Part shown: positions 1-64,000 of the stretch, in pieces
How the letters are laid out: every line of letters starts with the position of its first letter
Position numbering within the stretch: position 1 is the first letter of the stretch
NCBI GenBank assembly: GCA_007449985.2
Contig: VIIQ02000101.1
Span: 286,314-350,313, forward strand
Source: Desmodesmus armatus
Lineage: Eukaryota > Chlorophyta > Chlorophyceae > Sphaeropleales > Scenedesmaceae
DNA: 64,000 bases
Direction of reading: 5' to 3'
Position numbers and translations under genes: made by a program
The notes under the pieces: model-generated
Told to the model about the DNA's origin: nothing
Seen by the model: only the letters and a program-made list of their open reading frames with translations
Databases searched by the model: none

Positions 1-1396
<1,396 letters not shown>

Positions 1397-2284
1397 GCCA
1401 TGGGTGCTGCAGCTGTTGTTTGCACGGTTCGCCTTACCTCAGCAGCGGGTGCCAGCGCCGACCGCAGCACCCCACTTGCTGCTGCTGCTGTATGTTTATT
1501 GACCCGGTATCATGCATCATGACTGTGATTTCCAATCATCCATCAGCGCGAGGCACTGCCTTTTTTGCCGTGGCTCCCATGGCATGTGCGTGATCATGTG
1601 TGCATGTAGTGCATGCGCTTTTTTGTTTACGTGTCGGCGAGTTTTAGCTAAGTGTGCTGAAGCTGCACTGCAAAGTGCTTAGAAGGGGCTGTGGAGGCGT
1701 CTTACGCTCGCTGTAGCTTGCCAGTTACACAGCATATCACCCAGGAAGGGTGCTTGGCCTCTCTAGTGAGTGATGCGCCTGCCTGATGTGCGTGTGGTGT
1801 CACTGTGCGCAAGCACCACGCCTGTTGCTGTATGACATGGCAAGCGCCCCACGACCCCGCTGTTGTGACGGCCATGTGCTGACATCACGAACACTTTTCT
1901 GTGATGACATGCTGGTACATGCGAGTGTAACCAAATATTGGGGCCATACTGCAAGGCAGGTTGTACAACCACTTGCGGTTAGCCGACAGGACATTTGCAG
2001 GAGTTTTGATCCATTTGAGGAACAGTGTAGATGGAGATGCGCAGCTCAACAGTAACTTTGTTCTGCTTCACTATTCACTTGCACTCAAGAACAGACCCAC
2101 CCAATCATTGTAAACAAAGGCAAAGAACGACAGAAACAACTTTCCCTGGCCCTCATATGCATCATCAACCACTCCTTTTTGTTGACAGACACGACAGCTT
2201 CAGCCTCTGCGATCTTATTACAATGCCCCTGAAAGGCAACACAACACAAAGGTCTGACAGCTGCTTCACATGCCCGCCAGGGGC
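1397..2284. other. 3' UTR / intergenic, centrin to next gene
   Basis: No coding frame with splice signals was found. The left part should be the centrin 3' UTR. A TGTAA, the usual chlorophyte poly(A) signal, occurs near 1926 on the plus strand, about 530 bases past the stop. The right part holds the 3' UTR of the convergent minus-strand gene. Confidence 0.5.
2218..2222 (-). terminator. TGTAA poly(A) signal of the 2285-4625 gene
   Basis: The minus strand reads TGTAA 63 bases after the stop codon at 2287-2285. Chlorophyte green algae commonly use UGUAA as polyadenylation signal. Assigned by motif and position only. Confidence 0.4.
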
Positions 2285-4625
2285 TTACTGCGGAGCAGCT
2301 GTAGCAGGCTGCGATGCGCCATTCAACTCTGCTTTTGCTGCTGTGCTGCCCAGCTGGTGCCCATTGCTAGGCATCACCGGTCTGCTCGCGCTGTCGGCTG
2401 CCTGGGTGCTGTTGCTGCCGCCTGTACTGCTCCACACACTGTCACCGCCTGGGCTGCCCTGGGGCGTGATAGTGATGTTCTGGGGGTCCACTGCTGGCTT
2501 TGGATGCCAGGGGTCTGGGTGGGTTGTGCCACCAAGGCTGCTGCTGCTCGGTCCATCAGGTGATGGCTTCTGGTGTTCCTGGTGTTCCCGTTGCAGCTGC
2601 TGGCGTTGAGACGACGCTGTTTGCTGCTGCTGCAGCACTTGCAGCAGCTGCTGCTGTGTTTGGATCTGCTGGTGCAACTTTTGCTGCTGCTGCTGCAGAT
2701 TCTTGAGCGCTTTGCTGGTGCTGCCACTGAGCTGCGCCTGGCCCTGCTTCAACTGCTGCAACGCCTCAGCTGACACCTGTAGCATCAAAGCAGCAGGCAA
2801 CAGCACTGCGTGTCTGACAGTGTCATGCTACAGCATGGAGTGAAGGCAAGCCCTTCAGCAAGCAAGCAGATAGGCAATGCACAGACTAGGTTGAAGCGCA
2901 CTGCGCTGGCGGCCATACTCATGACTGACTGACGTCACTGTGCCCACTACCACTTGTCACCACATCTGTTCTCACGCTGGACTAACAGACACTATGGTTG
3001 CGAGATGCATTCCATGGTGCGGACGCAGGAAGTGCGCAACTGTTGAACCAAGACACGTACGGCATCTCAACATACCATCCACCTACCATGAACTGCTTTG
3101 CTGCCAGGCCCTGCAGGGCAGCAATGACCTCCTGGCTGCCATCCACCTGCTTCTGCAGCATCGCCTGCTGCTCTGCCAGCTTCAGCAGTGCTGCAGCCTG
3201 CTGTGCTGCTGAGCCCTGTGCTGCCCGGAGGGGCTGCTTCAGGTCAGATGTGGCCAGACGGACCTGCATGCAGGCGCAAGTGCAGGCACAGGCGTCACGC
3301 GCATGTCTGTATCCTGTGGTGTTCTGCTGTCCGCAGTGAAATTTGGGTGCCTTCATGAGTCGTACGGCAGCATGTACTTTGACGCACCTAGCCAAGCACG
3401 ACGGCTGCAGCCGCTGAAAGGGCTGGCAGTACAACAAGTACACCCATTTTCATGGCAATTTCTAATTACGGGCGTTGACTCGTACAGGCTCGCGCTGCTG
3501 TTCACTGCGCGGCAAACCACAATCGCTGTGGCTGCAAGGCTGGATGCTTCCTGCTTGGCTTCTGGGCTACTAGGGGTTCACACGACACCCTGAGCCTCAC
3601 ATGAGGCATGCTGCCTCATGTGAGAGGAGACAACAGCACCGAAAGGGCCACACATAAGCATCACTGCAATGACATCTGATTTGACCCAATGTGCTCGGCT
3701 CACGTGACGAGGGATGCTCACCCGTGCTTGAAGCTTGTCCATTTGGCGGGCAGTTGTGGTGAGCTGTGCTGCGGTCTGCTGCGAGGCCACCTCCAGGGCA
3801 GCTAGCCGCACTGCAGCATCTGCTGAGGGCTTGAGGGCTTGAATGGCATGCGGGTGGGAAGGGTGCCTGGGGAAGGAGGCGCGTCGTTGCAGGGTTGAGG
3901 GGATGCAGGACATTCTTCTCACGGTGTCTTTGTGCGCAACGGTTTGCACGCTGAAAGGTGACCGCCTTCCTTGCATGTATGTGCACGTACGATAGGCAGT
4001 GCATGTGGTGGGTTGTACGGCGAAGGCAAGCTGCGTACGATGCGCTGCTGACGCACCTCATTTGCAGCTGCCTGAGGCCCGCGCCGCACAACAGGCCCAC
4101 CACCAGAGCGGAGCCGGTGATCAGGTGCAAGCTGGTATGTGCTGGCACCATTGGCATTGCAGGAACCTGCAACTGCATGGCTGGGAGCTGCTGCCGCTGC
4201 TGCTGGTGGTGCGCCCCGCCCTGAGCTGTTGAGCCAGCTTCCAACAGAGACCCCTCCACTGCAGTCAGCTGGTCCTGCAGCTCCGCCAGCTGCTGCGTTT
4301 GGCGCCACTGGGACACTGCTGTGCTGACCAGGATCGCTGCTTGACCGACAGCTGCGATGGCAATTGCTGTGAACTCCAGAGTGTGTAGAAACCGTGCTGG
4401 ACTTGCATTGCCTGTGCTGCTGGGTTGTGGTCTTGGGGGCCCAGGGCTGCTGCCACGGCTAGAGCTGGTGTTAGATGCGTTTAAAGTATAATCCTTGAAG
4501 TAGCAGCTTCTTAGGCGAGGCCTGGGGGCAAGGTAGGGACTTCTGGCTAGGGGGTGATCTCTGCAATCTGCCAATTTGCCTTGCATTGACCTGGACAGCA
4601 GGGACGCCATCTTGGACGCGTTCAA
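2285..4625 (-). CDS. Two-membrane-span coiled-coil protein, function unknown
   Basis: Four exons in minus order: 4625-4057, 3866-3722, 3263-3087, 2776-2285. All junctions are GT-AG and all phases agree, giving 460 residues. The second exon's acceptor follows a pyrimidine tract ending CCTTCCCCAG. Residues 1-80 are rich in R/S/A/P with few acids, like an organelle targeting peptide. A hydrophobic helix lies at about 83-105 and a second at about 166-184, separated by a short Q-rich coil. Residues 200-300 are heptad-like (repeated L/A/Q), and the C-terminal 160 residues are Q- then P/S/G-rich. I recognise no family; a plastid or mitochondrial membrane protein with a coiled-coil domain is an inference. 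It is transcribed divergently from the 5011 gene. The start is the first ATG of the open frame. Confidence 0.65.
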
Positions 4626-5010
4626 GCAGAGTTAGTACCTCAAATTGTGGTGTTTTGGCCACTCCTATCTGGCTGTGCGTTACATGACCAATGTTTCAGG
4701 GTTTGGTTTTTGTCAGTTGAGCTGGGGGCAGGGGATATAATCAGGGAAGTTGTTCACACATGTTTGTGTTTGTGAGGAGTCAAACATTGCACGTGTAACC
4801 GCAACAAGTGCGCATGACAGTTACAGGCCTGAATACAGCTGCTGTTGCATGCACCTAGAATTGTCCTACATCCGGTTGCATGCTAGGCCTACAGGTCGTT
4901 CAAATGTGTGAAACAGTCGCCCTCTCCAGCTCAGCACAGTTTAAAGATACTGCACTCCTCGTGTGTGCAGTGGCCACCATCTAGTGGCAACCAACAGCAG
5001 CAGCAGCACA
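4626..5010. promoter_or_regulatory. Divergent promoter region
   Basis: These 385 bases separate two genes that begin on opposite strands (4625 minus, 5011 plus), so they should hold both promoters and 5' UTRs. A TATA-like GATATAATC lies near 4734. No other motif stands out. Assignment rests on gene layout. Confidence 0.35.
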
Positions 5011-8000
5011 ATGTGCGAGCACCCAGGACCTGTGGCTGCTCAATCAGGAGATTTCACATCTCCCAAAGCCTTTGAGATCGCAGCTTCTGCTGCAGACACA
5101 AACGCAGATGCTGCAGCCCCCAAGCTAGGACCTGTTCCTTGCATGCAACAGCAGCCATGCTCAGACGTATGTCAACAGGATCAGCAGCTGAGCAGTGGCA
5201 GCCAGGCAGCACAAGCGAACCCAACACAGCACCTGCAGGTGCAGCTTGAGCAGCAGCCTACCCCTGCACTGCAGCCGCCGCAGCCTATGCCCAGCTCCTG
5301 TGGCCCTACCGCGGCCGCCGGTGCTGCTGCCTTCAACAATACCATCAACAGCAACAGCAGCAGCAATGGAGCCGCAGCATGCGAGGGAAGCAAGCCAAAT
5401 AGCAAAGCTAGCAGGAGGTTGGGCAGCTTGTCAGGGAGCAGGCCATTCTCAACAGCAGCAGGCTTCGGCCTTGGCATGCAGCGGCCCGCCAGCAGGGACC
5501 CACCAGGTGTGCTGGCCATGCACAGTCCTGCAGGTTCCATGCCAGCACAGCTCCAGCACAGCGGCAGCACTAATGGGTTCTTTGGCACGCCTGGCAGCAA
5601 TGGCAGCAGCCCTGCAGCAATGCACGCCCAGGCACGCCCCGCAGCAGCAGCAGCAGCATCTGCTGGGCCAGGTAGCATGGGCCGTGCTGGCATGGACATC
5701 GGCGGCATGTCCTGTCCTGCAGCTGTCATCACCCAGGGCCTCACTGCAGCTGCCGCAACACCTGGCAGCAGCAGAGGCCTCAAAAGCAGCAGCGGCGGCA
5801 GCAAACGGCTAAGGGGTCTGGTGTCACCCACTACCCCTCAGCCCAGCAGCATGCAGTGGACAGCAGGGCCCAGGCAGGGGTCACCCGTAGCAGCAGCAGT
5901 GGCGGCAGCAGCAGCAGTACCGGCTGCTGCGGCACAGCTACAGCACCCACAGCAGCAACAGCAGCGCCTGCTGGAGCCATGGCCTGCAGATCTAACACAG
6001 CAGCAGCAGGTGGGCGTCGGCACAGCAGCAGCTGCTGCTGGCTGCATGGGTGCAGGCCTGCAGCAGCAGCAAGGAGTGGTGCCGGGGGAGTAGCGCAAGC
6101 ACACAGGGTGCAGGCTGCAGGTGCGAATGCTGTTGGAGAGCAATGCAGTGGGTTGGTGACGTCAACAGCAGCTGCCCCTGCATCAGCAAAGACCGCAGCT
6201 GATGAGGGTGGTCCAGTGTGTGCTGATACCACAGCTCCCCCAACACTGCAAGCAGTGGCAGGAGCAGCAGCAGGCATTGCGCACACTGCAGGGCTGCAGC
6301 AGCAGCAGCAGCAGGGGGGTGCAGTAGCAGCACAGCAGCAGCTGTTCTATGCCTTCCCAGGGTCACTGCAGGAGGCTGTGGCTGCAGCAGCAGCAGCAGT
6401 CGCAGAGGAAGAGAGTGACGCCGCTGCTGTGGCAGCAGCAGTAGTGAGGCAGCAGCAGCAGCAGGACATCCTGGCCACACCCCATCAGGGTTTGAATGCG
6501 CCCAGCGCCCTGCCTAGCAGTCTCAAGAGAGCTCGATCCCGCTCCGCATCACCTGCACTGGAGGGAGCTGGGGGCAGCAGCAGCAACCTGGCAGCAGCAG
6601 CAGCAGCAGCAGCTGGGCTGGCAACAGCACCACGTTCTGTGAAGCGCGTGCGCTTCAATGAGGCGGTACAGGTTTTGTGCTGCCGCCCAAAAGCGCGGAT
6701 GGCGCGTCGGCAGCAGCGGCAGGGGAAGGGGGTGAGGGCGACCCTGTCCTGTCGGACTACCAGCGCCAGCTGCAGCAGCAGCACGGGCAGTGGTTCAGGA
6801 GCAGTGCTGCCAAGCCGTTGAGCAGGAGGCAGGCCGTCAAGCTGCGGCAGCAGCAGGCAGCAGCGGCGGCGGCTGCGGCAGCAGTGGCGGCAATAACTGG
6901 GGAGGGCTCCGATCCTGCCGCTGATGATGAGGGTGCCTGTGGCGACGGGGGCAGCAGGGCAGCAGCAGCAGAAGGTGGAGTTGCAGATATGTCTGGCGGG
7001 ACCAACAGCAGCAGCAGCAGCAAGAAGCCACGCAAGCAGAGCAAGCGCTCCTCATCGTCTTACGATGGCAGCAGCAGCAGTGCAGCCGCCGCCGCAGCAG
7101 CAGCAGCGGCGGCAGCAGCAGGGGAGGACGATGGCTGGGATGGCAACTGGGATGAGGACAGTAGTGCCGGGGGGTTCAGTCCGTGGCATGCGGCCAAGCT
7201 GATGCAGCGAGGTGTGCAGCTGGTGCAGGGGAGTGAGGAGGCAGCAAGGGTGGAGCACATGCTGAGTGTGGAGGTGAGGCGACCTGTGTATGTGTGTGTG
7301 GTGGTGGTGGGGGGGGGGGTATAACTCGCTGGGTGTGTGGGGCGTGCCATGTGGTGGGCTGTACCGGGTGCTGCTGGGCTGGGCTTTGCTTTGAGATGCC
7401 TTGCTCCCCAATGCTGTTCACATGCAGAGTCTCTTCATGCTGCTTCACGCAATGCCATTGTGTGTCCTGCTGTTGTTGTGCTGCATCATGCGGTGTCGTG
7501 CTGTGCTGTGTGTAGGAGGGTCTGGAGGCCTCTACTGTTGAGGCCCTGATGTCGTACCTGTACAAGGAGGCACGAGCACCCAGCTGTGAGCTGCTGCAGT
7601 CACGTATACAGAGGTTCAAGGGTGAGCGGTGCAATCTGGCGCTCTTGTTTTTTGCGTGCTTCTATGAGGTCGCCTGCACTGTCGCTGGTGATTTCAAAGC
7701 ATGGATTCACACGCACATGACGCTGCTGCTTGTGCTCCCTGTGTCTGCACCGCGGTCGGCAACTTCTTTCGGATGAAGCCTTCTGCAAAATCTCACGCCT
7801 TGTCTTTTTTGAATTTGGCATGGTGCTTGCCCCTGCAGTTGTTGTAGTACTCACCGCCCTTCCTTGAATTTGCATGCCCCTGCAGCTGTTGTAGCGCCTT
7901 ACCGCAAGCCGTTCTTGCTGTGATTGCTGCGCCGCCACTGTTTGTACCTGTTGGCCTTTGGTTGTCTCATCCTGTTGCTGGCATGCTTCTTGCTGCCCCT

Positions 8001-11000
8001 GCAGCTGTTGTTGCGCCCTACCGCGAGCCGTCCATGCTGCAGTGGCTGCGCCGCAACCCCCGGCTGCTGCTGATTGCCGCCAACACCCTGGCCGGCAACA
8101 TCAGCGGCATACTGGCGGTGCTGACTCCCGCGGTGATGCTGCCAGATGCTGCATCAGAGCTGCTGAGCAAGTGCCCTTCGTTGGTGGCACGCACACCTGC
8201 TGGCATACAGGTAGGCAGATGTGCGATGGGCCAGAGCATGTGGGTGTGTATGTGGTGAGGGTGTGTGTGTCGGGGGGGGGGGGGGGGAGGGGGGGTAGGA
8301 GGGGGGAAGAGGAGGGGGGGGGGATGAATGGGACAAGTGTGCAATTGATCGATGAAGAGGCGCCCAACGTGGGCACGTCATGTCAGGCATTGAGCTGCAA
8401 GTGATCCTGCCAGATGATGCTTCAGGGCTGGGGTGGGGCGTTGCCTGGCGCTGGCACATCGGCTTCTTGTGTTGCTGTTGTCTGACTACTGCTGCCGCTG
8501 CCATCACTGCTGCTGCTGCTGCTGTCATGATGTCACTCCTGCAGGCCAAGGTTGATGTGATGAATGATGTGCTGGGCCGTGGTGCAGTGGCCCCCCTGCT
8601 CAACCGCCTGCCTGTCATACTCACACTCAGCACTGCGAGGTTCATGGAGGTGAGACAGAACGCGGCTAAACCGCGTTCCGAAGGGTTGAGCCTTGATCTA
8701 GTTGATTCTGTAGTACAGCCTGAAGCCTCAACTCGCCGCTCTCAGCCCTCAGCCTAGAAAAGAAACAACCCTGGCCTGATACCATGTCAACACCTCACCC
8801 CTCATATGCAATAGCAGTACGTGTGTTCGTGCTGGAGAGGCGTGACCCTTCACCTGACTTCTTGTTTCCTTGCCGTCTCGCAGACCATTGAGCTTGTTGA
8901 CCAGATGGTGAGTGACCCAGGGCCAATGGGGGTCATGCTGGCAGCACGCCTGGCCCTGGAGCTGCAGCAGCAGCAGCAGCAGCAGGGAGGGCCACAGCAG
9001 CAGCAGCAGCAGCAGCAAGGAGAGGAGGAGCAGCAGCAGCAGGCGGCGCAGCAGCAGGGAGCTGATCTCCAGGAACCACAGGCAGACCAACCGCAGCAGC
9101 AGGATTCAGCGTTTGGTGTTGTTGTCAGCCAGGAGCAGGCGGGTGCAGCTCTGCAGCAGGAGCAGCAGCAGGAGGGCGGGGATGAGGCACTATCGCAGCC
9201 TGCACTGCCAGGTACTGCAGCAACAGCAGTTGAGCAGCAGGAGACGCGACATGACCAGCAGCAACAGCAAAAAGGAGGTCCCTGTGAGCATGAGCAGGCA
9301 CAGCAGGAGCCGGCAGCTGGCGAGCAGCAGCCACCGCCAACAACTCAACAAGAAGAGGTGCAGCCAGCACCGGCGGCTTCTGAGCAGCAGCTGCAGCAGC
9401 AGCCTGATGCGCAGCAGCAGGAGCAGCAGCAGGAGCAGCAGCAGCCTCAGTACCAGCGCATCTCCCGCAGGTTTTTGCGCTGCTGATGGGCTACCCGGCA
9501 GTGTTCATCCAGGCCACTGGACGCCTGCGCCAACGCTTCAGCAGGTGAGCTGGTTGTGAGGGGCGAGGGGGGGGAGGAACTCCACCGGCTGGCCACACAC
9601 ATGCATGCTATGTGCTAGCTACCCACGTACGGTCAATGCTGACACACTCACACACAACAGCCATGTGAACCCAACTGCAGGAGGACCTGACGTGATGCCC
9701 CACTAGTACTAATGACATGCGCCCCACATCTACATTCTAGAATTTCTGCAAATGCAAACCAAGGACAGCAAGGGCAGTGTGCTTGCATTGTTGCCCCTCT
9801 CACTCTTGGTCCTCAGGGCAGAGGGTGACAGTGTGTTGTCGGGCGTGTGCACGTGCTATTAGCTGAAACGTTGTCGGTTGTCATCACGCTGTCCCCCCCC
9901 ACCCACCCCCCCACCCCCGCCTACCCCCCTTCCCCCCCCCCCCACACACACAACCCACCTGTCTCCCGTCCTGCCTCGTAGTTTGTTTGCAGCATATGTG
10001 CATGACACTGCTCCTGCAATTCCTGTCCCCTTGGTTTTTTGCTTCTCTTTCCTCAACAGGTTCCAGGCCATCCTAGCTCAATGGATACTCACAGGAGGCG
10101 AGGTGGCAACATTCATCCACCCAGCAACAGCTGCTGCCAGCAGTGCTGCTGCCGCCGCAGCGGCAGCAAAACCCGCTGCCACTACTAGGGCTGCTAAGGC
10201 TGCTGCAGCAGCTGCAGCGGCGGCGGCAGCGGCAGCTGCTGTGATCGAGGAACCTGCTGCTGCTGCTGCTGAGGCTGCATCCAGCGGTGCTGCAGCAGCA
10301 GCAGCCAAGGCTGCTGGCGATGGTGGTGATGGCTCGGATGCAACGGCAGCAGCAGCAGCAGCAGCTGGAGAACGAGCAGAGGCAGCAGAGACTGCAGCAG
10401 CAGCACTGCTTGGTGAAGCAGCAGCAGCGGCGGCAGCAGCTGGAGGGTGGGTTGGTGTGCCCAGGAGCTGGCCACAGGAGTCTGGTGCTGTCAACCTGTG
10501 AGTGTCAACAGCTGCAGCACTTGTGTGCTGTGCCATGCTGCCGTCTTGCACACAGACATCTTGATGCCTTGCAAGTATTGACAGACAAGTCTGGCTAAGC
10601 AATCCAAATCCATGGTTTGCCACTGTTTGTCGGCCAGTCCATCAAAGGTTGTCGTGTTCGGCTTGCTGTTGTCATGTTTATTTCATTCAGGTATGGTTAT
10701 TGCATTTGCCGTACCTGGTGCACGTGGGGCATGCAGTGCCTTGCCAATCCATGCTTAGGTTGCGTAGCGTAACTGACATTGGATCCTGGTGTGCTGTGCT
10801 GTGCTGTGCCATGTGCTGCTGCAGTGGTCTGGCCACCCTGATGGCGCCCATGATGCAGCCTGACCATGTGTTTGACCTGCTGGAGCACAGGGCTGAGTAC
10901 CTCCTCACAACAAAGCAGCAGGTGGGCAGAGAGCTGTAGGTCTACTTTGCCTGCCGTTTCTCCGTTTCAAATGATGTATGCACTGCACAGTATGCATCTT

Positions 11001-11401
11001 AGTCAGCGTTGTTGACGGCTGCACACATCTTTGTACAGGGTATCTACAGCGCCGTCCTGTGAGCACGGCCATGTCAAAAGAGGCGCAAACTTGACAAGGG
11101 TGATGCATGCAGCCCTAACTTGTCGGCTGATGTCCACGGCAAACAGTGGCCGTCTGCTGCTAGGGCAGTGTTTGTAACCCTGCCTGCTGATGCTGCTGTA
11201 CTGCCGGTGCTGCAGGCTTGCATTCGTGTGTGGGGCCTGCACGGCCCCAATGCCAGGAACTTTGAGGACCGCTTCCCTGGCTTTGCCGCGTGGCGTGAGC
11301 AGCACAAGGGCGTACCAGCAGATGTCACCCTGGGCTGCACACTCAGCGGCGGACGCGTCCGCAAACGCAACCGCAAACGCAAGGCGGCGGACAAGGAGTG
11401 A
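5011..11401 (+). CDS. mTERF-like repeat protein with long Q/A/S-rich N-terminus
   Basis: Probable start ATG 5011. Exons: 5011-6009, 6114-about 6671, 6672-7273, 7516-7621, 8005-8210, 8545-8649, 8884-9357, 9471-9544, 10060-10497, 10825-10921, 11216-11401. From 7273 onward every GT-AG junction keeps phase. The exons from 8005 to 8649, and again 9471-9544 and 10825-11216, encode helical repeats with mTERF-like spacing: ELLSKCPSLVARTPAG, then LLNRLPVILTLS, and LLMGYPAVFIQATGRL. mTERF proteins bind organelle nucleic acid; here this is inference from pattern. The N-terminal third is CAG low complexity and holds KRVRF, matching the RVxF docking motif of PP1. The C-terminus is basic (RKRNRKRKAADKE). 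The frame shifts near 6660-6675 with no good intron, so there is either a missed intron or a one-base indel. The poly-Q tract up to 9357 may be partly intronic. Confidence 0.55.
7826..7920 (+). repeat. Decayed duplicates of an exon start inside its own intron
   Basis: The true acceptor and exon start (7996-8040) read GCCCCTGCAG followed by CTGTTGTTGCGCCCTACC. A diverged copy lies at 7876-7920, including the following codons, and ends in an in-frame TGA. A shorter copy lies near 7828. Seen directly in the sequence. Confidence 0.75.
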
Positions 11402-13380
11402 GTCGCAGAGTGAAATGGACAACGGGTTTGGCAGGGTTGTGCAACCCTTGTCTGTGTGGTGCTGTGCCGTGCTGTGGTGTGTGGCCCTGCTGCAAGTAGG
11501 CAGGAAGTTGGCTGGTGTGTGCTAAACAGGGTTGGTTCGCAAAACCTGTGGCGCTGGCTTGAAGTGGAGGACAGAGGGAAAGGCAAGGGGCGGGGTATAA
11601 AGTGCGCCCCTGGCGCTGGCACGGTGCAGACGTGTTGATGGGGTGGTGGGTGTGCTCTTTGCGCTGGCACAGTAAGGATGTGTTTAATACATCCAGTGGT
11701 GGATGTTTTGGTGGTTTGTGGCGGCCATGGCCAGTGCTTCTGCTGGCCACGTGGACTACAGAGGTGCGTTCAGGTTTGGTTTGTCGTTTGGTGGCAAGGG
11801 CACCGCTGCAGCAAGTGCAGTCAAGCCCTGCCACAATGGGGTTGAGCGAGGTGGTGGGGCTGTTCAGCTGTTTGTGGCAGATTTCGAAGAGAGATCTTTT
11901 TCCGGGGGTGAACAGCGAGTGTTGCAAGGTGCTTCACAGGGCTTGGTGGCCAGCTTGTGCCACTTTGCACATACGCATGCATCAGGCAGCAGGTTGCAGA
12001 GCCGCATTTTGTCCTGTGTGTTTGGTGGGTGGTGTTGATGGGGCACACATATTGTTGCACCCAGGTCGAGGCATCATGTGTTGTGCTGCTGCTTCCTACT
12101 GAGCATTGTCTGCTGCCCGTCTCTGGCTGCAGACATGGTGCATGTGTTGCACACCTCAGTATCGTGCCCCCTTTTTTTGCGATGAGTGTAGGAAGGAGTA
12201 TTGTTCAAGCGTGCTAGCCAGTTTTCCACTTTGCCAACTTCCACATTCCTTCCCCTTGGTGCCCCGTCGTGAACAGCAGCTTCAGTGGGTGTAGGTTAGG
12301 CGCAGTGGTAGTGGTCATCATGGCAGTAGTGGTAGTGGGGTGTTGCGTCCGTTGCAACTGCACGTTTTGCGGGTGTGCTAATGCCACAGGTCCTAGGCGG
12401 CTGCTGTGTGTAGCGCCTAGACCACTGAGTTGGTAGCCATCATGTGCCAGCGAGGAGCCTGTGGCAGTGAATCAGCATATTCCAGTGACTTACTCAACAG
12501 CTGTAGGCAGGCATCCAGTCATTGAGCCAGGGGTGTCTGTGGAAACAGCACCAGCCAACATCGTGTTTCACATGCAGCTCAATAGTGTAGGGGGGGGGGT
12601 GTTGATCATGTTGGTGCAAGTTTCTGTTCTGGGGTTGTTTCCCACTGCCAGGGTTTGTGAGCTTTGCAGTTGGAGTCATGAGGTGCTGCAGCAGGCCTTG
12701 CCAACAGGCTACTTGTTGTGTCGCTGCTGCTGCACGTGCTCCCGGTGGTTTGCTGTCTGTTACTGCTGCGGCGGCCAGCATTGTGTTGCTGCTGTATTGG
12801 AGACCAGGTTGAGGTTTGCACCCAGTCGTCACCGCGGGGTTGGCAACATCTAGTCTGACGATTTGCCTGTTGAAGTGCTTGTGTCCTTACTGCGCAGCAG
12901 CGCGCATTCGTGGTCGCGAGCAGCAGCTGTGTTGAGGCTGCTGCATACCAGCACTTGCAAGCAATCGTGTTTCGCCACTGCAGCGGCGGCTTTGTGGGTG
13001 GGTGTGAGTGGTTGTGGGGTGCCGCTGGGCGCGCTGGCGCACGGCTGGTGCTGCTCAGATGCTCCAGCTGGTGCTGGTCAGGGCCCTTTGCATAGTGTCC
13101 AATGAAGTGAGTGAAAAGACGTGTGCACAGCCTTTGTTTCATGGGAGTGGTTGCCGGTGTTTTTTGTGTGCTGCAGCCCTAGGGTACCACCGTTGTCGGT
13201 CCGGAATGTAACAAGTTGCCAATGTTCGCGCAAATTTGTGGCACATAATGCAGCTTTTGACTGAGAAAGGCTGGCATAGGAGAAACTGTGCACACGTTTT
13301 GGCTTTACAACAGGTGGCCGAGGACTGTTAGGTGGTCATGGTTTGGTAGCGCTGGTCACTATGAGGCAATGTTGATGTTA
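11402..13380. other. No clear gene; Cys-rich open frames
   Basis: G/T-rich DNA on the plus strand. Short plus frames at 12106-12294 and 12461-12853 are Cys-rich (CDECRKEYC; CELCSW; CYCCGGQHC), zinc-finger-like, but have no start or splice context I trust. A minus frame at 13078-13293 contains HWQLVTFRTDN, reminiscent of an RNase H motif of retroelements. It could be a worn transposon. Confidence is low for any coding role. Confidence 0.25.
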
Positions 13381-15895
13381 CATGCTACATTCCTACAGCA
13401 ACCAGGCACAGTGCTGCGAAGCAGTTAGTACTGCCGCTGGCGGTGCCACTTGTGCCACTGTGGTCAACACACATGCAGACACCTGCTACAGTGCCACTGT
13501 CACACCGTGGTCAACATGCACACAAGTCTATGATAATTTCTATGAACTTGATCAAACTATCAGGAACATTTTGAGTGTTGCTGTTGGTGATGATCAGCTA
13601 GGACATGGGCAGCTCAGCCGTGCAAGTTGCACAAGCAGTACAGCTAACAATGCCTGGCATCAACACTGTGTCGCGTACCGCCATGTGTGCATGTGTTGTG
13701 TAGACACTGCCAATGGCATATTCCCCCAAACTTTGGGCACCATCATACAACACTCGCATCGATTCCAAACAGAGCTGGTTATGGGCAATGCATGCAGGAC
13801 CAAGCAGTACAAAGCAGTGCTGTACTGCAGGGGTTCTGTAACTGTGAAAGAGTGCAGCACTGATGTGCTCCGTCTGTGTCAGAGTGGCATGGCCTGATGG
13901 TTGGTGCAAGCATGGCTGCTTTCACAGCAACTGCCCCAACATCCCCAAATTGACTTATGTCGAGGCTCTGCAACTCCCTCACTGTGGTCAAAAAACCATC
14001 ATTTGCATCTTGCCCTGAAGAAAAAAGATACACAACCCACCCACGCCTGTGAACACAGCCTGAATCCACCGGCGCACATATGCAAGCATGCCAGCATGCA
14101 TCATGCCTGACCTGACCCTCAGATAAAGACTCTTCAAACCGCTGAACTGACGATCAAATGGTGCAGTTCAACTCTGGGTCTTCAAGCACCACAGGTGCTG
14201 ATGGGCCATCACTGTTGCCAATAGTGGGAGGGTACCCTCCCACCGGCCCGTGGCACAGCCCCACCTGACACTGCCTGGCACTGTCCTGAGGGCTGCAGCA
14301 TGCAGCCACATTGCAGCTGCACCATGGCGCCACACACTGCAAGTCTGTACATAACATATGTGCCATGCGCTGCAGTGTGTATGTCCAATAATGTAACTCT
14401 GTAAAAGTAGTGTGACAAACAACAAAGTGCCTGGCTGAAGCCGCAGCAGCAGCTTTCTGATTGCAAGCGTCCAAACGTGCACACCCTCAGGGTGTGAACA
14501 TTCGAAGTGTGCAAGCCTTGGAGGCCTCAAATGCTTTATGGTCGGCAATCTGCAGGAGAACTCATGAGCTGCCTCACAGATGCTGAGTGCGACGCACAGC
14601 ACTGTCATAGCACGAGGGCAGGACCTGCGTTGACCGCATGAGGCTTTGCCTCAGGCCACTGTCAGTTCTGGCTCGGCTATTGTGCAGACACTGGTCCACT
14701 GGCCCAGTGGGCGCAGGCTCAGGCTGATGACGACAAATGAATCCTGAAGGTGTGTCCCTGGTGACCAACAAAGACAACGGGCAAGGCCATAACAGCACTG
14801 CCAGCATATACATCACCACAACAGCACCAAAGCGCATGACGTGCGCAGAGCCCCATGGCGAAGCGCGAGGATGGTGGGCCTAGCCTAGCCTAGCCTAGCC
14901 TAGCCAATACATACCGATACACTGTGACCTTCTTTCCTGCGTGGTCAGCTGCCTAGCTTAGACAAAAATTGTGCAAGCAACAGTCATTGCCAGGCTAGTC
15001 TGTAGTTGCACAAAGCCGCACCGGGGGAACCTAGTGACACACCAATGGTGTAACTCCATGCATTGGCAGACCAACAACCCATACTCTTGGGCTCCGGGCC
15101 ATTGCTACACATCATCAGCAGCATAATTAGTGATGCCTGATCTTGAGACCCTGGACTTGCTGTATCATCAGAATGCGCATTCACAAGGTGCGAGGTCACA
15201 TGCACAATCTGTGCTGAATGCACCCGTGCCCAGGGCCAGCAGGGCTCCTCAGGAGGACTGTGGCACAGTCAGGGAGCGTATGTTCTGCCAGGCATCATGC
15301 ATAATTTGAGGATGATCCTCCAAACAAAAGCACCAAGTTAGGCCTAGTCAGCCAGCGTCAGGGCCTTTGATGCCTTGCTGAGTCGTCAATATCGTTTCAG
15401 CACCCGGTGCTAGCGGCACCCTGCGGGAGCATGTGTTGGGTGTGAGCAGTATCACAAGCGCATACTTGCCCAATGCCACTCCCAATGCCATGCAACAGCA
15501 AGTGTGGCATGGGCTTGGTGACACTAGGGCCCCATGTCACAACACAAACACAGGCATGTGTGTACCAGCATGTCACACCGGTGGCACCGGTCTCTGATGA
15601 TTGGAAGTAGTGTGTCACACATACTGGCAGCACAGAACACACAGGCCGCCAGGGCACATCCATATCTCCATCGTGTGCAGGTCAGCACAAGTCACATGCA
15701 AGAGACCATCCCTAAGGGACCAACCCGACACTGCTGCTGCTGTGGTCGGTCAATGCTTGGTGCAGCCAGGCTGCACAGTGCCGTCGCTGGACGCGCAACA
15801 GCTTGCCTGTGGCATGCTGGTGGCAGCTCAGACACACTGACGGGCAGCGACTGCATGGACACGGCCGCCGTCAGTGACTGGCTTTCAGCAGCCTC
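13381..15895. other. Intergenic, 3' side of the minus-strand coiled-coil gene
   Basis: Frames are short and without splice-consistent partners. A CCTAG pentamer is repeated about five times at 14877-14903. The right end should include the 3' UTR of the gene ending at 15896. I see no gene here. Confidence 0.4.
14877..14903. repeat. (CCTAG)n short tandem repeat
   Basis: About five tandem copies of the pentamer GCCTA, seen directly. No function evident. Confidence 0.8.
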
Positions 15896-18598
15896 TCAAT
15901 ACATGATGTTCCTGCCCAATGCACCACCTGAGTAGCTCTGGAGGTGTGTCTTCCTCTCAGCGCTGCTCCTGCTGTCGACAATCCTCTCGTGCCGGTCCAT
16001 GCCGGAATGCCCGGAATGTATGGACGCAGGTGATGCCGCCACTGTGCGCTGTGTTGAGCGATTGCCGCGTGGGCTGAATTGCTCCGCAATCCCACCGAGC
16101 TCCCTACTGACTCCTCCCTTTCCTGTGATCATCATCGATGCAGCACGCGGCCCCAAAGGATCGCGCACGTTCATCGCCCTGTGCGATCCGCTTTGACTGC
16201 GGGCACTGGAAAAACCGCTCTCCGCATCAGAGCAGCGCGGGTGGCCTCGAGGCGTTACATGCCTCCCACGCGCCCAACTGGGCCCTGCCTCCCAGTCATG
16301 CATCGATGCAGCGCGGTCCAGCTCGTCACGTAACCCTGCACCGACAGCAGCCACTGCCAGCCGCGGTGAGTCACTTGCCCGCCTGTGTGAGGCGCTGCTG
16401 CTGCTTTTGCTGCTGCGACGCACCATCGACAGCGGCGGCGGCATGCCGTGAAGCAGCAGCAGCTGCTTCAGCTCCTGTATGCGCTGCTGCTTGCTTTCGG
16501 CGCTGACTGGGTGCATAGGGGGCCGGGGGCTGTTAGCGCCTCGGTCCCTGCTGACACTACAAAGGCTGCTACTTGGGCGCGGTGAGTGGAATGCTGGTGC
16601 CATAAGGCGTGGGCTGCGAACCTCTTCACTTGCTGCTTGGCTCCTGAGACTTGCCTCCTCCTGCTGCTGCTGCTTCTGCTGCTGCAGCTCCTGCCTCAGG
16701 GGGTTTAGATGTGGCAGTTGCGGTGATGTTTGAATGCGAGTGACGCCAACAGATGCTGTTGCTGCTGTAATTGCTGCGGCTGCATTGCCCGCTGCTGCTG
16801 CTGCCGACCTGCTGTGGATGGGGCTGCCAGGTCTGCTGCTGATGCCGTCTGCGACTGTCAGCGACCTTCTGGGTGACAGGGTTGCATGAGGTGCTGCTGC
16901 TGCCATTGCTGCCGACATCCTGGGCGATGCTGCTGCTGCCAGTGTCGAGTGCTGCTCACTGTGGGGTTGCAGGGTGTTGAGGTTGCAGGCTTCACCCAGG
17001 GAGGTTACTGCTGTCATCACCTCAATGCTTGCCTGCAGGGCTGGCAGCAGCAACACACAGGGCCCGCAGGCCCAATGTGTGGTCAGCCGCTGAGCGCCTT
17101 GTGAGCCAGCAGCGGTTGTAACAAAGGTGAAGCCGCGGATGCACGACAGACCTGCTGTGCTGCCTATGGCTCGTAACACGGGTGCTGACACAGCTTGTAG
17201 GCCATGAGGAGCAACAGAGGTGATGCAGCTGAAGCAAGGTGCAGGGCCTCTGTGAGCTGGACATGATGTTCTGTCTCTTGCATTGCTGTGATGATGTGGG
17301 GCATCCTCTCGCGCAGATTGCACAAGCAAGGCTTACTCACCCTCCACCACGGCAAGTGCTGCTGACGGCAGCCAATCTGGTGCATGTATGGCCTCACAGA
17401 ATCCTCCCACCCCCCCCCCCCCCCGCAAGTCAACATTCAACATTCCTGCACATACCTCGCGTGCAGGTTTCGCTGCGCTGTGGGTCGCGCCTGGTCTGCT
17501 GCCACGCCCTGCTGGCCAGCTGCCCCGCCACAGCCGCCTTGTCAACCAGCAGTGCCAGCCTGGACAGCAGCGCCTCATGCCGCAAGATGGTGTCCCTGGG
17601 TAGGCACATGAAGGATGGGCAAAAAAACAGAAAGATGGTGGAGTGCGAGGGCAGGTAGTGGTGTATGGGGGGGGGGGGGCAGGAGTGCATGTGGCCCTGA
17701 TTGCCCCCACCCTGACTGGCTTGCAGGGCCTCATGCCGCAGGATGGTGTCCGTGGGGGATCGCAGTGAGCACACACAAGAAATAGAGAGATGGTATGTGG
17801 AGTGCCAGGGCAGGCAGTTGTGTATACGCCCAGTTGGTGCAGATTGTGCTGTACATTCCTGAACGGTCCAACTTGCATTGATTCCCCAATACAATCAAGT
17901 GGCTGCTGTATCTGTGCAGCAAAGAATGCAGCACGTTGAAACTGCAGCCAGTGCACCTTGAAACATGCCAAAACTCCTCCTCGCGACGCTCCAAGCAGGG
18001 TGTCCCAAAAAGCTGCCGCAGTCTTCCTACCTCCCTTGTAGGGCCACACCACCTTGACCCATACCCCACTGTAAACCTCACTATCTGCCTTTTCGACCTT
18101 CAAGTTGGTGTGTGTGTCAGGAGGGGTAGACCCCCGCCGTCCTAACAAGGGTTGAAGCCAATGGGAGTTTGGATGGGGCCCCTACGGGTTGATATTTTCA
18201 CCTAGATAGCATATTTTCGACACTCCTAAACGCGCACTTACCCTGTTGCATTGAGTTGTGCGTCCTTGGAGGCCAGCTGCTCTTCCTGCTTGCTGGCTGC
18301 CTCCCGTGCCTGTTGCAGCTCCCCCTACAGCAGCAGATGCACATCTGAGAGCATTATGGGAAGAAGGGTGTACGTGCTGCCCTGGCGGTCTGATCAGACT
18401 CAATCCCATCGGCCGGGCCTTATGTATAATATAATAAAACAATAAAAAAACAGTCGAACTATTCGAACTACCAACCTGCAGCAGCAGCAGGTCCACACCC
18501 CGCTGGTCCAGCTTCACCTTCAGCCGGCCCATCTCATCCTCAAGGGTCTCCTGGTACTTCTGAGACTCACACAGCTCAGCCTGGGGGGGGGGGCACCA

Positions 18599-18634
<36 letters not shown>

Positions 18635-20326
18635 CAGGGTTGAAGATCCCCAGCCACCCCAGGCTCTCAGGGGGTTGGGTTGGGCAGCAAGCGGAGGGAG
18701 CGCACATTGTGCATTGACAGCACTTTGAGCCCCGGGCTTCACATGACGTGTCGAGCATTGAGCATTAGGCATTGCGTGAGAAGACCAGCGCACACGTGCA
18801 GCCTTGACATGAGGACTCATCGAGTATTGGGCTGATAAAAGAACATGAGGAGGATGGCTGTTTGGGGTGCCAGCATGGTATTTTTTGTGGTGGGTGGGCG
18901 ATAGCTGAGCCTGTGCGGTGAGGCTAACAGGCATGCGTGCGGATACACTGTGTCCTGGCAGGACACAGGAAAGCATGCCTGGTGCAGATGCGATGGGTGG
19001 CTGGGGGAGCCTGACAGGTATAGGGTTCAGGATTCCTTGGGTTTAGGGCTTAAAAAAATAAAGATAAAGATAGATTTAGGGCTTAGGGTGTAGGTAGCCA
19101 TCATCATCATCATCATTACACGTGTTTCCGGCCAGGTTCATTGCCCAAGCAGCAAGCTGCCAGCAGCAAATCGACCCTGGTGCAAGACAAGCAATACATC
19201 ACCAGGCGACCAGTGACCAAGGACACTAGAAGGACACTAGACACTAGACACTAGACTGGGACACTAGAAAGGACACTAGGTGTAGGTAGCCCTAAACCCT
19301 AAATCCTGCGATGGGCGGCTGGGCGAGCCTGACAGGTATCAACAACATCATCACAAAGAAGGGATGGCGGGGGTGGTGCAGGAGTAGTACAGCAGAGCAT
19401 TGAGCTGGACAGCAAGCTGAGCAGCCTGCATCCCGTGCATACAACTTTTGATGGGTCAGATCACAGGGTTGCAGCATGTCAGCTGCTCTCCTGTAGAGCC
19501 CCCCTCCTGTGGCTTCACCCACCTCCATTGCTTCTATCTGCTCCTGCAGCAACCTGTTTTGGCTCCTTCTCTGCTCCAGAGCCCTCCCAGTAGTGGTCAC
19601 TCTGTTATTCAGGATGAGTAATGAGTCGGCCATATGCAACCCCAGCTGCGTGGTTGATCCCTGCCCGATTCCCAGCTGCGCTGCTGCATTGCGGCCCAAG
19701 CTGTTGCTTGCAGAGAGGCCAGCCACTGGTGCTGCTTCTCCTGCTGCAGCAGCAGCAGGGTCTGTTGCTGCTGTCTTCGCATCAGCTGCTGTAGCCCAAT
19801 CTGTTGTCAATTGCGGCACTTCCTCGTCAGCAGTGGCGTCTGCTGCTGCTGCTGGGATCTGTGTGCCAGCTTTCAGAGAGGCCATGTAAGCCCTCAGCAT
19901 GTCTTGCTGGGACTTCTGCTGCGTCAGCTGCATCGAGCCCTGGCCCTGATGCAGCTGCTGCCAGTTGAATAACACTTCCTGTGCCAGCTTCTGTTCCCCC
20001 GTGTGTGCCAAGTTGCTGAGTGAGGGCTGGGCAAAGCCGCTTGGGCTGCTTCTGTACTGACCTTGCCCTGAGCTGCTGTGCAGAGCCGGGCTCAAGGCGC
20101 GCGGACTAGACCTGCTGTCACTAACTGCTGAGCTGCTAGTGATGCGGTCAGAATGGCCGCGGGGGCTGCCTCTTTGGTCCAGTACTGCTGAGCCGCTGAG
20201 TATGGCCTGGGTCATGGCACGGGGGCTATGCCTGTGCTCAGGGTGATCTGAGGGGCTGAGGGAGGGCAGGCTCAGACTGCAGGGGTTCTGCCTGCGCTGG
20301 AGTGAGTCTGAGGTGCTGTGAGACAC
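15896..20326 (-). CDS. Coiled-coil protein, paralog of the 23923-27302 gene
   Basis: Minus-strand exons supported by splice sites and phase: upstream limit uncertain to 19523; 18580-18476 (35 residues); 18324-18242; 17595-17456; and the last exon, best read as 17032-15896 (TGA 15898-15896). One or two small exons between 17456 and 17032 are not resolved. The order is an S/P-rich N-terminus, a helix ending LLQEQIEAME, a charged coiled coil (EMGRLKVKLDQR), a helix RLALLVDKAAVAG, and an S/R/P-rich tail with many SPR motifs. The same module order and matching sequence occur in the gene 3.6 kb upstream, so these are tandem duplicates. Function is unknown; a structural or cytoskeletal role is a guess from the coil. 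The frame opens at 20326 with GTG, so the true start or a first exon lies further upstream and was not found. Confidence 0.55.
17719..17830 (-). repeat. Tandem copy of an exon start plus upstream intron
   Basis: The plus-strand stretch 17724-17829 repeats 17567-17667 with about 80 percent identity by eye. It includes the first 25 bases of the 17595-17456 exon and the intron sequence upstream of it. The copy would encode DTILRHEAL but lacks a good acceptor. Confidence 0.7.
18602..18633. repeat. (AT)n microsatellite in intron
   Basis: About 16 AT dinucleotides just upstream (on the sense, minus, strand) of the exon at 18580. Seen directly. Confidence 0.9.
18989..19339. mobile_element. Small insertion with flanking 33-bp direct repeats
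   Basis: Imperfect 33-bp direct repeats (beginning TGCGATGGG and ending CTGACAGGTAT) lie at 18989-19021 and 19307-19339. Between them are TTTAGGG-like and CCCTAAA-like stretches, a GGACACTAGA tandem array (19220-19280) and a 130-bp repeat (19099-19230) that recurs at 46910-47036. The whole block sits in an intron of the minus-strand gene. It may be a non-autonomous element; no transposase or clear terminal inverted repeat is seen. Confidence 0.45.
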
Positions 20327-20339
20327 TTGGCTGCGGGGC

Positions 20340-20340
<1 letters not shown>

Positions 20341-20413
<73 letters not shown>
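20341..20413. repeat. (CTG)24 trinucleotide repeat
   Basis: An uninterrupted CTG run of about 24 units just 5' (sense strand) of the N-terminal exon of the 15896-20326 gene. It reads as CAG on that gene's strand. Whether it is translated is unclear. Confidence 0.95.
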
Positions 20414-20414
<1 letters not shown>

Positions 20415-22894
20415 AGGTGTGTGCCGACATGGAGAGTGCGAACATGCAGGAGCAGAAGACGGGCGGATGCTTGTTGGCAATGTGCAAGTTGTTATCTGCA
20501 CACAAAGGCCACTGCGATGTTAATGTGCATACAGCAGGCATGGGCGCTGAGTGCAAAGGTGCTGATGCTTCTGTGCTTGTGGTAAGGCACATGAGCAGCA
20601 GCAGCAGCAGCAACTGAGTAGGGCACTTACCCTGCTGCTCATGTCATCAGCATCATCTGCCGTACCCGGGGCGCAAAGGCTGTAGCCAACACGAAGGAAA
20701 GCTGGCTTCGTCAGCTCTCAGTACAGCAGTGGTTGCTAGGTGAAGTAGTGCCTGTGCAGAGCAAGATGGGACTCCAGTTCCATCCCCATCCTATCGCACC
20801 TGGTGCTTTGCTTCAGATGCTCCAGCTGCCCTTGTCTGTGGTCCTCAAGATCACGCGGGGATGATTCATTATGTGGCTGTTTGTCTGTCCCGCGTGTCCA
20901 TTTGGGCCATGTCGGCATGGGATGGTGGATCCCTTGCTGGGATGTTGCCCTGCTGCAGCAGCAGCTCACTTATGCTGCCAGCAGCGGCAGCTTGCTGGAA
21001 ACGACGGCAAGCGAGCCACCGCTGACGCTTATGTCGTGATTCAGTGTGTCTGATGTAAGGTTTCTGTTGCGATTTGATGCGAGCACTACAAGTATGGGCA
21101 GTGCGCAGTACACCACTGCCGAAGAAAACGAGGTACTTCAATGCAGCTGTACGATAATATAATGTAACAGATGATTGCACCAAGCCTCGTGTTGTTCAAT
21201 CGGCCATGCAGCGACCTGAGAATGAAATGGCATCCGGCCGTCAGTTAGTCACTTATCGCACAATCGCCGCCAACACAGCACATGTTTGATGTGATTAAAA
21301 TCAAGTACATACTCTTTGTCAGCTCACAGGACCAGCAGGGGGCTACAGTTCATGGAGTTGCAACTGAACATCCTCTGACAAATCAGCAGCAGGAGGTGCT
21401 ATTGCTATTGCTACTGCCAACTGGCAGAGGCCAGCAACTTTTCATGTAGTTTATCTACAGTATTGTCTTCAGGGCAGCATGGTTCTGGACGGCTTCACTT
21501 TTGAATCTCTGCAACCCAAAAGACCTGGGATCCTGTCACTTGTGCTTGGTTGCACACTACACACAACTATGTGTGCACCATCACCATTCCTGTGGCCCCA
21601 TATCCTGAACATTTGACGGCACGAGTCCCGTAGCACAATCCAGCTGTCCCACCAGATCATTGAATCAGCAATTGTTGAGCAAGGAGGCATGCACTCGATT
21701 GCTATATCTCCGTTGCTTCCATTGTGCACTGGCAGCACACACTCATACATTGCGGGCCATCTGCCCTGAACGGTCAGTCAAAACACGCTTGCTGCGTCGG
21801 TCAGCGCATGACTACGCCCAGCAACCATGCATCTATGACAGCAGTACCAAGAAGACGACAACGATAAAACGCAGGAGATCCTGCCAAACATGCATACTCT
21901 CAGCGCACACATTCCCTGGCACCAGCAGCTGCTACACCTCCTCCCTTGCTGGCTCAGTTCCCAATTGGACCAACAGGTGCCACACACCTTCCTGCGTGTA
22001 CTCACAAGTCCCAACCAGCAGTGGCCTGCATTAGTCCCCCCCCCCCCCCCCGCACTCTTCAACCCAGCCACTGAATGATTCAGACTGGCATATGAACCCA
22101 CTAAGGTTCTTGGTCATTGTACTACGACGGTGCGGCACCATCAACCACTGGAGTACTGCGTAGTACACTGATAGGCTATCACTTGTGTCCGTGTTGACTC
22201 GATGCGATGCAGTGCATCACATCATGGCATGTGCACTGATGCCCCTCGGCGGGCACACCCACCCTGCCAGGCAGGTGCTACAATGATGTCCCGATGATTG
22301 GACACTTATGCTGCTGCAGTAACCCTTCTGGTCAGCGCACCAAGCAAAGCCAAAACTGAGAGACGTGTCATCAGACGCCCATCATAGACCTCAGGTGTGC
22401 TCACACAACTGCCGCCCTACACAGATGTCCCAAGGACAGTAGCCCCCACGAAGAGGCCAACGAATGGCACATCCCAACTAGATGCCTGCTCTAGCAGACT
22501 ACAGCCACAAATGTGGGCTGTATGTTGTGCAGGAACAATTACTCAGACTGAACAATACCAAAGAGCACAATGAACCCCTAGCCTAGCAGACATCCCAACA
22601 AACAGCACTGCCGGGCCCAGCCTGGACAGCATGCAGTTGGACAGCAGACTCACAGCTCCTTGCTACTAGCTGTGAGGAGTCAACAGCAACAACTGAATAA
22701 AGAAGGGTGTAGCAGTGCTCGGATACTATCTTCCTCAATCACACGCTTTGCCAAACTCAGTGAGTCTGTCGGGCAACACTGATACCACACTGTCCTAGCC
22801 TAGTAGCCTACTACTGGCCGGGCCAGCATGACTGGTTCAGATGCATAAGCTGTTTACTGACAAGATGTCACACTCTGTCACAGAGTGACGGTCG

Positions 22895-22964
22895 CAACAT
22901 CTGTCTTCAAGACAGTAGACCAAACCCACAACATCTGTCTTCAAGACAGTGGAACAAACCCACA
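22895..22964. repeat. Tandem 34-bp repeat with inner palindrome
   Basis: Two tandem copies of a 34-bp unit each carry the palindrome CTGTCTTCAAGACAG (22901-22915 and 22935-22949). An adjacent inverted repeat CACTCTG-TCA-CAGAGTG lies at 22871-22887. Seen directly; role unknown. Confidence 0.8.
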
Positions 22965-23158
22965 GCCACCCCCCAATATCATGCACTGCGCAAGCAGAAA
23001 AGACAGGCAAGCACAAAACCCACACCCTTGTGTGCTACCGTCACAAGGTTCACCCCCACCCTTGGCTGCACTGTACATGCTGCAAGCCATAGGACCCCTA
23101 GCAGACACACATACACTGAGAGTGTCACACCAATTGCTGGTTCAAATGGCAGTTGCCC

Positions 23159-23184
23159 ATGACGTCGACGTCATGTGACGTCAC
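23159..23184. promoter_or_regulatory. Adjacent TGACGTCA-type palindromes
   Basis: ATGACGTCGACGTCAT (23159-23174) and GTGACGTCAC (23175-23184) are perfect back-to-back palindromes with ACGT cores, the sequence bound by bZIP factors in plants and algae. No nearby plus-strand gene start is identified, so a regulatory role is inference. Confidence 0.3.
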
Positions 23185-23922
23185 ATATGTTGCGAGGGGC
23201 CCTAACCCACTGCTGCTTGAGCCAGCCAGCACTGACATTACAATCAGTCAGCCAAATTGAGGCTCAAAACGGGGGACAAAAAAAGAGAACAAGAACAGAA
23301 ATACAACCACCACTGCGGCTGCATATCAGGCACAGACAAGCCAGGGGTGACATGGGTTCCCCAACAGCTGGCACCCCCCTTATCCTTACCAAAAACAAAA
23401 TACTAATTGTAAAGAAAACAGCTGGCACAGCGCCTGGGTCAATAGACAGTAATCGGGGTGTGATTTGAGCCTACCCTGTTGCACAAACCAAGCTTGCTGA
23501 TAATGGTTTGTCCACCCCCGTGCCGCCTAGGCTTGATGTGCCAGCCGCTGGCGTTGTCACCAAGGGCGAATGCAGGCCAAGCACAACTAAGGCGTGCCAG
23601 CTTATGTCGCCAAGGGTTTGACGTAAACCCAGCCAAACCAAAACAGCGCCATGAACGTTGTTGGTATTGGCGGCATGGTCTGCATGCCACCATCACAAGA
23701 GTGAATGTTTGTGCAGCTGCGGTTCATATGCTGTCTTGTTGCAACCCTGCTGTCACGCCCCCTGCCTGCATGTTGCAAACAACTTCATCAAACCACTGTC
23801 AGGCCACTGCAGTACGCGTGATGTTGTTTAACAGTTGTTACCACCACCTTGAGTTGCAGGCTGCAAACATCCTGCATCTGGCTCACGCGGCCATCAAGGC
23901 TCGTCAATGTCGGTCCGCACCG

Positions 23923-26900
23923 TCAGCTTGCCGCACAACTCGCGAAGCCCGAGGCTTGCGGATTCCGCGAAGGCTGTGCCTCTTCCTGCATCGAGTGTTT
24001 CATCTGGTGCAGCCTCTCGCGCTGCTGCCGTGCCGTAAGAGCCGGCCACGTTCCCACGCGGGAAGGTTGGTGGTGTTGTGGACTGTTCCTGCCGGAGCTG
24101 CCGGGGCTGTTGGCTTGGCTTCGGGAAGGCGCTGGGCTGTTCAGGCTGCTTCGTGAAGGCGCTGGGCTGCTGAGGTAGCTGCGCGAGGGCCATGGCGACA
24201 CACTCGGCGGGGATTGCCCGCAGAGTGCGTTTTGTGTTGCGTGGGGAGCTGCTGGCGCATGAGGGACCGCTTGAAGCTTTTGAGCGATTGCTGCTGCCAA
24301 CAGGGTCAGCCTGACCAACTCCTGCTGCGACCTGCGGGGACTTTCGGCTGCTGCTGCTGCTGCTGTGATCGGGAGTGCTGCTTGTGGCGGTGCACTGGGC
24401 GCTGGCATGGGCCTTTGGAGTCGTCCAGGGGCTGGGTTCAGCTGCAGCGTAGTTGCATGCATAACCCGTGTAACACCTGCATTCAGTCGTCCAGGGGCTG
24501 TGGCTTTTTGAGCAGTGTTGCTAGCCTTCTGCAGAGTGATGTTGGTCAGTCTTGGAATGCTTCTCACCGTGCGGCACTGCTCTGCAGGCCCTCCTGCTGG
24601 TGAGGCCTGTGAATGCCGGATGCTGCTGTGCTTCCCAGGTCCGCGCCAGGAAGCTGGGGGCTGAGAGCTTCTGTTGGCTGGCAGTCTGCTGCTACTGCTC
24701 CTGCTGCTGCTGGCACCGGTTGTGGATGCTGCTGGGCCAATGGGCCTGCCTGCGGCTCCTGGTGCTGATGTGGCGCTGCTGTCGGTTTGTTTTGAGGATG
24801 CTGCTGGTGCTGCTGGTGCTGCTGGTGCTGCTGGTGCTGCTGGTGCTGCTGGTGCTGCTGGTGATGTGGCAGCAGCTGGTGCGGTGACGTCCCTATTGCC
24901 CTGCTCTTTGGTCCCCTGGGGTGGTGCTCGGCACGTTGCCAGCACCTCCTTCAACGCTGTGAAGATGGATATGACCTCTATGGTGAGGATGTGCAGAGCT
25001 ATGCAGCAGACGCGACAACAGCACAGCACAGCGCAAACAGTGGCAGCGTGCACAGTGGTATGAGGGTTGACAAGATAAGTACCTGCAAAGCTTACCAAAG
25101 AAACAGCATGCTTCTGCTTGGTGGGGTCGTACACAATGCTGTGCAGCGAAGACGACAGTTCAATCAGCAAAAGACAGGTCACAGGCTGGCGTCTATAGTA
25201 CTTCACTACAGCTGATGCTTACCATATGTGCCGTGTCGTGCTTGCTGCAGTTCCCTGTGAGCCTTGGCACTTGCTGCTGAGCCCTTGTCTACTAGCAGCA
25301 TCAGCCTTGGCAGCATGTTGACCAACGGCACAGCAGCTGACCTGCACACAACAACACACGCCACAGCATAGCATAGCACAGCGCAGCACACGGTGACAAA
25401 GGTTTGGCAAGTGCGTTCCTTGCTACACTTGTATGGCTTGTTGCTGCGAGTGTGGATATCTAGCTAAGGCTGAGCATGCGTTCCCTGAAAGCCCTGAAAC
25501 ACTGCGGCGCCAGGCGTCAGAAATCACGTACCGTGTTGGAATGGGCCGCACGTCTGAGCTCTCTGCTTGCAGCGGCTGCTGCTGCTGCTGCTGCTGCTTG
25601 GCCAGCGTGTCCTCTGCTGTCTGCAGCTCCCCCCTCACCACCACCAGCTCCACACTCCGTTGGTTGAGCTTGGCTTTCAGCCTGGCCATCTCACCATCAA
25701 GCCTTTTTTGAGCCTGCTGGGACTGCAGGAGTTCAGCCTGCAGGTAGGGCCAGCGGCAGCGATGGGGAAATGGTTGGTATTCCAGTGATCTATAGAGCTT
25801 GCAGCATTGTGCTGCCCAGTGGCCTGCACACTGGCAGTTCAATGGCCAGGTGAGAGAAGGTGTGCAGCACCCACAAGCCTAGTCATAGCCAGCTAATACC
25901 CAAGCCGTACATACGCTGCTGTTTTGATTGGGTGCAATTGTTAACTTGCCGGTTTAGTCACCCAATTAGTCTTGCTGCAGAGTATGCCCAGATGCAAACC
26001 GTGCCCAGCTGCAAACCGTGAGACACTTACCTTTAGCTGCTTGATCTGGGTTTGAAGGAGTTGTGTGTGCTCTTCTGCTCCTCCTCGTGTTGACACGGCA
26101 GGGCGGCCTTCCTTGACTGCTTGATTGGGGGTCTGAGACTCCAGGCTGGCCTGAGCCTGCATGCCTGCCTCTGCCTGCACACTGTCGTTGCATTGAGCTG
26201 ATGCTGTCAATCCAGCAGCAGGAGTGACGGTGGCTGTGCTCCAGCAACTACTGTGTTCAGAGGAGACACACCCTGCCGCAGGTACTGCTGCTGCTGCTCC
26301 TGGCCCTGCTGTTAGTGTTGTCAGATTGGCGGTGGTTGAGAGCATACTCTGCTGTTGCCATTGCTGCTGCTGCTGCTGTACCTGCTGTTGCTGCCAATCT
26401 CGTGGCACTTGCAGCTGCCAATGCTGCTGCGCCACTGGCTGCTGCCGCTGTAGTAGCAGCTGCTGCTGCTGCTGCTGCCAGCACTGCTGCCACCACTGCT
26501 GCTGCTGGTGGTTCTGCTGTTCCCGCCAATGCTGCTGCTCCCGCTGCTGCCACTGCATCTGCTCTTCTTCTTCTACCTTCTCATGCTGCTGCTGCAACAA
26601 CAACTGCTGCTGCTGCTGCTGCTGCTGCAGCAGCTGCTGCTTTGAGTAATGCTGTTGGATCAGTTCCTGGCATGACATGCTCTTGGTGCTGCCAGGCACT
26701 GGGAAGAAGTTGGGTGCAGGGCACCGACCATTGACCTGGGCATGCAGCAGTCCACAGGATGTCAGTCCACTTTGAAAGGTGGAGTCAGTAAGGACCTTTC
26801 ACTGCAACCGTTGCAGTGGTGACCATGTGTGTTGGGGATCAAGGTTTGTCAGCTTGAGGCTCATCGATACCTGAGAACCAGGCGGCAAGCTTCTGCACAC

Positions 26901-27302
26901 GCACCCAATATTCGGCAGGGTGCTGTTTGCTGTTGGCTTGTTTAGCTTGCAGCCACAGTGTGGCACCCACCCTTTCAGTGATCGCATCTCCACATGCTTC
27001 TGGCGAGGCATCTAAACTGTGCTGCCTGTATCGCAACAAAGCACCCCATGCCATGATGGCACCGTGAAAGGTGTCATGAATTTTTTGTTGACAACATGTG
27101 CTGGCAAGCGACTCTGCTGGCACCTGAAATCTGCTTTCCAAGTCTGAAAAGCTGCCGAAAAAGATATGTGAAACAAGCGAGTAGCCATGGAAGCAGAAAG
27201 CAAACGCACCCACCCATACGGTACTGCGACTTACCAGTGCTGCTGCTGGGCGAAACATCCACTGCCTGAAGATGTTTGTAGTCCGCTGAAGCAGCTTTGC
27301 AT
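23923..27302 (-). CDS. Coiled-coil protein with novel N-terminal domain (upstream paralog)
   Basis: Start ATG 27302-27300. Minus exons: 27302-27235, 27151-26871, 26698-26031, 25737-25532, 25341-25223, about 25200-25083, 24977-23923. Phases agree at all joins except the one into the sixth exon, whose acceptor I could not fix (the apparent intron is too short). About 830 residues. In order: a compact domain of some 95 residues (FSDLESRF to KLAAWFS) that I do not recognise; a Q/W/H-rich tract; a coiled coil (QKRLDGEMARLKAKLNQR); a helix with LVDKGSAASAK; a helix EVISIFTALKEVLATC; a period-9 repeat giving APA triplets; and an S/P-rich tail. The module order matches the 15896-20326 gene. The last exon contains an apparent LINE 3'-end insertion at 24435-24484. 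Confidence 0.6.
24419..24500 (+). mobile_element. LINE 3'-end fragment inside a coding exon, with target-site duplication
   Basis: The plus-strand sequence between two perfect 16-base direct repeats (AGTCGTCCAGGGGCTG at 24419-24434 and 24485-24500) matches the 3' terminus of the LINE family at 50-62 kb (GGTTCAG..GCAGCGTAGTTGC..CCCGTGTAACACC). It lies antisense in the last exon of the 23923-27302 gene and keeps that frame open. Confidence 0.75.
24797..24862 (-). repeat. 9-bp minisatellite encoding alanine/proline repeats
   Basis: About seven copies of GCTGCTGGT on the plus strand, inside the last exon of the minus gene, encoding PAA units. Seen directly. Confidence 0.9.
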
Positions 27303-28859
27303 CTCACAGCTTCAACGGCACCGGGGCCACTTAGAGATTGGCATTCCCGCCAGGATAGGTGGGTAGGGTACGTGCCCGCAATCAACTACGTTTTGTGCAA
27401 TGTACGACTGTTACTTATGACTATACAAAGTAAATACAGTGCACGGCAGTGTTCACAGTGCCCTCGGCAGAAAACATGTTGACAGCGCGACCATCCGTAT
27501 TCCCAACTTTGCACAGCGGAGGTTGTGGTTCCACCACAAGCAGAACAGTTGATAGTGTTGTAAATGCCCCAGAATGCCTGCCAGGTGGTGTCGGCTTTGC
27601 AATGATTCATTTGCATGAACGTAGCTCAGATGTGTAGATTTCTCAAAGCAGCAGGTGTATTTGGATGTTAAATTTGCACGTCTACTCACCAACCTTCATG
27701 AGGCACATCAATGCTGCTGCAACATGCACAGCAGTTTCTCCAGGGTGGCATGTCCTGATGAACTTCAAAGTATACGTACTGTGTCAACAATCACGATGCC
27801 TGTGTGATGCGCAACACTGCCCCCCAGAGGCAATACAACCCAAATATAGGACATACCCAAAGGCAGCACATGTGCACACTGCAGTATGCATGCATGCATG
27901 CATGCCAGTTTGATGTAGATAGATTGTGTGCCATGCTGACTCTAAGGGAATAGACTCTGTTGCAAAAGATCTACATTGTTTATTGCATTGACTCATTGGG
28001 GGTGGGGGGTATTGGGCAATGCCAATGATGCTCTCAGGGTTTCTTGTGACAGCTGAACCCTGAAAGAACGTCCTATGGTCGAGCATAACAATAGAGGTAA
28101 GCTTATTTACCCCAGAGCGGTAACCTCTTACTTATGTTGTCTGCACTGCCTGCTACTTGTAACATCTGTACACAGTAAGCAAATGGTGATGGGGAGCGAT
28201 GCAATCTGATCCAGCAACCAGTGCACTGGTTGCGTCGACTCAACACAGTGAACATCGCATGGTAAAGGACGTCGTGAAACGATACAAACCAGACAGCCAT
28301 GCTGAGCAGATACATGTTGGTGACCCCACGTCCCGTGGATGATGACCAATACTCTGTCATCACTCTACCCGACTCTGAATGAGTTTCATGTTTTAGAGGA
28401 GAAGTGGTCAACAGGGGAGCATACCACCGCATGAAGTGGTGCCATACAGTAGTTGTATTCGTTTGCATGGCCGTCCACAGCTTCAGGAATGCCCAGAAGA
28501 GTGGCACAGGAGCGTACCAGGGCTTAGGTACCAAGCCCTAGTGTGCTGCTGCTGCTCCAGGAACTTCCTGTTTAACACCTACCATCATACGGCGCCATGC
28601 ATAGCACGTGAGAATGCTGAAACATGTATGCTATCGAAATACCCCCTACGGTAGCAGTTTGAAGCGTGTCACTACTGTCCCGGAACATCACCCATCACCT
28701 GCAAGCGCCATATGTGATTACGCCTGCTATCAGCAACCAAGCTCTGCGTCAAAGCTCTACCGTCGTTTACCGCGTTACTGTGTGCGGCACTGCCACTGCT
28801 GGCTCGGTACCCTTACAACACCAGCAGCAGCAGTACAGTACAGTAGACAGTAGCATTTG
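27303..28859. other. Divergent intergenic region; possible transposase-like frames
   Basis: It lies between genes starting at 27302 (-) and 28860 (+), so it holds both promoters. Minus frames at 28103-28534 (WSSSTGRG, FHDVLYHAMF) and 27386-27616 (a Cys-rich stretch, SRCQHVFCRGHCEHC) look protein-like but lack a consistent splice model. They may be remains of a DNA transposon. A direct GCATGCATGCATGC run is at 27888-27904. No gene is asserted. Confidence 0.25.
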
Positions 28860-29492
28860 ATGCCGCCAAGGCAGTCGTCGCAACTGGCTCAGGAGGCACT
28901 TCGTTGTCTGCAACGTGTTAGCCAGGAAGCACCTGCTGCTGTGTCTGACGAAGCAGTAGCTCAGTTGGATGCAGCTGCTAAGGCCCTGCTGGCCCATACG
29001 CTACAGCACTGTGCCCCAGGAAATGCAGACCACAAGGTCATGATTCCTTCAGGTGGGCACATGCTTGTAGGTGATGTTGTTTTTGAGTTTTGAATGGGGA
29101 TCCCACTGCACTTAGCACAAGCTGACCTGCAAGGGGGAGGAACCTGAAGGAGGGAGCAACCCGAGTTTGTGTGATGATGCGTGGTGTAATGTCACATCCG
29201 TCAGTGGCCTTGGTTGCTGGCACCATCATGTAGAAGAGGCATGCAGATGCTGCTGACACACTCACATGACTAGCAAGGAACAAGTAAGCCAAAGCAAGGC
29301 TGTGCCGCCATTGGGTGTGGGAAGACTTGATGTTCCATCAACAGTGCTTATAGCCAACCTGGTAACTAGCATCATGTTTTGGACAGCTGTTATCTCACTC
29401 TCTTTGCATTGTGTCCTGCTTGTGCCGCCCTTGCTGCTGCAGGGCTGGTGCCTGCCTTCGTGACAGCGGCCACCAAGCTCATTGCACACCTC

Positions 29493-29539
<47 letters not shown>

Positions 29540-29956
29540 GTTAGCTGCTCTGGCGTCTGCGCTGCTGCACCTGTGGAACTGCATGGGCAACCCCTACACC
29601 TCCGAATGGGTCATGCACATCCTGCCCACCCTCGGCCCAGCTGCCGAGCTGGCAATGCAAGTGCTCACAGGGCCCGGGGGTGGCCTCGCCCCCAACACAA
29701 CCAACCCAGTGTACATCCTAGCCCGTGAGCACGCAGCTATGTCTGTCACGCTGGCCGGCTGCTGTGTAAAGCAGTGGGATACGATGATTGAGGCAGAGGC
29801 AAAGCGCAAGGCGGGGCCCGGCAGCGCAAAAAGGGGAGCCACACGCGAGGAAGCCGTGGTGGTGTCAGATATCTTGCAGCAGGCTATCATTCTTCACTGC
29901 TGTGTGTTCATTCACGCCTGCCGTCAGCAGCAGCGACAGCAGCAGGATGCAGCCGG

Positions 29957-29987
<31 letters not shown>

Positions 29988-32900
29988 TGGGCGCCTACAG
30001 AGTCCAGGCACCTGCTGGAGCAGCTAGCCTTCCCACTCGATGCTGTGGATGCTTACACCGCTGTCGTGTGCAAGGCAATGCCAGAGGAAGGCGATCCACT
30101 GACAGAGCACATGCAGAATGCACTAAGCCGCCTACAGATGGCCATCAACGTCCGGCTGATAGGCATCCGGCAGCCGGACGGCCGCTGGGCGGAGCGGTAC
30201 TCCAGCTCCATCGCAGCAGCAGCAGCAGCAGCAGCAGCAGGCACTCGCCGCCGGGGTGGGGGTGATATCACCCCCGCTGTCATTGCCATACAGCACATCA
30301 CGGCGTCACCCTTCCACCCAGCGCAGCTGGTGTATCTGGGGCTTGAGTACGTCTGTGTGCTGGGGCTAGGGTCCGACCGGCTGGTGCCGGATCTTGTGGG
30401 TCTCATGTTCATGTCGCTGCTGCTGATGTTTACTCAGGGACAGAGTGAGGCTGGGGTGTCTACTGTTGAGGTCAATGTGCAGAAGCAGTATGCAGAGGGA
30501 TGCTTGGAGTACATATGGTCCTGCCTGGGGAACCAGCTACAGCGGGCAGCGGGAGTGGCAGAGGTTGAGTTGGAGGGTGACGGCTCCCAGTCAGCAGCAG
30601 CAGCGGCGGCGGCGGCTGGCAGCAGCAGCAGCAGTAGGGAGGAGTTCAGGAGGGAGGGTGTGGAGGTGGATCTGCCGGCAGATGCTGCTGCCAGGCTGCG
30701 CATGATGTGGGAGGAGTACAGCAAGTGCCTGTTTGGGGCCATCACCCTGTACAGAGGCGAGCAACAGACTCGGAACTCACATCGGCCTGCAAGCCTCGGA
30801 CGGCTGTTAACAACTCACATCGGCTTGCCACTTACCCCCTACTAGGGTGGGGACTGAGATAGTAACAGGGTGTTACCAGCGTAGCATGCCTGGCTGTGCA
30901 TGATTAGGGACGAGTTCAGCAAGTGCCTTTTCTTTAAGGGCCATCACCCAGTACAGGGGTAAGCAACAGGGTGGGGCTGTCCTTGAGTTGGGGTGGTGGT
31001 GGTGCAGGGGGGGGGGGGGTAGGGCTGTTAGCAACTCACAACGGCCTGCTACCTTACTAGGGTGGGTACTAGGTTAGCAACAGGTTTGTACTATGATCAG
31101 GGATAGTACTATGATCAAAGATGAGTATGAATCACCCTGTACAGAGGTGAGTGACAGGGGAGGGCTGGTAGCAAGTCACAGCGGCCTGCTACTTACCGCT
31201 TACTAGGGTGGGGACTAGCTAGTCCCTATAGGGTAGCACTAGGGTTGCAAGGAGACTAGGGTAATGCTAGCGCAGTATGTTGAGCAAACTAGGCTAGAAG
31301 CAACACAAGAGGTAGCAGGTAGCGTAACACCATCCCATCTTAGCAATCAGCCTGCAGAACTGCTACTAGCATAGCTATCTTAGTGACAAGGCCGTCATGT
31401 TGGTAAGGGGTTGTGCTCGGGTGTTGTGGCACAAACCAGCTACTAACGCGTGTGCTGTGTTGTGTACTCACTGATTAGTCACACATTCAGTGCCATCACC
31501 CACTGGGGTGCAACAGGACAGAACAGGATCTGGAGATTGGGAGTCGCAGCATAGCTGCTTGGGTCCACCACCGTAACATCCTTATCACCCCCTGTCTGTT
31601 TCTCTGCTGGGCTCCTGTTTCACCCCAGTGGTCTTCCGCAAGCTGCCCTACTTCGTCTACCTGCGCCACCCCCTGCGTGCAAGCCGTGTGATCGAAGCAG
31701 CAATGCGGGCGGCGGACCAGACCCGCATCAACCACCCCCATGACATGGCCATGCTCCTCCACGGCTTCTCTTGGGCTGCTGACACCACCAGCCCCTTGGG
31801 TGCGGCTCACTCCACAGACCTCATGACTAACAGGTGAATACTATGTAATACTCAGCAATGCCTTTAGTTGAATATATTGCTATTATCGCCAAAGGCAATA
31901 TTACTAGCATATGTGGATCGTGGATTGCGGCTCACTCCACAGACCTCATGACCAACAGGTGAAGTGTGCAAGGCTGTTCTGATTGCTGTAGCATTATAAT
32001 AGTTTGAGGACAGATCTCTTGGGCTGCTGACACCACGAGCACCATGGGTGCCGCACACTCCACAGACCTCCTGACAAACAGGTGAATCATTGCCCAAGTG
32101 TCTAAGTGAGTGCAGGGTCCCTGCACAGTGTAGGTATGGTGCCAGCAGGGTTCTAGCTGTACCCTACTGTCACACGGCACTGGGTAAGTGAGTGCTGTAG
32201 TGATGAAATTGGAAGCGAAATCTGTTGGGATGAGTCCTTCAATCTCACTCAATCTCAATCTCACTCAATCTCACTCAATTTCAATCGATCTCACCCCAGC
32301 ACTGCACCTTGACCGGGTGCAGGTTTTAGCCCTGGCAGAATCCATCTGCAGAGATTGGTTTTTTGTTGCCTGCTGCTGTGGCAGGCGGCTAGCCATGAGG
32401 TCCTGTTCACAGCTGGTCAGAACCCTTAACCCTTTAAGGGCGGGGTTATTCTCACTATGTTGGCTACCTGACCCCTTGGATGGAAACAGGAATAACTTTG
32501 GCTGCACTTGGCCAATTGGGGTCAAACTTGGACCAGAGGTCAACAACATGATGTGTAACCACATGCTGCTGCTCCCAGGTTCATCGCGGGCACGGTCCGC
32601 GCAAACCAGTCAAAGAAAGTCAATCAAAGGTTGACCAGTCAAAGATATCGAAAGGGTTGCGTGCAGTGGCTCGCTACCAGCCGTTCGCGCCCGCCGCCAG
32701 CGTCAAACTGTTACGGACATGTGTCTAGTGTCAAGTCGCAGCGACGCAGCGGTCCAATTATCTGTAAAATTGACAGTTGGGACCGCTGTTCTGCAGGGGG
32801 CCGTGGGGCCCCTGTTGACCATTGGCACGAAAGTAGGCCAAAGTCGGTGGAGACAACGACGATGATAGCATAACTCATTCATATTACAGATGTAACATAA

Positions 32901-35900
32901 AAAATTGTTTGTCACTGCATAAGGTGGCAGCCCTGCGGCTGTTACTGCTGCTGCTGCTAGTGGGAGGGATCGCAAAGCACAAACAGTACATGCGGCCGCT
33001 TTAGCGGCCACCAGACGTTTAAAAGCCATATAACCAAAGTGGTTCAACAATTAAATGTTGTTAAAGCATCTTGTTGTGCAGTCCTGTGGCAGCCCAGGGT
33101 CAGCATCCAGTACTGCTGACATTAGGGTGGCCAACTAACGTTGGGGCCGTCTGCCTTAACGTTAGAATTAACGTGAATTTAATGTTGTTAACTAACGTTC
33201 ATTAGGAAACGCATTAGCTGGAAGTTGAGGTCCCACCAGGAGAAGCGTGCGTGCATCAACAAAGCGGTAATTGCTTTACTTTCATCGTATATATCTATGT
33301 ATACATTCGTGCGGTACATCAACTGCTGCTGTGTGGAGCTACATGTGCTCCATCCATCCATCCACCAAACTGCCAACAGGAAAACCACCAGACAAACGCT
33401 GTGTAGCACCATAGGCACGCAAAATAAGGCCTATACATAGATAGAAAAGACAACCGAGCCATTCATCAACTTCCTGCACCACTTCAACCTACTTAGAGCC
33501 ACTGCTCCACAGCTGCACACCAGCTTAAGCCTCTGCCTCTGCACCCTCTGCAGCCTGCTTAATCCAGAAAGCCTGCTCCTCCTCCCTGTCGTCCTTGGTG
33601 ACGTTGTGCTTGAGGCGGAGGGTGTTGTGGACCAGCATCATCTTGTTGGCCTTGGTGACAGCCAGCCTGGTGCGCTGGGCAGGGAACATGTTGCCAAGCT
33701 CTGACCAGAAGCGGTCGACAGCACAGACAGTGGCGTGCTGAGACATCACACGGTCAGCCACAGCAGACAGGGCCGGCTGCTTGGCCTTGCGCAGTGCCAC
33801 CACCATTGCCACACGCCGCTCATTGATGCCCAGCCAGGTGAGGCTGCCATCCGCCTGCAGCTTGTAGGAGTGCTGCATAACTGCCTCTGGGAAACCGTTG
33901 GCTACTAGGGCCTCCATGCTGGTGCGGGCCTGCTCACCCCAGGACAGAGCAGACATGCCGGCTGGCAGCTTGGAGCTGGGCAGCCCTGCCACAGCAGTTG
34001 CCAGGTTCTCTGCCGCCTCGTAGGCAGCCTCCGCCTCCTCATCAGTGAACCACTCCACAGGGGGCTTGCGCAGGCCGCCGTCTGTGGGGTCCAAGGAGTT
34101 GACCGGGTCCAGCAGCGCAGCCAGCACGTTGTACTCGCCCCTGTACTGCAGGCGGCGGGCCTGCAGCGCACACAAACACCGAACAGCAGCACACAAAGGT
34201 TATCAAAATGTGTTTACAGCAGGCCCACTTCAATCCTGAACTACACGTTGGTTGTATAGGGATAGGATGGTGGGGAGGCACTGACTGGGTATGTGATCAG
34301 GAAAAGTGCTCAAAATGCCACCAATGGGACTGCAAGACACCCTTGCAACTCCCTGACGCTTCCCTAACGCGTTTTTTCAAATAGCGTTTGAACTAACGTT
34401 AGGTGTCCCTGGGGGCCCCATTAGATTTAACGTTAATTAATGTTGCTAACGTTACGTTAACATTAACATTACATTAGCCAGGGGCCACCCTAGCTGACAT
34501 ACAGCTCGCAGTCAGTCGCTACTTGCGCACGCATGTGTGCGCACCACACAAACAGCGTGACAAATTCGTAATTCAGACATCATAGGCTTTCAGAATCCAT
34601 GCTCAGCTTGGTTATACACCAAGTATGCGAGCGGCAATCATTCCTCAAAGTTACGGGCACAAAAGTGGCCTCCCGCCCTTAAAGGGTTAAGGGCCAGCTC
34701 ATAGCCTGGCTGGAACCATTTGTTGAGCGGTTTCCCTTGTTTGCCTTGTTGCCTGTTGCAACAGGCGGCTAGCCATGCGGTCCTGTTCACAGCTGGTCAG
34801 CACACTCAAGGTGGCAAGCCAGCCCACGGCAGCGGCACTGCTTGACAACCAAGTGCTGGAGTGGAGGCTCAACCTGACTTGCGCTGTGGCTTATGTGGGA
34901 CCTTCGCTGCACTCCTGGGCGACAGGTGGGTGGGCGGGTGGGTGCGGGGGTGGGGTTGAGTGTGTGTGTATGGGGGGGGGGTGTGTTAGGCACAGCAAAT
35001 ACATGTGTAGCTAGTATGTGTAGCTAGCATGTATAGCTAGCACGTGTGTGGGTGGGGGGGGGGGCTTCTCATGGCAGCCGCCATGCTGGACAACCAAGTG
35101 CTGGAGTGGAGGCTCAACCTGACGTGCGCTGTGGCTTATGTGGGACCTTCGCTGCACTCCTGGGCGACAGGTGGATGGGGGGGTGGGTGGGGAGGGGGGG
35201 CGTTTGAAGGGGGTGGGTGGGGTGGGAGGGGGTTGGGGAGGGGGGTGGGGGCGGTGTGAATTTCCACCTCCCCCCCCTTCGAAGGGGGTGGGGTGTGGGG
35301 CAGCAAGGGGTTGAAGCATTGGCGAATGCTTACAGCAGGGCATGACGCATGTTGTGGGGAAGGAAGCAGTGAGGCGGCTTCACCAGCTACAACACACTGT
35401 GTAGCCACTCCTGCAGACTGTGCTCCGCATGAGTTCAGTATTGCACGCATGTGATGTAGTGAAGGGGTTCTGCAGGGCATTGAGCAGCGTGTTCAAATTC
35501 CTACTCAGGGTTTCCAGCTTGATTGGAGCTAGTGACAATGCAACCAAACCCTTTGCTTTGCTGCACAACACTTGCGGCGTTGTGGATTGTCAGTCAGCTG
35601 TCACAGCAGGCCTCTCCCTGGCTTGATCCCCTATCCAAGTGTTGAAACAGTACGACATCCCCTCAACCTCTTAACAAGAGGAAGGAAGTATTGCGGTCGC
35701 GGTCTGTTAGATGTGATTTGATTTCCTCTGTGGTTTGCTTGCCCATCTCCATGATATTGGTGAGTGTGCCCCCCCCCCCTCAATGTGGGTGGTGCTGTAG
35801 GTGATACCGTCCCTGATGCGTACAGGGAGGAGATCATGAAGGCTGTGCAGCTAAACAATCATGAAAGTTAATAATACAGGTGTAGCTCTGGTTGATTGAG

Positions 35901-35995
35901 TCAAGCCCAAGGCAGGTGCTTCCCCTGCCCTTGTTTGTGCCCAGCTGTGACAGTATCCACTTGACCCCCCCCCCCCCACACACACACGCACTCAC

Positions 35996-36026
<31 letters not shown>

Positions 36027-38493
36027 ACCCACTCCCCCCTCAATGTGGCTGGTGCTGTAGGCGACGCCGTCCCTGATGCGTACAAGGATGAGATCATGAA
36101 AGCTGTGCAGCATGCTGGCATTCAGGGCCCTTCACAGTTCGGTCAAGATACAGTGACATTCACCATTCGGGTAAGGACTTGATAGTGAAGATAGGGTCGG
36201 TGGGACCGCCATGTCCACCATCCTTTGAAAGGCATACGCACAGCATGCCACATACTTGTGGCGGCGTGTTGGGCATTTCAAGGGCACGTATCATGGCCAC
36301 GCTTTCGGCAAGGCAGCGGCGGCCAGTGTACGTTGAACTGCACTTTGATTGCACGTCCCGTCAAGCTGTATTGCGTGTTGGGTGCTTCTGCACACGAATG
36401 TACTGGGTACTAGGAACTACACTACTGAACAAAGTGGCCAAGGCTGGTAATCATAGCGCGAATAGAAACGGTGTGAGCAGGCAGCAATCAAAATATGTCA
36501 CTCCATCATGAAGTGTGCAAGTGTGCAGCTCAGCTGAGGCTCAGGCAGATGTTCAAGACAAACCCCCCAACAACACAAACCCCAACCCCAAATCTATGTG
36601 TACCAAAAGGGGTTATGTGTGTGCTGGCTGCAGGAGGCTCTGGACGCACCCTGCTACACTGCTTGGCTTGCAGTCACCTCTCACTCTGTTGTCACATGTG
36701 CAAGTCTGCAGCTCAAGCAAACGCTCCTGCCAGTTTCCAAAACTCGAATTCCAACCACAAACCGAGTGCCACAATTAAAAATATTATAGATAGAAAAAAC
36801 GGCTAGAACAAAACTGGGTGCAAATTGTGAAAAAAGGAAGGGCAGAAAATTTGAAAGCACTTCAATAATATTTTGTGTGCTGTGTGCTGGCTGTAGGAGG
36901 CTCTGGACGCACCCTGCTACACTGCTTGGCTTGCTCTCACCGGCAGGGCTCTACAAGCCGTCGGGCGTGTGCTACAGACCGCCCCCCGCTGGCTTCAGCA
37001 CCAGCTGCAGTCCTGCAGGCCTGGCAACTCCTCCAGCGCAATTATCGCAGGCAAGGTTTTGACAGTGAGGTTTAGGGTTCAGGGTTAGGGTTTCCTCCAG
37101 CAACGTCCTTGCAGGCAAGATGTGAGGGTGGGGTTTAGGTTGCAGGTTTTAGGGTTTCCTCTGGCGACGTCATCACAGGCAAGCTCTCGAGGGTGTGGCT
37201 TGTCCGGACGGCCCCCTTCCGTGCTGGTTGCGTCCCTCCGTGGCTGGGTTCAGTTGCAGCATAGCTGCTTGCGGAAGCTGTGTAACACCATACAATCATT
37301 CCCTGATGCGAATAGGGGGGATTTTCAGGGGTGTGCGCAGCGTGAGTGCTGGGTGTGTGCGATTCATTCAATCATTGCAGGCATCTCCCGCCACGCGATC
37401 GCCTTTGGATGGCTTCACGAGCAACTGGAGGACCTCATGCAACACCCCACAGCAACACCAGCAGCACGCCTGCCCCCAGGGCTTCTACAGGAGCTGTTTC
37501 AGCTCGCAGACACCCTGGCACCGAGGTTTGACGCACTGTGCAACCTGTGCAACATTGTGGCGCTCATGCCGGGTTCTTCACAGGTGGCTGAGGTGTATAG
37601 GGTGATGTTGGCAGGGTGTGCTGAGGGGTGGCTCTCTGGCGGGCTGCAGCAGCTGGGCGGCAAGGTGTGGGAGGCATGGCCGCAGAAGTATGCGTGTAAT
37701 GATGACCTCTGCCTCGACCTTGGCCGCCTCACAGAGAACTCGTGTGGCAGGAACTCCTGCGCAGGCTGTAAGGTAAGGGGCAGGGCGGGTGCTTTGTAGG
37801 AGGGGATGACCCCTAGGGTGTCTCTTGCACCTGGGGGCATGGTGGGGACGTGGCGACTGCCTGGCACTCCGTGTCATCTCCCTCTTGTAGTCCCCTGTAG
37901 GAGGGGGCAAGCATTGAATGGTGGGAGCGATGGCAGCGTGGGTGGTTCTGCTTTGCAGTCGCCGGGTGAGTGGGTCGCGTCTGCGGGTAGGGGGTGGGGT
38001 TTGGGGTGGTGAGTTTTTGAGGCAAAGAATGGTGGGCATCTGAGCCTCAGCAGTGGCAGACATTGACATGCTTGCAGTAGTGGCAGTACAATTTGTTGTG
38101 AGGCCCACAGCATGGAGGCAGACAGGGCCATTGTGACCTCAGGGGTTGGGCTGCAGGCTGCACAAGGAATTACTGGGGCGCTCTCCTAACACGCTTAGGG
38201 GGGTCGCTAGTGTCGTCCAACTGACCAAAAGTGTCTTGTTGCAACGGTCAGTATGTGGCGAACATGATGAGGGTGCTTGCGTGTTCTGCCTTGGCTCACC
38301 GGCTAGTGCCGAGGTCGGGACTTCAGCCCCCCAAAACCAGTACGGTGTTGCTGTACTGTACTGCTCTTGTTGTGCTGCGCAGACCGCCTTCTACTGCTGC
38401 AAGGAGCACCAGCAGCGGCACTGGAAGCAGCACAAGAAGGTCTGCAAGCACTTGAAGCAGCTGGCAGCAGCAGCACCAGCAGGCGGCAGCTGA
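28860..38493 (+). CDS. MYND zinc-finger protein, 893 residues
   Basis: ATG 28860. Exons: 28860-29052, 29443-30756, 31629-31833, 34765-34925, 36061-36170, 36897-37050, 37381-37772, 38341-38493 (TGA). All eight join in phase. Two donors are GC rather than GT (30757 GCGAGC; 37051 GCAAGG). The body is an alpha-helical, HEAT-like region with inserted poly-Q (about residues 75-90), S and A tracts. The C-terminus is a MYND finger: CGRNSCAGCK, then YCSCC, YCCKEHQQRHW and HKKVC, matching the CxxC...CxxC...YC...HWxxHKxxC plan. MYND fingers bind proline-rich partners; many green-algal proteins pair one with long helical regions of unknown role. The introns hold two nested transposons and partial copies of most exons. 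Alternative or pseudo-exons at 35071-35170, 35803-35850 and 36635-36680 cannot be excluded. Confidence 0.8.
30936..31152 (+). repeat. Two extra copies of an exon end and donor site
   Basis: The end of exon 2 (ATCACCCTGTACAGAGG at 30740-30757) recurs as diverged copies at about 30940-30962 and 31132-31152. Both copies carry intact GT donors (GTAAGC, GTGAGT) while the in-phase original has GC. Confidence 0.75.
31924..32090 (+). repeat. Two extra copies of the exon 3 end and donor
   Basis: The exon 3 end (GCTCACTCCACAGACCTC..AACAGGTGAA at 31804-31838) recurs at 31929-31966 and, with about 35 more upstream bases, at 32014-32090. All three carry a good GTGAA donor. Only the first joins in phase with what precedes it. 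Confidence 0.8.
33123..34492 (-). mobile_element. hAT element with 8-bp target-site duplication
   Basis: Ends are TAGGGTGGCC (33123) and its complement GGCCACCCTA (ending 34492). A perfect 8-bp duplication GCTGACAT flanks them (33115-33122 and 34493-34500). Eight bases is the hAT superfamily length. Internal AACGTTA-rich subterminal repeats lie at both ends. The 1,370-bp element carries only the C-terminal part of a transposase, so it is a deleted copy. Confidence 0.9.
33525..34160 (-). pseudogene. hAT transposase C-terminal fragment
   Basis: An open frame of about 210 residues, beginning at a splice acceptor (34163-34161 CAG) and ending TGA at 33525. The C-terminal part contains DRFWSELGNMFPAQRTRLAV followed by ANKMMLVHNTLRLK, the pattern of the hAT dimerisation domain (W-S...G...R-RL......VHYNLRL in plant hATs). 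The N-terminal zinc finger and the DDE catalytic core are missing from the 1.37-kb element. The fragment cannot catalyse transposition alone. Confidence 0.8.
35071..35171 (+). repeat. Near-identical second copy of MYND exon 4 and its donor
   Basis: It repeats 34826-34926 at about 95 percent identity (DNQVLEWRLNLTCAVAYVGP is encoded in both) and keeps a GT donor. The first 61 bases of the exon are missing. It could be a pseudo-exon or an alternative exon. Exon 4 at 34765 joins exon 5 directly in phase. Confidence 0.8.
35176..35290. repeat. G-run intron segment
   Basis: About 115 bases of GGGG(T)-type runs directly after the donor of the exon 4 copy, with matching C-runs at 35771-35779 and 35965-36012 before acceptors. 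Potential G-quadruplex or G-run/C-run pairing is an inference. Confidence 0.6.
35783..35850 (+). repeat. Truncated copy of the MYND exon 5 start and acceptor
   Basis: It repeats 36041-36110: CAATGTGG..GGTGCTGTAG, then codons for VPDAYREEIMKAVQ, after which homology stops. The true exon 5 at 36061 continues. Confidence 0.8.
36608..36680 (+). repeat. Truncated copy of the MYND exon 6 start and acceptor
   Basis: It repeats 36881-36940 (GTGCTGGCTG.AGGAGGCTC..) with a CAG acceptor, then diverges after about 40 exon bases. The complete copy at 36897 is in phase with both neighbours. Confidence 0.8.
37031..37185 (+). repeat. Triplicated exon 6 end with GC donor and telomere-like repeats
   Basis: Units starting CCTCCAGC/CCTCTGGC at about 37030, 37094 and 37156, each ending ..CAGGCAAG, repeat with a 62-64 base period. 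The spacers hold GTTTAGGG/GGTTAGGG telomere-like motifs. The first unit is the real exon end. Confidence 0.75.
37190..37305 (+). mobile_element. Isolated LINE 3' end in an intron
   Basis: It matches the LINE 3' terminus (CGGCCCCCTTCCGTGCTGG..GGCTGGGTTCAG..TGTAACACC) with about 90 percent identity by eye and is followed by an ATTC-type tail. It sits in the MYND intron before exon 7. Confidence 0.85.
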
Positions 38494-40256
38494 TTGTTCA
38501 GCACCAGTGAGCCAGACATGGTGGCCTGCTGCGCAACAGCAGCAGCAGCAGCAGCAGCACCAGCATGCAGACACTGTGGCCTCCAAGCCAGCGCCAGCTG
38601 CAGTAGGAGCAGCAGCAGGAGCAGCAGCAGGAGCAGCAGCAGGAGCAGCAGCAAGAGCAGCTTCAGGGGCAGCAGCAATGTGTAGACACTATGGTCTCCT
38701 TGGCCAGCAGCAGCAGCAGCAGCATGCAGACGCTGTGGCCTCCAAAGCAGCACCAGCAACACGTCCACCGGTGTGGGCGGCTTGGCAGTCCTGCAGGCAT
38801 GCAGTGCAGGGGTGAAACTTGCTTGCAGGTGGCCGAGTCTTTCCATATTGCCGCTCCAATGCGGCAGGGGGAGGCAAGCCTTGAGGACATCATTGCCACA
38901 GGCCATGGCGGAGAGTGTTTGTTGTCTGCGTCATGATACGCCGGACAGTCTGGTGTGGTGGTCAGGTGTTGTCCTTCTGTGCTGCAGTGTGAGCTGTTGG
39001 GTGTGGCCGATCCTCAGTGTGTAGACACAGGGGTACCTGTGTACGTCAGCACGTCTGGTGGCTGCACAAAATACTTGTATGTATGCACTCTACGCTCCCA
39101 AATCTTTATTTCCCGTTGGATGCTGTGTGTCGATGCTGCGTAGCTGCGTGAGCCGCCAATGTAACCCCTTTTTCTTCCGTTTGACACAGCTGGGAAGTTG
39201 GTTTCATGGGGTGTGCACCACCTGTGTGACCCCCGCTGCCGGCTCAGCACAGTTGAGATCAGGTGCAGTGAGTGATTGCACCTGATCTAAACTGTCAACA
39301 ACTGTCGAACTGCAACTGTCGAACTGCAACTGTCGAACTGCAACTGTCTAACTGCAAATGTCAACAGCCATGGCATGGCTGTTGACAGTTGTGAAAGGGC
39401 TGCCATCGTTTTGTCAGTGCCCTTGGTACCCATGGTACTGCTGATTAGGGGGTGGGGGTTAGGAACGCACATGTAGTGCATCTTTGCATCATGCACAATC
39501 CTTGTTGGCCGCCTTTGCTAGTTTGTATCCTGTGTGTGGCAATACAGCGAGGAACCCAACAGTGCCAAGTCACAAGCAGCAAAGCGTGAGGCTCCTGCAT
39601 ACAGAAGAAAGGCAGCACTGCCCATAGACGGCATGCATGATGGGACTTGAGTCCAGAGGATGCCTGGAAAGAGCGTGTTTCCCACGTTTATCCACCCTGC
39701 ACATGGGTGTCATTTTACGGTACCGATCAGTCAAGCTCATGTGTTGAACCACACCCAAAGCTTAGTTTCGGTGGGTGCACAGTCGTACACAGACCTCGCT
39801 GACCTGGCGGGTGCCGGTATGTGACTCATCTTGCTGACCGGTTCAAGGGGTGCAGGACGGTCCTGGGCACTAGCGCAGGCGATTCAGTCTGATGGGCCAG
39901 ATCCGTGCAGCAGTAGCTACTGCTGCAGCTGCTGCTGCTGCTGCTGCTGATCTCTTACCGAGCTTTTTAACGGCAGCACCAATTAAACAACGCAAAACTC
40001 CAAGGTTTCACAGCGGGCCTAGGAAACGTCACGACGCCCGTTATACAGCATTAACGAGTTCGATCAAGGCAAAAAACCAAAAATTCAAATTTGGGGGGGG
40101 GGGGCATGTTATGTCTGATGTCATGCTGTTCATGACAGCAGTATGACACATCGCTTGGAGGGGGGGGGGGGGGGGGGTTGATGATACAGTTCCCTCGACC
40201 GGAGTTTAGGTATCTTGTTCCTTCAAGCCAGTTTTTGGCTTGAAGGGACAAGCCAT
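38494..40256. other. 3' UTR / intergenic
   Basis: CAG-rich 3' flank of the MYND gene with an AGCAGCAGG minisatellite (38610-38660), then a retroelement 3' end (39110-39175), a short run of CTGTCGAACTGCAA repeats (39300-39345), and G-runs at 40087-40095 and 40158-40177 just before the next gene. No coding exon is supported. Confidence 0.4.
39110..39175 (+). mobile_element. Diverged retroelement 3' end
   Basis: GGATGCTGTGTGTCGATGC, then GCGTAGCTGCGTG..TGTAACCCC resembles the 3' end at 57870-57930 (GATGCTGGGTGTCGTTGCAG..TGTAACCCC). The TGTAA may also serve as poly(A) signal for the MYND gene, 666 bases after its stop. Confidence 0.6.
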
Positions 40257-43200
40257 ATGATAACTCAGGCCACGCAGAACATCAGCCAGGTTGACTGCTG
40301 CAATGCTGCAACAGAACAAGCAACAGCCCTGGTCACATGCAAGCCAAGTGAACGGGTTGACATGGCCGCTGTGGTGGCTCAGTACTGTGATGACCATCCA
40401 CAGGAGCCAGTGAAGCCTGTCACATGTCTCGATGCGTCGTTTGGTCCTGGCGGACGTCAACAGCCATGGGTCCAGAGGTGAGTCTGCAAAAAGCTTGCTG
40501 TCTTGTATCATGGCCAGCCAGCCAGCAACGTGCTCTCAGCACGTTGGAGCCATCAAACAATTCCTGGCGTGATGCTTTTTTATGCTTGTTGCTGGACTCT
40601 TTGGACGGTTTGCCCTTCAGTGGTGATCCTGGTCTTTTGTCACTAAAAGGGGAGCGGGGGTATGCTAGGCTGGCAACTCTGCGCCGAGAGGTTGCGAAAA
40701 GGTGAGGTGGTGGCGCATGCGACATCTTGTGGCAGCTGGGATGCAAGTCTTGCATCCCTCATCAGGGCCATCATGATACTCGCAATTGCATGTAAATGTA
40801 AAGGCCGTACTGGTGCAACTTTGATTTGATTTGATTTGGTGTGATGCCAGCGTTGGCTGCTCATGCTTCTGCTTCTTGCATAGTTTTACCGACACCCAGC
40901 AACAACCATTACATGTGTCACTCGATTTTGCTCATGCTGCAACATCCAGGAGACTAGGGCTTGACGTCACCTCAAATCACAGCCACAAACATGCAAGGCT
41001 GCATGGGAAATCTGTAGGGTAAGTGATGTTGACATATCACCCTGTCAGGCCCTGAGTCAGTTAGCAATGGCTGCCACAGCCCGGTTTGGTGTATGCACAG
41101 TCATTGTGGAAACAGCTTCCTACTGTGCACCCTTTTTCGGAGCAATGCTGGTGCATGATGGTCAACAAGATTGAGGGCGCACGCTTGATGCCTTCCTGCC
41201 CAAAATGCATGCACAAATGAGGCCCACAGGCCCTTGTTTGAGTTCCACAGCAACATGCAACCCTGCCATTGTGTGCTGGTACGTGTGACAGTTCTGCTGC
41301 TGTAGCGCCCAGTGGCCGCCTATAAGGCCCGACGCAGTATGTAGGCAAGTCTGGTGCGGGTGCGCCAGTGGGCAGGTGAGTACTCTTGTGGAAGTCACTG
41401 CGGCAGTTGATGCAGCACCTGGAAAATTGAAATTGCAAGGTGACAGCAACTGCTGGCCACACCCGCACAATCTGTTGACCCTGCAAGAGGCGAATGCTTT
41501 GGCTTGGGCCGGCCATCCTGCCAGAGGCTGATGGCATGACTCTTCCCATACACCTCCAGCATCAGGCTGTGAGAGTTTGGATAGCACTGATGTGGTGTGG
41601 TGCACGGTTCAATGCGTTCCTCGCCCAGCCAGAATTTCAAAAGCGCGCTGTACCACTGGTACTTGGCAAGAAGCACCTGTGTTTCGTGACTGTACTTGGC
41701 TGGAGTGTGGGCTTGGCCAACATGGCTGTCAACACTGGGGTCTCTTGATTTGCTACTGCAGCGCACATGTTAACGTGCATGATTACCTTGCCTCCATACA
41801 CCGCGATCTGGGATTACCTGCCCCAAAAGCTTTGGAGACCACATGGGATGAGATTTCAAGACTTCAGGCCGGTAGGTAAACTGTCAATGTACTGATGTCA
41901 GTAGTACTACAATGGTATATGCTGTGTGTGTCGACATGGTCAACTCGCTGTTCAGTAGTGGTGATGTCGAGTGTGACAATGCCCTTGCAAACAGGGGCCA
42001 TTGCATTTGTAGAAGCATGAAGCTGTATTTGCATTGATGGCAGGCCCGGCTTCGGAAGGTACTGGTCCCCTTGACATGGTCACCACATTGATGGCATTGG
42101 GGCACATGGTGTGCTGAGACGGTGCTTTGTTCTGTCCCTTCGCTCAGGACACCCCCTGGAAGATGCAGTTGACAGTGGAGACTTCGGGACTCTGTCAGGT
42201 CTTATGGACGCCACTTCCAGCCCTGTCCTTGGCAAGCTGATTGTGGCTGCCTACATGGAGCTGCGACTGCATGGTTTGGACAAGGGCCACGACGGTATTG
42301 GGTGTGCAGTGAGTGTGACGCTGATGGATGGCACACATGAGGCCAGGCCACAATGTGCATGGTGCACCTGTTGCTGTGAGCACTCAGTGGTAGTACCACA
42401 CTGGCCAGCTGTGTCACACTGTGCTGCGCCGCTGCATGGCATGCATGGCTTGTAGGACCGAGCTCAGCTTTGTCCCAACCCTTGAGAAGGTAGCGTGCCA
42501 AGTTGACTGGGGCAGAGTCTGTGAGTGAGAGGAACAGTGGCCACTCGGTTGCATGTCACATGCCACATTTCTCAGTGTTTCTTTTTCCTGCAGGTCATTG
42601 CGTTCAACAAATCTGATTCGGCAGCAGCTGCAGCACAAGGATGCAGGGCATACCAGGCGTTGGCCAGTGTGTTGCTGACTATCTGCAGCATGGCTGGATG
42701 CCCAGAAGATCTGTGCAAGATGCACATTCGCCTGTTCACCCAAGAGAGTACATCATGGCATGTAGGTGTCAGCACTCCATATGATGTTTCAGTCATCAAG
42801 CGTGATTCAATCATAGGGAGTGTCTGCCCGCCTTATGGCACAAACAGCCAGCATATGACTGTACATGTTGATCATTGGATGTGTGCCACAAGTCTCAATT
42901 TGAACAGTAGTGAGCATGTTGGTGATCACTGTGCCCAACCTACTGGGGTCCTGCTCAAGTCTGGGGAATTTGTACAGTCCCTGCCCTGTCTCTCACACAC
43001 ACACAGATACACATACACAAATAATCCCTGTCCCGACACACATATGTTGTGTTGCAGATTGATGGCGCGAGTGACATGACTCGCTTTTGTGTGCGCCTGA
43101 AGATAAACGCCAGCACTGGAGCCACGGTGGATGGCAATGCTGGCTCACTCCTGCTGCTGGCCAAAGGCAAGCTGGTAGATGTGCAGCTTTTTTCAGGGTC

Positions 43201-46200
43201 TGGCTACACCTTTGGGCGCAGACATGGAGCACGGGGTTCCTTTGGCGCACGGCATTCGCACCAGGTATGCAGGCCCTAGGGACAACCATGGCATTGTGAA
43301 TGCTCAACAATTTAGCGTAAAGTAAAGTAGAGTACAGTAGAGGCAGCATCTACTCATGAAGGAACAGATTGAGATTGAGATGTGACTGGGCACACATAGA
43401 TTACTGCGTGACGGGCGCAGTACATGATTCAATCAGTGATCCGTAGACCAAGTGGGATTGCCCCAAGATGTTGCAGGACACAATGACTGTTGCATGCTGT
43501 AGTAGAACTATTATTCATTCTTTTTGACATTCTTCTGTGCCTGTGTGTTGAGGCAGTATCTTTGTGTTTCCTGTTGTTTGTGTTTGCAGGGTTTGACTGC
43601 CCCCACCCCTGGATGTGTGTGCGCCACTCTGGTGTGTGATGCCATGGACGCCATGACCTCCTTGCCCACAGCCGACCACCAGCAACAGGCCGCTGGTCGC
43701 ATTTTACGGCTATTAGCGACAGCTGAGCAGGAGGGCTTGCTGGGCAGACTGGATGGCCGACTGGCTGCTGTGCTGCAACCCTCAGGTGCTTTGCCTTACC
43801 CAAGCAACAAAGCCGTGCAGCACAATCCTGCAGATGCAGGTGGGTGGGAACCACATGTTGTTATTCACACCACCATTGCGGGACTCCATTTTGATTTGTA
43901 CTATAGTACTATAGCTATATGGCATACTCTGGTGTGCAGATGCAGCCGATGTGCTATGGTAGGGCACCCAAACACATGTCATTTACAAGCTGTGCATTGT
44001 GTACGGCTTGGCTAGCTTTCAACATTCAATATCCACATGCGATCACCTGCCAGGTGGCCGCTGGCAGTGTGAACGAGCACTAGTTCATGCTATCTGGTAA
44101 AATTGTTTACGCACAAACGCTTGGCCAGGCAGGCTCATGTGCCATTCGTTTGGGTCAAACCGCGTGGCTCTTGTGTGCATGATGTCATGTGTGAAGGGCG
44201 GGCTGGTGTCAACGCGGCTAAGCATTGGAGCAAGGAGAGCGTTGCTACAATGCTGGACACGATGCAACAGCAGGGTCTGCCAGCAAGTACATGCTGTGAG
44301 TGTCACACATTGGTCAGGGATTTTTTTATGTACGTTTTCATTAGGGTGCTTATTTATGCAATGGCATGGCGTGCATGGCAAGGCACAAGTGTCGACCATG
44401 TATGGGGTGGTGGTTCCAATGTGCCAAATGTCAGGCACGCTTGGTTACGTAACTATGTCAGGTGGACCCCACACAGGAAGGCAACAGACTGGATGGTATT
44501 GCTGATGACTGGTTTGGCTTCATGGTAATGTGACCTTAGTGTGACAGTAGTTGTTCCTTTGCTGGTTTGTCGGCTCACTGCAGGGGAGGTGGCACAGGCA
44601 GTGGACGGCATGTTGGGCGGGGACCAGCGCAATGTGCACCTGAACCGCGGCACGCTTACTGCAATCTGCGTCGGTGACCAACGGCTGGCTGATGACTTCT
44701 GCCGCGCCCTGCGCAACAGGCGTAGCCGCAGCCGTGGACAGTGTGAGGGGCCCGTGGCCCAACTGAGGCAGCGTGAAAGCGCACCCTTCCTGAGGGTTGA
44801 GGGCGCCGCTGCAATCTTTCTGCGTGTGGCGCAGCGGCACAGCAGCAATGGGGCACTTGTTCATCCAGTGCAGGCAGTTGCAGCAGCACGTGCTCTTTTG
44901 CTTCAGCTGCCAACAGTCAAGCAGAGCACCCACTGCATTGCTGAGGTGCAGGCCAGCAGGTCCGAGTGGGGGCATCAGTTCCGTGCCCTTTACAACAGGC
45001 TGACTACCCTGGCAAAAGAGCAACCACTTCCCCCTGCGCCATCAGCTGTTGATGAGCAGCTGCCAGCAATTACAGGTCATGAAGCAGCCCTACCACGTGC
45101 CAGCCGCCGTTTTGCTGCACACGACCAAGCTGATGCGGGTGGGTAGTGGTTCCTTTGGAGGGCGGCCGGGGCAAACAGTGAAATCAGAAGCTGTCGATGC
45201 TCTGCTGCCGTCTGCAGTATCTCAACATACAGCTTACAGTGTCGCGTCAAGACCGACACCAGCGCTCATGATGGGTTGTGCCTGTGTTGTGCAGTATCAG
45301 CAGGTTTGCTGATGTCTCCTTGCGAAATTTGCTGATGTCTCCTTGCAAAACACCACTACTGCAATGCCATGGAACGCACCACAACACCTGGCATGTTTCA
45401 GCCCAAGTTCATGCATGCACCCACCTGCCTGCCACTAGGTCAAGCTGGTGCCATGGCTGACAAGGCGCGGCAGGCCAAGAGAATGCGGACGCTGCGCCAG
45501 GAGCTGAACAGGGAGCAATTGAAGGACGCAAGTAAGCGGGTTGTTGGAACTTGGGTTTTTGGCAATTGTTGTCAGATGGGATACTACTTGTGTCGGGCGG
45601 TGTGACATGCATATGTGTTTCAATCATTGAACAATTGCCAATAAGCATGGTCGCCCGGAAAAAATATATTCTTTGGGCATCAACATCATACCGCTTTCGC
45701 TTTCACATGGTATCATGGTTTGAGTGTCCCAAGCGCAGAAGCTGTAGCTAAATGACATACTGCTGACAAAGCACGGTCCCTGTCTGCACAGGGTTCAAAG
45801 CACTTGAGAGTGTGTGTCTTTTTTTGTGTGTGTGTCGGCCGCACAGCCAGTTGGTGTCGGGGTGACGCAGGGCATGGTATCCCCCTATGGGTAACCGAAG
45901 GCGCTGGGGATGCAGATAGCGCAGAGGAGCAGGCTGCATATCACCAGTCGTCAGTGTTCACCGTACACGGTGTTGTGCGCTGATCTGTGCATGTGACGTT
46001 GTGTTGTCCGTTTGCACAACAACAGCACCAAACACATGCACAACTTTTCAACTCTATGAATTCAAGGGGCCGCAGTGTGCAATCAGGCATGCCTTGCAAT
46101 TAGAGTACCTTAGCATCAGAGTGTTTATGGTATGCGTATTTACCAGTAGCACTGACACCCCCTCCCCCCACTTGACTGCCATCACCTGCCAACTGTGCAG

Positions 46201-46751
46201 AGGAGGTTGCTGGGTTCGTGCATGCCCATCTTGGTCAGCGCACCAAGCGCCTGCCGCGTGGCACGTTGCCCGCCGTGCTGCTTGGAAGCGACACTCCCAT
46301 TCGCGGAGTGAGGGCAGAGCTGGCCCGTATGCAGGATCCCATCACAAACGGGCCTGCACGCATCCTCAAGGTCGATGGCGCAGACGTCGTGTTTTGCTGC
46401 GTGGCTGCTCAGTACAGTACATCTGGGGTGTTGGTGCAGGCAAGCAGTGCAGTACACGCAGCATGCAAGCAGCTGTTGATGTTGGAGGCAGTGCGGCGGG
46501 ATGACAAGGCATGTTGTGAGGTGCATGCTGCTGCAGCAGTTGCGTACGGCAGGGAGTGGCATACCATCAGGGACAAGCTCGCGCGGACAGCTAGAAGGCT
46601 TCACACAGACAGCACAATCCGCATGGAGTCAGTCATGGGCAGTGCATCGTGTTTGTATGATGAGACAGACACTGACTGGATTGAGGTGCAGCAGCTCAGC
46701 ACTGCGCAAGTGTTCACTGAGGTGGAAGGCTGGCTGTTCAACAGTAACTGA
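40257..46751 (+). CDS. 870-residue protein of unknown function, 11 exons
   Basis: Exons: 40257-40477, 40540-40701, 40884-41018, 41762-41871, 42148-42308, 42594-42761, 43058-43264, 43590-43839, 44584-45138, 45439-45531, 46201-46751 (TGA). All ten junctions are GT-AG and in phase. The product is not low complexity, unlike its neighbours. Visible parts: a His-rich stretch (NHSHKHARLH) in exon 3; an RRSRSRGQCEG basic patch, a long helical region and a P-rich linker in exon 9; a basic KARQAKRMRTLRQELNREQ helix in exon 10. The C-terminal 180 residues (from EVAGFVHAHLGQRTKRLPRG) look globular. No signal peptide or membrane span is seen. I do not recognise a family. A transposon-derived or lineage-specific gene is possible. 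The start is the only in-frame ATG with a reasonable N-terminus; an earlier exon cannot be excluded. Confidence 0.7.
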
Positions 46752-46771
46752 GTTACTTAACAGACGGCAGA

Positions 46772-46830
46772 TGCTATGATGCATCACACACAGTTGCTAT
46801 GATGCATCACACACAGTTGCTATGATGCAT
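46772..46830. repeat. 23-bp tandem repeat
   Basis: About 2.5 copies of a unit starting GCTATGATGCATCACACACA, immediately 3' of the 870-residue gene. Seen directly. Confidence 0.9.
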
Positions 46831-46909
46831 CCAGCTGCATCACACAAAAGTCCCGTCCACTTGCCGAGCTACGTGTCTCAACATGGGCCAGTAGGCTTGT
46901 AGCGTCTCG

Positions 46910-47036
46910 CATCATCATCATTACACGTGTTTCCGGCCAGGTTCATTGTGCAAGCAGCAAGCTGCAAGCAGCAAATCGACCTTGGTGCAAGACAAGCAAG
47001 ACACCACCAGGCGACCAGTGACCTAGGACACTAGAA
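46910..47036 (+). repeat. Dispersed repeat, copy 2 (copy 1 at 19099-19230)
   Basis: Both copies run from ATCATCATTACACGTG through CGGCCAGGTTCATTG and AGCAGCAAATCGACC to CCAGTGACC.AGGACACTAG with only a few differences. Same orientation, 27 kb apart. There is no coding potential; this is probably a short non-autonomous element. Confidence 0.85.
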
Positions 47037-47611
47037 AGCCTGTGCCAGTTACGGCCACAACGCAGGCATACAAAGGGCATAAAAGCAGCAGCGCTGAAAC
47101 GGGCTGCTGACGACCACCCCAAACATGCTGCTGTGTGGTTTCAAAACCAAACTACTGTAGTGGTATTCCCAAGGACCTGTGGTCAGCAAGTCGCTCGAGC
47201 GCCCCAAGCAAGCACTAGGCGTAGCTGGGTGAGCAGAGCTCTGCAACCCACAACAGTAGCTGTTCGCCAGGTCACCACATCAGCTGCTGTGCAACCACAC
47301 ATTGAAAACCGCCCCAGAAAACCATCCATGTGGCATCCATATGTCCGTGTTGTGGGATAGGGCGGGTGATCCTGTGAGCTGTGTGGCAGACAGCTCGATC
47401 CAAGCCACAGCACTCTCATGCACTACTGCTGCTGCTGCTCCCTGACTATCCACGCAGCTAGGCTGCTCCTTCTCGCCACCTGACGTGGGAACCTTCAAAG
47501 ATACCTTGCCACGGCATCACACCACACCAGATAGCCGCTGCATGTAGACGCATCATCATGTCAATTTCGACAGCAGGTTCATTGTGCACCAACAGCAAAT
47601 CAATATGTTCC

Positions 47612-47680
47612 AGTTTTTTTTGGAAGAAGAAGGTGTGACACACGCAGCTACGCTGCAACGACACCCAGCATTGTGTCGTG
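47612..47680 (-). mobile_element. Retroelement 3' end, minus strand
   Basis: The reverse complement reads ATGCTGGGTGTCGTTGCAGC, then GTAGCTGCGTGTGT..CTTCTTCTTCC, matching 57870-57930, with a TTC tail. Confidence 0.75.
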
Positions 47681-49361
47681 CGCAATTAGCTGACTTGCCG
47701 AGGACATGCACACACATGCATAGCAGCAAGAGTGAGAAGGGCTGGCCCCCACCCCCCCGCGGCGGTGTCATGAAATGCACAAGCCAGAAACCAGAACTGA
47801 TCACGATAGCTGCGCCAAGTACAGGCACGTGCGCATGAGTAGGTATGATGGGCGTGAAGGGACAAATGTGAAGCTGAAGCCGCCTAGGGCATGCAAGACA
47901 ACATGGTACTGCCACTACCACGGCACAAGCATGGCTGTGGGGCAAGAATAAGGCAGAGTGATGCACAGCGTGCAGCACGCTGCACAACGCTCTAAAGAAT
48001 AAGGAATGACACTGCGCAACTGTGCGTTGTGAAGGCACATAGTGCAGTGCTTTGAAGGAATGCAGGAATGCAACCAGGACAAGACAACACAACTGTGCTG
48101 GGACCTGACACAGGTACAGGAATGATTTTTTTTTTAATGAGGCACAGCAGGAAGCTGAAACTGCAACAAGCAGTGGACACAAGACTGGCAGACACACACA
48201 CACACACCGACATCAACGGGCTGAGCACTGCGCTGGCAGTGCTTGCAGCTGCCACTGCAACAGGCAGTGGACTCTCTAAGATTTAACTAACACACTAGAA
48301 CCTAATCCTGGCCAAGCTTGCAGTGCAGTTGGCACCAGTCATGGCAGCGTCACAATGGAACGGCATGCTGACGTACGCTGCTGTGGGAACACAAGCGCGT
48401 CACGGGTGGCTGCAATGTTGAAGATGCACAACCAAAGCCATGCCTGTGTGGCAGTGGAAAGGCCAGAAGGCTGGTTGTGACTTATGATAACCTGTAGGCG
48501 GTGTTGCTGCTGAAGCTGCTGCACCCAGCGTTGAACATCAACTTGAAGAGGCAGGTTGTGAATGACGGCGCCATAAAGCTTGATGCAGGCACATGGGGCA
48601 CCAGCGCCCTGGTGTTGTAGCCCAGATAGTGTAACTGGAAGTAACAGCCATATCGCCGCTTCGTGCGCCAATGCAAGGTGAGCGCTGCCAGCGCTGCCAG
48701 CGTCGGACTGCTGCCGTAGTTGGATGCTGTTGCTGCAGTGTAAGCGCGCTGGGACAGTACCAGAGTAGCTGGGCCAGTAACTTTGCCACCACAACCAATG
48801 GGGTCCACAAATGTATCAACTGCTTGGATATTGAAATTGCGAGGCCATACTCTGCAGGTGAAAAACACAAGGGCCTGCAGGGAACAGGGCAGACTGTGCG
48901 GCAAAGGGAAAGCAAGGAAAGGGTTGGTGTGCACAGGGGACAGTTGCACTCGACAATCAAGCAGACAACAGCTGCATCACACAGGCATCACATGCCGGCT
49001 GACTGCTGATACTACTGCCAAGCCTTGCAAGGCTTGCACAGTGCCGACCCAAACAGTTCAAGTAAAGCTATACCTGACAACTACTAGAACACTACATGAC
49101 TCAAGGCTTGGCCAACTATGGCCCTATTGTTGCTGCCAACAGACAAGGGACTTCAAGAACCAGGCACACTACAACCAGACATACTGCTTGACCCCCCAGC
49201 CGCAAACATCTCACCCCCGTCCCTCAGACTCACACTGATTCACAGTCGGCAGCTGCACGAGGAGCCTGTGTAGTCTGCTGGCCGCGGCAGCTGGCGCAGG
49301 CTAGCTGAGTAACGAAGAAGGGAACGCAGCAGCAGCAGGCGTGCGGCAACAGCGAGATTAG

Positions 49362-49367
49362 AAAAAA
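49362..49367 (-). terminator. Pol III T6 terminator of the permuted tRNA
   Basis: TTTTTT on the minus strand directly after the GGACTG arm that follows the 5' half. Confidence 0.75.
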
Positions 49368-49476
49368 CAGTCCTTCAAGTCAAACGCCTTAGACCGCTCG
49401 GCCATAGCTGCCATGTCATCACGCAGCCAGCAGGATTTGAACCTGCGCGGGAGAACCCATTTGATAGCTTGGACTG
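49362..49476 (-). tRNA. trnS(UGA): Circularly permuted tRNA-Ser(UGA) gene
   Basis: On the minus strand the 3' half (49465-49423: anticodon 3' stem TCAAA, variable arm GGG-TTCT-CCC, T arm GCAGG-TTCAAAT-CCTGC, acceptor TGGCTGC) comes first. About 11 bases follow, then the 5' half (49411-49374: acceptor GCAGCTA, D arm GCC...GGC, anticodon stem TTTGA and loop CTTGAA). Rejoined, the halves give a full serine tRNA: the acceptor pairs in 7 of 7 (one G-T), the anticodon stem in 5 of 5, and the loop is CTTGAAA with anticodon TGA. The B box (GGTTCAAATCC, 49443-49433) precedes the A box (TGGCCGAGCGG, 49404-49394). Six T's (49367-49362) follow the 5' half as a Pol III stop. Flanking CAGTCC (49476-49471) and GGACTG (49373-49368) pair to form a bulge-helix-bulge with 3-base bulges, the fold that tRNA splicing endonuclease cuts. 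Confidence 0.88.
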
Positions 49477-49553
49477 GTTGCTTGTGAAATCTGCAACTTA
49501 GGCTTATATAGTTGCCGAAAAGGCATCAGGGTTTGCAATTAATGTAACACTAC

Positions 49554-50090
49554 TACTACTACTTGCCGCAATCATCCCTAAGCGGGCGCAGGGGCTTGCG
49601 CTCACACAGCAGCCTTTCATTGCATGGCATGTGGTGCTGTCAGGAGGCAACGGTTTGCGGGTAGTTAGGCATTGAGCTTCTGCATGTGGTGACATGTGAG
49701 TTGCTGGCTGCTGTGTGACTTCTATCCTGCTGGCTTGTGAACAGTGCAGCGACTGGTGGTGTCGGTGAAGTTGCCCCCACGTGCGCCCACTGCAACATGT
49801 GGGAGTGTTTTGTGGCTCGCAGCTGTGTGTTCGCTGTTTTCTGTTCCGTCCGCCCTTTCTTGTCGCAACCCTGCAGGTGCGAGAAGCAGTGCCGTTGGCG
49901 CCATTCAGTCCTTCCAGTGTATTATATCTCTGTGTTCGCAATCTGGAAGCACACTGAGTGTGCGTGACAAGCTTTTGATGGTGGGGTTTGTCCGAACGGC
50001 CCCCTTCCGTGCTGGTTGTGTCCATCCGTGGCTGGGTTCAGTTGCAACGTAGTTGCTTGAGAAACCCGTGTAACACCTTCATTCATTCAT
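49554..50090 (+). mobile_element. 5'-truncated LINE copy upstream of the intact element
   Basis: It matches the last 110 bases of ORF2 and the whole 3' UTR of the intact LINE (56163-56690). It is preceded by TGTAAC plus an ACT run, the tail of a still older element (49540-49560), and ends in ATTCATTCAT. TACTTGCCGCA occurs just before it (49560) and just after it (50091), a likely target duplication. Confidence 0.85.
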
Positions 50091-50238
50091 TACTTGCCGC
50101 AGTGCTGCCCCGGCTGGGCGCCAGCCCACCGCCACACCTGGCAGGACAGCAGCAGCCACCCCCAATCAGCCCAACAGGAGGGTAGCAGCAACTGCCAGCA
50201 AGGCTGCCTATACAGCACACAACAGGCAGCAGCGACAG

Positions 50239-51341
50239 ATGCACTCCTTCCCAGGAGTTCTGAAGCTGCTGCTGCCTCCCGAGGCTCTGGCCTCCAGGAA
50301 AGTGGCCCTGGAGGTGCAGAAGCTGATTGACCCAGCAGATGCAGCAGCACGGGCAGCAGCAACACAGCAACTGCAGGACTGCCCATCCGGCCAGGAGGTA
50401 CAGCGCCTGCGGGACACCTGGTCTGCGGCGCAGCCTGCAGGCATGGAGGACCCAGCAGTCGCCGAGGCAGCTGCTGCGGGCATGGCACCGGCAGCGCTGC
50501 GGCCAGTCCTTGAGCGGTTTGCTGCAGCGGGGGAGATGGCCAGCAGCTTTGCTGCCGTCATTGAGCAGCTGGTGAGTAGGGACGGGTGGGAGCTGGGTTG
50601 GAGCCACCCCAGGTTTTTCAGGAAGGATGCTGTGCATGCAGGGCGCAAGGTTGCAGCCATGCACGCGTCCTATCAGTTCATTCTGCACAGCAAGGCAGCC
50701 CTGCAGGGCCTACTGGACCCTCAGACCGGCAAGCTGCAGCTGCCGGGCGGTGGGGAGCAGTACACTCTGCGGTATGACGGGCTGCCAGTCCGGGTCTTCA
50801 GCTTGTGCGGGGTGCGGGGCATTGGGCCGCAGCAGTGGGCCACGGCCATGGACGCAGCCGGCGTCACTGTGCTGGCAGCGGACTGGGCTTTGGATCAGCA
50901 GCAGCGGCAGCTGTGGGATGAGGTGAAGCTGGTGCTGGCAGTCACAGCCAGCGCACCCTCAGCAGTGGAGATGCCCACACCAGACGGCACCAGCAGTTTC
51001 TTCGTGCAGCTGCGGGAGTGCACAGATGCAGCAGACCTCAGTGCTGCCGCCCTGCGCAAGGGAGCCAGCAATGCTATGCAGCGCGAGTGGATTGCGTCCC
51101 GCACCCAACAGCAGCTTGCAGAGCAGCAGGAGCAGCAGCGCCGCCAGCGTCAGCAGCAGGAGCATGACAGGCAACAGCAGGCGGCCGAGCTGGCGGCTCA
51201 GCGCCAGCAGCAGCGGCAGCAGCAGCGGGAGCGCCAGCAGCAGAGGCAGCAGCAGGAGGCCCCAGCCGCTGACGCTGCACAGTCACCCTCGCAGTCAGCT
51301 GGCACTGCACCTGCCTCACAGAAGCGGCCCACACCAGACCT

Positions 51342-51428
<87 letters not shown>

Positions 51429-51951
51429 ACCCTCTGGCCCGATCGGGCAACAGCAGCAGGCCCCGCCTGCAGCCGTGCGCGAGGGCGCGCCAGCTGCCGC
51501 AGCTGCCTCAAGCAGCACCAGCAGCAGCACCAGCAGCAACGCCAACAGCAGCACCTGCGGTACCAAGAAGCGCCCTGTGTCTGAGTGCCGGCGCAAGCTG
51601 GCTCGCCGCCAGGCCGCCGCCTCTGCATCGCAGGCCGGCCCAGCAGCAGGCACCCCAGGTGCACAGCAGCGCGTGACAGCCACAGCTCGGGCGGCAGGGT
51701 CTGAACTGAAGCGGCAGCGCATTGAGCAGTTCAGGCTGGTGCTATCCAAGCAACAGCAGCAGCAAGAGCAGCGCCGCTCGCCCAGAGGTTTGCAGCGCCG
51801 TCAGCAGCAGCAGCAGCAGGACAGCCAGGCCGCACTTCCCTCCATCATCCCAGCGGGCTTCAGCGCCTTGCAGTACGCTGGCACGCCCGCCCCAGAAGGG
51901 GGCTCGCCACAGCTGTGGCCGGCCACCCCCTGGGCCCCCCCTCAGCAGTAA
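50239..51951 (+). CDS. LINE ORF1 protein
   Basis: 570 residues from ATG 50239 to TAA 51949-51951. ORF1 proteins of LINEs bind the element RNA and help form the retrotransposition particle. The first 290 residues are a mostly ordered, Ala/Leu-rich domain without a motif I can name with confidence; a stretch with VKLVLAVTASAP could be RRM-like. Residues 290-390 are Q/R-rich, including an uninterrupted glutamine run of about 25 (51343-51426, CAG repeat), followed by S/T-rich and basic segments (KKRPVSECRRKLARRQ; ELKRQR) able to bind nucleic acid. No CCHC knuckle is visible. The stop codon abuts the ATG of ORF2 (TAAATG), suggesting stop-restart translation of ORF2. Confidence 0.8.
51343..51426 (+). 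repeat. CAG run in LINE ORF1
   Basis: About 28 CAG units encoding glutamine inside ORF1. Seen directly; its length is prone to change and to assembly error. Confidence 0.95.
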
Positions 51952-52491
51952 ATGCGTAGGGCTCCAACCCTGCGCATGGGCTGCCACAATGTCAATGGGC
52001 TGGCAGCCAAGTTAGAGGGCTTGTTGGCTCTCTACAAGGCCCTCGGCTTGGATGTAGTAGTGGCAGCCGATACACACGTCAGCTTCTTGCAGCGCACTCA
52101 CCTAGAGTCACGCCTGCTGGCCAGGGGCTGGCGCAGCTACTGGTGTCTGGCCTACCAGCAGACAGCACAGTTGCGGGCAGGGGTGACAGTACTTATCAAG
52201 GACAGCCTGCTGCGGTCCGGCAAGCTGCAGGTTCGTGCCAGTGGGGCGACACCAGGTCCGTCTTCCCCGGCCACCAATGGCAGGCTGCTCCGCGTGCCGC
52301 TGCGGTGGGGGGGACAGGACTTGGACCTGGTTGGGGTATACTTTCATGCTGCAGAATACCAGCGCAACGTAGACATCATAGAAGGCACCCTGCAGGAGTG
52401 GTGCGCCGCTGCTCCAGGGGGTCGCATGATCGCTTTGGGGGACTGGAACTTTGTGCCCTGCCCTAGCGTTGATCGCGGTTGCGTGCCGTGC

Positions 52492-52526
<35 letters not shown>

Positions 52527-55500
52527 GGGGGCAGGGTCTGGGGAGGAAGGGGACGGGAGCCAGCCGCAACCGTTGCAGCAGCGGGGGCCAGGGGCAGCTG
52601 CCACGCGCGACACAGCCCCTACAGCTGCGTGGCGGCGGTGTGTGCCAAACCTGCGGGACGTCTGGCGGGCCAAGCACCCCCACAAGCGAGCATACACCTA
52701 CTTTCACCCTCGGGGTATCTCGCGGTTGGACAGGGTGTATGTCAGCACAGGGCTGCTGCCACAGGTGGCAGCTGTCCGGCATGCAGATCAGCAACCATCA
52801 ATCAGCGACCACACTCCTGTGGTGGTGCAGCTGCTGCCGTCAAGGCCAGGGGTGTTGGGCCCAGGCCTCCCGAAGCTGCACTTGTCCCTGCAAGGGGACT
52901 CAGAGTGCGAGCAGCAGCTGGCAGACTGGCTGGCGGTAGAGGATGCAGCCATGCCCTCTGACCCGCTAGCTATGGTAGTGGGGTGGTCATCATTCAAGCA
53001 GCGGTTGCGGCTCCAGGTTCAGGCCCTCAACCGGGAAGCCAAAGCCCGGCGGGCCAATCAGGGGTCGGCAGCCCGCAGAAAGGAAGCATGGGGTGCAGTG
53101 CAGGCAGCACGGCAGCGGTTGGCACAGTGCCAGGATGGGGCACAGGTGCAGGCAGCCGTGACCGAACTGCAGGATGCCTCCTCTGGCCTTGCAAGCCTGC
53201 TCACCCAGGAGGAGGAAGTATTGCGGCAGCGTAGGCGGCAGCAGTGGGTGCATCTGGGGGAGCGGCCTAATCCTGTCATGACCAAGATGTTGCGGCCTAG
53301 CCAAGGAGCATCGTTCATTGCTGGGCTGCACGCACCTGGGTCGGGTCATTTGGTGGTGGGTGGGGTGGGGTTGGCCAGCATTGTGGGACGCCGGTATGCA
53401 GAGGTCAGCACAACTCCGCAGGTGCAGCCTGCAGCACAGCAGGCGGTGCTGCAGGCCATGGCACAGCACAGCCAGCGGCTGACGGCCGAGCAAGCTGCTG
53501 AGCTGGGGAGTGCATCGGTGTCAGTTGAGGAGGTAGAGCGGGCCATCCTGCGTACAGCGCCTGGCAAGGCTCCGGGGGTGGACGGTATTCCTGGGGAACT
53601 GTTCAGGCGGTACCGACAGCAGCTTGCCCCCATCCTGGCCAAACTGTACTCGGCCGTTGGGGCAACACAGCAGTGCCCACCGGGGTTTCTTGATGGGGCG
53701 GTCGTGCCAGTGCTGAAACCTGGTGGGGTGCACACCAATGTGGATGCTTATCGCCCCATTCAATTACTTAACTATGATTACCGTCTTATGGCCAAGTTAC
53801 TGGCCAACAGGTTGTTGCAAGTGGCGGGGGTCATGATCGATCCAGCGCAGTGTGCTTTTTTGCAGCATCGGCACATAGGGGATAGTGTGCGGCTGCTGCA
53901 GCTGCTGCCCCAGGTGCTGCGTGCCCGCCACCAAACAGCCATAGCTGCTTTCCTGGACTTCAGGAAGGCTTATGACACTGTGTCAAGGGAGTTTCTGTTT
54001 GCAGCTGGGGAGGCCCTTGGGGTGGGTACCGGGTTTCTGCAGTGGATGAAGCTGCTGTTGACAGACACTCTGACATGTGCAGTTGTCAATGGCTTTCAGA
54101 GCTCTTTCTTTCGGTGTGGTGCTGGGGTTAGGCAGGGCTGCCCTCTGGCACCCCTGATGTACCTGTTTGCAGGGCAGGCGTTGCTCTGCCATCTCAAGCA
54201 GTGTGGCATTGGTATTGATGTCGCAGCCGGCAGGCTTGTCGCCACACAGTATGCGGATGATGTGGAGCCCCTCCTGCCTGGGGAGGCTGATGTTTCTGGC
54301 CTGTTGGAGCATTTGTCGGTGTATGGGGATGCCACAGGCCAGCGGGTGCAGCCACCCAAGTGTCAACTGTTGCCTTTGGGCCAAGCGGTGGTGGATCCTG
54401 CCCCTGTGGCAGGCATGGCGGTGCGTGACACCTGCAAAAGCCTGGGGGTTGTCTTTGGCAGTGTGGGGGTGGTTGGAGTGGATTGGGAGCATCGGCTGAG
54501 CATTGTGCGGGAACGGGTGCAGAAGATCAGCCGCATCCCTGACCTGTCCATGTTTGGCCGGGCTTTCGCGTTCAATGGGTACGCTATCTCCACACTGTTG
54601 TATCATGCACACTTTGCTGGGGCCCTGCCAGCTGAGCATGCCAGGCAACTAATCAAATGGGCCTCTGCCCTTGTTGATGCTGGCCTGGGCCCTGATGATG
54701 ATCAGCGACGGGCACCAGGGGTGCCCAGGGCGTGTATGGAGGCCCACCCTAGGGAGGGAGGTTTGGGTCTGCTGCCAGTGCGGGCCCACCTTCACTCTCG
54801 CCTGGCTTGTGAGGCAGTGCAAGTGTTGGTGGGGGATGCTCGCAAGCCTTGGGTTGCAGTCAGCAGGGAGCTGTTGCAGCACCATGTGCCGGTGGTGCCT
54901 GGTGGGGGTTATTGGGGCTTGGCCTTGTGTGACAAGGGTCGGTTGTTCAGGGACGCTGGGGGCCAGCTGTTGCCAGACCCCTTGCGTGCTTTTGCCCTTG
55001 GCATCAGGGCTCTGCCGTATATTCGCCATGTGGGCGCTAACCCGGTCCAGCCCGGCCCGTGGTGTTACTATGTCCCATTGTGGTCCAATCCGGTGGTGGC
55101 GCAGAGGGAGCAGTGGGACTGGTATGGACAGCAGCGGCAAGTGATGGTGGGGTTGGAGTTTGTGGTGCCTGACTTGTTGGGCCTCACCCAGCTGCAATGT
55201 GCAGGGCAGGCGCTGCATTGGTTGCAGCTGGTTGAGGCTATCTGTTCCATTCCTGACCTGGGGGCAAGGGAGGAGGCATACAGGATGCATGTGTGGGACC
55301 CTGTGTTGCAGCATCGCCCTAGGTATGCTAACATGGTGGTGGCTAGGGAGGAGTTGGCTGTGTTGGTCGCGGCCATCCCTAGTGCGTGGCAGGATGCAGC
55401 ACGTGCAGTGCTGCGGGGTAGGCCATCCGGGCGGCTGCCGGCCGTTTCGGAGGCTCAGCTTACCGCAGCTAGGGACAGGGTGTGTGCTGATCTGGGCTGG

Positions 55501-56271
55501 CATACTCGCAATGGGGATGTGGTGAAGCTTGAGGCCCTCACTGTGTCGCTAGCTACCCAGTGTCAATCCTTGGATGCGCTGTCAGCCATTGCTGACAGGC
55601 ATGCTGCCTTCCGTCAGAGGGTGTTGTCTGTTGATATGCTGCAGCCAATTGTGGGCCAATTGCCCGAGGTCACTCGGGTGCTTCGGCGGTGGTGGAAGCT
55701 GCGTGTGCCTAATGAGCACAAGGAGGCTGCATGGCGGCTCACCCTCGACGCGTTCCCTACGGCCCAGCGCATGCACACAGGCACCTCTTGTGTAGCATGT
55801 GGGGCTGCTGAGCCCGGTGTACAGCACCATTGTTGGGAGTGTCCTGTTGCAGGGGCGGTGCGGGCGGAGATTGAGGGGCAGTTGCGAGCTCACCGGGTGG
55901 GCGACGCCCCCCCTTGGTTGGCTGCTGACCGCGGCCTGCAGTGTGCAGCTTTGTGGATGGGGGTGAAACCTCATCCCCGGTTGCATCATATTGTGTGGGA
56001 CATGGTGTGTCTGGCTGGCATCGGTGCTGTTGACTTCGGCCGCAGAGTGGCGTGGGCTGTGGCAGCAGAAGGTCCTGCGTTGCCTCTGCTGACGGTAGAG
56101 CGCATTGCAGGGCGTGCTGCTGTTGGGGAGTTTTGGCGCGTCTTGGCTGACTTTGCGGTTTCTGCAATCATCCCTAAGCGGGCGCAGGGGCTTGCGCTCA
56201 CACAGCAGCCTTTCATTGCATGGCATGTGGTGCTGTCAGGAGGCAACGGTTTGCGGGTAGTTAGGCATTGA
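51952..56271 (+). CDS. LINE ORF2: APE endonuclease, reverse transcriptase, zinc finger
   Basis: 1,439 residues. Residues 8-300 form an apurinic-endonuclease-like domain: HNVNGLAAKLEGL at the start, GDWNFVP near 163, SDHTPVVVQL near 284. A glutamine run (52492-52527) interrupts it around 181-192, likely a surface loop. Reverse transcriptase: APGKAPGVDGIP near 536, AYRPIQLLNYDYRLMAKLL near 602, AAFLDFRKAYDTV near 665 (first catalytic Asp), GVRQGCPLAPLMYLF near 724, and TQYADDVEPLLP near 764 (catalytic YADD). The C-terminus has a Cys/His cluster CVACGAAEPGVQHHCWEC near 1280, as in zf-RVT domains. All catalytic motifs are present and the frame is intact. It starts at the ATG touching the ORF1 stop. 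Confidence 0.93.
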
Positions 56272-56690
56272 GCTTCTGCATGTGGTGACATGTGAGTTGC
56301 TGGCTGCTGTGTGACTTCTATCCTGCTGGCTTGTGAACAGTGCAGCGACTGGTGGTGTCGGTGAAGTTGCCCCCACGTGCGCCCACTGCAACATGTGGGA
56401 GTGTTTTGTGGCTCGCAGCTGTGTGTTCGCTGTTTTCTGTTCCGTCCGCCCTTTCTTGTCGCAACCCTGCAGGTGCGAGAAGCAGTGCCGTTGGCGCCAT
56501 TCAGTCCTTCCAGTGTATTATATCTCTGTGTTCGCAATCTGGAAGCACACTGAGTGTGCGTGACAAGCTTTTGATGGTGGGGTTTGTCCGAACGGCCCCC
56601 TTCCGTGCTGGTTGTGTCCATCCGTGGCTGGGTTCAGTTGCAACGTAGTTGCTTGAGAAACCCGTGTAACACCTTCATTCATACTACTAC
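56272..56690 (+). other. LINE 3' UTR and tail
   Basis: A non-coding 3' region copied at least 13 times in this window. It contains TTGGCGCC, a conserved GGCTGGGTTCAGTTGCAACG, then TAGTTGC core, and ends CCCGTGTAACACC. TGTAA is both the element's terminal motif and the chlorophyte poly(A) signal. Confidence 0.8.
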
Positions 56691-56907
56691 CCGTAGTGAC
56701 AAGCTTTTGATGGTGGGGTTTGTCCGAACGGCCCCCTTCCGTGCTGGTTGTGTCCATCCGTGGCTGGGTTCAGTTGCAACGTAGTTGCTTGAGAAACCCG
56801 TGTAACACCTTCATTCATATACTACTACCCGTACTGAGTGTGCGTGACAAGCTTTTGATGGTGGGGTTTGTCCGAACGGCCCCCTTCCGTGCTGGTTGTG
56901 TCCATCC
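56691..56907 (+). mobile_element. Two short LINE 3'-end copies
   Basis: Segments starting GTGACAAGCTTTTGATGG (56696) and ACTGAGTGTGCGTGACAAGC (56834) are 5'-truncated LINE ends. The first is complete to TGTAACACC with a tail; the second breaks at 56907 into a different sequence. Repeated at 58615-58826. Confidence 0.85.
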
Positions 56908-57935
56908 GCTTTGTGTCGGTCGGTCTGGCCTGGGCATGCCGTAAAACTGCCTCGCATCAGCACGGCACTGCAACATGTGCCAGGGGCTGTCCCAGCCCAG
57001 CCTCGCTGGTGTGTTTCGCCCTATTATAGTCAGTAGTTATTCCTCTTGTGTCTGTGCCGCGGATCAGGAGGCAGCCTGTGCAGCACGGGCTGAGCTCAGC
57101 CATCGCGATGTGCTGACGTGGGTCTTTCACGTAGGCCGCGCGCTGGGGTTGTTGAGTCGTCCCTTGTTTTTGTTGGTTTCTGTGTTTGTGTTGTGGCTGT
57201 TTCGGACCAGCGTTTGGCCAGCACAGTGGGCTGTCGGACCGGTGGGGCAGTGGCAGTTGACAGCAGTAGCTGGAGAGCTGGAGCTGGAGCTGGAGCAGCA
57301 GCTGGCGTGCAGCATCACGTACAGTGTTGGTTATCTTCACTGTGCCGTGGTTTGGTCGCGTTTACAGCAGCAGCAGCAGCAGCAGCAGCTTTGGCTGGAT
57401 CAGCAGCAGTCCGCTGAGTCAGCAGGCAGGTGCTGGTGTGCAGCAGCAGTGGCAGCAGAACACAGGCAAGGGCCATGCAGTGGCCTTGGGCCTGGTTGTA
57501 GGGGCAGTGTTGCTGGCCTGTGAACGGTGCAGGTGCTTGGGCGCGCTGACTTGGGGCAGCCCGTATACACAGGTGTCGCTCTGACACCCCGGGCACCTGT
57601 CTTGGGGGTGTGTATCGCAGCACAGCTGGAGCCTTTCTTCCACATTGTGTTCGAAGTGGTCGCCCCGGGGGCATGGGGGTGTGTGTTCGGCTTGGTACTG
57701 GTGGAAGCCCTCTTGTCTGTGTGGCTGGCTTTGTGGGGTTGAAGCCTTGCCTGTGGTCCCCTCCTTTCAGACAGTCTCCTTTGCAGACATCTATGGTGGC
57801 GGGTTCTCTCCTTTCCGTGCTGTCTGTTCCCGTCCTTGTAGGTCCTGCAAAGGACTTTGGTTCCCTTCCGATGCTGGGTGTCGTTGCAGCGTAGCTGCGT
57901 GTGTCGCCCTGTAACCCCTTCTTCTTCTTCTTCTT
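56908..57935 (+). mobile_element. 3' part of a second retroelement
   Basis: About 1.03 kb joined directly to a LINE 3'-end fragment at 56907. It has no reverse transcriptase frame; its open frames are short. It ends GCAGCGTAGCTGCGTGTG..CCTGTAACCCC plus a TTC run, the same end type as at 39110 and 47612. It is repeated at 58827-59850. Probably the non-coding 3' part of a LINE or a SINE using its end. Confidence 0.6.
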
Positions 57936-59990
57936 CTTCTTCCATCCGTGGCTGGGTTCAGTTGCAACGTAGTTGCTTGAGAAACCCGTGTAACACCTTC
58001 ATTCTTCATTCTACTACTACCCGTGTAACACCTTCATTCTTCTTCTTCTTTACTACTACTACTATATATTTTTGCGGTTTCTGCAATCATCCCTAAGCGG
58101 GCGCAGGGCTTGCGCTCACACAGCAGCCTTTCATTGCATGGCATGTGGTGCTGTCAGGAGGCAACGGTTTGCGGGTAGTTAGGCATTGAGCTTCTGCATG
58201 TGGTGACATGTGAGTTTGCTGGCTGCTGTGTGACTTCTATCCTGCTGGCTTGTGAACAGTGCAGCGACTGGTGGTGTCGGTGAAGTTGCCCCCACGTGCG
58301 CCCACTGCAACATGTGGGAGTGTTTTGTGGCTCGCAGCTGTGTGTTCGCTGTTTTCTGTTCCGTCCGCCCTTTCTTGTCGCAACCCTGCAGGTGCGAGAA
58401 GCAGTGCCGTTGGCGCCATTCAGTCCTTCCAGTGTATTATATCTCTGTGTTCGCAATCTGGAAGCACACTGAGTGTGCGTGACAAGCTTTTGATGGTGGG
58501 GTTTGTCCGAACGGCCCCCTTCCGTGCTGGTTGTGTCCATCCGTGGCTGGGTTCAGTTGCAACGTAGTTGCTTGAGAAACCCGTGTAACACCTTCATTCA
58601 TACTACTACCCGTAGTGACAAGCTTTTGATGGTGGGGTTTGTCCGAACGGCCCCCTTCCGTGCTGGTTGTGTCCATCCGTGGCTGGGTTCAGTTGCAACG
58701 TAGTTGCTTGAGAAACCCGTGTAACACCTTCATTCATATACTACTACCCGTACTGAGTGTGCGTGACAAGCTTTTGATGGTGGGGTTTGTCCGAACGGCC
58801 CCCTTCCGTGCTGGTTGTGTCCATCCGCTTTGTGTCGGTCGGTCTGGCCTGGGCATGCCGTAAAACTGCCTCGCATCAGCACGGCACTGCAACATGTGCC
58901 AGGGGCTGTCCCAGCCCAGCCTCGCTGGTGTGTTTCGCCCCTATTATAGTCAGTAGTTATTCCTCTTGTGTCTGTGCCGCGGATCAGGAGGCAGCCTGTG
59001 CAGCACGGGCTGAGCTCAGCCATCGCGATGTGCTGACGTGGGTCTTTCACGTAGGCCGCGCGCTGGGGTTGTTGAGTCGTCCCTTGTTTTTGTTGGTTTC
59101 TGTGTTTGTGTTGTGGCTGTTTCGGACCAGCGTTTGGCCAGCACAGTGGGCTGTCGGACCGGTGGGGCAGTGGCAGTTGACAGCAGTAGCTGGAGAGCTG
59201 GAGCTGGAGCTGGAGCAGCAGCTGGCGTGCAGCATCACGTACAGTGTTGGGTTATCTTCACTGTGCCGTGGTTTGGTCGCGTTTACAGCAGCAGCAGCAG
59301 CAGCAGCAGCTTTGGCTGGATCAGCAGCAGTCCGCTGAGTCAGCAGGCAGGTGCTGGTGTGCAGCAGCAGTGGCAGCAGAACACAGGCAAGGGCCATGCA
59401 GTGGCCTTGGGCCTGGTTGTAGGGGGCAGTGTTGCTGGCCTGTGAACGGTGCAGGTGCTTGGGCGCGCTGACTTGGGGCAGCCCGGTATACACAGGTGTC
59501 GCTCTGACACCCCGGGCACCTGTCTTGGGGGTGTGTATCGCAGCACAGCTGGAGCCTTTCTTCCACATTGTGTTCGAAGTGGTCGCCCCGGGGGCATGGG
59601 GGTGTGTGTTCGGCTTGGTACTGGTGGAAGCCCTCTTGTCTGTGTGGCTGGCTTTGTGGGGTTGAAGCCTTGCCTGTGGTCCCCTCCTTTCAGACAGTCT
59701 CCTTTGCAGACATCTATGGTGGCGGGTTCTCTCCTTTCCGTGCTGTCTGTTCCCGTCCTTGTAGGTCCTGCAAAGGACTTTGGTTCCCTTCCGATGCTGG
59801 GTGTCGTTGCAGCGTAGCTGCGTGTGTCGCCCTGTAACCCCTTCTTCTTCTTCTTCTTCTTCCATCCGTGGCTGGGTTCAGTTGCAACGTAGTTGCTTGA
59901 GAAACCCGTGTAACACCTTCATTCTTCATTCTACTACTACCCGTGTAACACCTTCATTCTTCTTCTTCTTTACTACTACTACTATATATT

Positions 59991-61200
59991 TTTGCGGTTT
60001 CTGCAATCATCCCTAAGCGGGCGCAGGGGCTTGCGCTCACACAGCAGCCTTTCATTGCATGGCATGTGGTGCTGTCAGGAGGCAACGGTTTGCGGGTAGT
60101 TAGGCATTGAGCTTCTGCATGTGGTGACATGTGAGTTGCTGGCTGCTGTGTGACTTCTATCCTGCTGGCTTGTGAACAGTGCAGCGACTGGTGGTGTCGG
60201 TGAAGTTGCCCCCACGTGCGCCCACTGCAACATGTGGGAGTGTTTTGTGGCTCGCAGCTGTGTGTTCGCTGTTTTCTGTTCCGTCCGCCCTTTCTTGTCG
60301 CAACCCTGCAGGTGCGAGAAGCAGTGCCGTTGGCGCCATTCAGTCCTTCCAGTGTATTATATCTCTGTGTTCGCAATCTGGAAGCACACTGAGTGTGCGT
60401 GACAAGCTTTTGATGGTGGGGTTTGTCCGAACGGCCCCCTTCCGTGCTGGTTGTGTCCATCCGTGGCTGGGTTCAGTTGCAACGTAGTTGCTTGAGAAAC
60501 CCGTGTAACACCTTCATTCTTCTTCTTCTTTACTACTATATCCCTATGCCGTTGGCGCCATTCAGTCCTTCCAGTGTATTATATCTCTGTGTTCGCAATC
60601 TGGAAGCACACTGAGTGTGCGTGACAAGCTTTTGATGGTGGGGTTTGTCCGAACGGCCCCCTTCCGTGCTGGTTGTGTCCATCCGTGGCTGGGTTCAGTT
60701 GCAACGTAGTTGCTTGAGAAACCCGTGTAACACCTTCATTCATTCATACTACTATATCTACTATATCTACTATATCTAAGCTTTTGATGGTGGGGTTTGT
60801 CCGAACGGCCCCCTTCCGTGCTGGTTGTGTCCATCCGTGGCTGGGTTCAGTTGCAACGTAGTTGCTTGAGAAACCCGTGTAACACCTTCATTCTTCTACA
60901 TTATACTACTATATCTCTGTGCGCGGAACTATTTTCTGTTCCGTCCGCCCTTTCTTGTCGCAACCCTGCAGGTGCGAGAAGCAGTGCCGTTGGCGCCATT
61001 CAGTCCTTCCAGTGTATTATATCTCTGTGTTCGCAATCTGGAAGCACACTGAGTGTGCGTGACAAGCTTTTGATGGTGGGGTTTGTCCGAACGGCCCCCT
61101 TCCGTGCTGGTTGTGTCCATCCGTGGCTGGGTTCAGTTGCAACGTAGTTGCTTGAGAAACCCGTGTAACACCTTCATTCTTCTTCTTCATTCTACTATAT
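59991..61200 (+). mobile_element. Serial LINE 3'-end copies
   Basis: Four successive 5'-truncated ends, each closing with TGTAACACC: at about 60503 (preceded by a full 3' UTR), 60724, 60877 and 61163. Tails vary (TTC, ATTC, ACT/ATCT), so they arose by separate insertions or by slippage of tails. Confidence 0.85.
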
Positions 61201-62135
61201 CTCGACGCGTTCCCTACGGCCCAGCGCATGCACACAGGCACCTCTTGTGTAGCATGTGGGGCTGCTGAGCCCGGTGTACAGCACCATTGTTGGGAGTGTC
61301 CTGTTGCAGGGGCGGTGCGGGCGGAGATTGAGGGGCAGTTGCGAGCTCACCGGGTGGGCGACGCCCCCCCTTGGTTGGCTGCTGACCGCGGCCTGCAGTG
61401 TGCAGCTTGTGGATGGGGGTGAAACCTCATCCCCGGTTGCATCATATTGTGTGGGACATGGTGTGTCTGGCTGGCATCGGTGCTGTTGACTTCGGCCGCA
61501 GAGTGGCGTGGGCTGTGGCAGCAGAAGGTCCTGCGTTGCCTCTGCTGACGGTAGAGCGCATTGCAGGGCGTGCTGCTGTTGGGGAGTTTTGGCGCGTCTT
61601 GGCTGACTTTGCGGTTTCTGCAATCATCCCTAAGCGGGCGCAGGGGCTTGCGCTCACACAGCAGCCTTTCATTGCATGGCATGTGGTGCTGTCAGAAGGC
61701 AACGGTTTGCGGGTAGTTAGGCATTGAGCTTCTGCATGTGGTGACATGTGAGTTGCTGGCTGCTGTGTGACTTCTATCCTGCTGGCTTGTGAACAGTGCA
61801 GCGACTGGTGGTGTCGGTGAAGTTGCCCCCACGTGCGCCCACTGCAACATGTGGGAGTGTTTTGTGGCTCGCAGCTGTGTGTTCGCTGTTTTCTGTTCCG
61901 TCCGCCCTTTCTTGTCGCAACCCTGCAGGTGCGAGAAGCAGTGCCGTTGGCGCCATTCAGTCCTTCCAGTGTATTATATCTCTGTGTTCGCAATCTGGAA
62001 GCACACTGAGTGTGCGTGACAAGCTTTTGATGGTGGGGTTTGTCCGAACGGCCCCCTTCCGTGCTGGTTGTGTCCATCCGTGGCTGGGTTCAGTTGCAAC
62101 GTAGTTGCTTGAGAAACCCGTGTAACACCTTCATT
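61201..62135 (+). pseudogene. 5'-truncated LINE copy with frameshifted ORF2 end
   Basis: It begins within ORF2 (equivalent to about 55746) and runs to the 3' end at about 62127. Relative to the intact ORF2 it lacks one T near 61408 (CAGCTTGTGG for CAGCTTTGTGG), which breaks the frame, and it has one G-to-A change near 61697. The zinc-finger coding part is present. No promoter or start, so it is a dead copy. Confidence 0.9.
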
Positions 62136-62374
62136 CTTCTTCTTCTTTACTACTATATCCCTATGCCGTTGGCGCCATTCAGTCCTTCCAGTGTATTATA
62201 TCTCTGTGTTCGCAATCTGGAAGCACACTGAGTGTGCGGGACAAGCTTTTGATGGTGGGGTTTGTCCGAACGGCCCCCTTCCGTGCTGGTTGTGTCCATC
62301 CGTGGCTGGGTTCAGTTGCAACGTAGTTGCTTGAAAAACCCGTGTAACACCTTCATTCTACTACTATATCAGTC
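62136..62374 (+). mobile_element. Two short LINE 3'-end pieces
   Basis: The piece from 62163 (GCCGTTGGCGCC) to the end TGTAACACC (62343) repeats 60548-60731, with tail ATTCTACTACTATATC. Seen directly. Confidence 0.8.
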
Positions 62375-63980
62375 AGGTGGTTGGGCTGTCTTGAGTAGGA
62401 TTGGTGGCGCCTTGAGTTACAAGGGCGGGACATGGATTGGGTCCCGGGGCTTGCATCGGGTTGGCTGGGTCCTTGAGGCCTCTTTGTAACGAACACTGAC
62501 TGACTGACTCGGTCTTAATCAGTTCCACAAGGCCGCATCTTTCAATGCTCTATGCCTTGCACATGCTTGCATGTCTTGCTAACTCTGTGTGTCTTTACAG
62601 GTACTGCTGAAATATGCAGGTCGGTGGCGCTTTGTTACTTTTGGGGGATGATGGATTGGTGTCCCCGGTTGCCAATGGTCGGCAGCTTATGGCCTGAACT
62701 GACAGGCCCCATGTAACACAACTACTACTACTACTCAGTCTTTGTTCATGTTCATGTGCGTTCCACAAGGCCGCATCTTTCAATGCTCTATGCCTTGCAC
62801 ATGCTTGCATGTCTTGCTAACTCTGTGTGTCTTTACAGGTACTTGCTGAAATATGCAGGTCGGTGGCGCTTTGTTACTTTTGGGGGATGATGGATTGGTG
62901 TCCCCGGTTGCCAATGTCGGCAGCTTATGGCCTGAACTGGCAGGCCCCATGTAACACAACTACTACTACTACTACAGTCTTTATGCCTTGTACATGTTTG
63001 CATGTTGCCTAACCTTGTGTGTTGCAGGTGGTTCGCTGCTCTTGAGAAGGAGGTGGCGCCTTAAGTTGCATTGGAGGGACATGGTTTGGGTCCCTGAGCT
63101 TACATGGTGTGGGCTGGGTCTTTCGGGGATCTCAATGTAACGAACAATGAGTGAGTGAGTCAGTCATGCTTGCATTGCCATGTCAGCTCTTTCACTGCCT
63201 GCTTGTCTGCGTCAGCATGTGCATGTGCGTTCTTGGCCGCGCATACGTTCGCTTTATGCCTTGTGCGTGTTTCATGCTAACACAGCTTGTGTGCCACAGG
63301 TGGTTGGGCTGTCTTGAGTAGGATTGGTGGCGCCTTGAGTTACAAGGGCGGGACATGGATTGGGTCCCGGGCTTGCATCGGGTTGGCTGGGTCCTTGAGG
63401 CCTCTTTGTAACGACACTGACTGACTGACTGACTGATCAGCGTGACTGACAGCCCCATGTAACACAACTGCTACTACTATCAGCGTGAACTGACAGGCCC
63501 CATGTAACACAACTACTACTACTACAGCGTGGGTATGTACACCTACTACTACTACTCAGCGTGGGATGAGGGGGTGCAGTGTTAGCAGTTGTGCTTGCAG
63601 GCAGGGCTGAGGTTGCGTGCATGCTGCAACCTGCTGTCAGAGGTGTCAGGGCGGTCCGAGTCGCCTGCAATACAGTGTTTGCTTGTGGTCTGTGCATGTG
63701 CTTTCTCATGGACAGTTCCTGTTCATGTGCTTTCCACAAGGCCGCATCATTCCATGCTCTATGCCTTGCCCATGGACAGTGCTTAGCTTGCTTCATGTCA
63801 TGTGCATGCATGCCCCTTGCTAAACCCTTGTTGTGCCCATAGGTGTCCACTGTCCTGTCACTGACCTGACTGAAGTTTTGGTGGCGCCTATGTTACTTTG
63901 GGGGGCATAATGGATTGGTGTGCCCGGTTGCCAATGGTCAGCAGCTTAAGTCCCGAATTGACGGGCTCTTGTAACAAATC
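62375..63980 (+). repeat. Array of a second family of TGTAAC-ended units
   Basis: At least five units of about 120 bases share GGTGGCGC(C/T), a GTTAC core, ATGGATTGGTGTCCC and a TGTAAC end: closing near 62487, 62716, 62954, 63138, 63407 and 63975. Upstream flanks repeat too (CCACAAGGCCGCATC; CTCTATGCCTTG). Each unit starts after a splice-acceptor-like ..TTACAGGT or ..GCCACAGGT. Tails differ: ACTG, ACT, GAGT and AC runs. No protein is encoded. They resemble the ends of short retroelements. Confidence 0.7.
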
Positions 63981-64000
63981 ACACACACGCACACGCACAC

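What the first reader, a model, noticed from the sequence alone, without database searches (positions are those of the whole stretch)
49362..49476. Permuted tRNA-Ser(UGA) gene with a bulge-helix-bulge processing signal
The two halves of a serine tRNA lie in reverse order. On the minus strand come CAGTCC, the 3' half, about 11 bases, the 5' half, GGACTG and TTTTTT. Rejoined in the anticodon loop they form a complete cloverleaf: acceptor GCAGCTA/TGGCTGC, anticodon stem TTTGA/TCAAA, loop CTTGAAA, T arm GCAGG/CCTGC, and the long variable arm of class II tRNAs. The flanking 6-base arms pair across CTT/AAG with 3-base bulges GAA and CTA on opposite strands, the fold cut by tRNA splicing endonuclease. 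The Pol III terminator after the 5' half shows that the permuted order is the transcription unit. Permuted tRNA genes are established in the red alga Cyanidioschyzon merolae and some green algae; I cannot tell whether this one has been described.
Basis: partly seen in the sequence, partly recalled or inferred. Interest (0 to 1): 0.93.

Follow-up and report, generated by a model that had tools for sequence, protein, structure and literature searches.

The report
Inside-out serine tRNA gene, green alga
This is a real "inside-out" gene for a serine transfer RNA, whose two halves are stored in swapped order, in a green alga of a class from which the papers I could read report none; every copy of this serine tRNA family that I could find in the genome is built the same way.

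Summary
On the minus strand of 49476-49362 lie a leader arm, tRNA-Ser 3' half, 10-nt linker, 5' half, trailer arm and T6; rejoined at 37/38 they give a complete tRNA-Ser(UGA). A covariance model trained on no serine tRNA finds only this site in the window (E 6e-13). One correction: the bulge-helix-bulge fits the canonical form (4-bp centre CAAG/CTTG, bulges CTA and AAG), putting the joint at 37/38. The genome is a Sphaeropleales green alga (class Chlorophyceae), judged by its mitochondrial code. Four DNA searches found eight such serine loci on eight contigs (anticodons UGA x3, CGA, AGA x4), all permuted, and no colinear Ser(UCN) gene; iMet, Cys and Leu matches are colinear (6/6, 4/4, 9/9). 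In the seven distinct rejoined tRNAs 160 of 161 stem cells pair, 12 with changes on both sides; all eight loci have a T4+ run just downstream. It is a new member of a known kind (permuted tRNA genes of red algae, prasinophytes, chlorarachniophyte nucleomorphs, Auxenochlorella), apparently unreported for Chlorophyceae in the limited literature searchable. Expression and the circular intermediate are inferred.

The parts
49504..49510 (-). TATA-like box TATATAA, starting 45 nt upstream of tRNA position 38
   Evidence: TATA-like words occur in 3.9% of 60-nt stretches of the window
49472..49476 (-). leader strand of BHB outer helix, CAGTC
   Evidence: pairs with 49368-49372
49468..49471 (-). leader strand of BHB central 4-bp helix, CAAG
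   Evidence: pairs with tRNA positions 32-35 (49376-49379)
49465..49467 (-). 3-nt bulge CTA (predicted cut CT|A, A = position 38)
   Evidence: cut position inferred from the canonical BHB
49422..49465 (-). 3' half of tRNA-Ser, positions 38-73 (anticodon stem 3' strand, long variable arm, T arm, acceptor 3' strand, G73)
49412..49421 (-). intervening sequence TGATGACATG (10 nt), no CCA encoded after G73, no T run
49374..49411 (-). 5' half of tRNA-Ser, positions 1-37 (acceptor 5' strand, D arm, anticodon stem 5' strand, anticodon TGA at 49375-49377)
49373..49375 (-). 3-nt bulge AAG (predicted cut AA|G)
   Evidence: cut position inferred
49368..49372 (-). trailer strand of BHB outer helix, GACTG
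49362..49367 (-). T6, Pol III-type terminator
   Evidence: a T4+ run starting within +14 of the 5' half in 8 of 8 loci versus 2.4% of window positions

Best explanation
It is a working circularly permuted nuclear tRNA-Ser(UGA) gene with its junction at 37/38 (type II of Soma's classification). Pol III transcribes leader, 3' half, linker, 5' half and trailer as one RNA that folds as a cloverleaf closed at the wrong end; tRNA-splicing endonuclease cuts the bulge-helix-bulge formed by leader and trailer; ligation of positions 37 and 38 makes a circle; RNase P and tRNase Z remove the 10-nt linker at the acceptor end and CCA is added. Shown here: anatomy, BHB, terminator, paralogues, covariation, splicing-endonuclease genes. 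Inferred: transcription, cleavage, ligation, circle, charging. In this alga all Ser(UCN) genes I could detect have this form, so decoding of UCN codons would depend on it.
For: Complete rejoined class II tRNA with all stems. Model without serine training finds it at E 6.1e-13, sole hit in the window. Eight loci on eight contigs (C97, C1, C692, C96, C786, C560, C88, C572), all in 3'-half/linker/5'-half order, from four DNA searches (layout). Pairing in the rejoined tRNAs: 160 of 161 cells, 6 of 23 pairs with both-side changes, covariation score reached by 0 of 500 shuffles and far above slid controls. C97 and C1 encode the same mature tRNA; outside the BHB their flanks are unrelated (13 of 49 identical upstream) but the 11-nt leader arm is 9 of 11 identical. 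T4+ run starting at +7 to +14 in 8 of 8. Two tRNA_int_endo genes over the Pfam cut-off. Ordinary iMet genes of the same genome include one fetched with a 12-nt intron at 37/38 and three more of the same length, so that junction is spliced here.
Against: No RNA data. TATA-like box in only 4 of 8 loci. The four AGA genes have one mismatch in the central helix and interrupted outer helices, and the CGA gene has a weak, G-U-rich outer helix with a mismatch, so only the three UGA genes have the strict motif. R2 missed the C692 locus as a whole (67-nt linker; only its T arm scored, 13.1 bits), although R1, trained with it, finds it (42 bits). Among the covariation measures, the number of further pair types is reached by 110 of 500 shuffles, and the sequences are few and related. 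Fold energy is unremarkable. The DNA search depends on a first look, so a divergent colinear Ser gene could be missed.
Confidence: 0.93

Rival explanations
1. Decayed remnant (pseudogene) of a tandem array of ordinary tRNA-Ser genes: a 3' half and the next gene's 5' half left by deletion, not expressed.
For: The duplication-loss route is a proposed origin of such genes (PMC3978253, section 10 part 1). C692 differs at several positions from the other UGA genes.
Against: No other copy of either half (E<=0.01) in the 64-kb window, in about 1.5 kb on each side of six loci, or in the 301-bp stretch held of the eighth. Stems stay paired by compensatory change, including in C692; BHB arm and T run are kept among the UGA genes while flanks are not; no colinear source gene found.
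Confidence: 0.04
2. Assembly artefact: halves of an ordinary gene joined in the wrong order.
For: Assembly of 831 contigs; no reads available.
Against: Eight loci on eight contigs with different linkers and flanks share the same order and a downstream T run; iMet, Cys and Leu matches are colinear in the same assembly.
Confidence: 0.01
3. tRNA-derived repeat (SINE-like) or chance assembly of tRNA-like halves.
For: The genome holds a repeated tRNA-like element (22 hits at exactly 59.6 bits).
Against: That element is colinear and of another sequence; the three UGA loci compared share no flanking sequence beyond the BHB arms; a serine-free model gives E 6e-13 and no second hit in 64 kb.
Confidence: 0.01

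Closest known systems
Permuted nuclear tRNA-Ser genes of prasinophytes (Ostreococcus, Micromonas; Maruyama 2010 as tabulated in PMC3978253)
   Same: Ser(TGA), (CGA) and (AGA) permuted, junction at 37/38 in all but one of the tabulated serine genes, linkers of similar length
   Different: Different class (Chlorophyceae) and a 116-Mb assembly; eight serine loci; the review calls green-algal junctions hBH, the UGA genes here fit the strict motif; iMet and Cys, permuted in some prasinophytes, gave only colinear matches here
Permuted tRNA genes of Cyanidioschyzon merolae (PMC3978253)
   Same: Gene order, BHB, TATA-like box, T stretch; there the circle and charging were shown
   Different: Red alga; junctions at four positions and many isotypes; here 37/38 and serine only, as far as searched
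Permuted tRNA-Ser genes of chlorarachniophyte nucleomorphs (PMC4494063, passages)
   Same: Ser(AGA) and Ser(CGA) in B. natans and A. amoebiformis, type II; the green ancestor is postulated to have had permuted tRNA-Ser genes
   Different: Nucleomorph genomes, 5-nt linkers in B. natans, two genes; none in two Lotharella species
Permuted tRNA genes of Auxenochlorella (PMC12633428, passages; its figure S1 not seen)
   Same: A green alga outside the prasinophytes with permuted tRNA genes
   Different: Trebouxiophyceae (recalled); isotypes not stated in the passages I read

Membership tests
Circularly permuted tRNA gene | 3' half upstream of 5' half, same strand, single copies of each | tested here: met
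Circularly permuted tRNA gene | Halves rejoin to a complete cloverleaf with conserved tRNA residues | tested here: met
   all stems, T8, U33, GG of the D loop, TTCRA in the T loop, G73
Circularly permuted tRNA gene | BHB at the junction between leader and trailer | tested here: met
   outer 5 bp, centre 4 bp, 3-nt bulges
Circularly permuted tRNA gene | Terminator after the 5' half and none in the linker | tested here: met
   T6 at +7; no T4 in the linker
Circularly permuted tRNA gene | Upstream TATA-like or AT-rich promoter | tested here: met
   TATATAA at -45 for this locus; only 4 of 8 loci overall
Circularly permuted tRNA gene | CCA not encoded (eukaryotic form) | tested here: met
   G73 followed by TGATG
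Circularly permuted tRNA gene | tRNA-splicing endonuclease in the genome | tested here: met
   two PF01974 genes
Circularly permuted tRNA gene | Circular RNA intermediate and mature charged tRNA | not testable with these tools
   no RNA data
Ordinary or intron-containing tRNA gene | 5' half upstream of 3' half | tested here: not met
   ARAGORN with introns allowed finds none at the permuted loci

The most novel reading that the evidence does not exclude
In this chlorophycean lineage every tRNA that reads the serine UCN box comes only from permuted genes, so cytosolic translation depends on a circular RNA intermediate; together with permuted Ser(UCN) genes in prasinophytes and chlorarachniophyte nucleomorphs this points to an ancient green-algal permutation of the Ser(UCN) family, lost in Chlamydomonas, rather than repeated recent invention.
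Probability: 0.45. Interest if true: 0.65.

Novelty: new member of a known kind. Interest (0 to 1): 0.52.

Why it matters
Permuted tRNA genes are described as patchy oddities of a few algae, most with very small genomes. Finding what looks like a whole serine isoacceptor set in this form in a large chlorophycean genome that carries transposons weakens the link to genome reduction, makes the ancient-versus-recent origin question testable by comparing serine genes across green algae, and warns that ordinary tRNA finders miss an essential codon box in such genomes.

Tried and rejected
Pseudogene, artefact and repeat readings were rejected for the reasons given. The linker hairpins of the longer genes: all four AGA linkers hold TTCTA followed by a short inverted repeat, but fold energies are not better than shuffles at 5% for any AGA linker (0.07 to 0.50 of 500 shuffles as low; C692 0.026; C786 0.83), so no claim is made. 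TFIIIC B-block PF04182 found nothing, but a protein split by introns can be missed, so nothing is concluded about promoter use. A plant-like Ser(GCU) query found nothing, which is uninformative. The Rfam tRNA search scored only 63 of 2577 candidates, so no complete tRNA inventory exists. A gapped pattern gave two known loci and two other matches (C35, C230) where ARAGORN calls no tRNA; R2 gave C35 9.1 bits, E 3.1, and C230 nothing. Rfam with relaxed thresholds gave only a weak tRNA-Sec match at the C1 locus (24.9 bits, E 0.47) among 12 weak matches on seven loci. R1 also gave one weak extra match (14.7 bits, E 0.027) away from any locus. Organism named only to order from the mitochondrial code.

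Full report
What is there. Read on the minus strand, the window carries, from 49476 to 49362: CAGTC CAAG CT | 3' half of a tRNA (A38 to G73) | TGATGACATG | 5' half (G1 to A37) | G GACTG | TTTTTT. The rejoined 82-nt molecule has a 7-bp acceptor stem with one G-U, a 5-bp anticodon stem TTTGA/TCAAA, the loop CTTGAAA with anticodon UGA and discriminator G73, a variable arm GGG/CCC and a 5-bp T stem. ARAGORN and Rfam at gathering scores find nothing in the window, as they would for a permuted gene.

Is it more than chance. I built two covariance models of a type II permuted tRNA. R1 was trained on 17 tRNAs of this genome's organelles and nucleus permuted in silico plus five of the serine loci; it finds all seven loci given to it (window and six) at 38.5 to 57.5 bits, and one weak extra match of 14.7 bits. 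R2 left all serine loci out (17 rows). On 21 sources the window site scores 45.1 bits, E 6.1e-13, and is the only match in the window at E up to 10. Of the eight loci R2 finds seven as full-length matches (26.6 to 45.1 bits); it misses C692, whose linker is 67 nt, scoring only its T arm. The other 18 of its 25 matches, mostly partial fits to ordinary tRNAs, score at most 23.7 bits (E 2.2e-5). The simple fold energy of the unit is only mildly better than shuffles (z -1.84; 8 of 200).

The processing signal. Cutting two bases into each 3-nt bulge leaves A37 and A38 as ends, so the joined loop has the standard seven bases and the junction is 37/38, type II in Soma's review (PMC3978253: abstract and outline, sections 5, 6, 8 and 9, the first parts of sections 4 and 10, and passages). 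The cut rule is general knowledge of the motif, not tested here.

The family in this genome. DNA searches with the locus and with rejoined Ser(UGA), Ser(AGA) and Ser(CGA) found together eight loci: C97 (the window, UGA), C1:144547 (UGA, identical mature tRNA), C692:348714 (UGA, divergent), C786:349473 (CGA), C96:62222, C560:137966, C88:212142 and C572:202770 (all AGA). All eight have the 3' half first, 7/7 acceptor pairs, 5/5 anticodon-stem pairs, G73, linkers of 10 to 67 nt and a T4 or longer run starting 7 to 14 nt after the 5' half. None of the 23 matches covers both halves (some begin up to four letters before the junction), so no colinear gene was seen; in these three searches all first-look candidates (5, 4 and 5) were scored. 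With the same tool, recalled plant queries gave colinear matches for initiator Met (6 of 6, four of them 12 nt longer; the one of these that I fetched has the 12 nt as an intron at 37/38), Cys (4 of 4) and Leu (9 of 9); of these 19, six were fetched and ARAGORN calls all six Met, Cys or Leu. A Ser(GCU) query gave nothing and decides nothing. Absence of a colinear Ser(UCN) gene is probable, not proven.

Constraint. On the seven distinct rejoined tRNAs, 160 of 161 cells of the 23 stem pairs form standard pairs; six pairs have changes on both sides (12 cells, against a shuffled mean of 3.6), the covariation score is reached by 0 of 500 shuffles, and slid controls pair 34 to 48% of cells. One measure, the number of further pair types, is not unusual (110 of 500 shuffles reach it). 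The six pairs lie in the acceptor (three), D, anticodon and T stems; acceptor and anticodon stems are formed between the two halves. The sequences are paralogues and few, so cells are not independent events. The two genes with identical mature tRNA (C97, C1) share 9 of 11 leader-arm letters and 5 of 6 trailer letters but only 13 of 49 letters further upstream and 10 of 34 downstream. A T4 run as near occurs at 2.4% of window positions. TATA-like words are present within 60 nt upstream in four of eight loci, three of them at -45 to -47, against 3.9% of window positions. In the three UGA genes and the CGA gene the central helix is 4/4; in the four AGA genes it has a mismatch at A34 and the outer helix is interrupted; the CGA gene's outer helix is weak.

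Which organism. The window belongs to a 115.8-Mb assembly of 831 contigs. Its 40-kb mitochondrial contig has a tRNA with anticodon CUA of leucine-like length and no open frame of 200 aa under the standard code. Under NCBI table 22 frames for cob and nad5 appear (Pfam) and three more that I recognise as nad4, nad1 and part of cox1 (recalled): 112 TAG codons lie inside these five frames, and three of the five end at TCA (that no TCA lies inside follows from the table used). I know this code (recalled) from Scenedesmus and other Sphaeropleales, which NCBI places in Chlorophyceae. I name no species; 18S and a protein look-up could not be run.

Machinery. Two genes with the tRNA_int_endo domain are over the Pfam cut-off, as needed for Sen2 and Sen34 (assignment to these inferred). 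TFIIIC B-block was not found, which is inconclusive where genes have introns.

Rivals. A tandem-array remnant would leave other halves nearby; none was found in the stretches held. A misassembly would hardly repeat in eight places.

Compared with what is known. Soma's review tabulates 34 permuted genes: C. merolae, four prasinophytes, the B. natans nucleomorph and T. pendens; 12 of the 21 green-algal and nucleomorph genes there are serine genes by my count of the table. It says that C. reinhardtii, a chlorophycean, contains none. [quoted passage not shown] The Auxenochlorella preprint (passages) reports permuted genes without naming isotypes in the text seen. PMC4033280 (passages) gives the same distribution as Soma. 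A single-term search lists 45 papers with "permuted tRNA" (40 shown); no shown title or abstract start reports them in Chlorophyceae. All narrower searches failed, subscription papers are mostly missing, and Maruyama 2010 could not be opened, so the claim "new for Chlorophyceae" is limited to that.

Verdict. A genuine permuted tRNA-Ser(UGA) gene, known in kind, with a wider family and apparently a new host class. The most interesting point is that the Ser(UCN) set as a whole seems permuted.

Noticed in passing
window 50074-56271 (+): Two adjoining long open frames, beginning 0.6 kb from the permuted gene; the second (51952-56271) has endonuclease/exonuclease and reverse transcriptase domains and a below-cut-off zf-RVT, a non-LTR retrotransposon; the first has no Pfam match.
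   Followed up: partly
window 33525-34199 (-): hAT dimerisation domain, a DNA transposon or remnant.
   Followed up: no
window 56560-62982: Large tandem repeats of 136, 222 and 238 bp occurring in repeated blocks.
   Followed up: no
G000 C278 (L052-L055): Mitochondrial contig, repeat spacing about 32.1 kb, reads under table 22 (TAG as Leu, TCA as stop).
   Followed up: yes
C96, C560, C88, C572: In all four permuted Ser(AGA) genes the BHB centre has a mismatch at A34, the base edited to inosine in such tRNAs (recalled); the partner is G, C, C and A, never T.
   Followed up: partly
linkers of C96, C560, C88, C572: All contain TTCTA followed by a short inverted repeat of differing sequence; fold energy not significant.
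   Followed up: partly
C741, C785, C23, C26, C443: Ten of the 19 ordinary iMet, Cys and Leu matches lie as five opposite-strand pairs about 1.4 to 4.9 kb apart.
   Followed up: no
C121, C359, C723, C791 and others: 22 tRNA-like hits at exactly 59.6 bits; the two of them fetched, and one at 59.7 bits, have a shortened anticodon loop in ARAGORN; possibly a tRNA-derived repeat.
   Followed up: no
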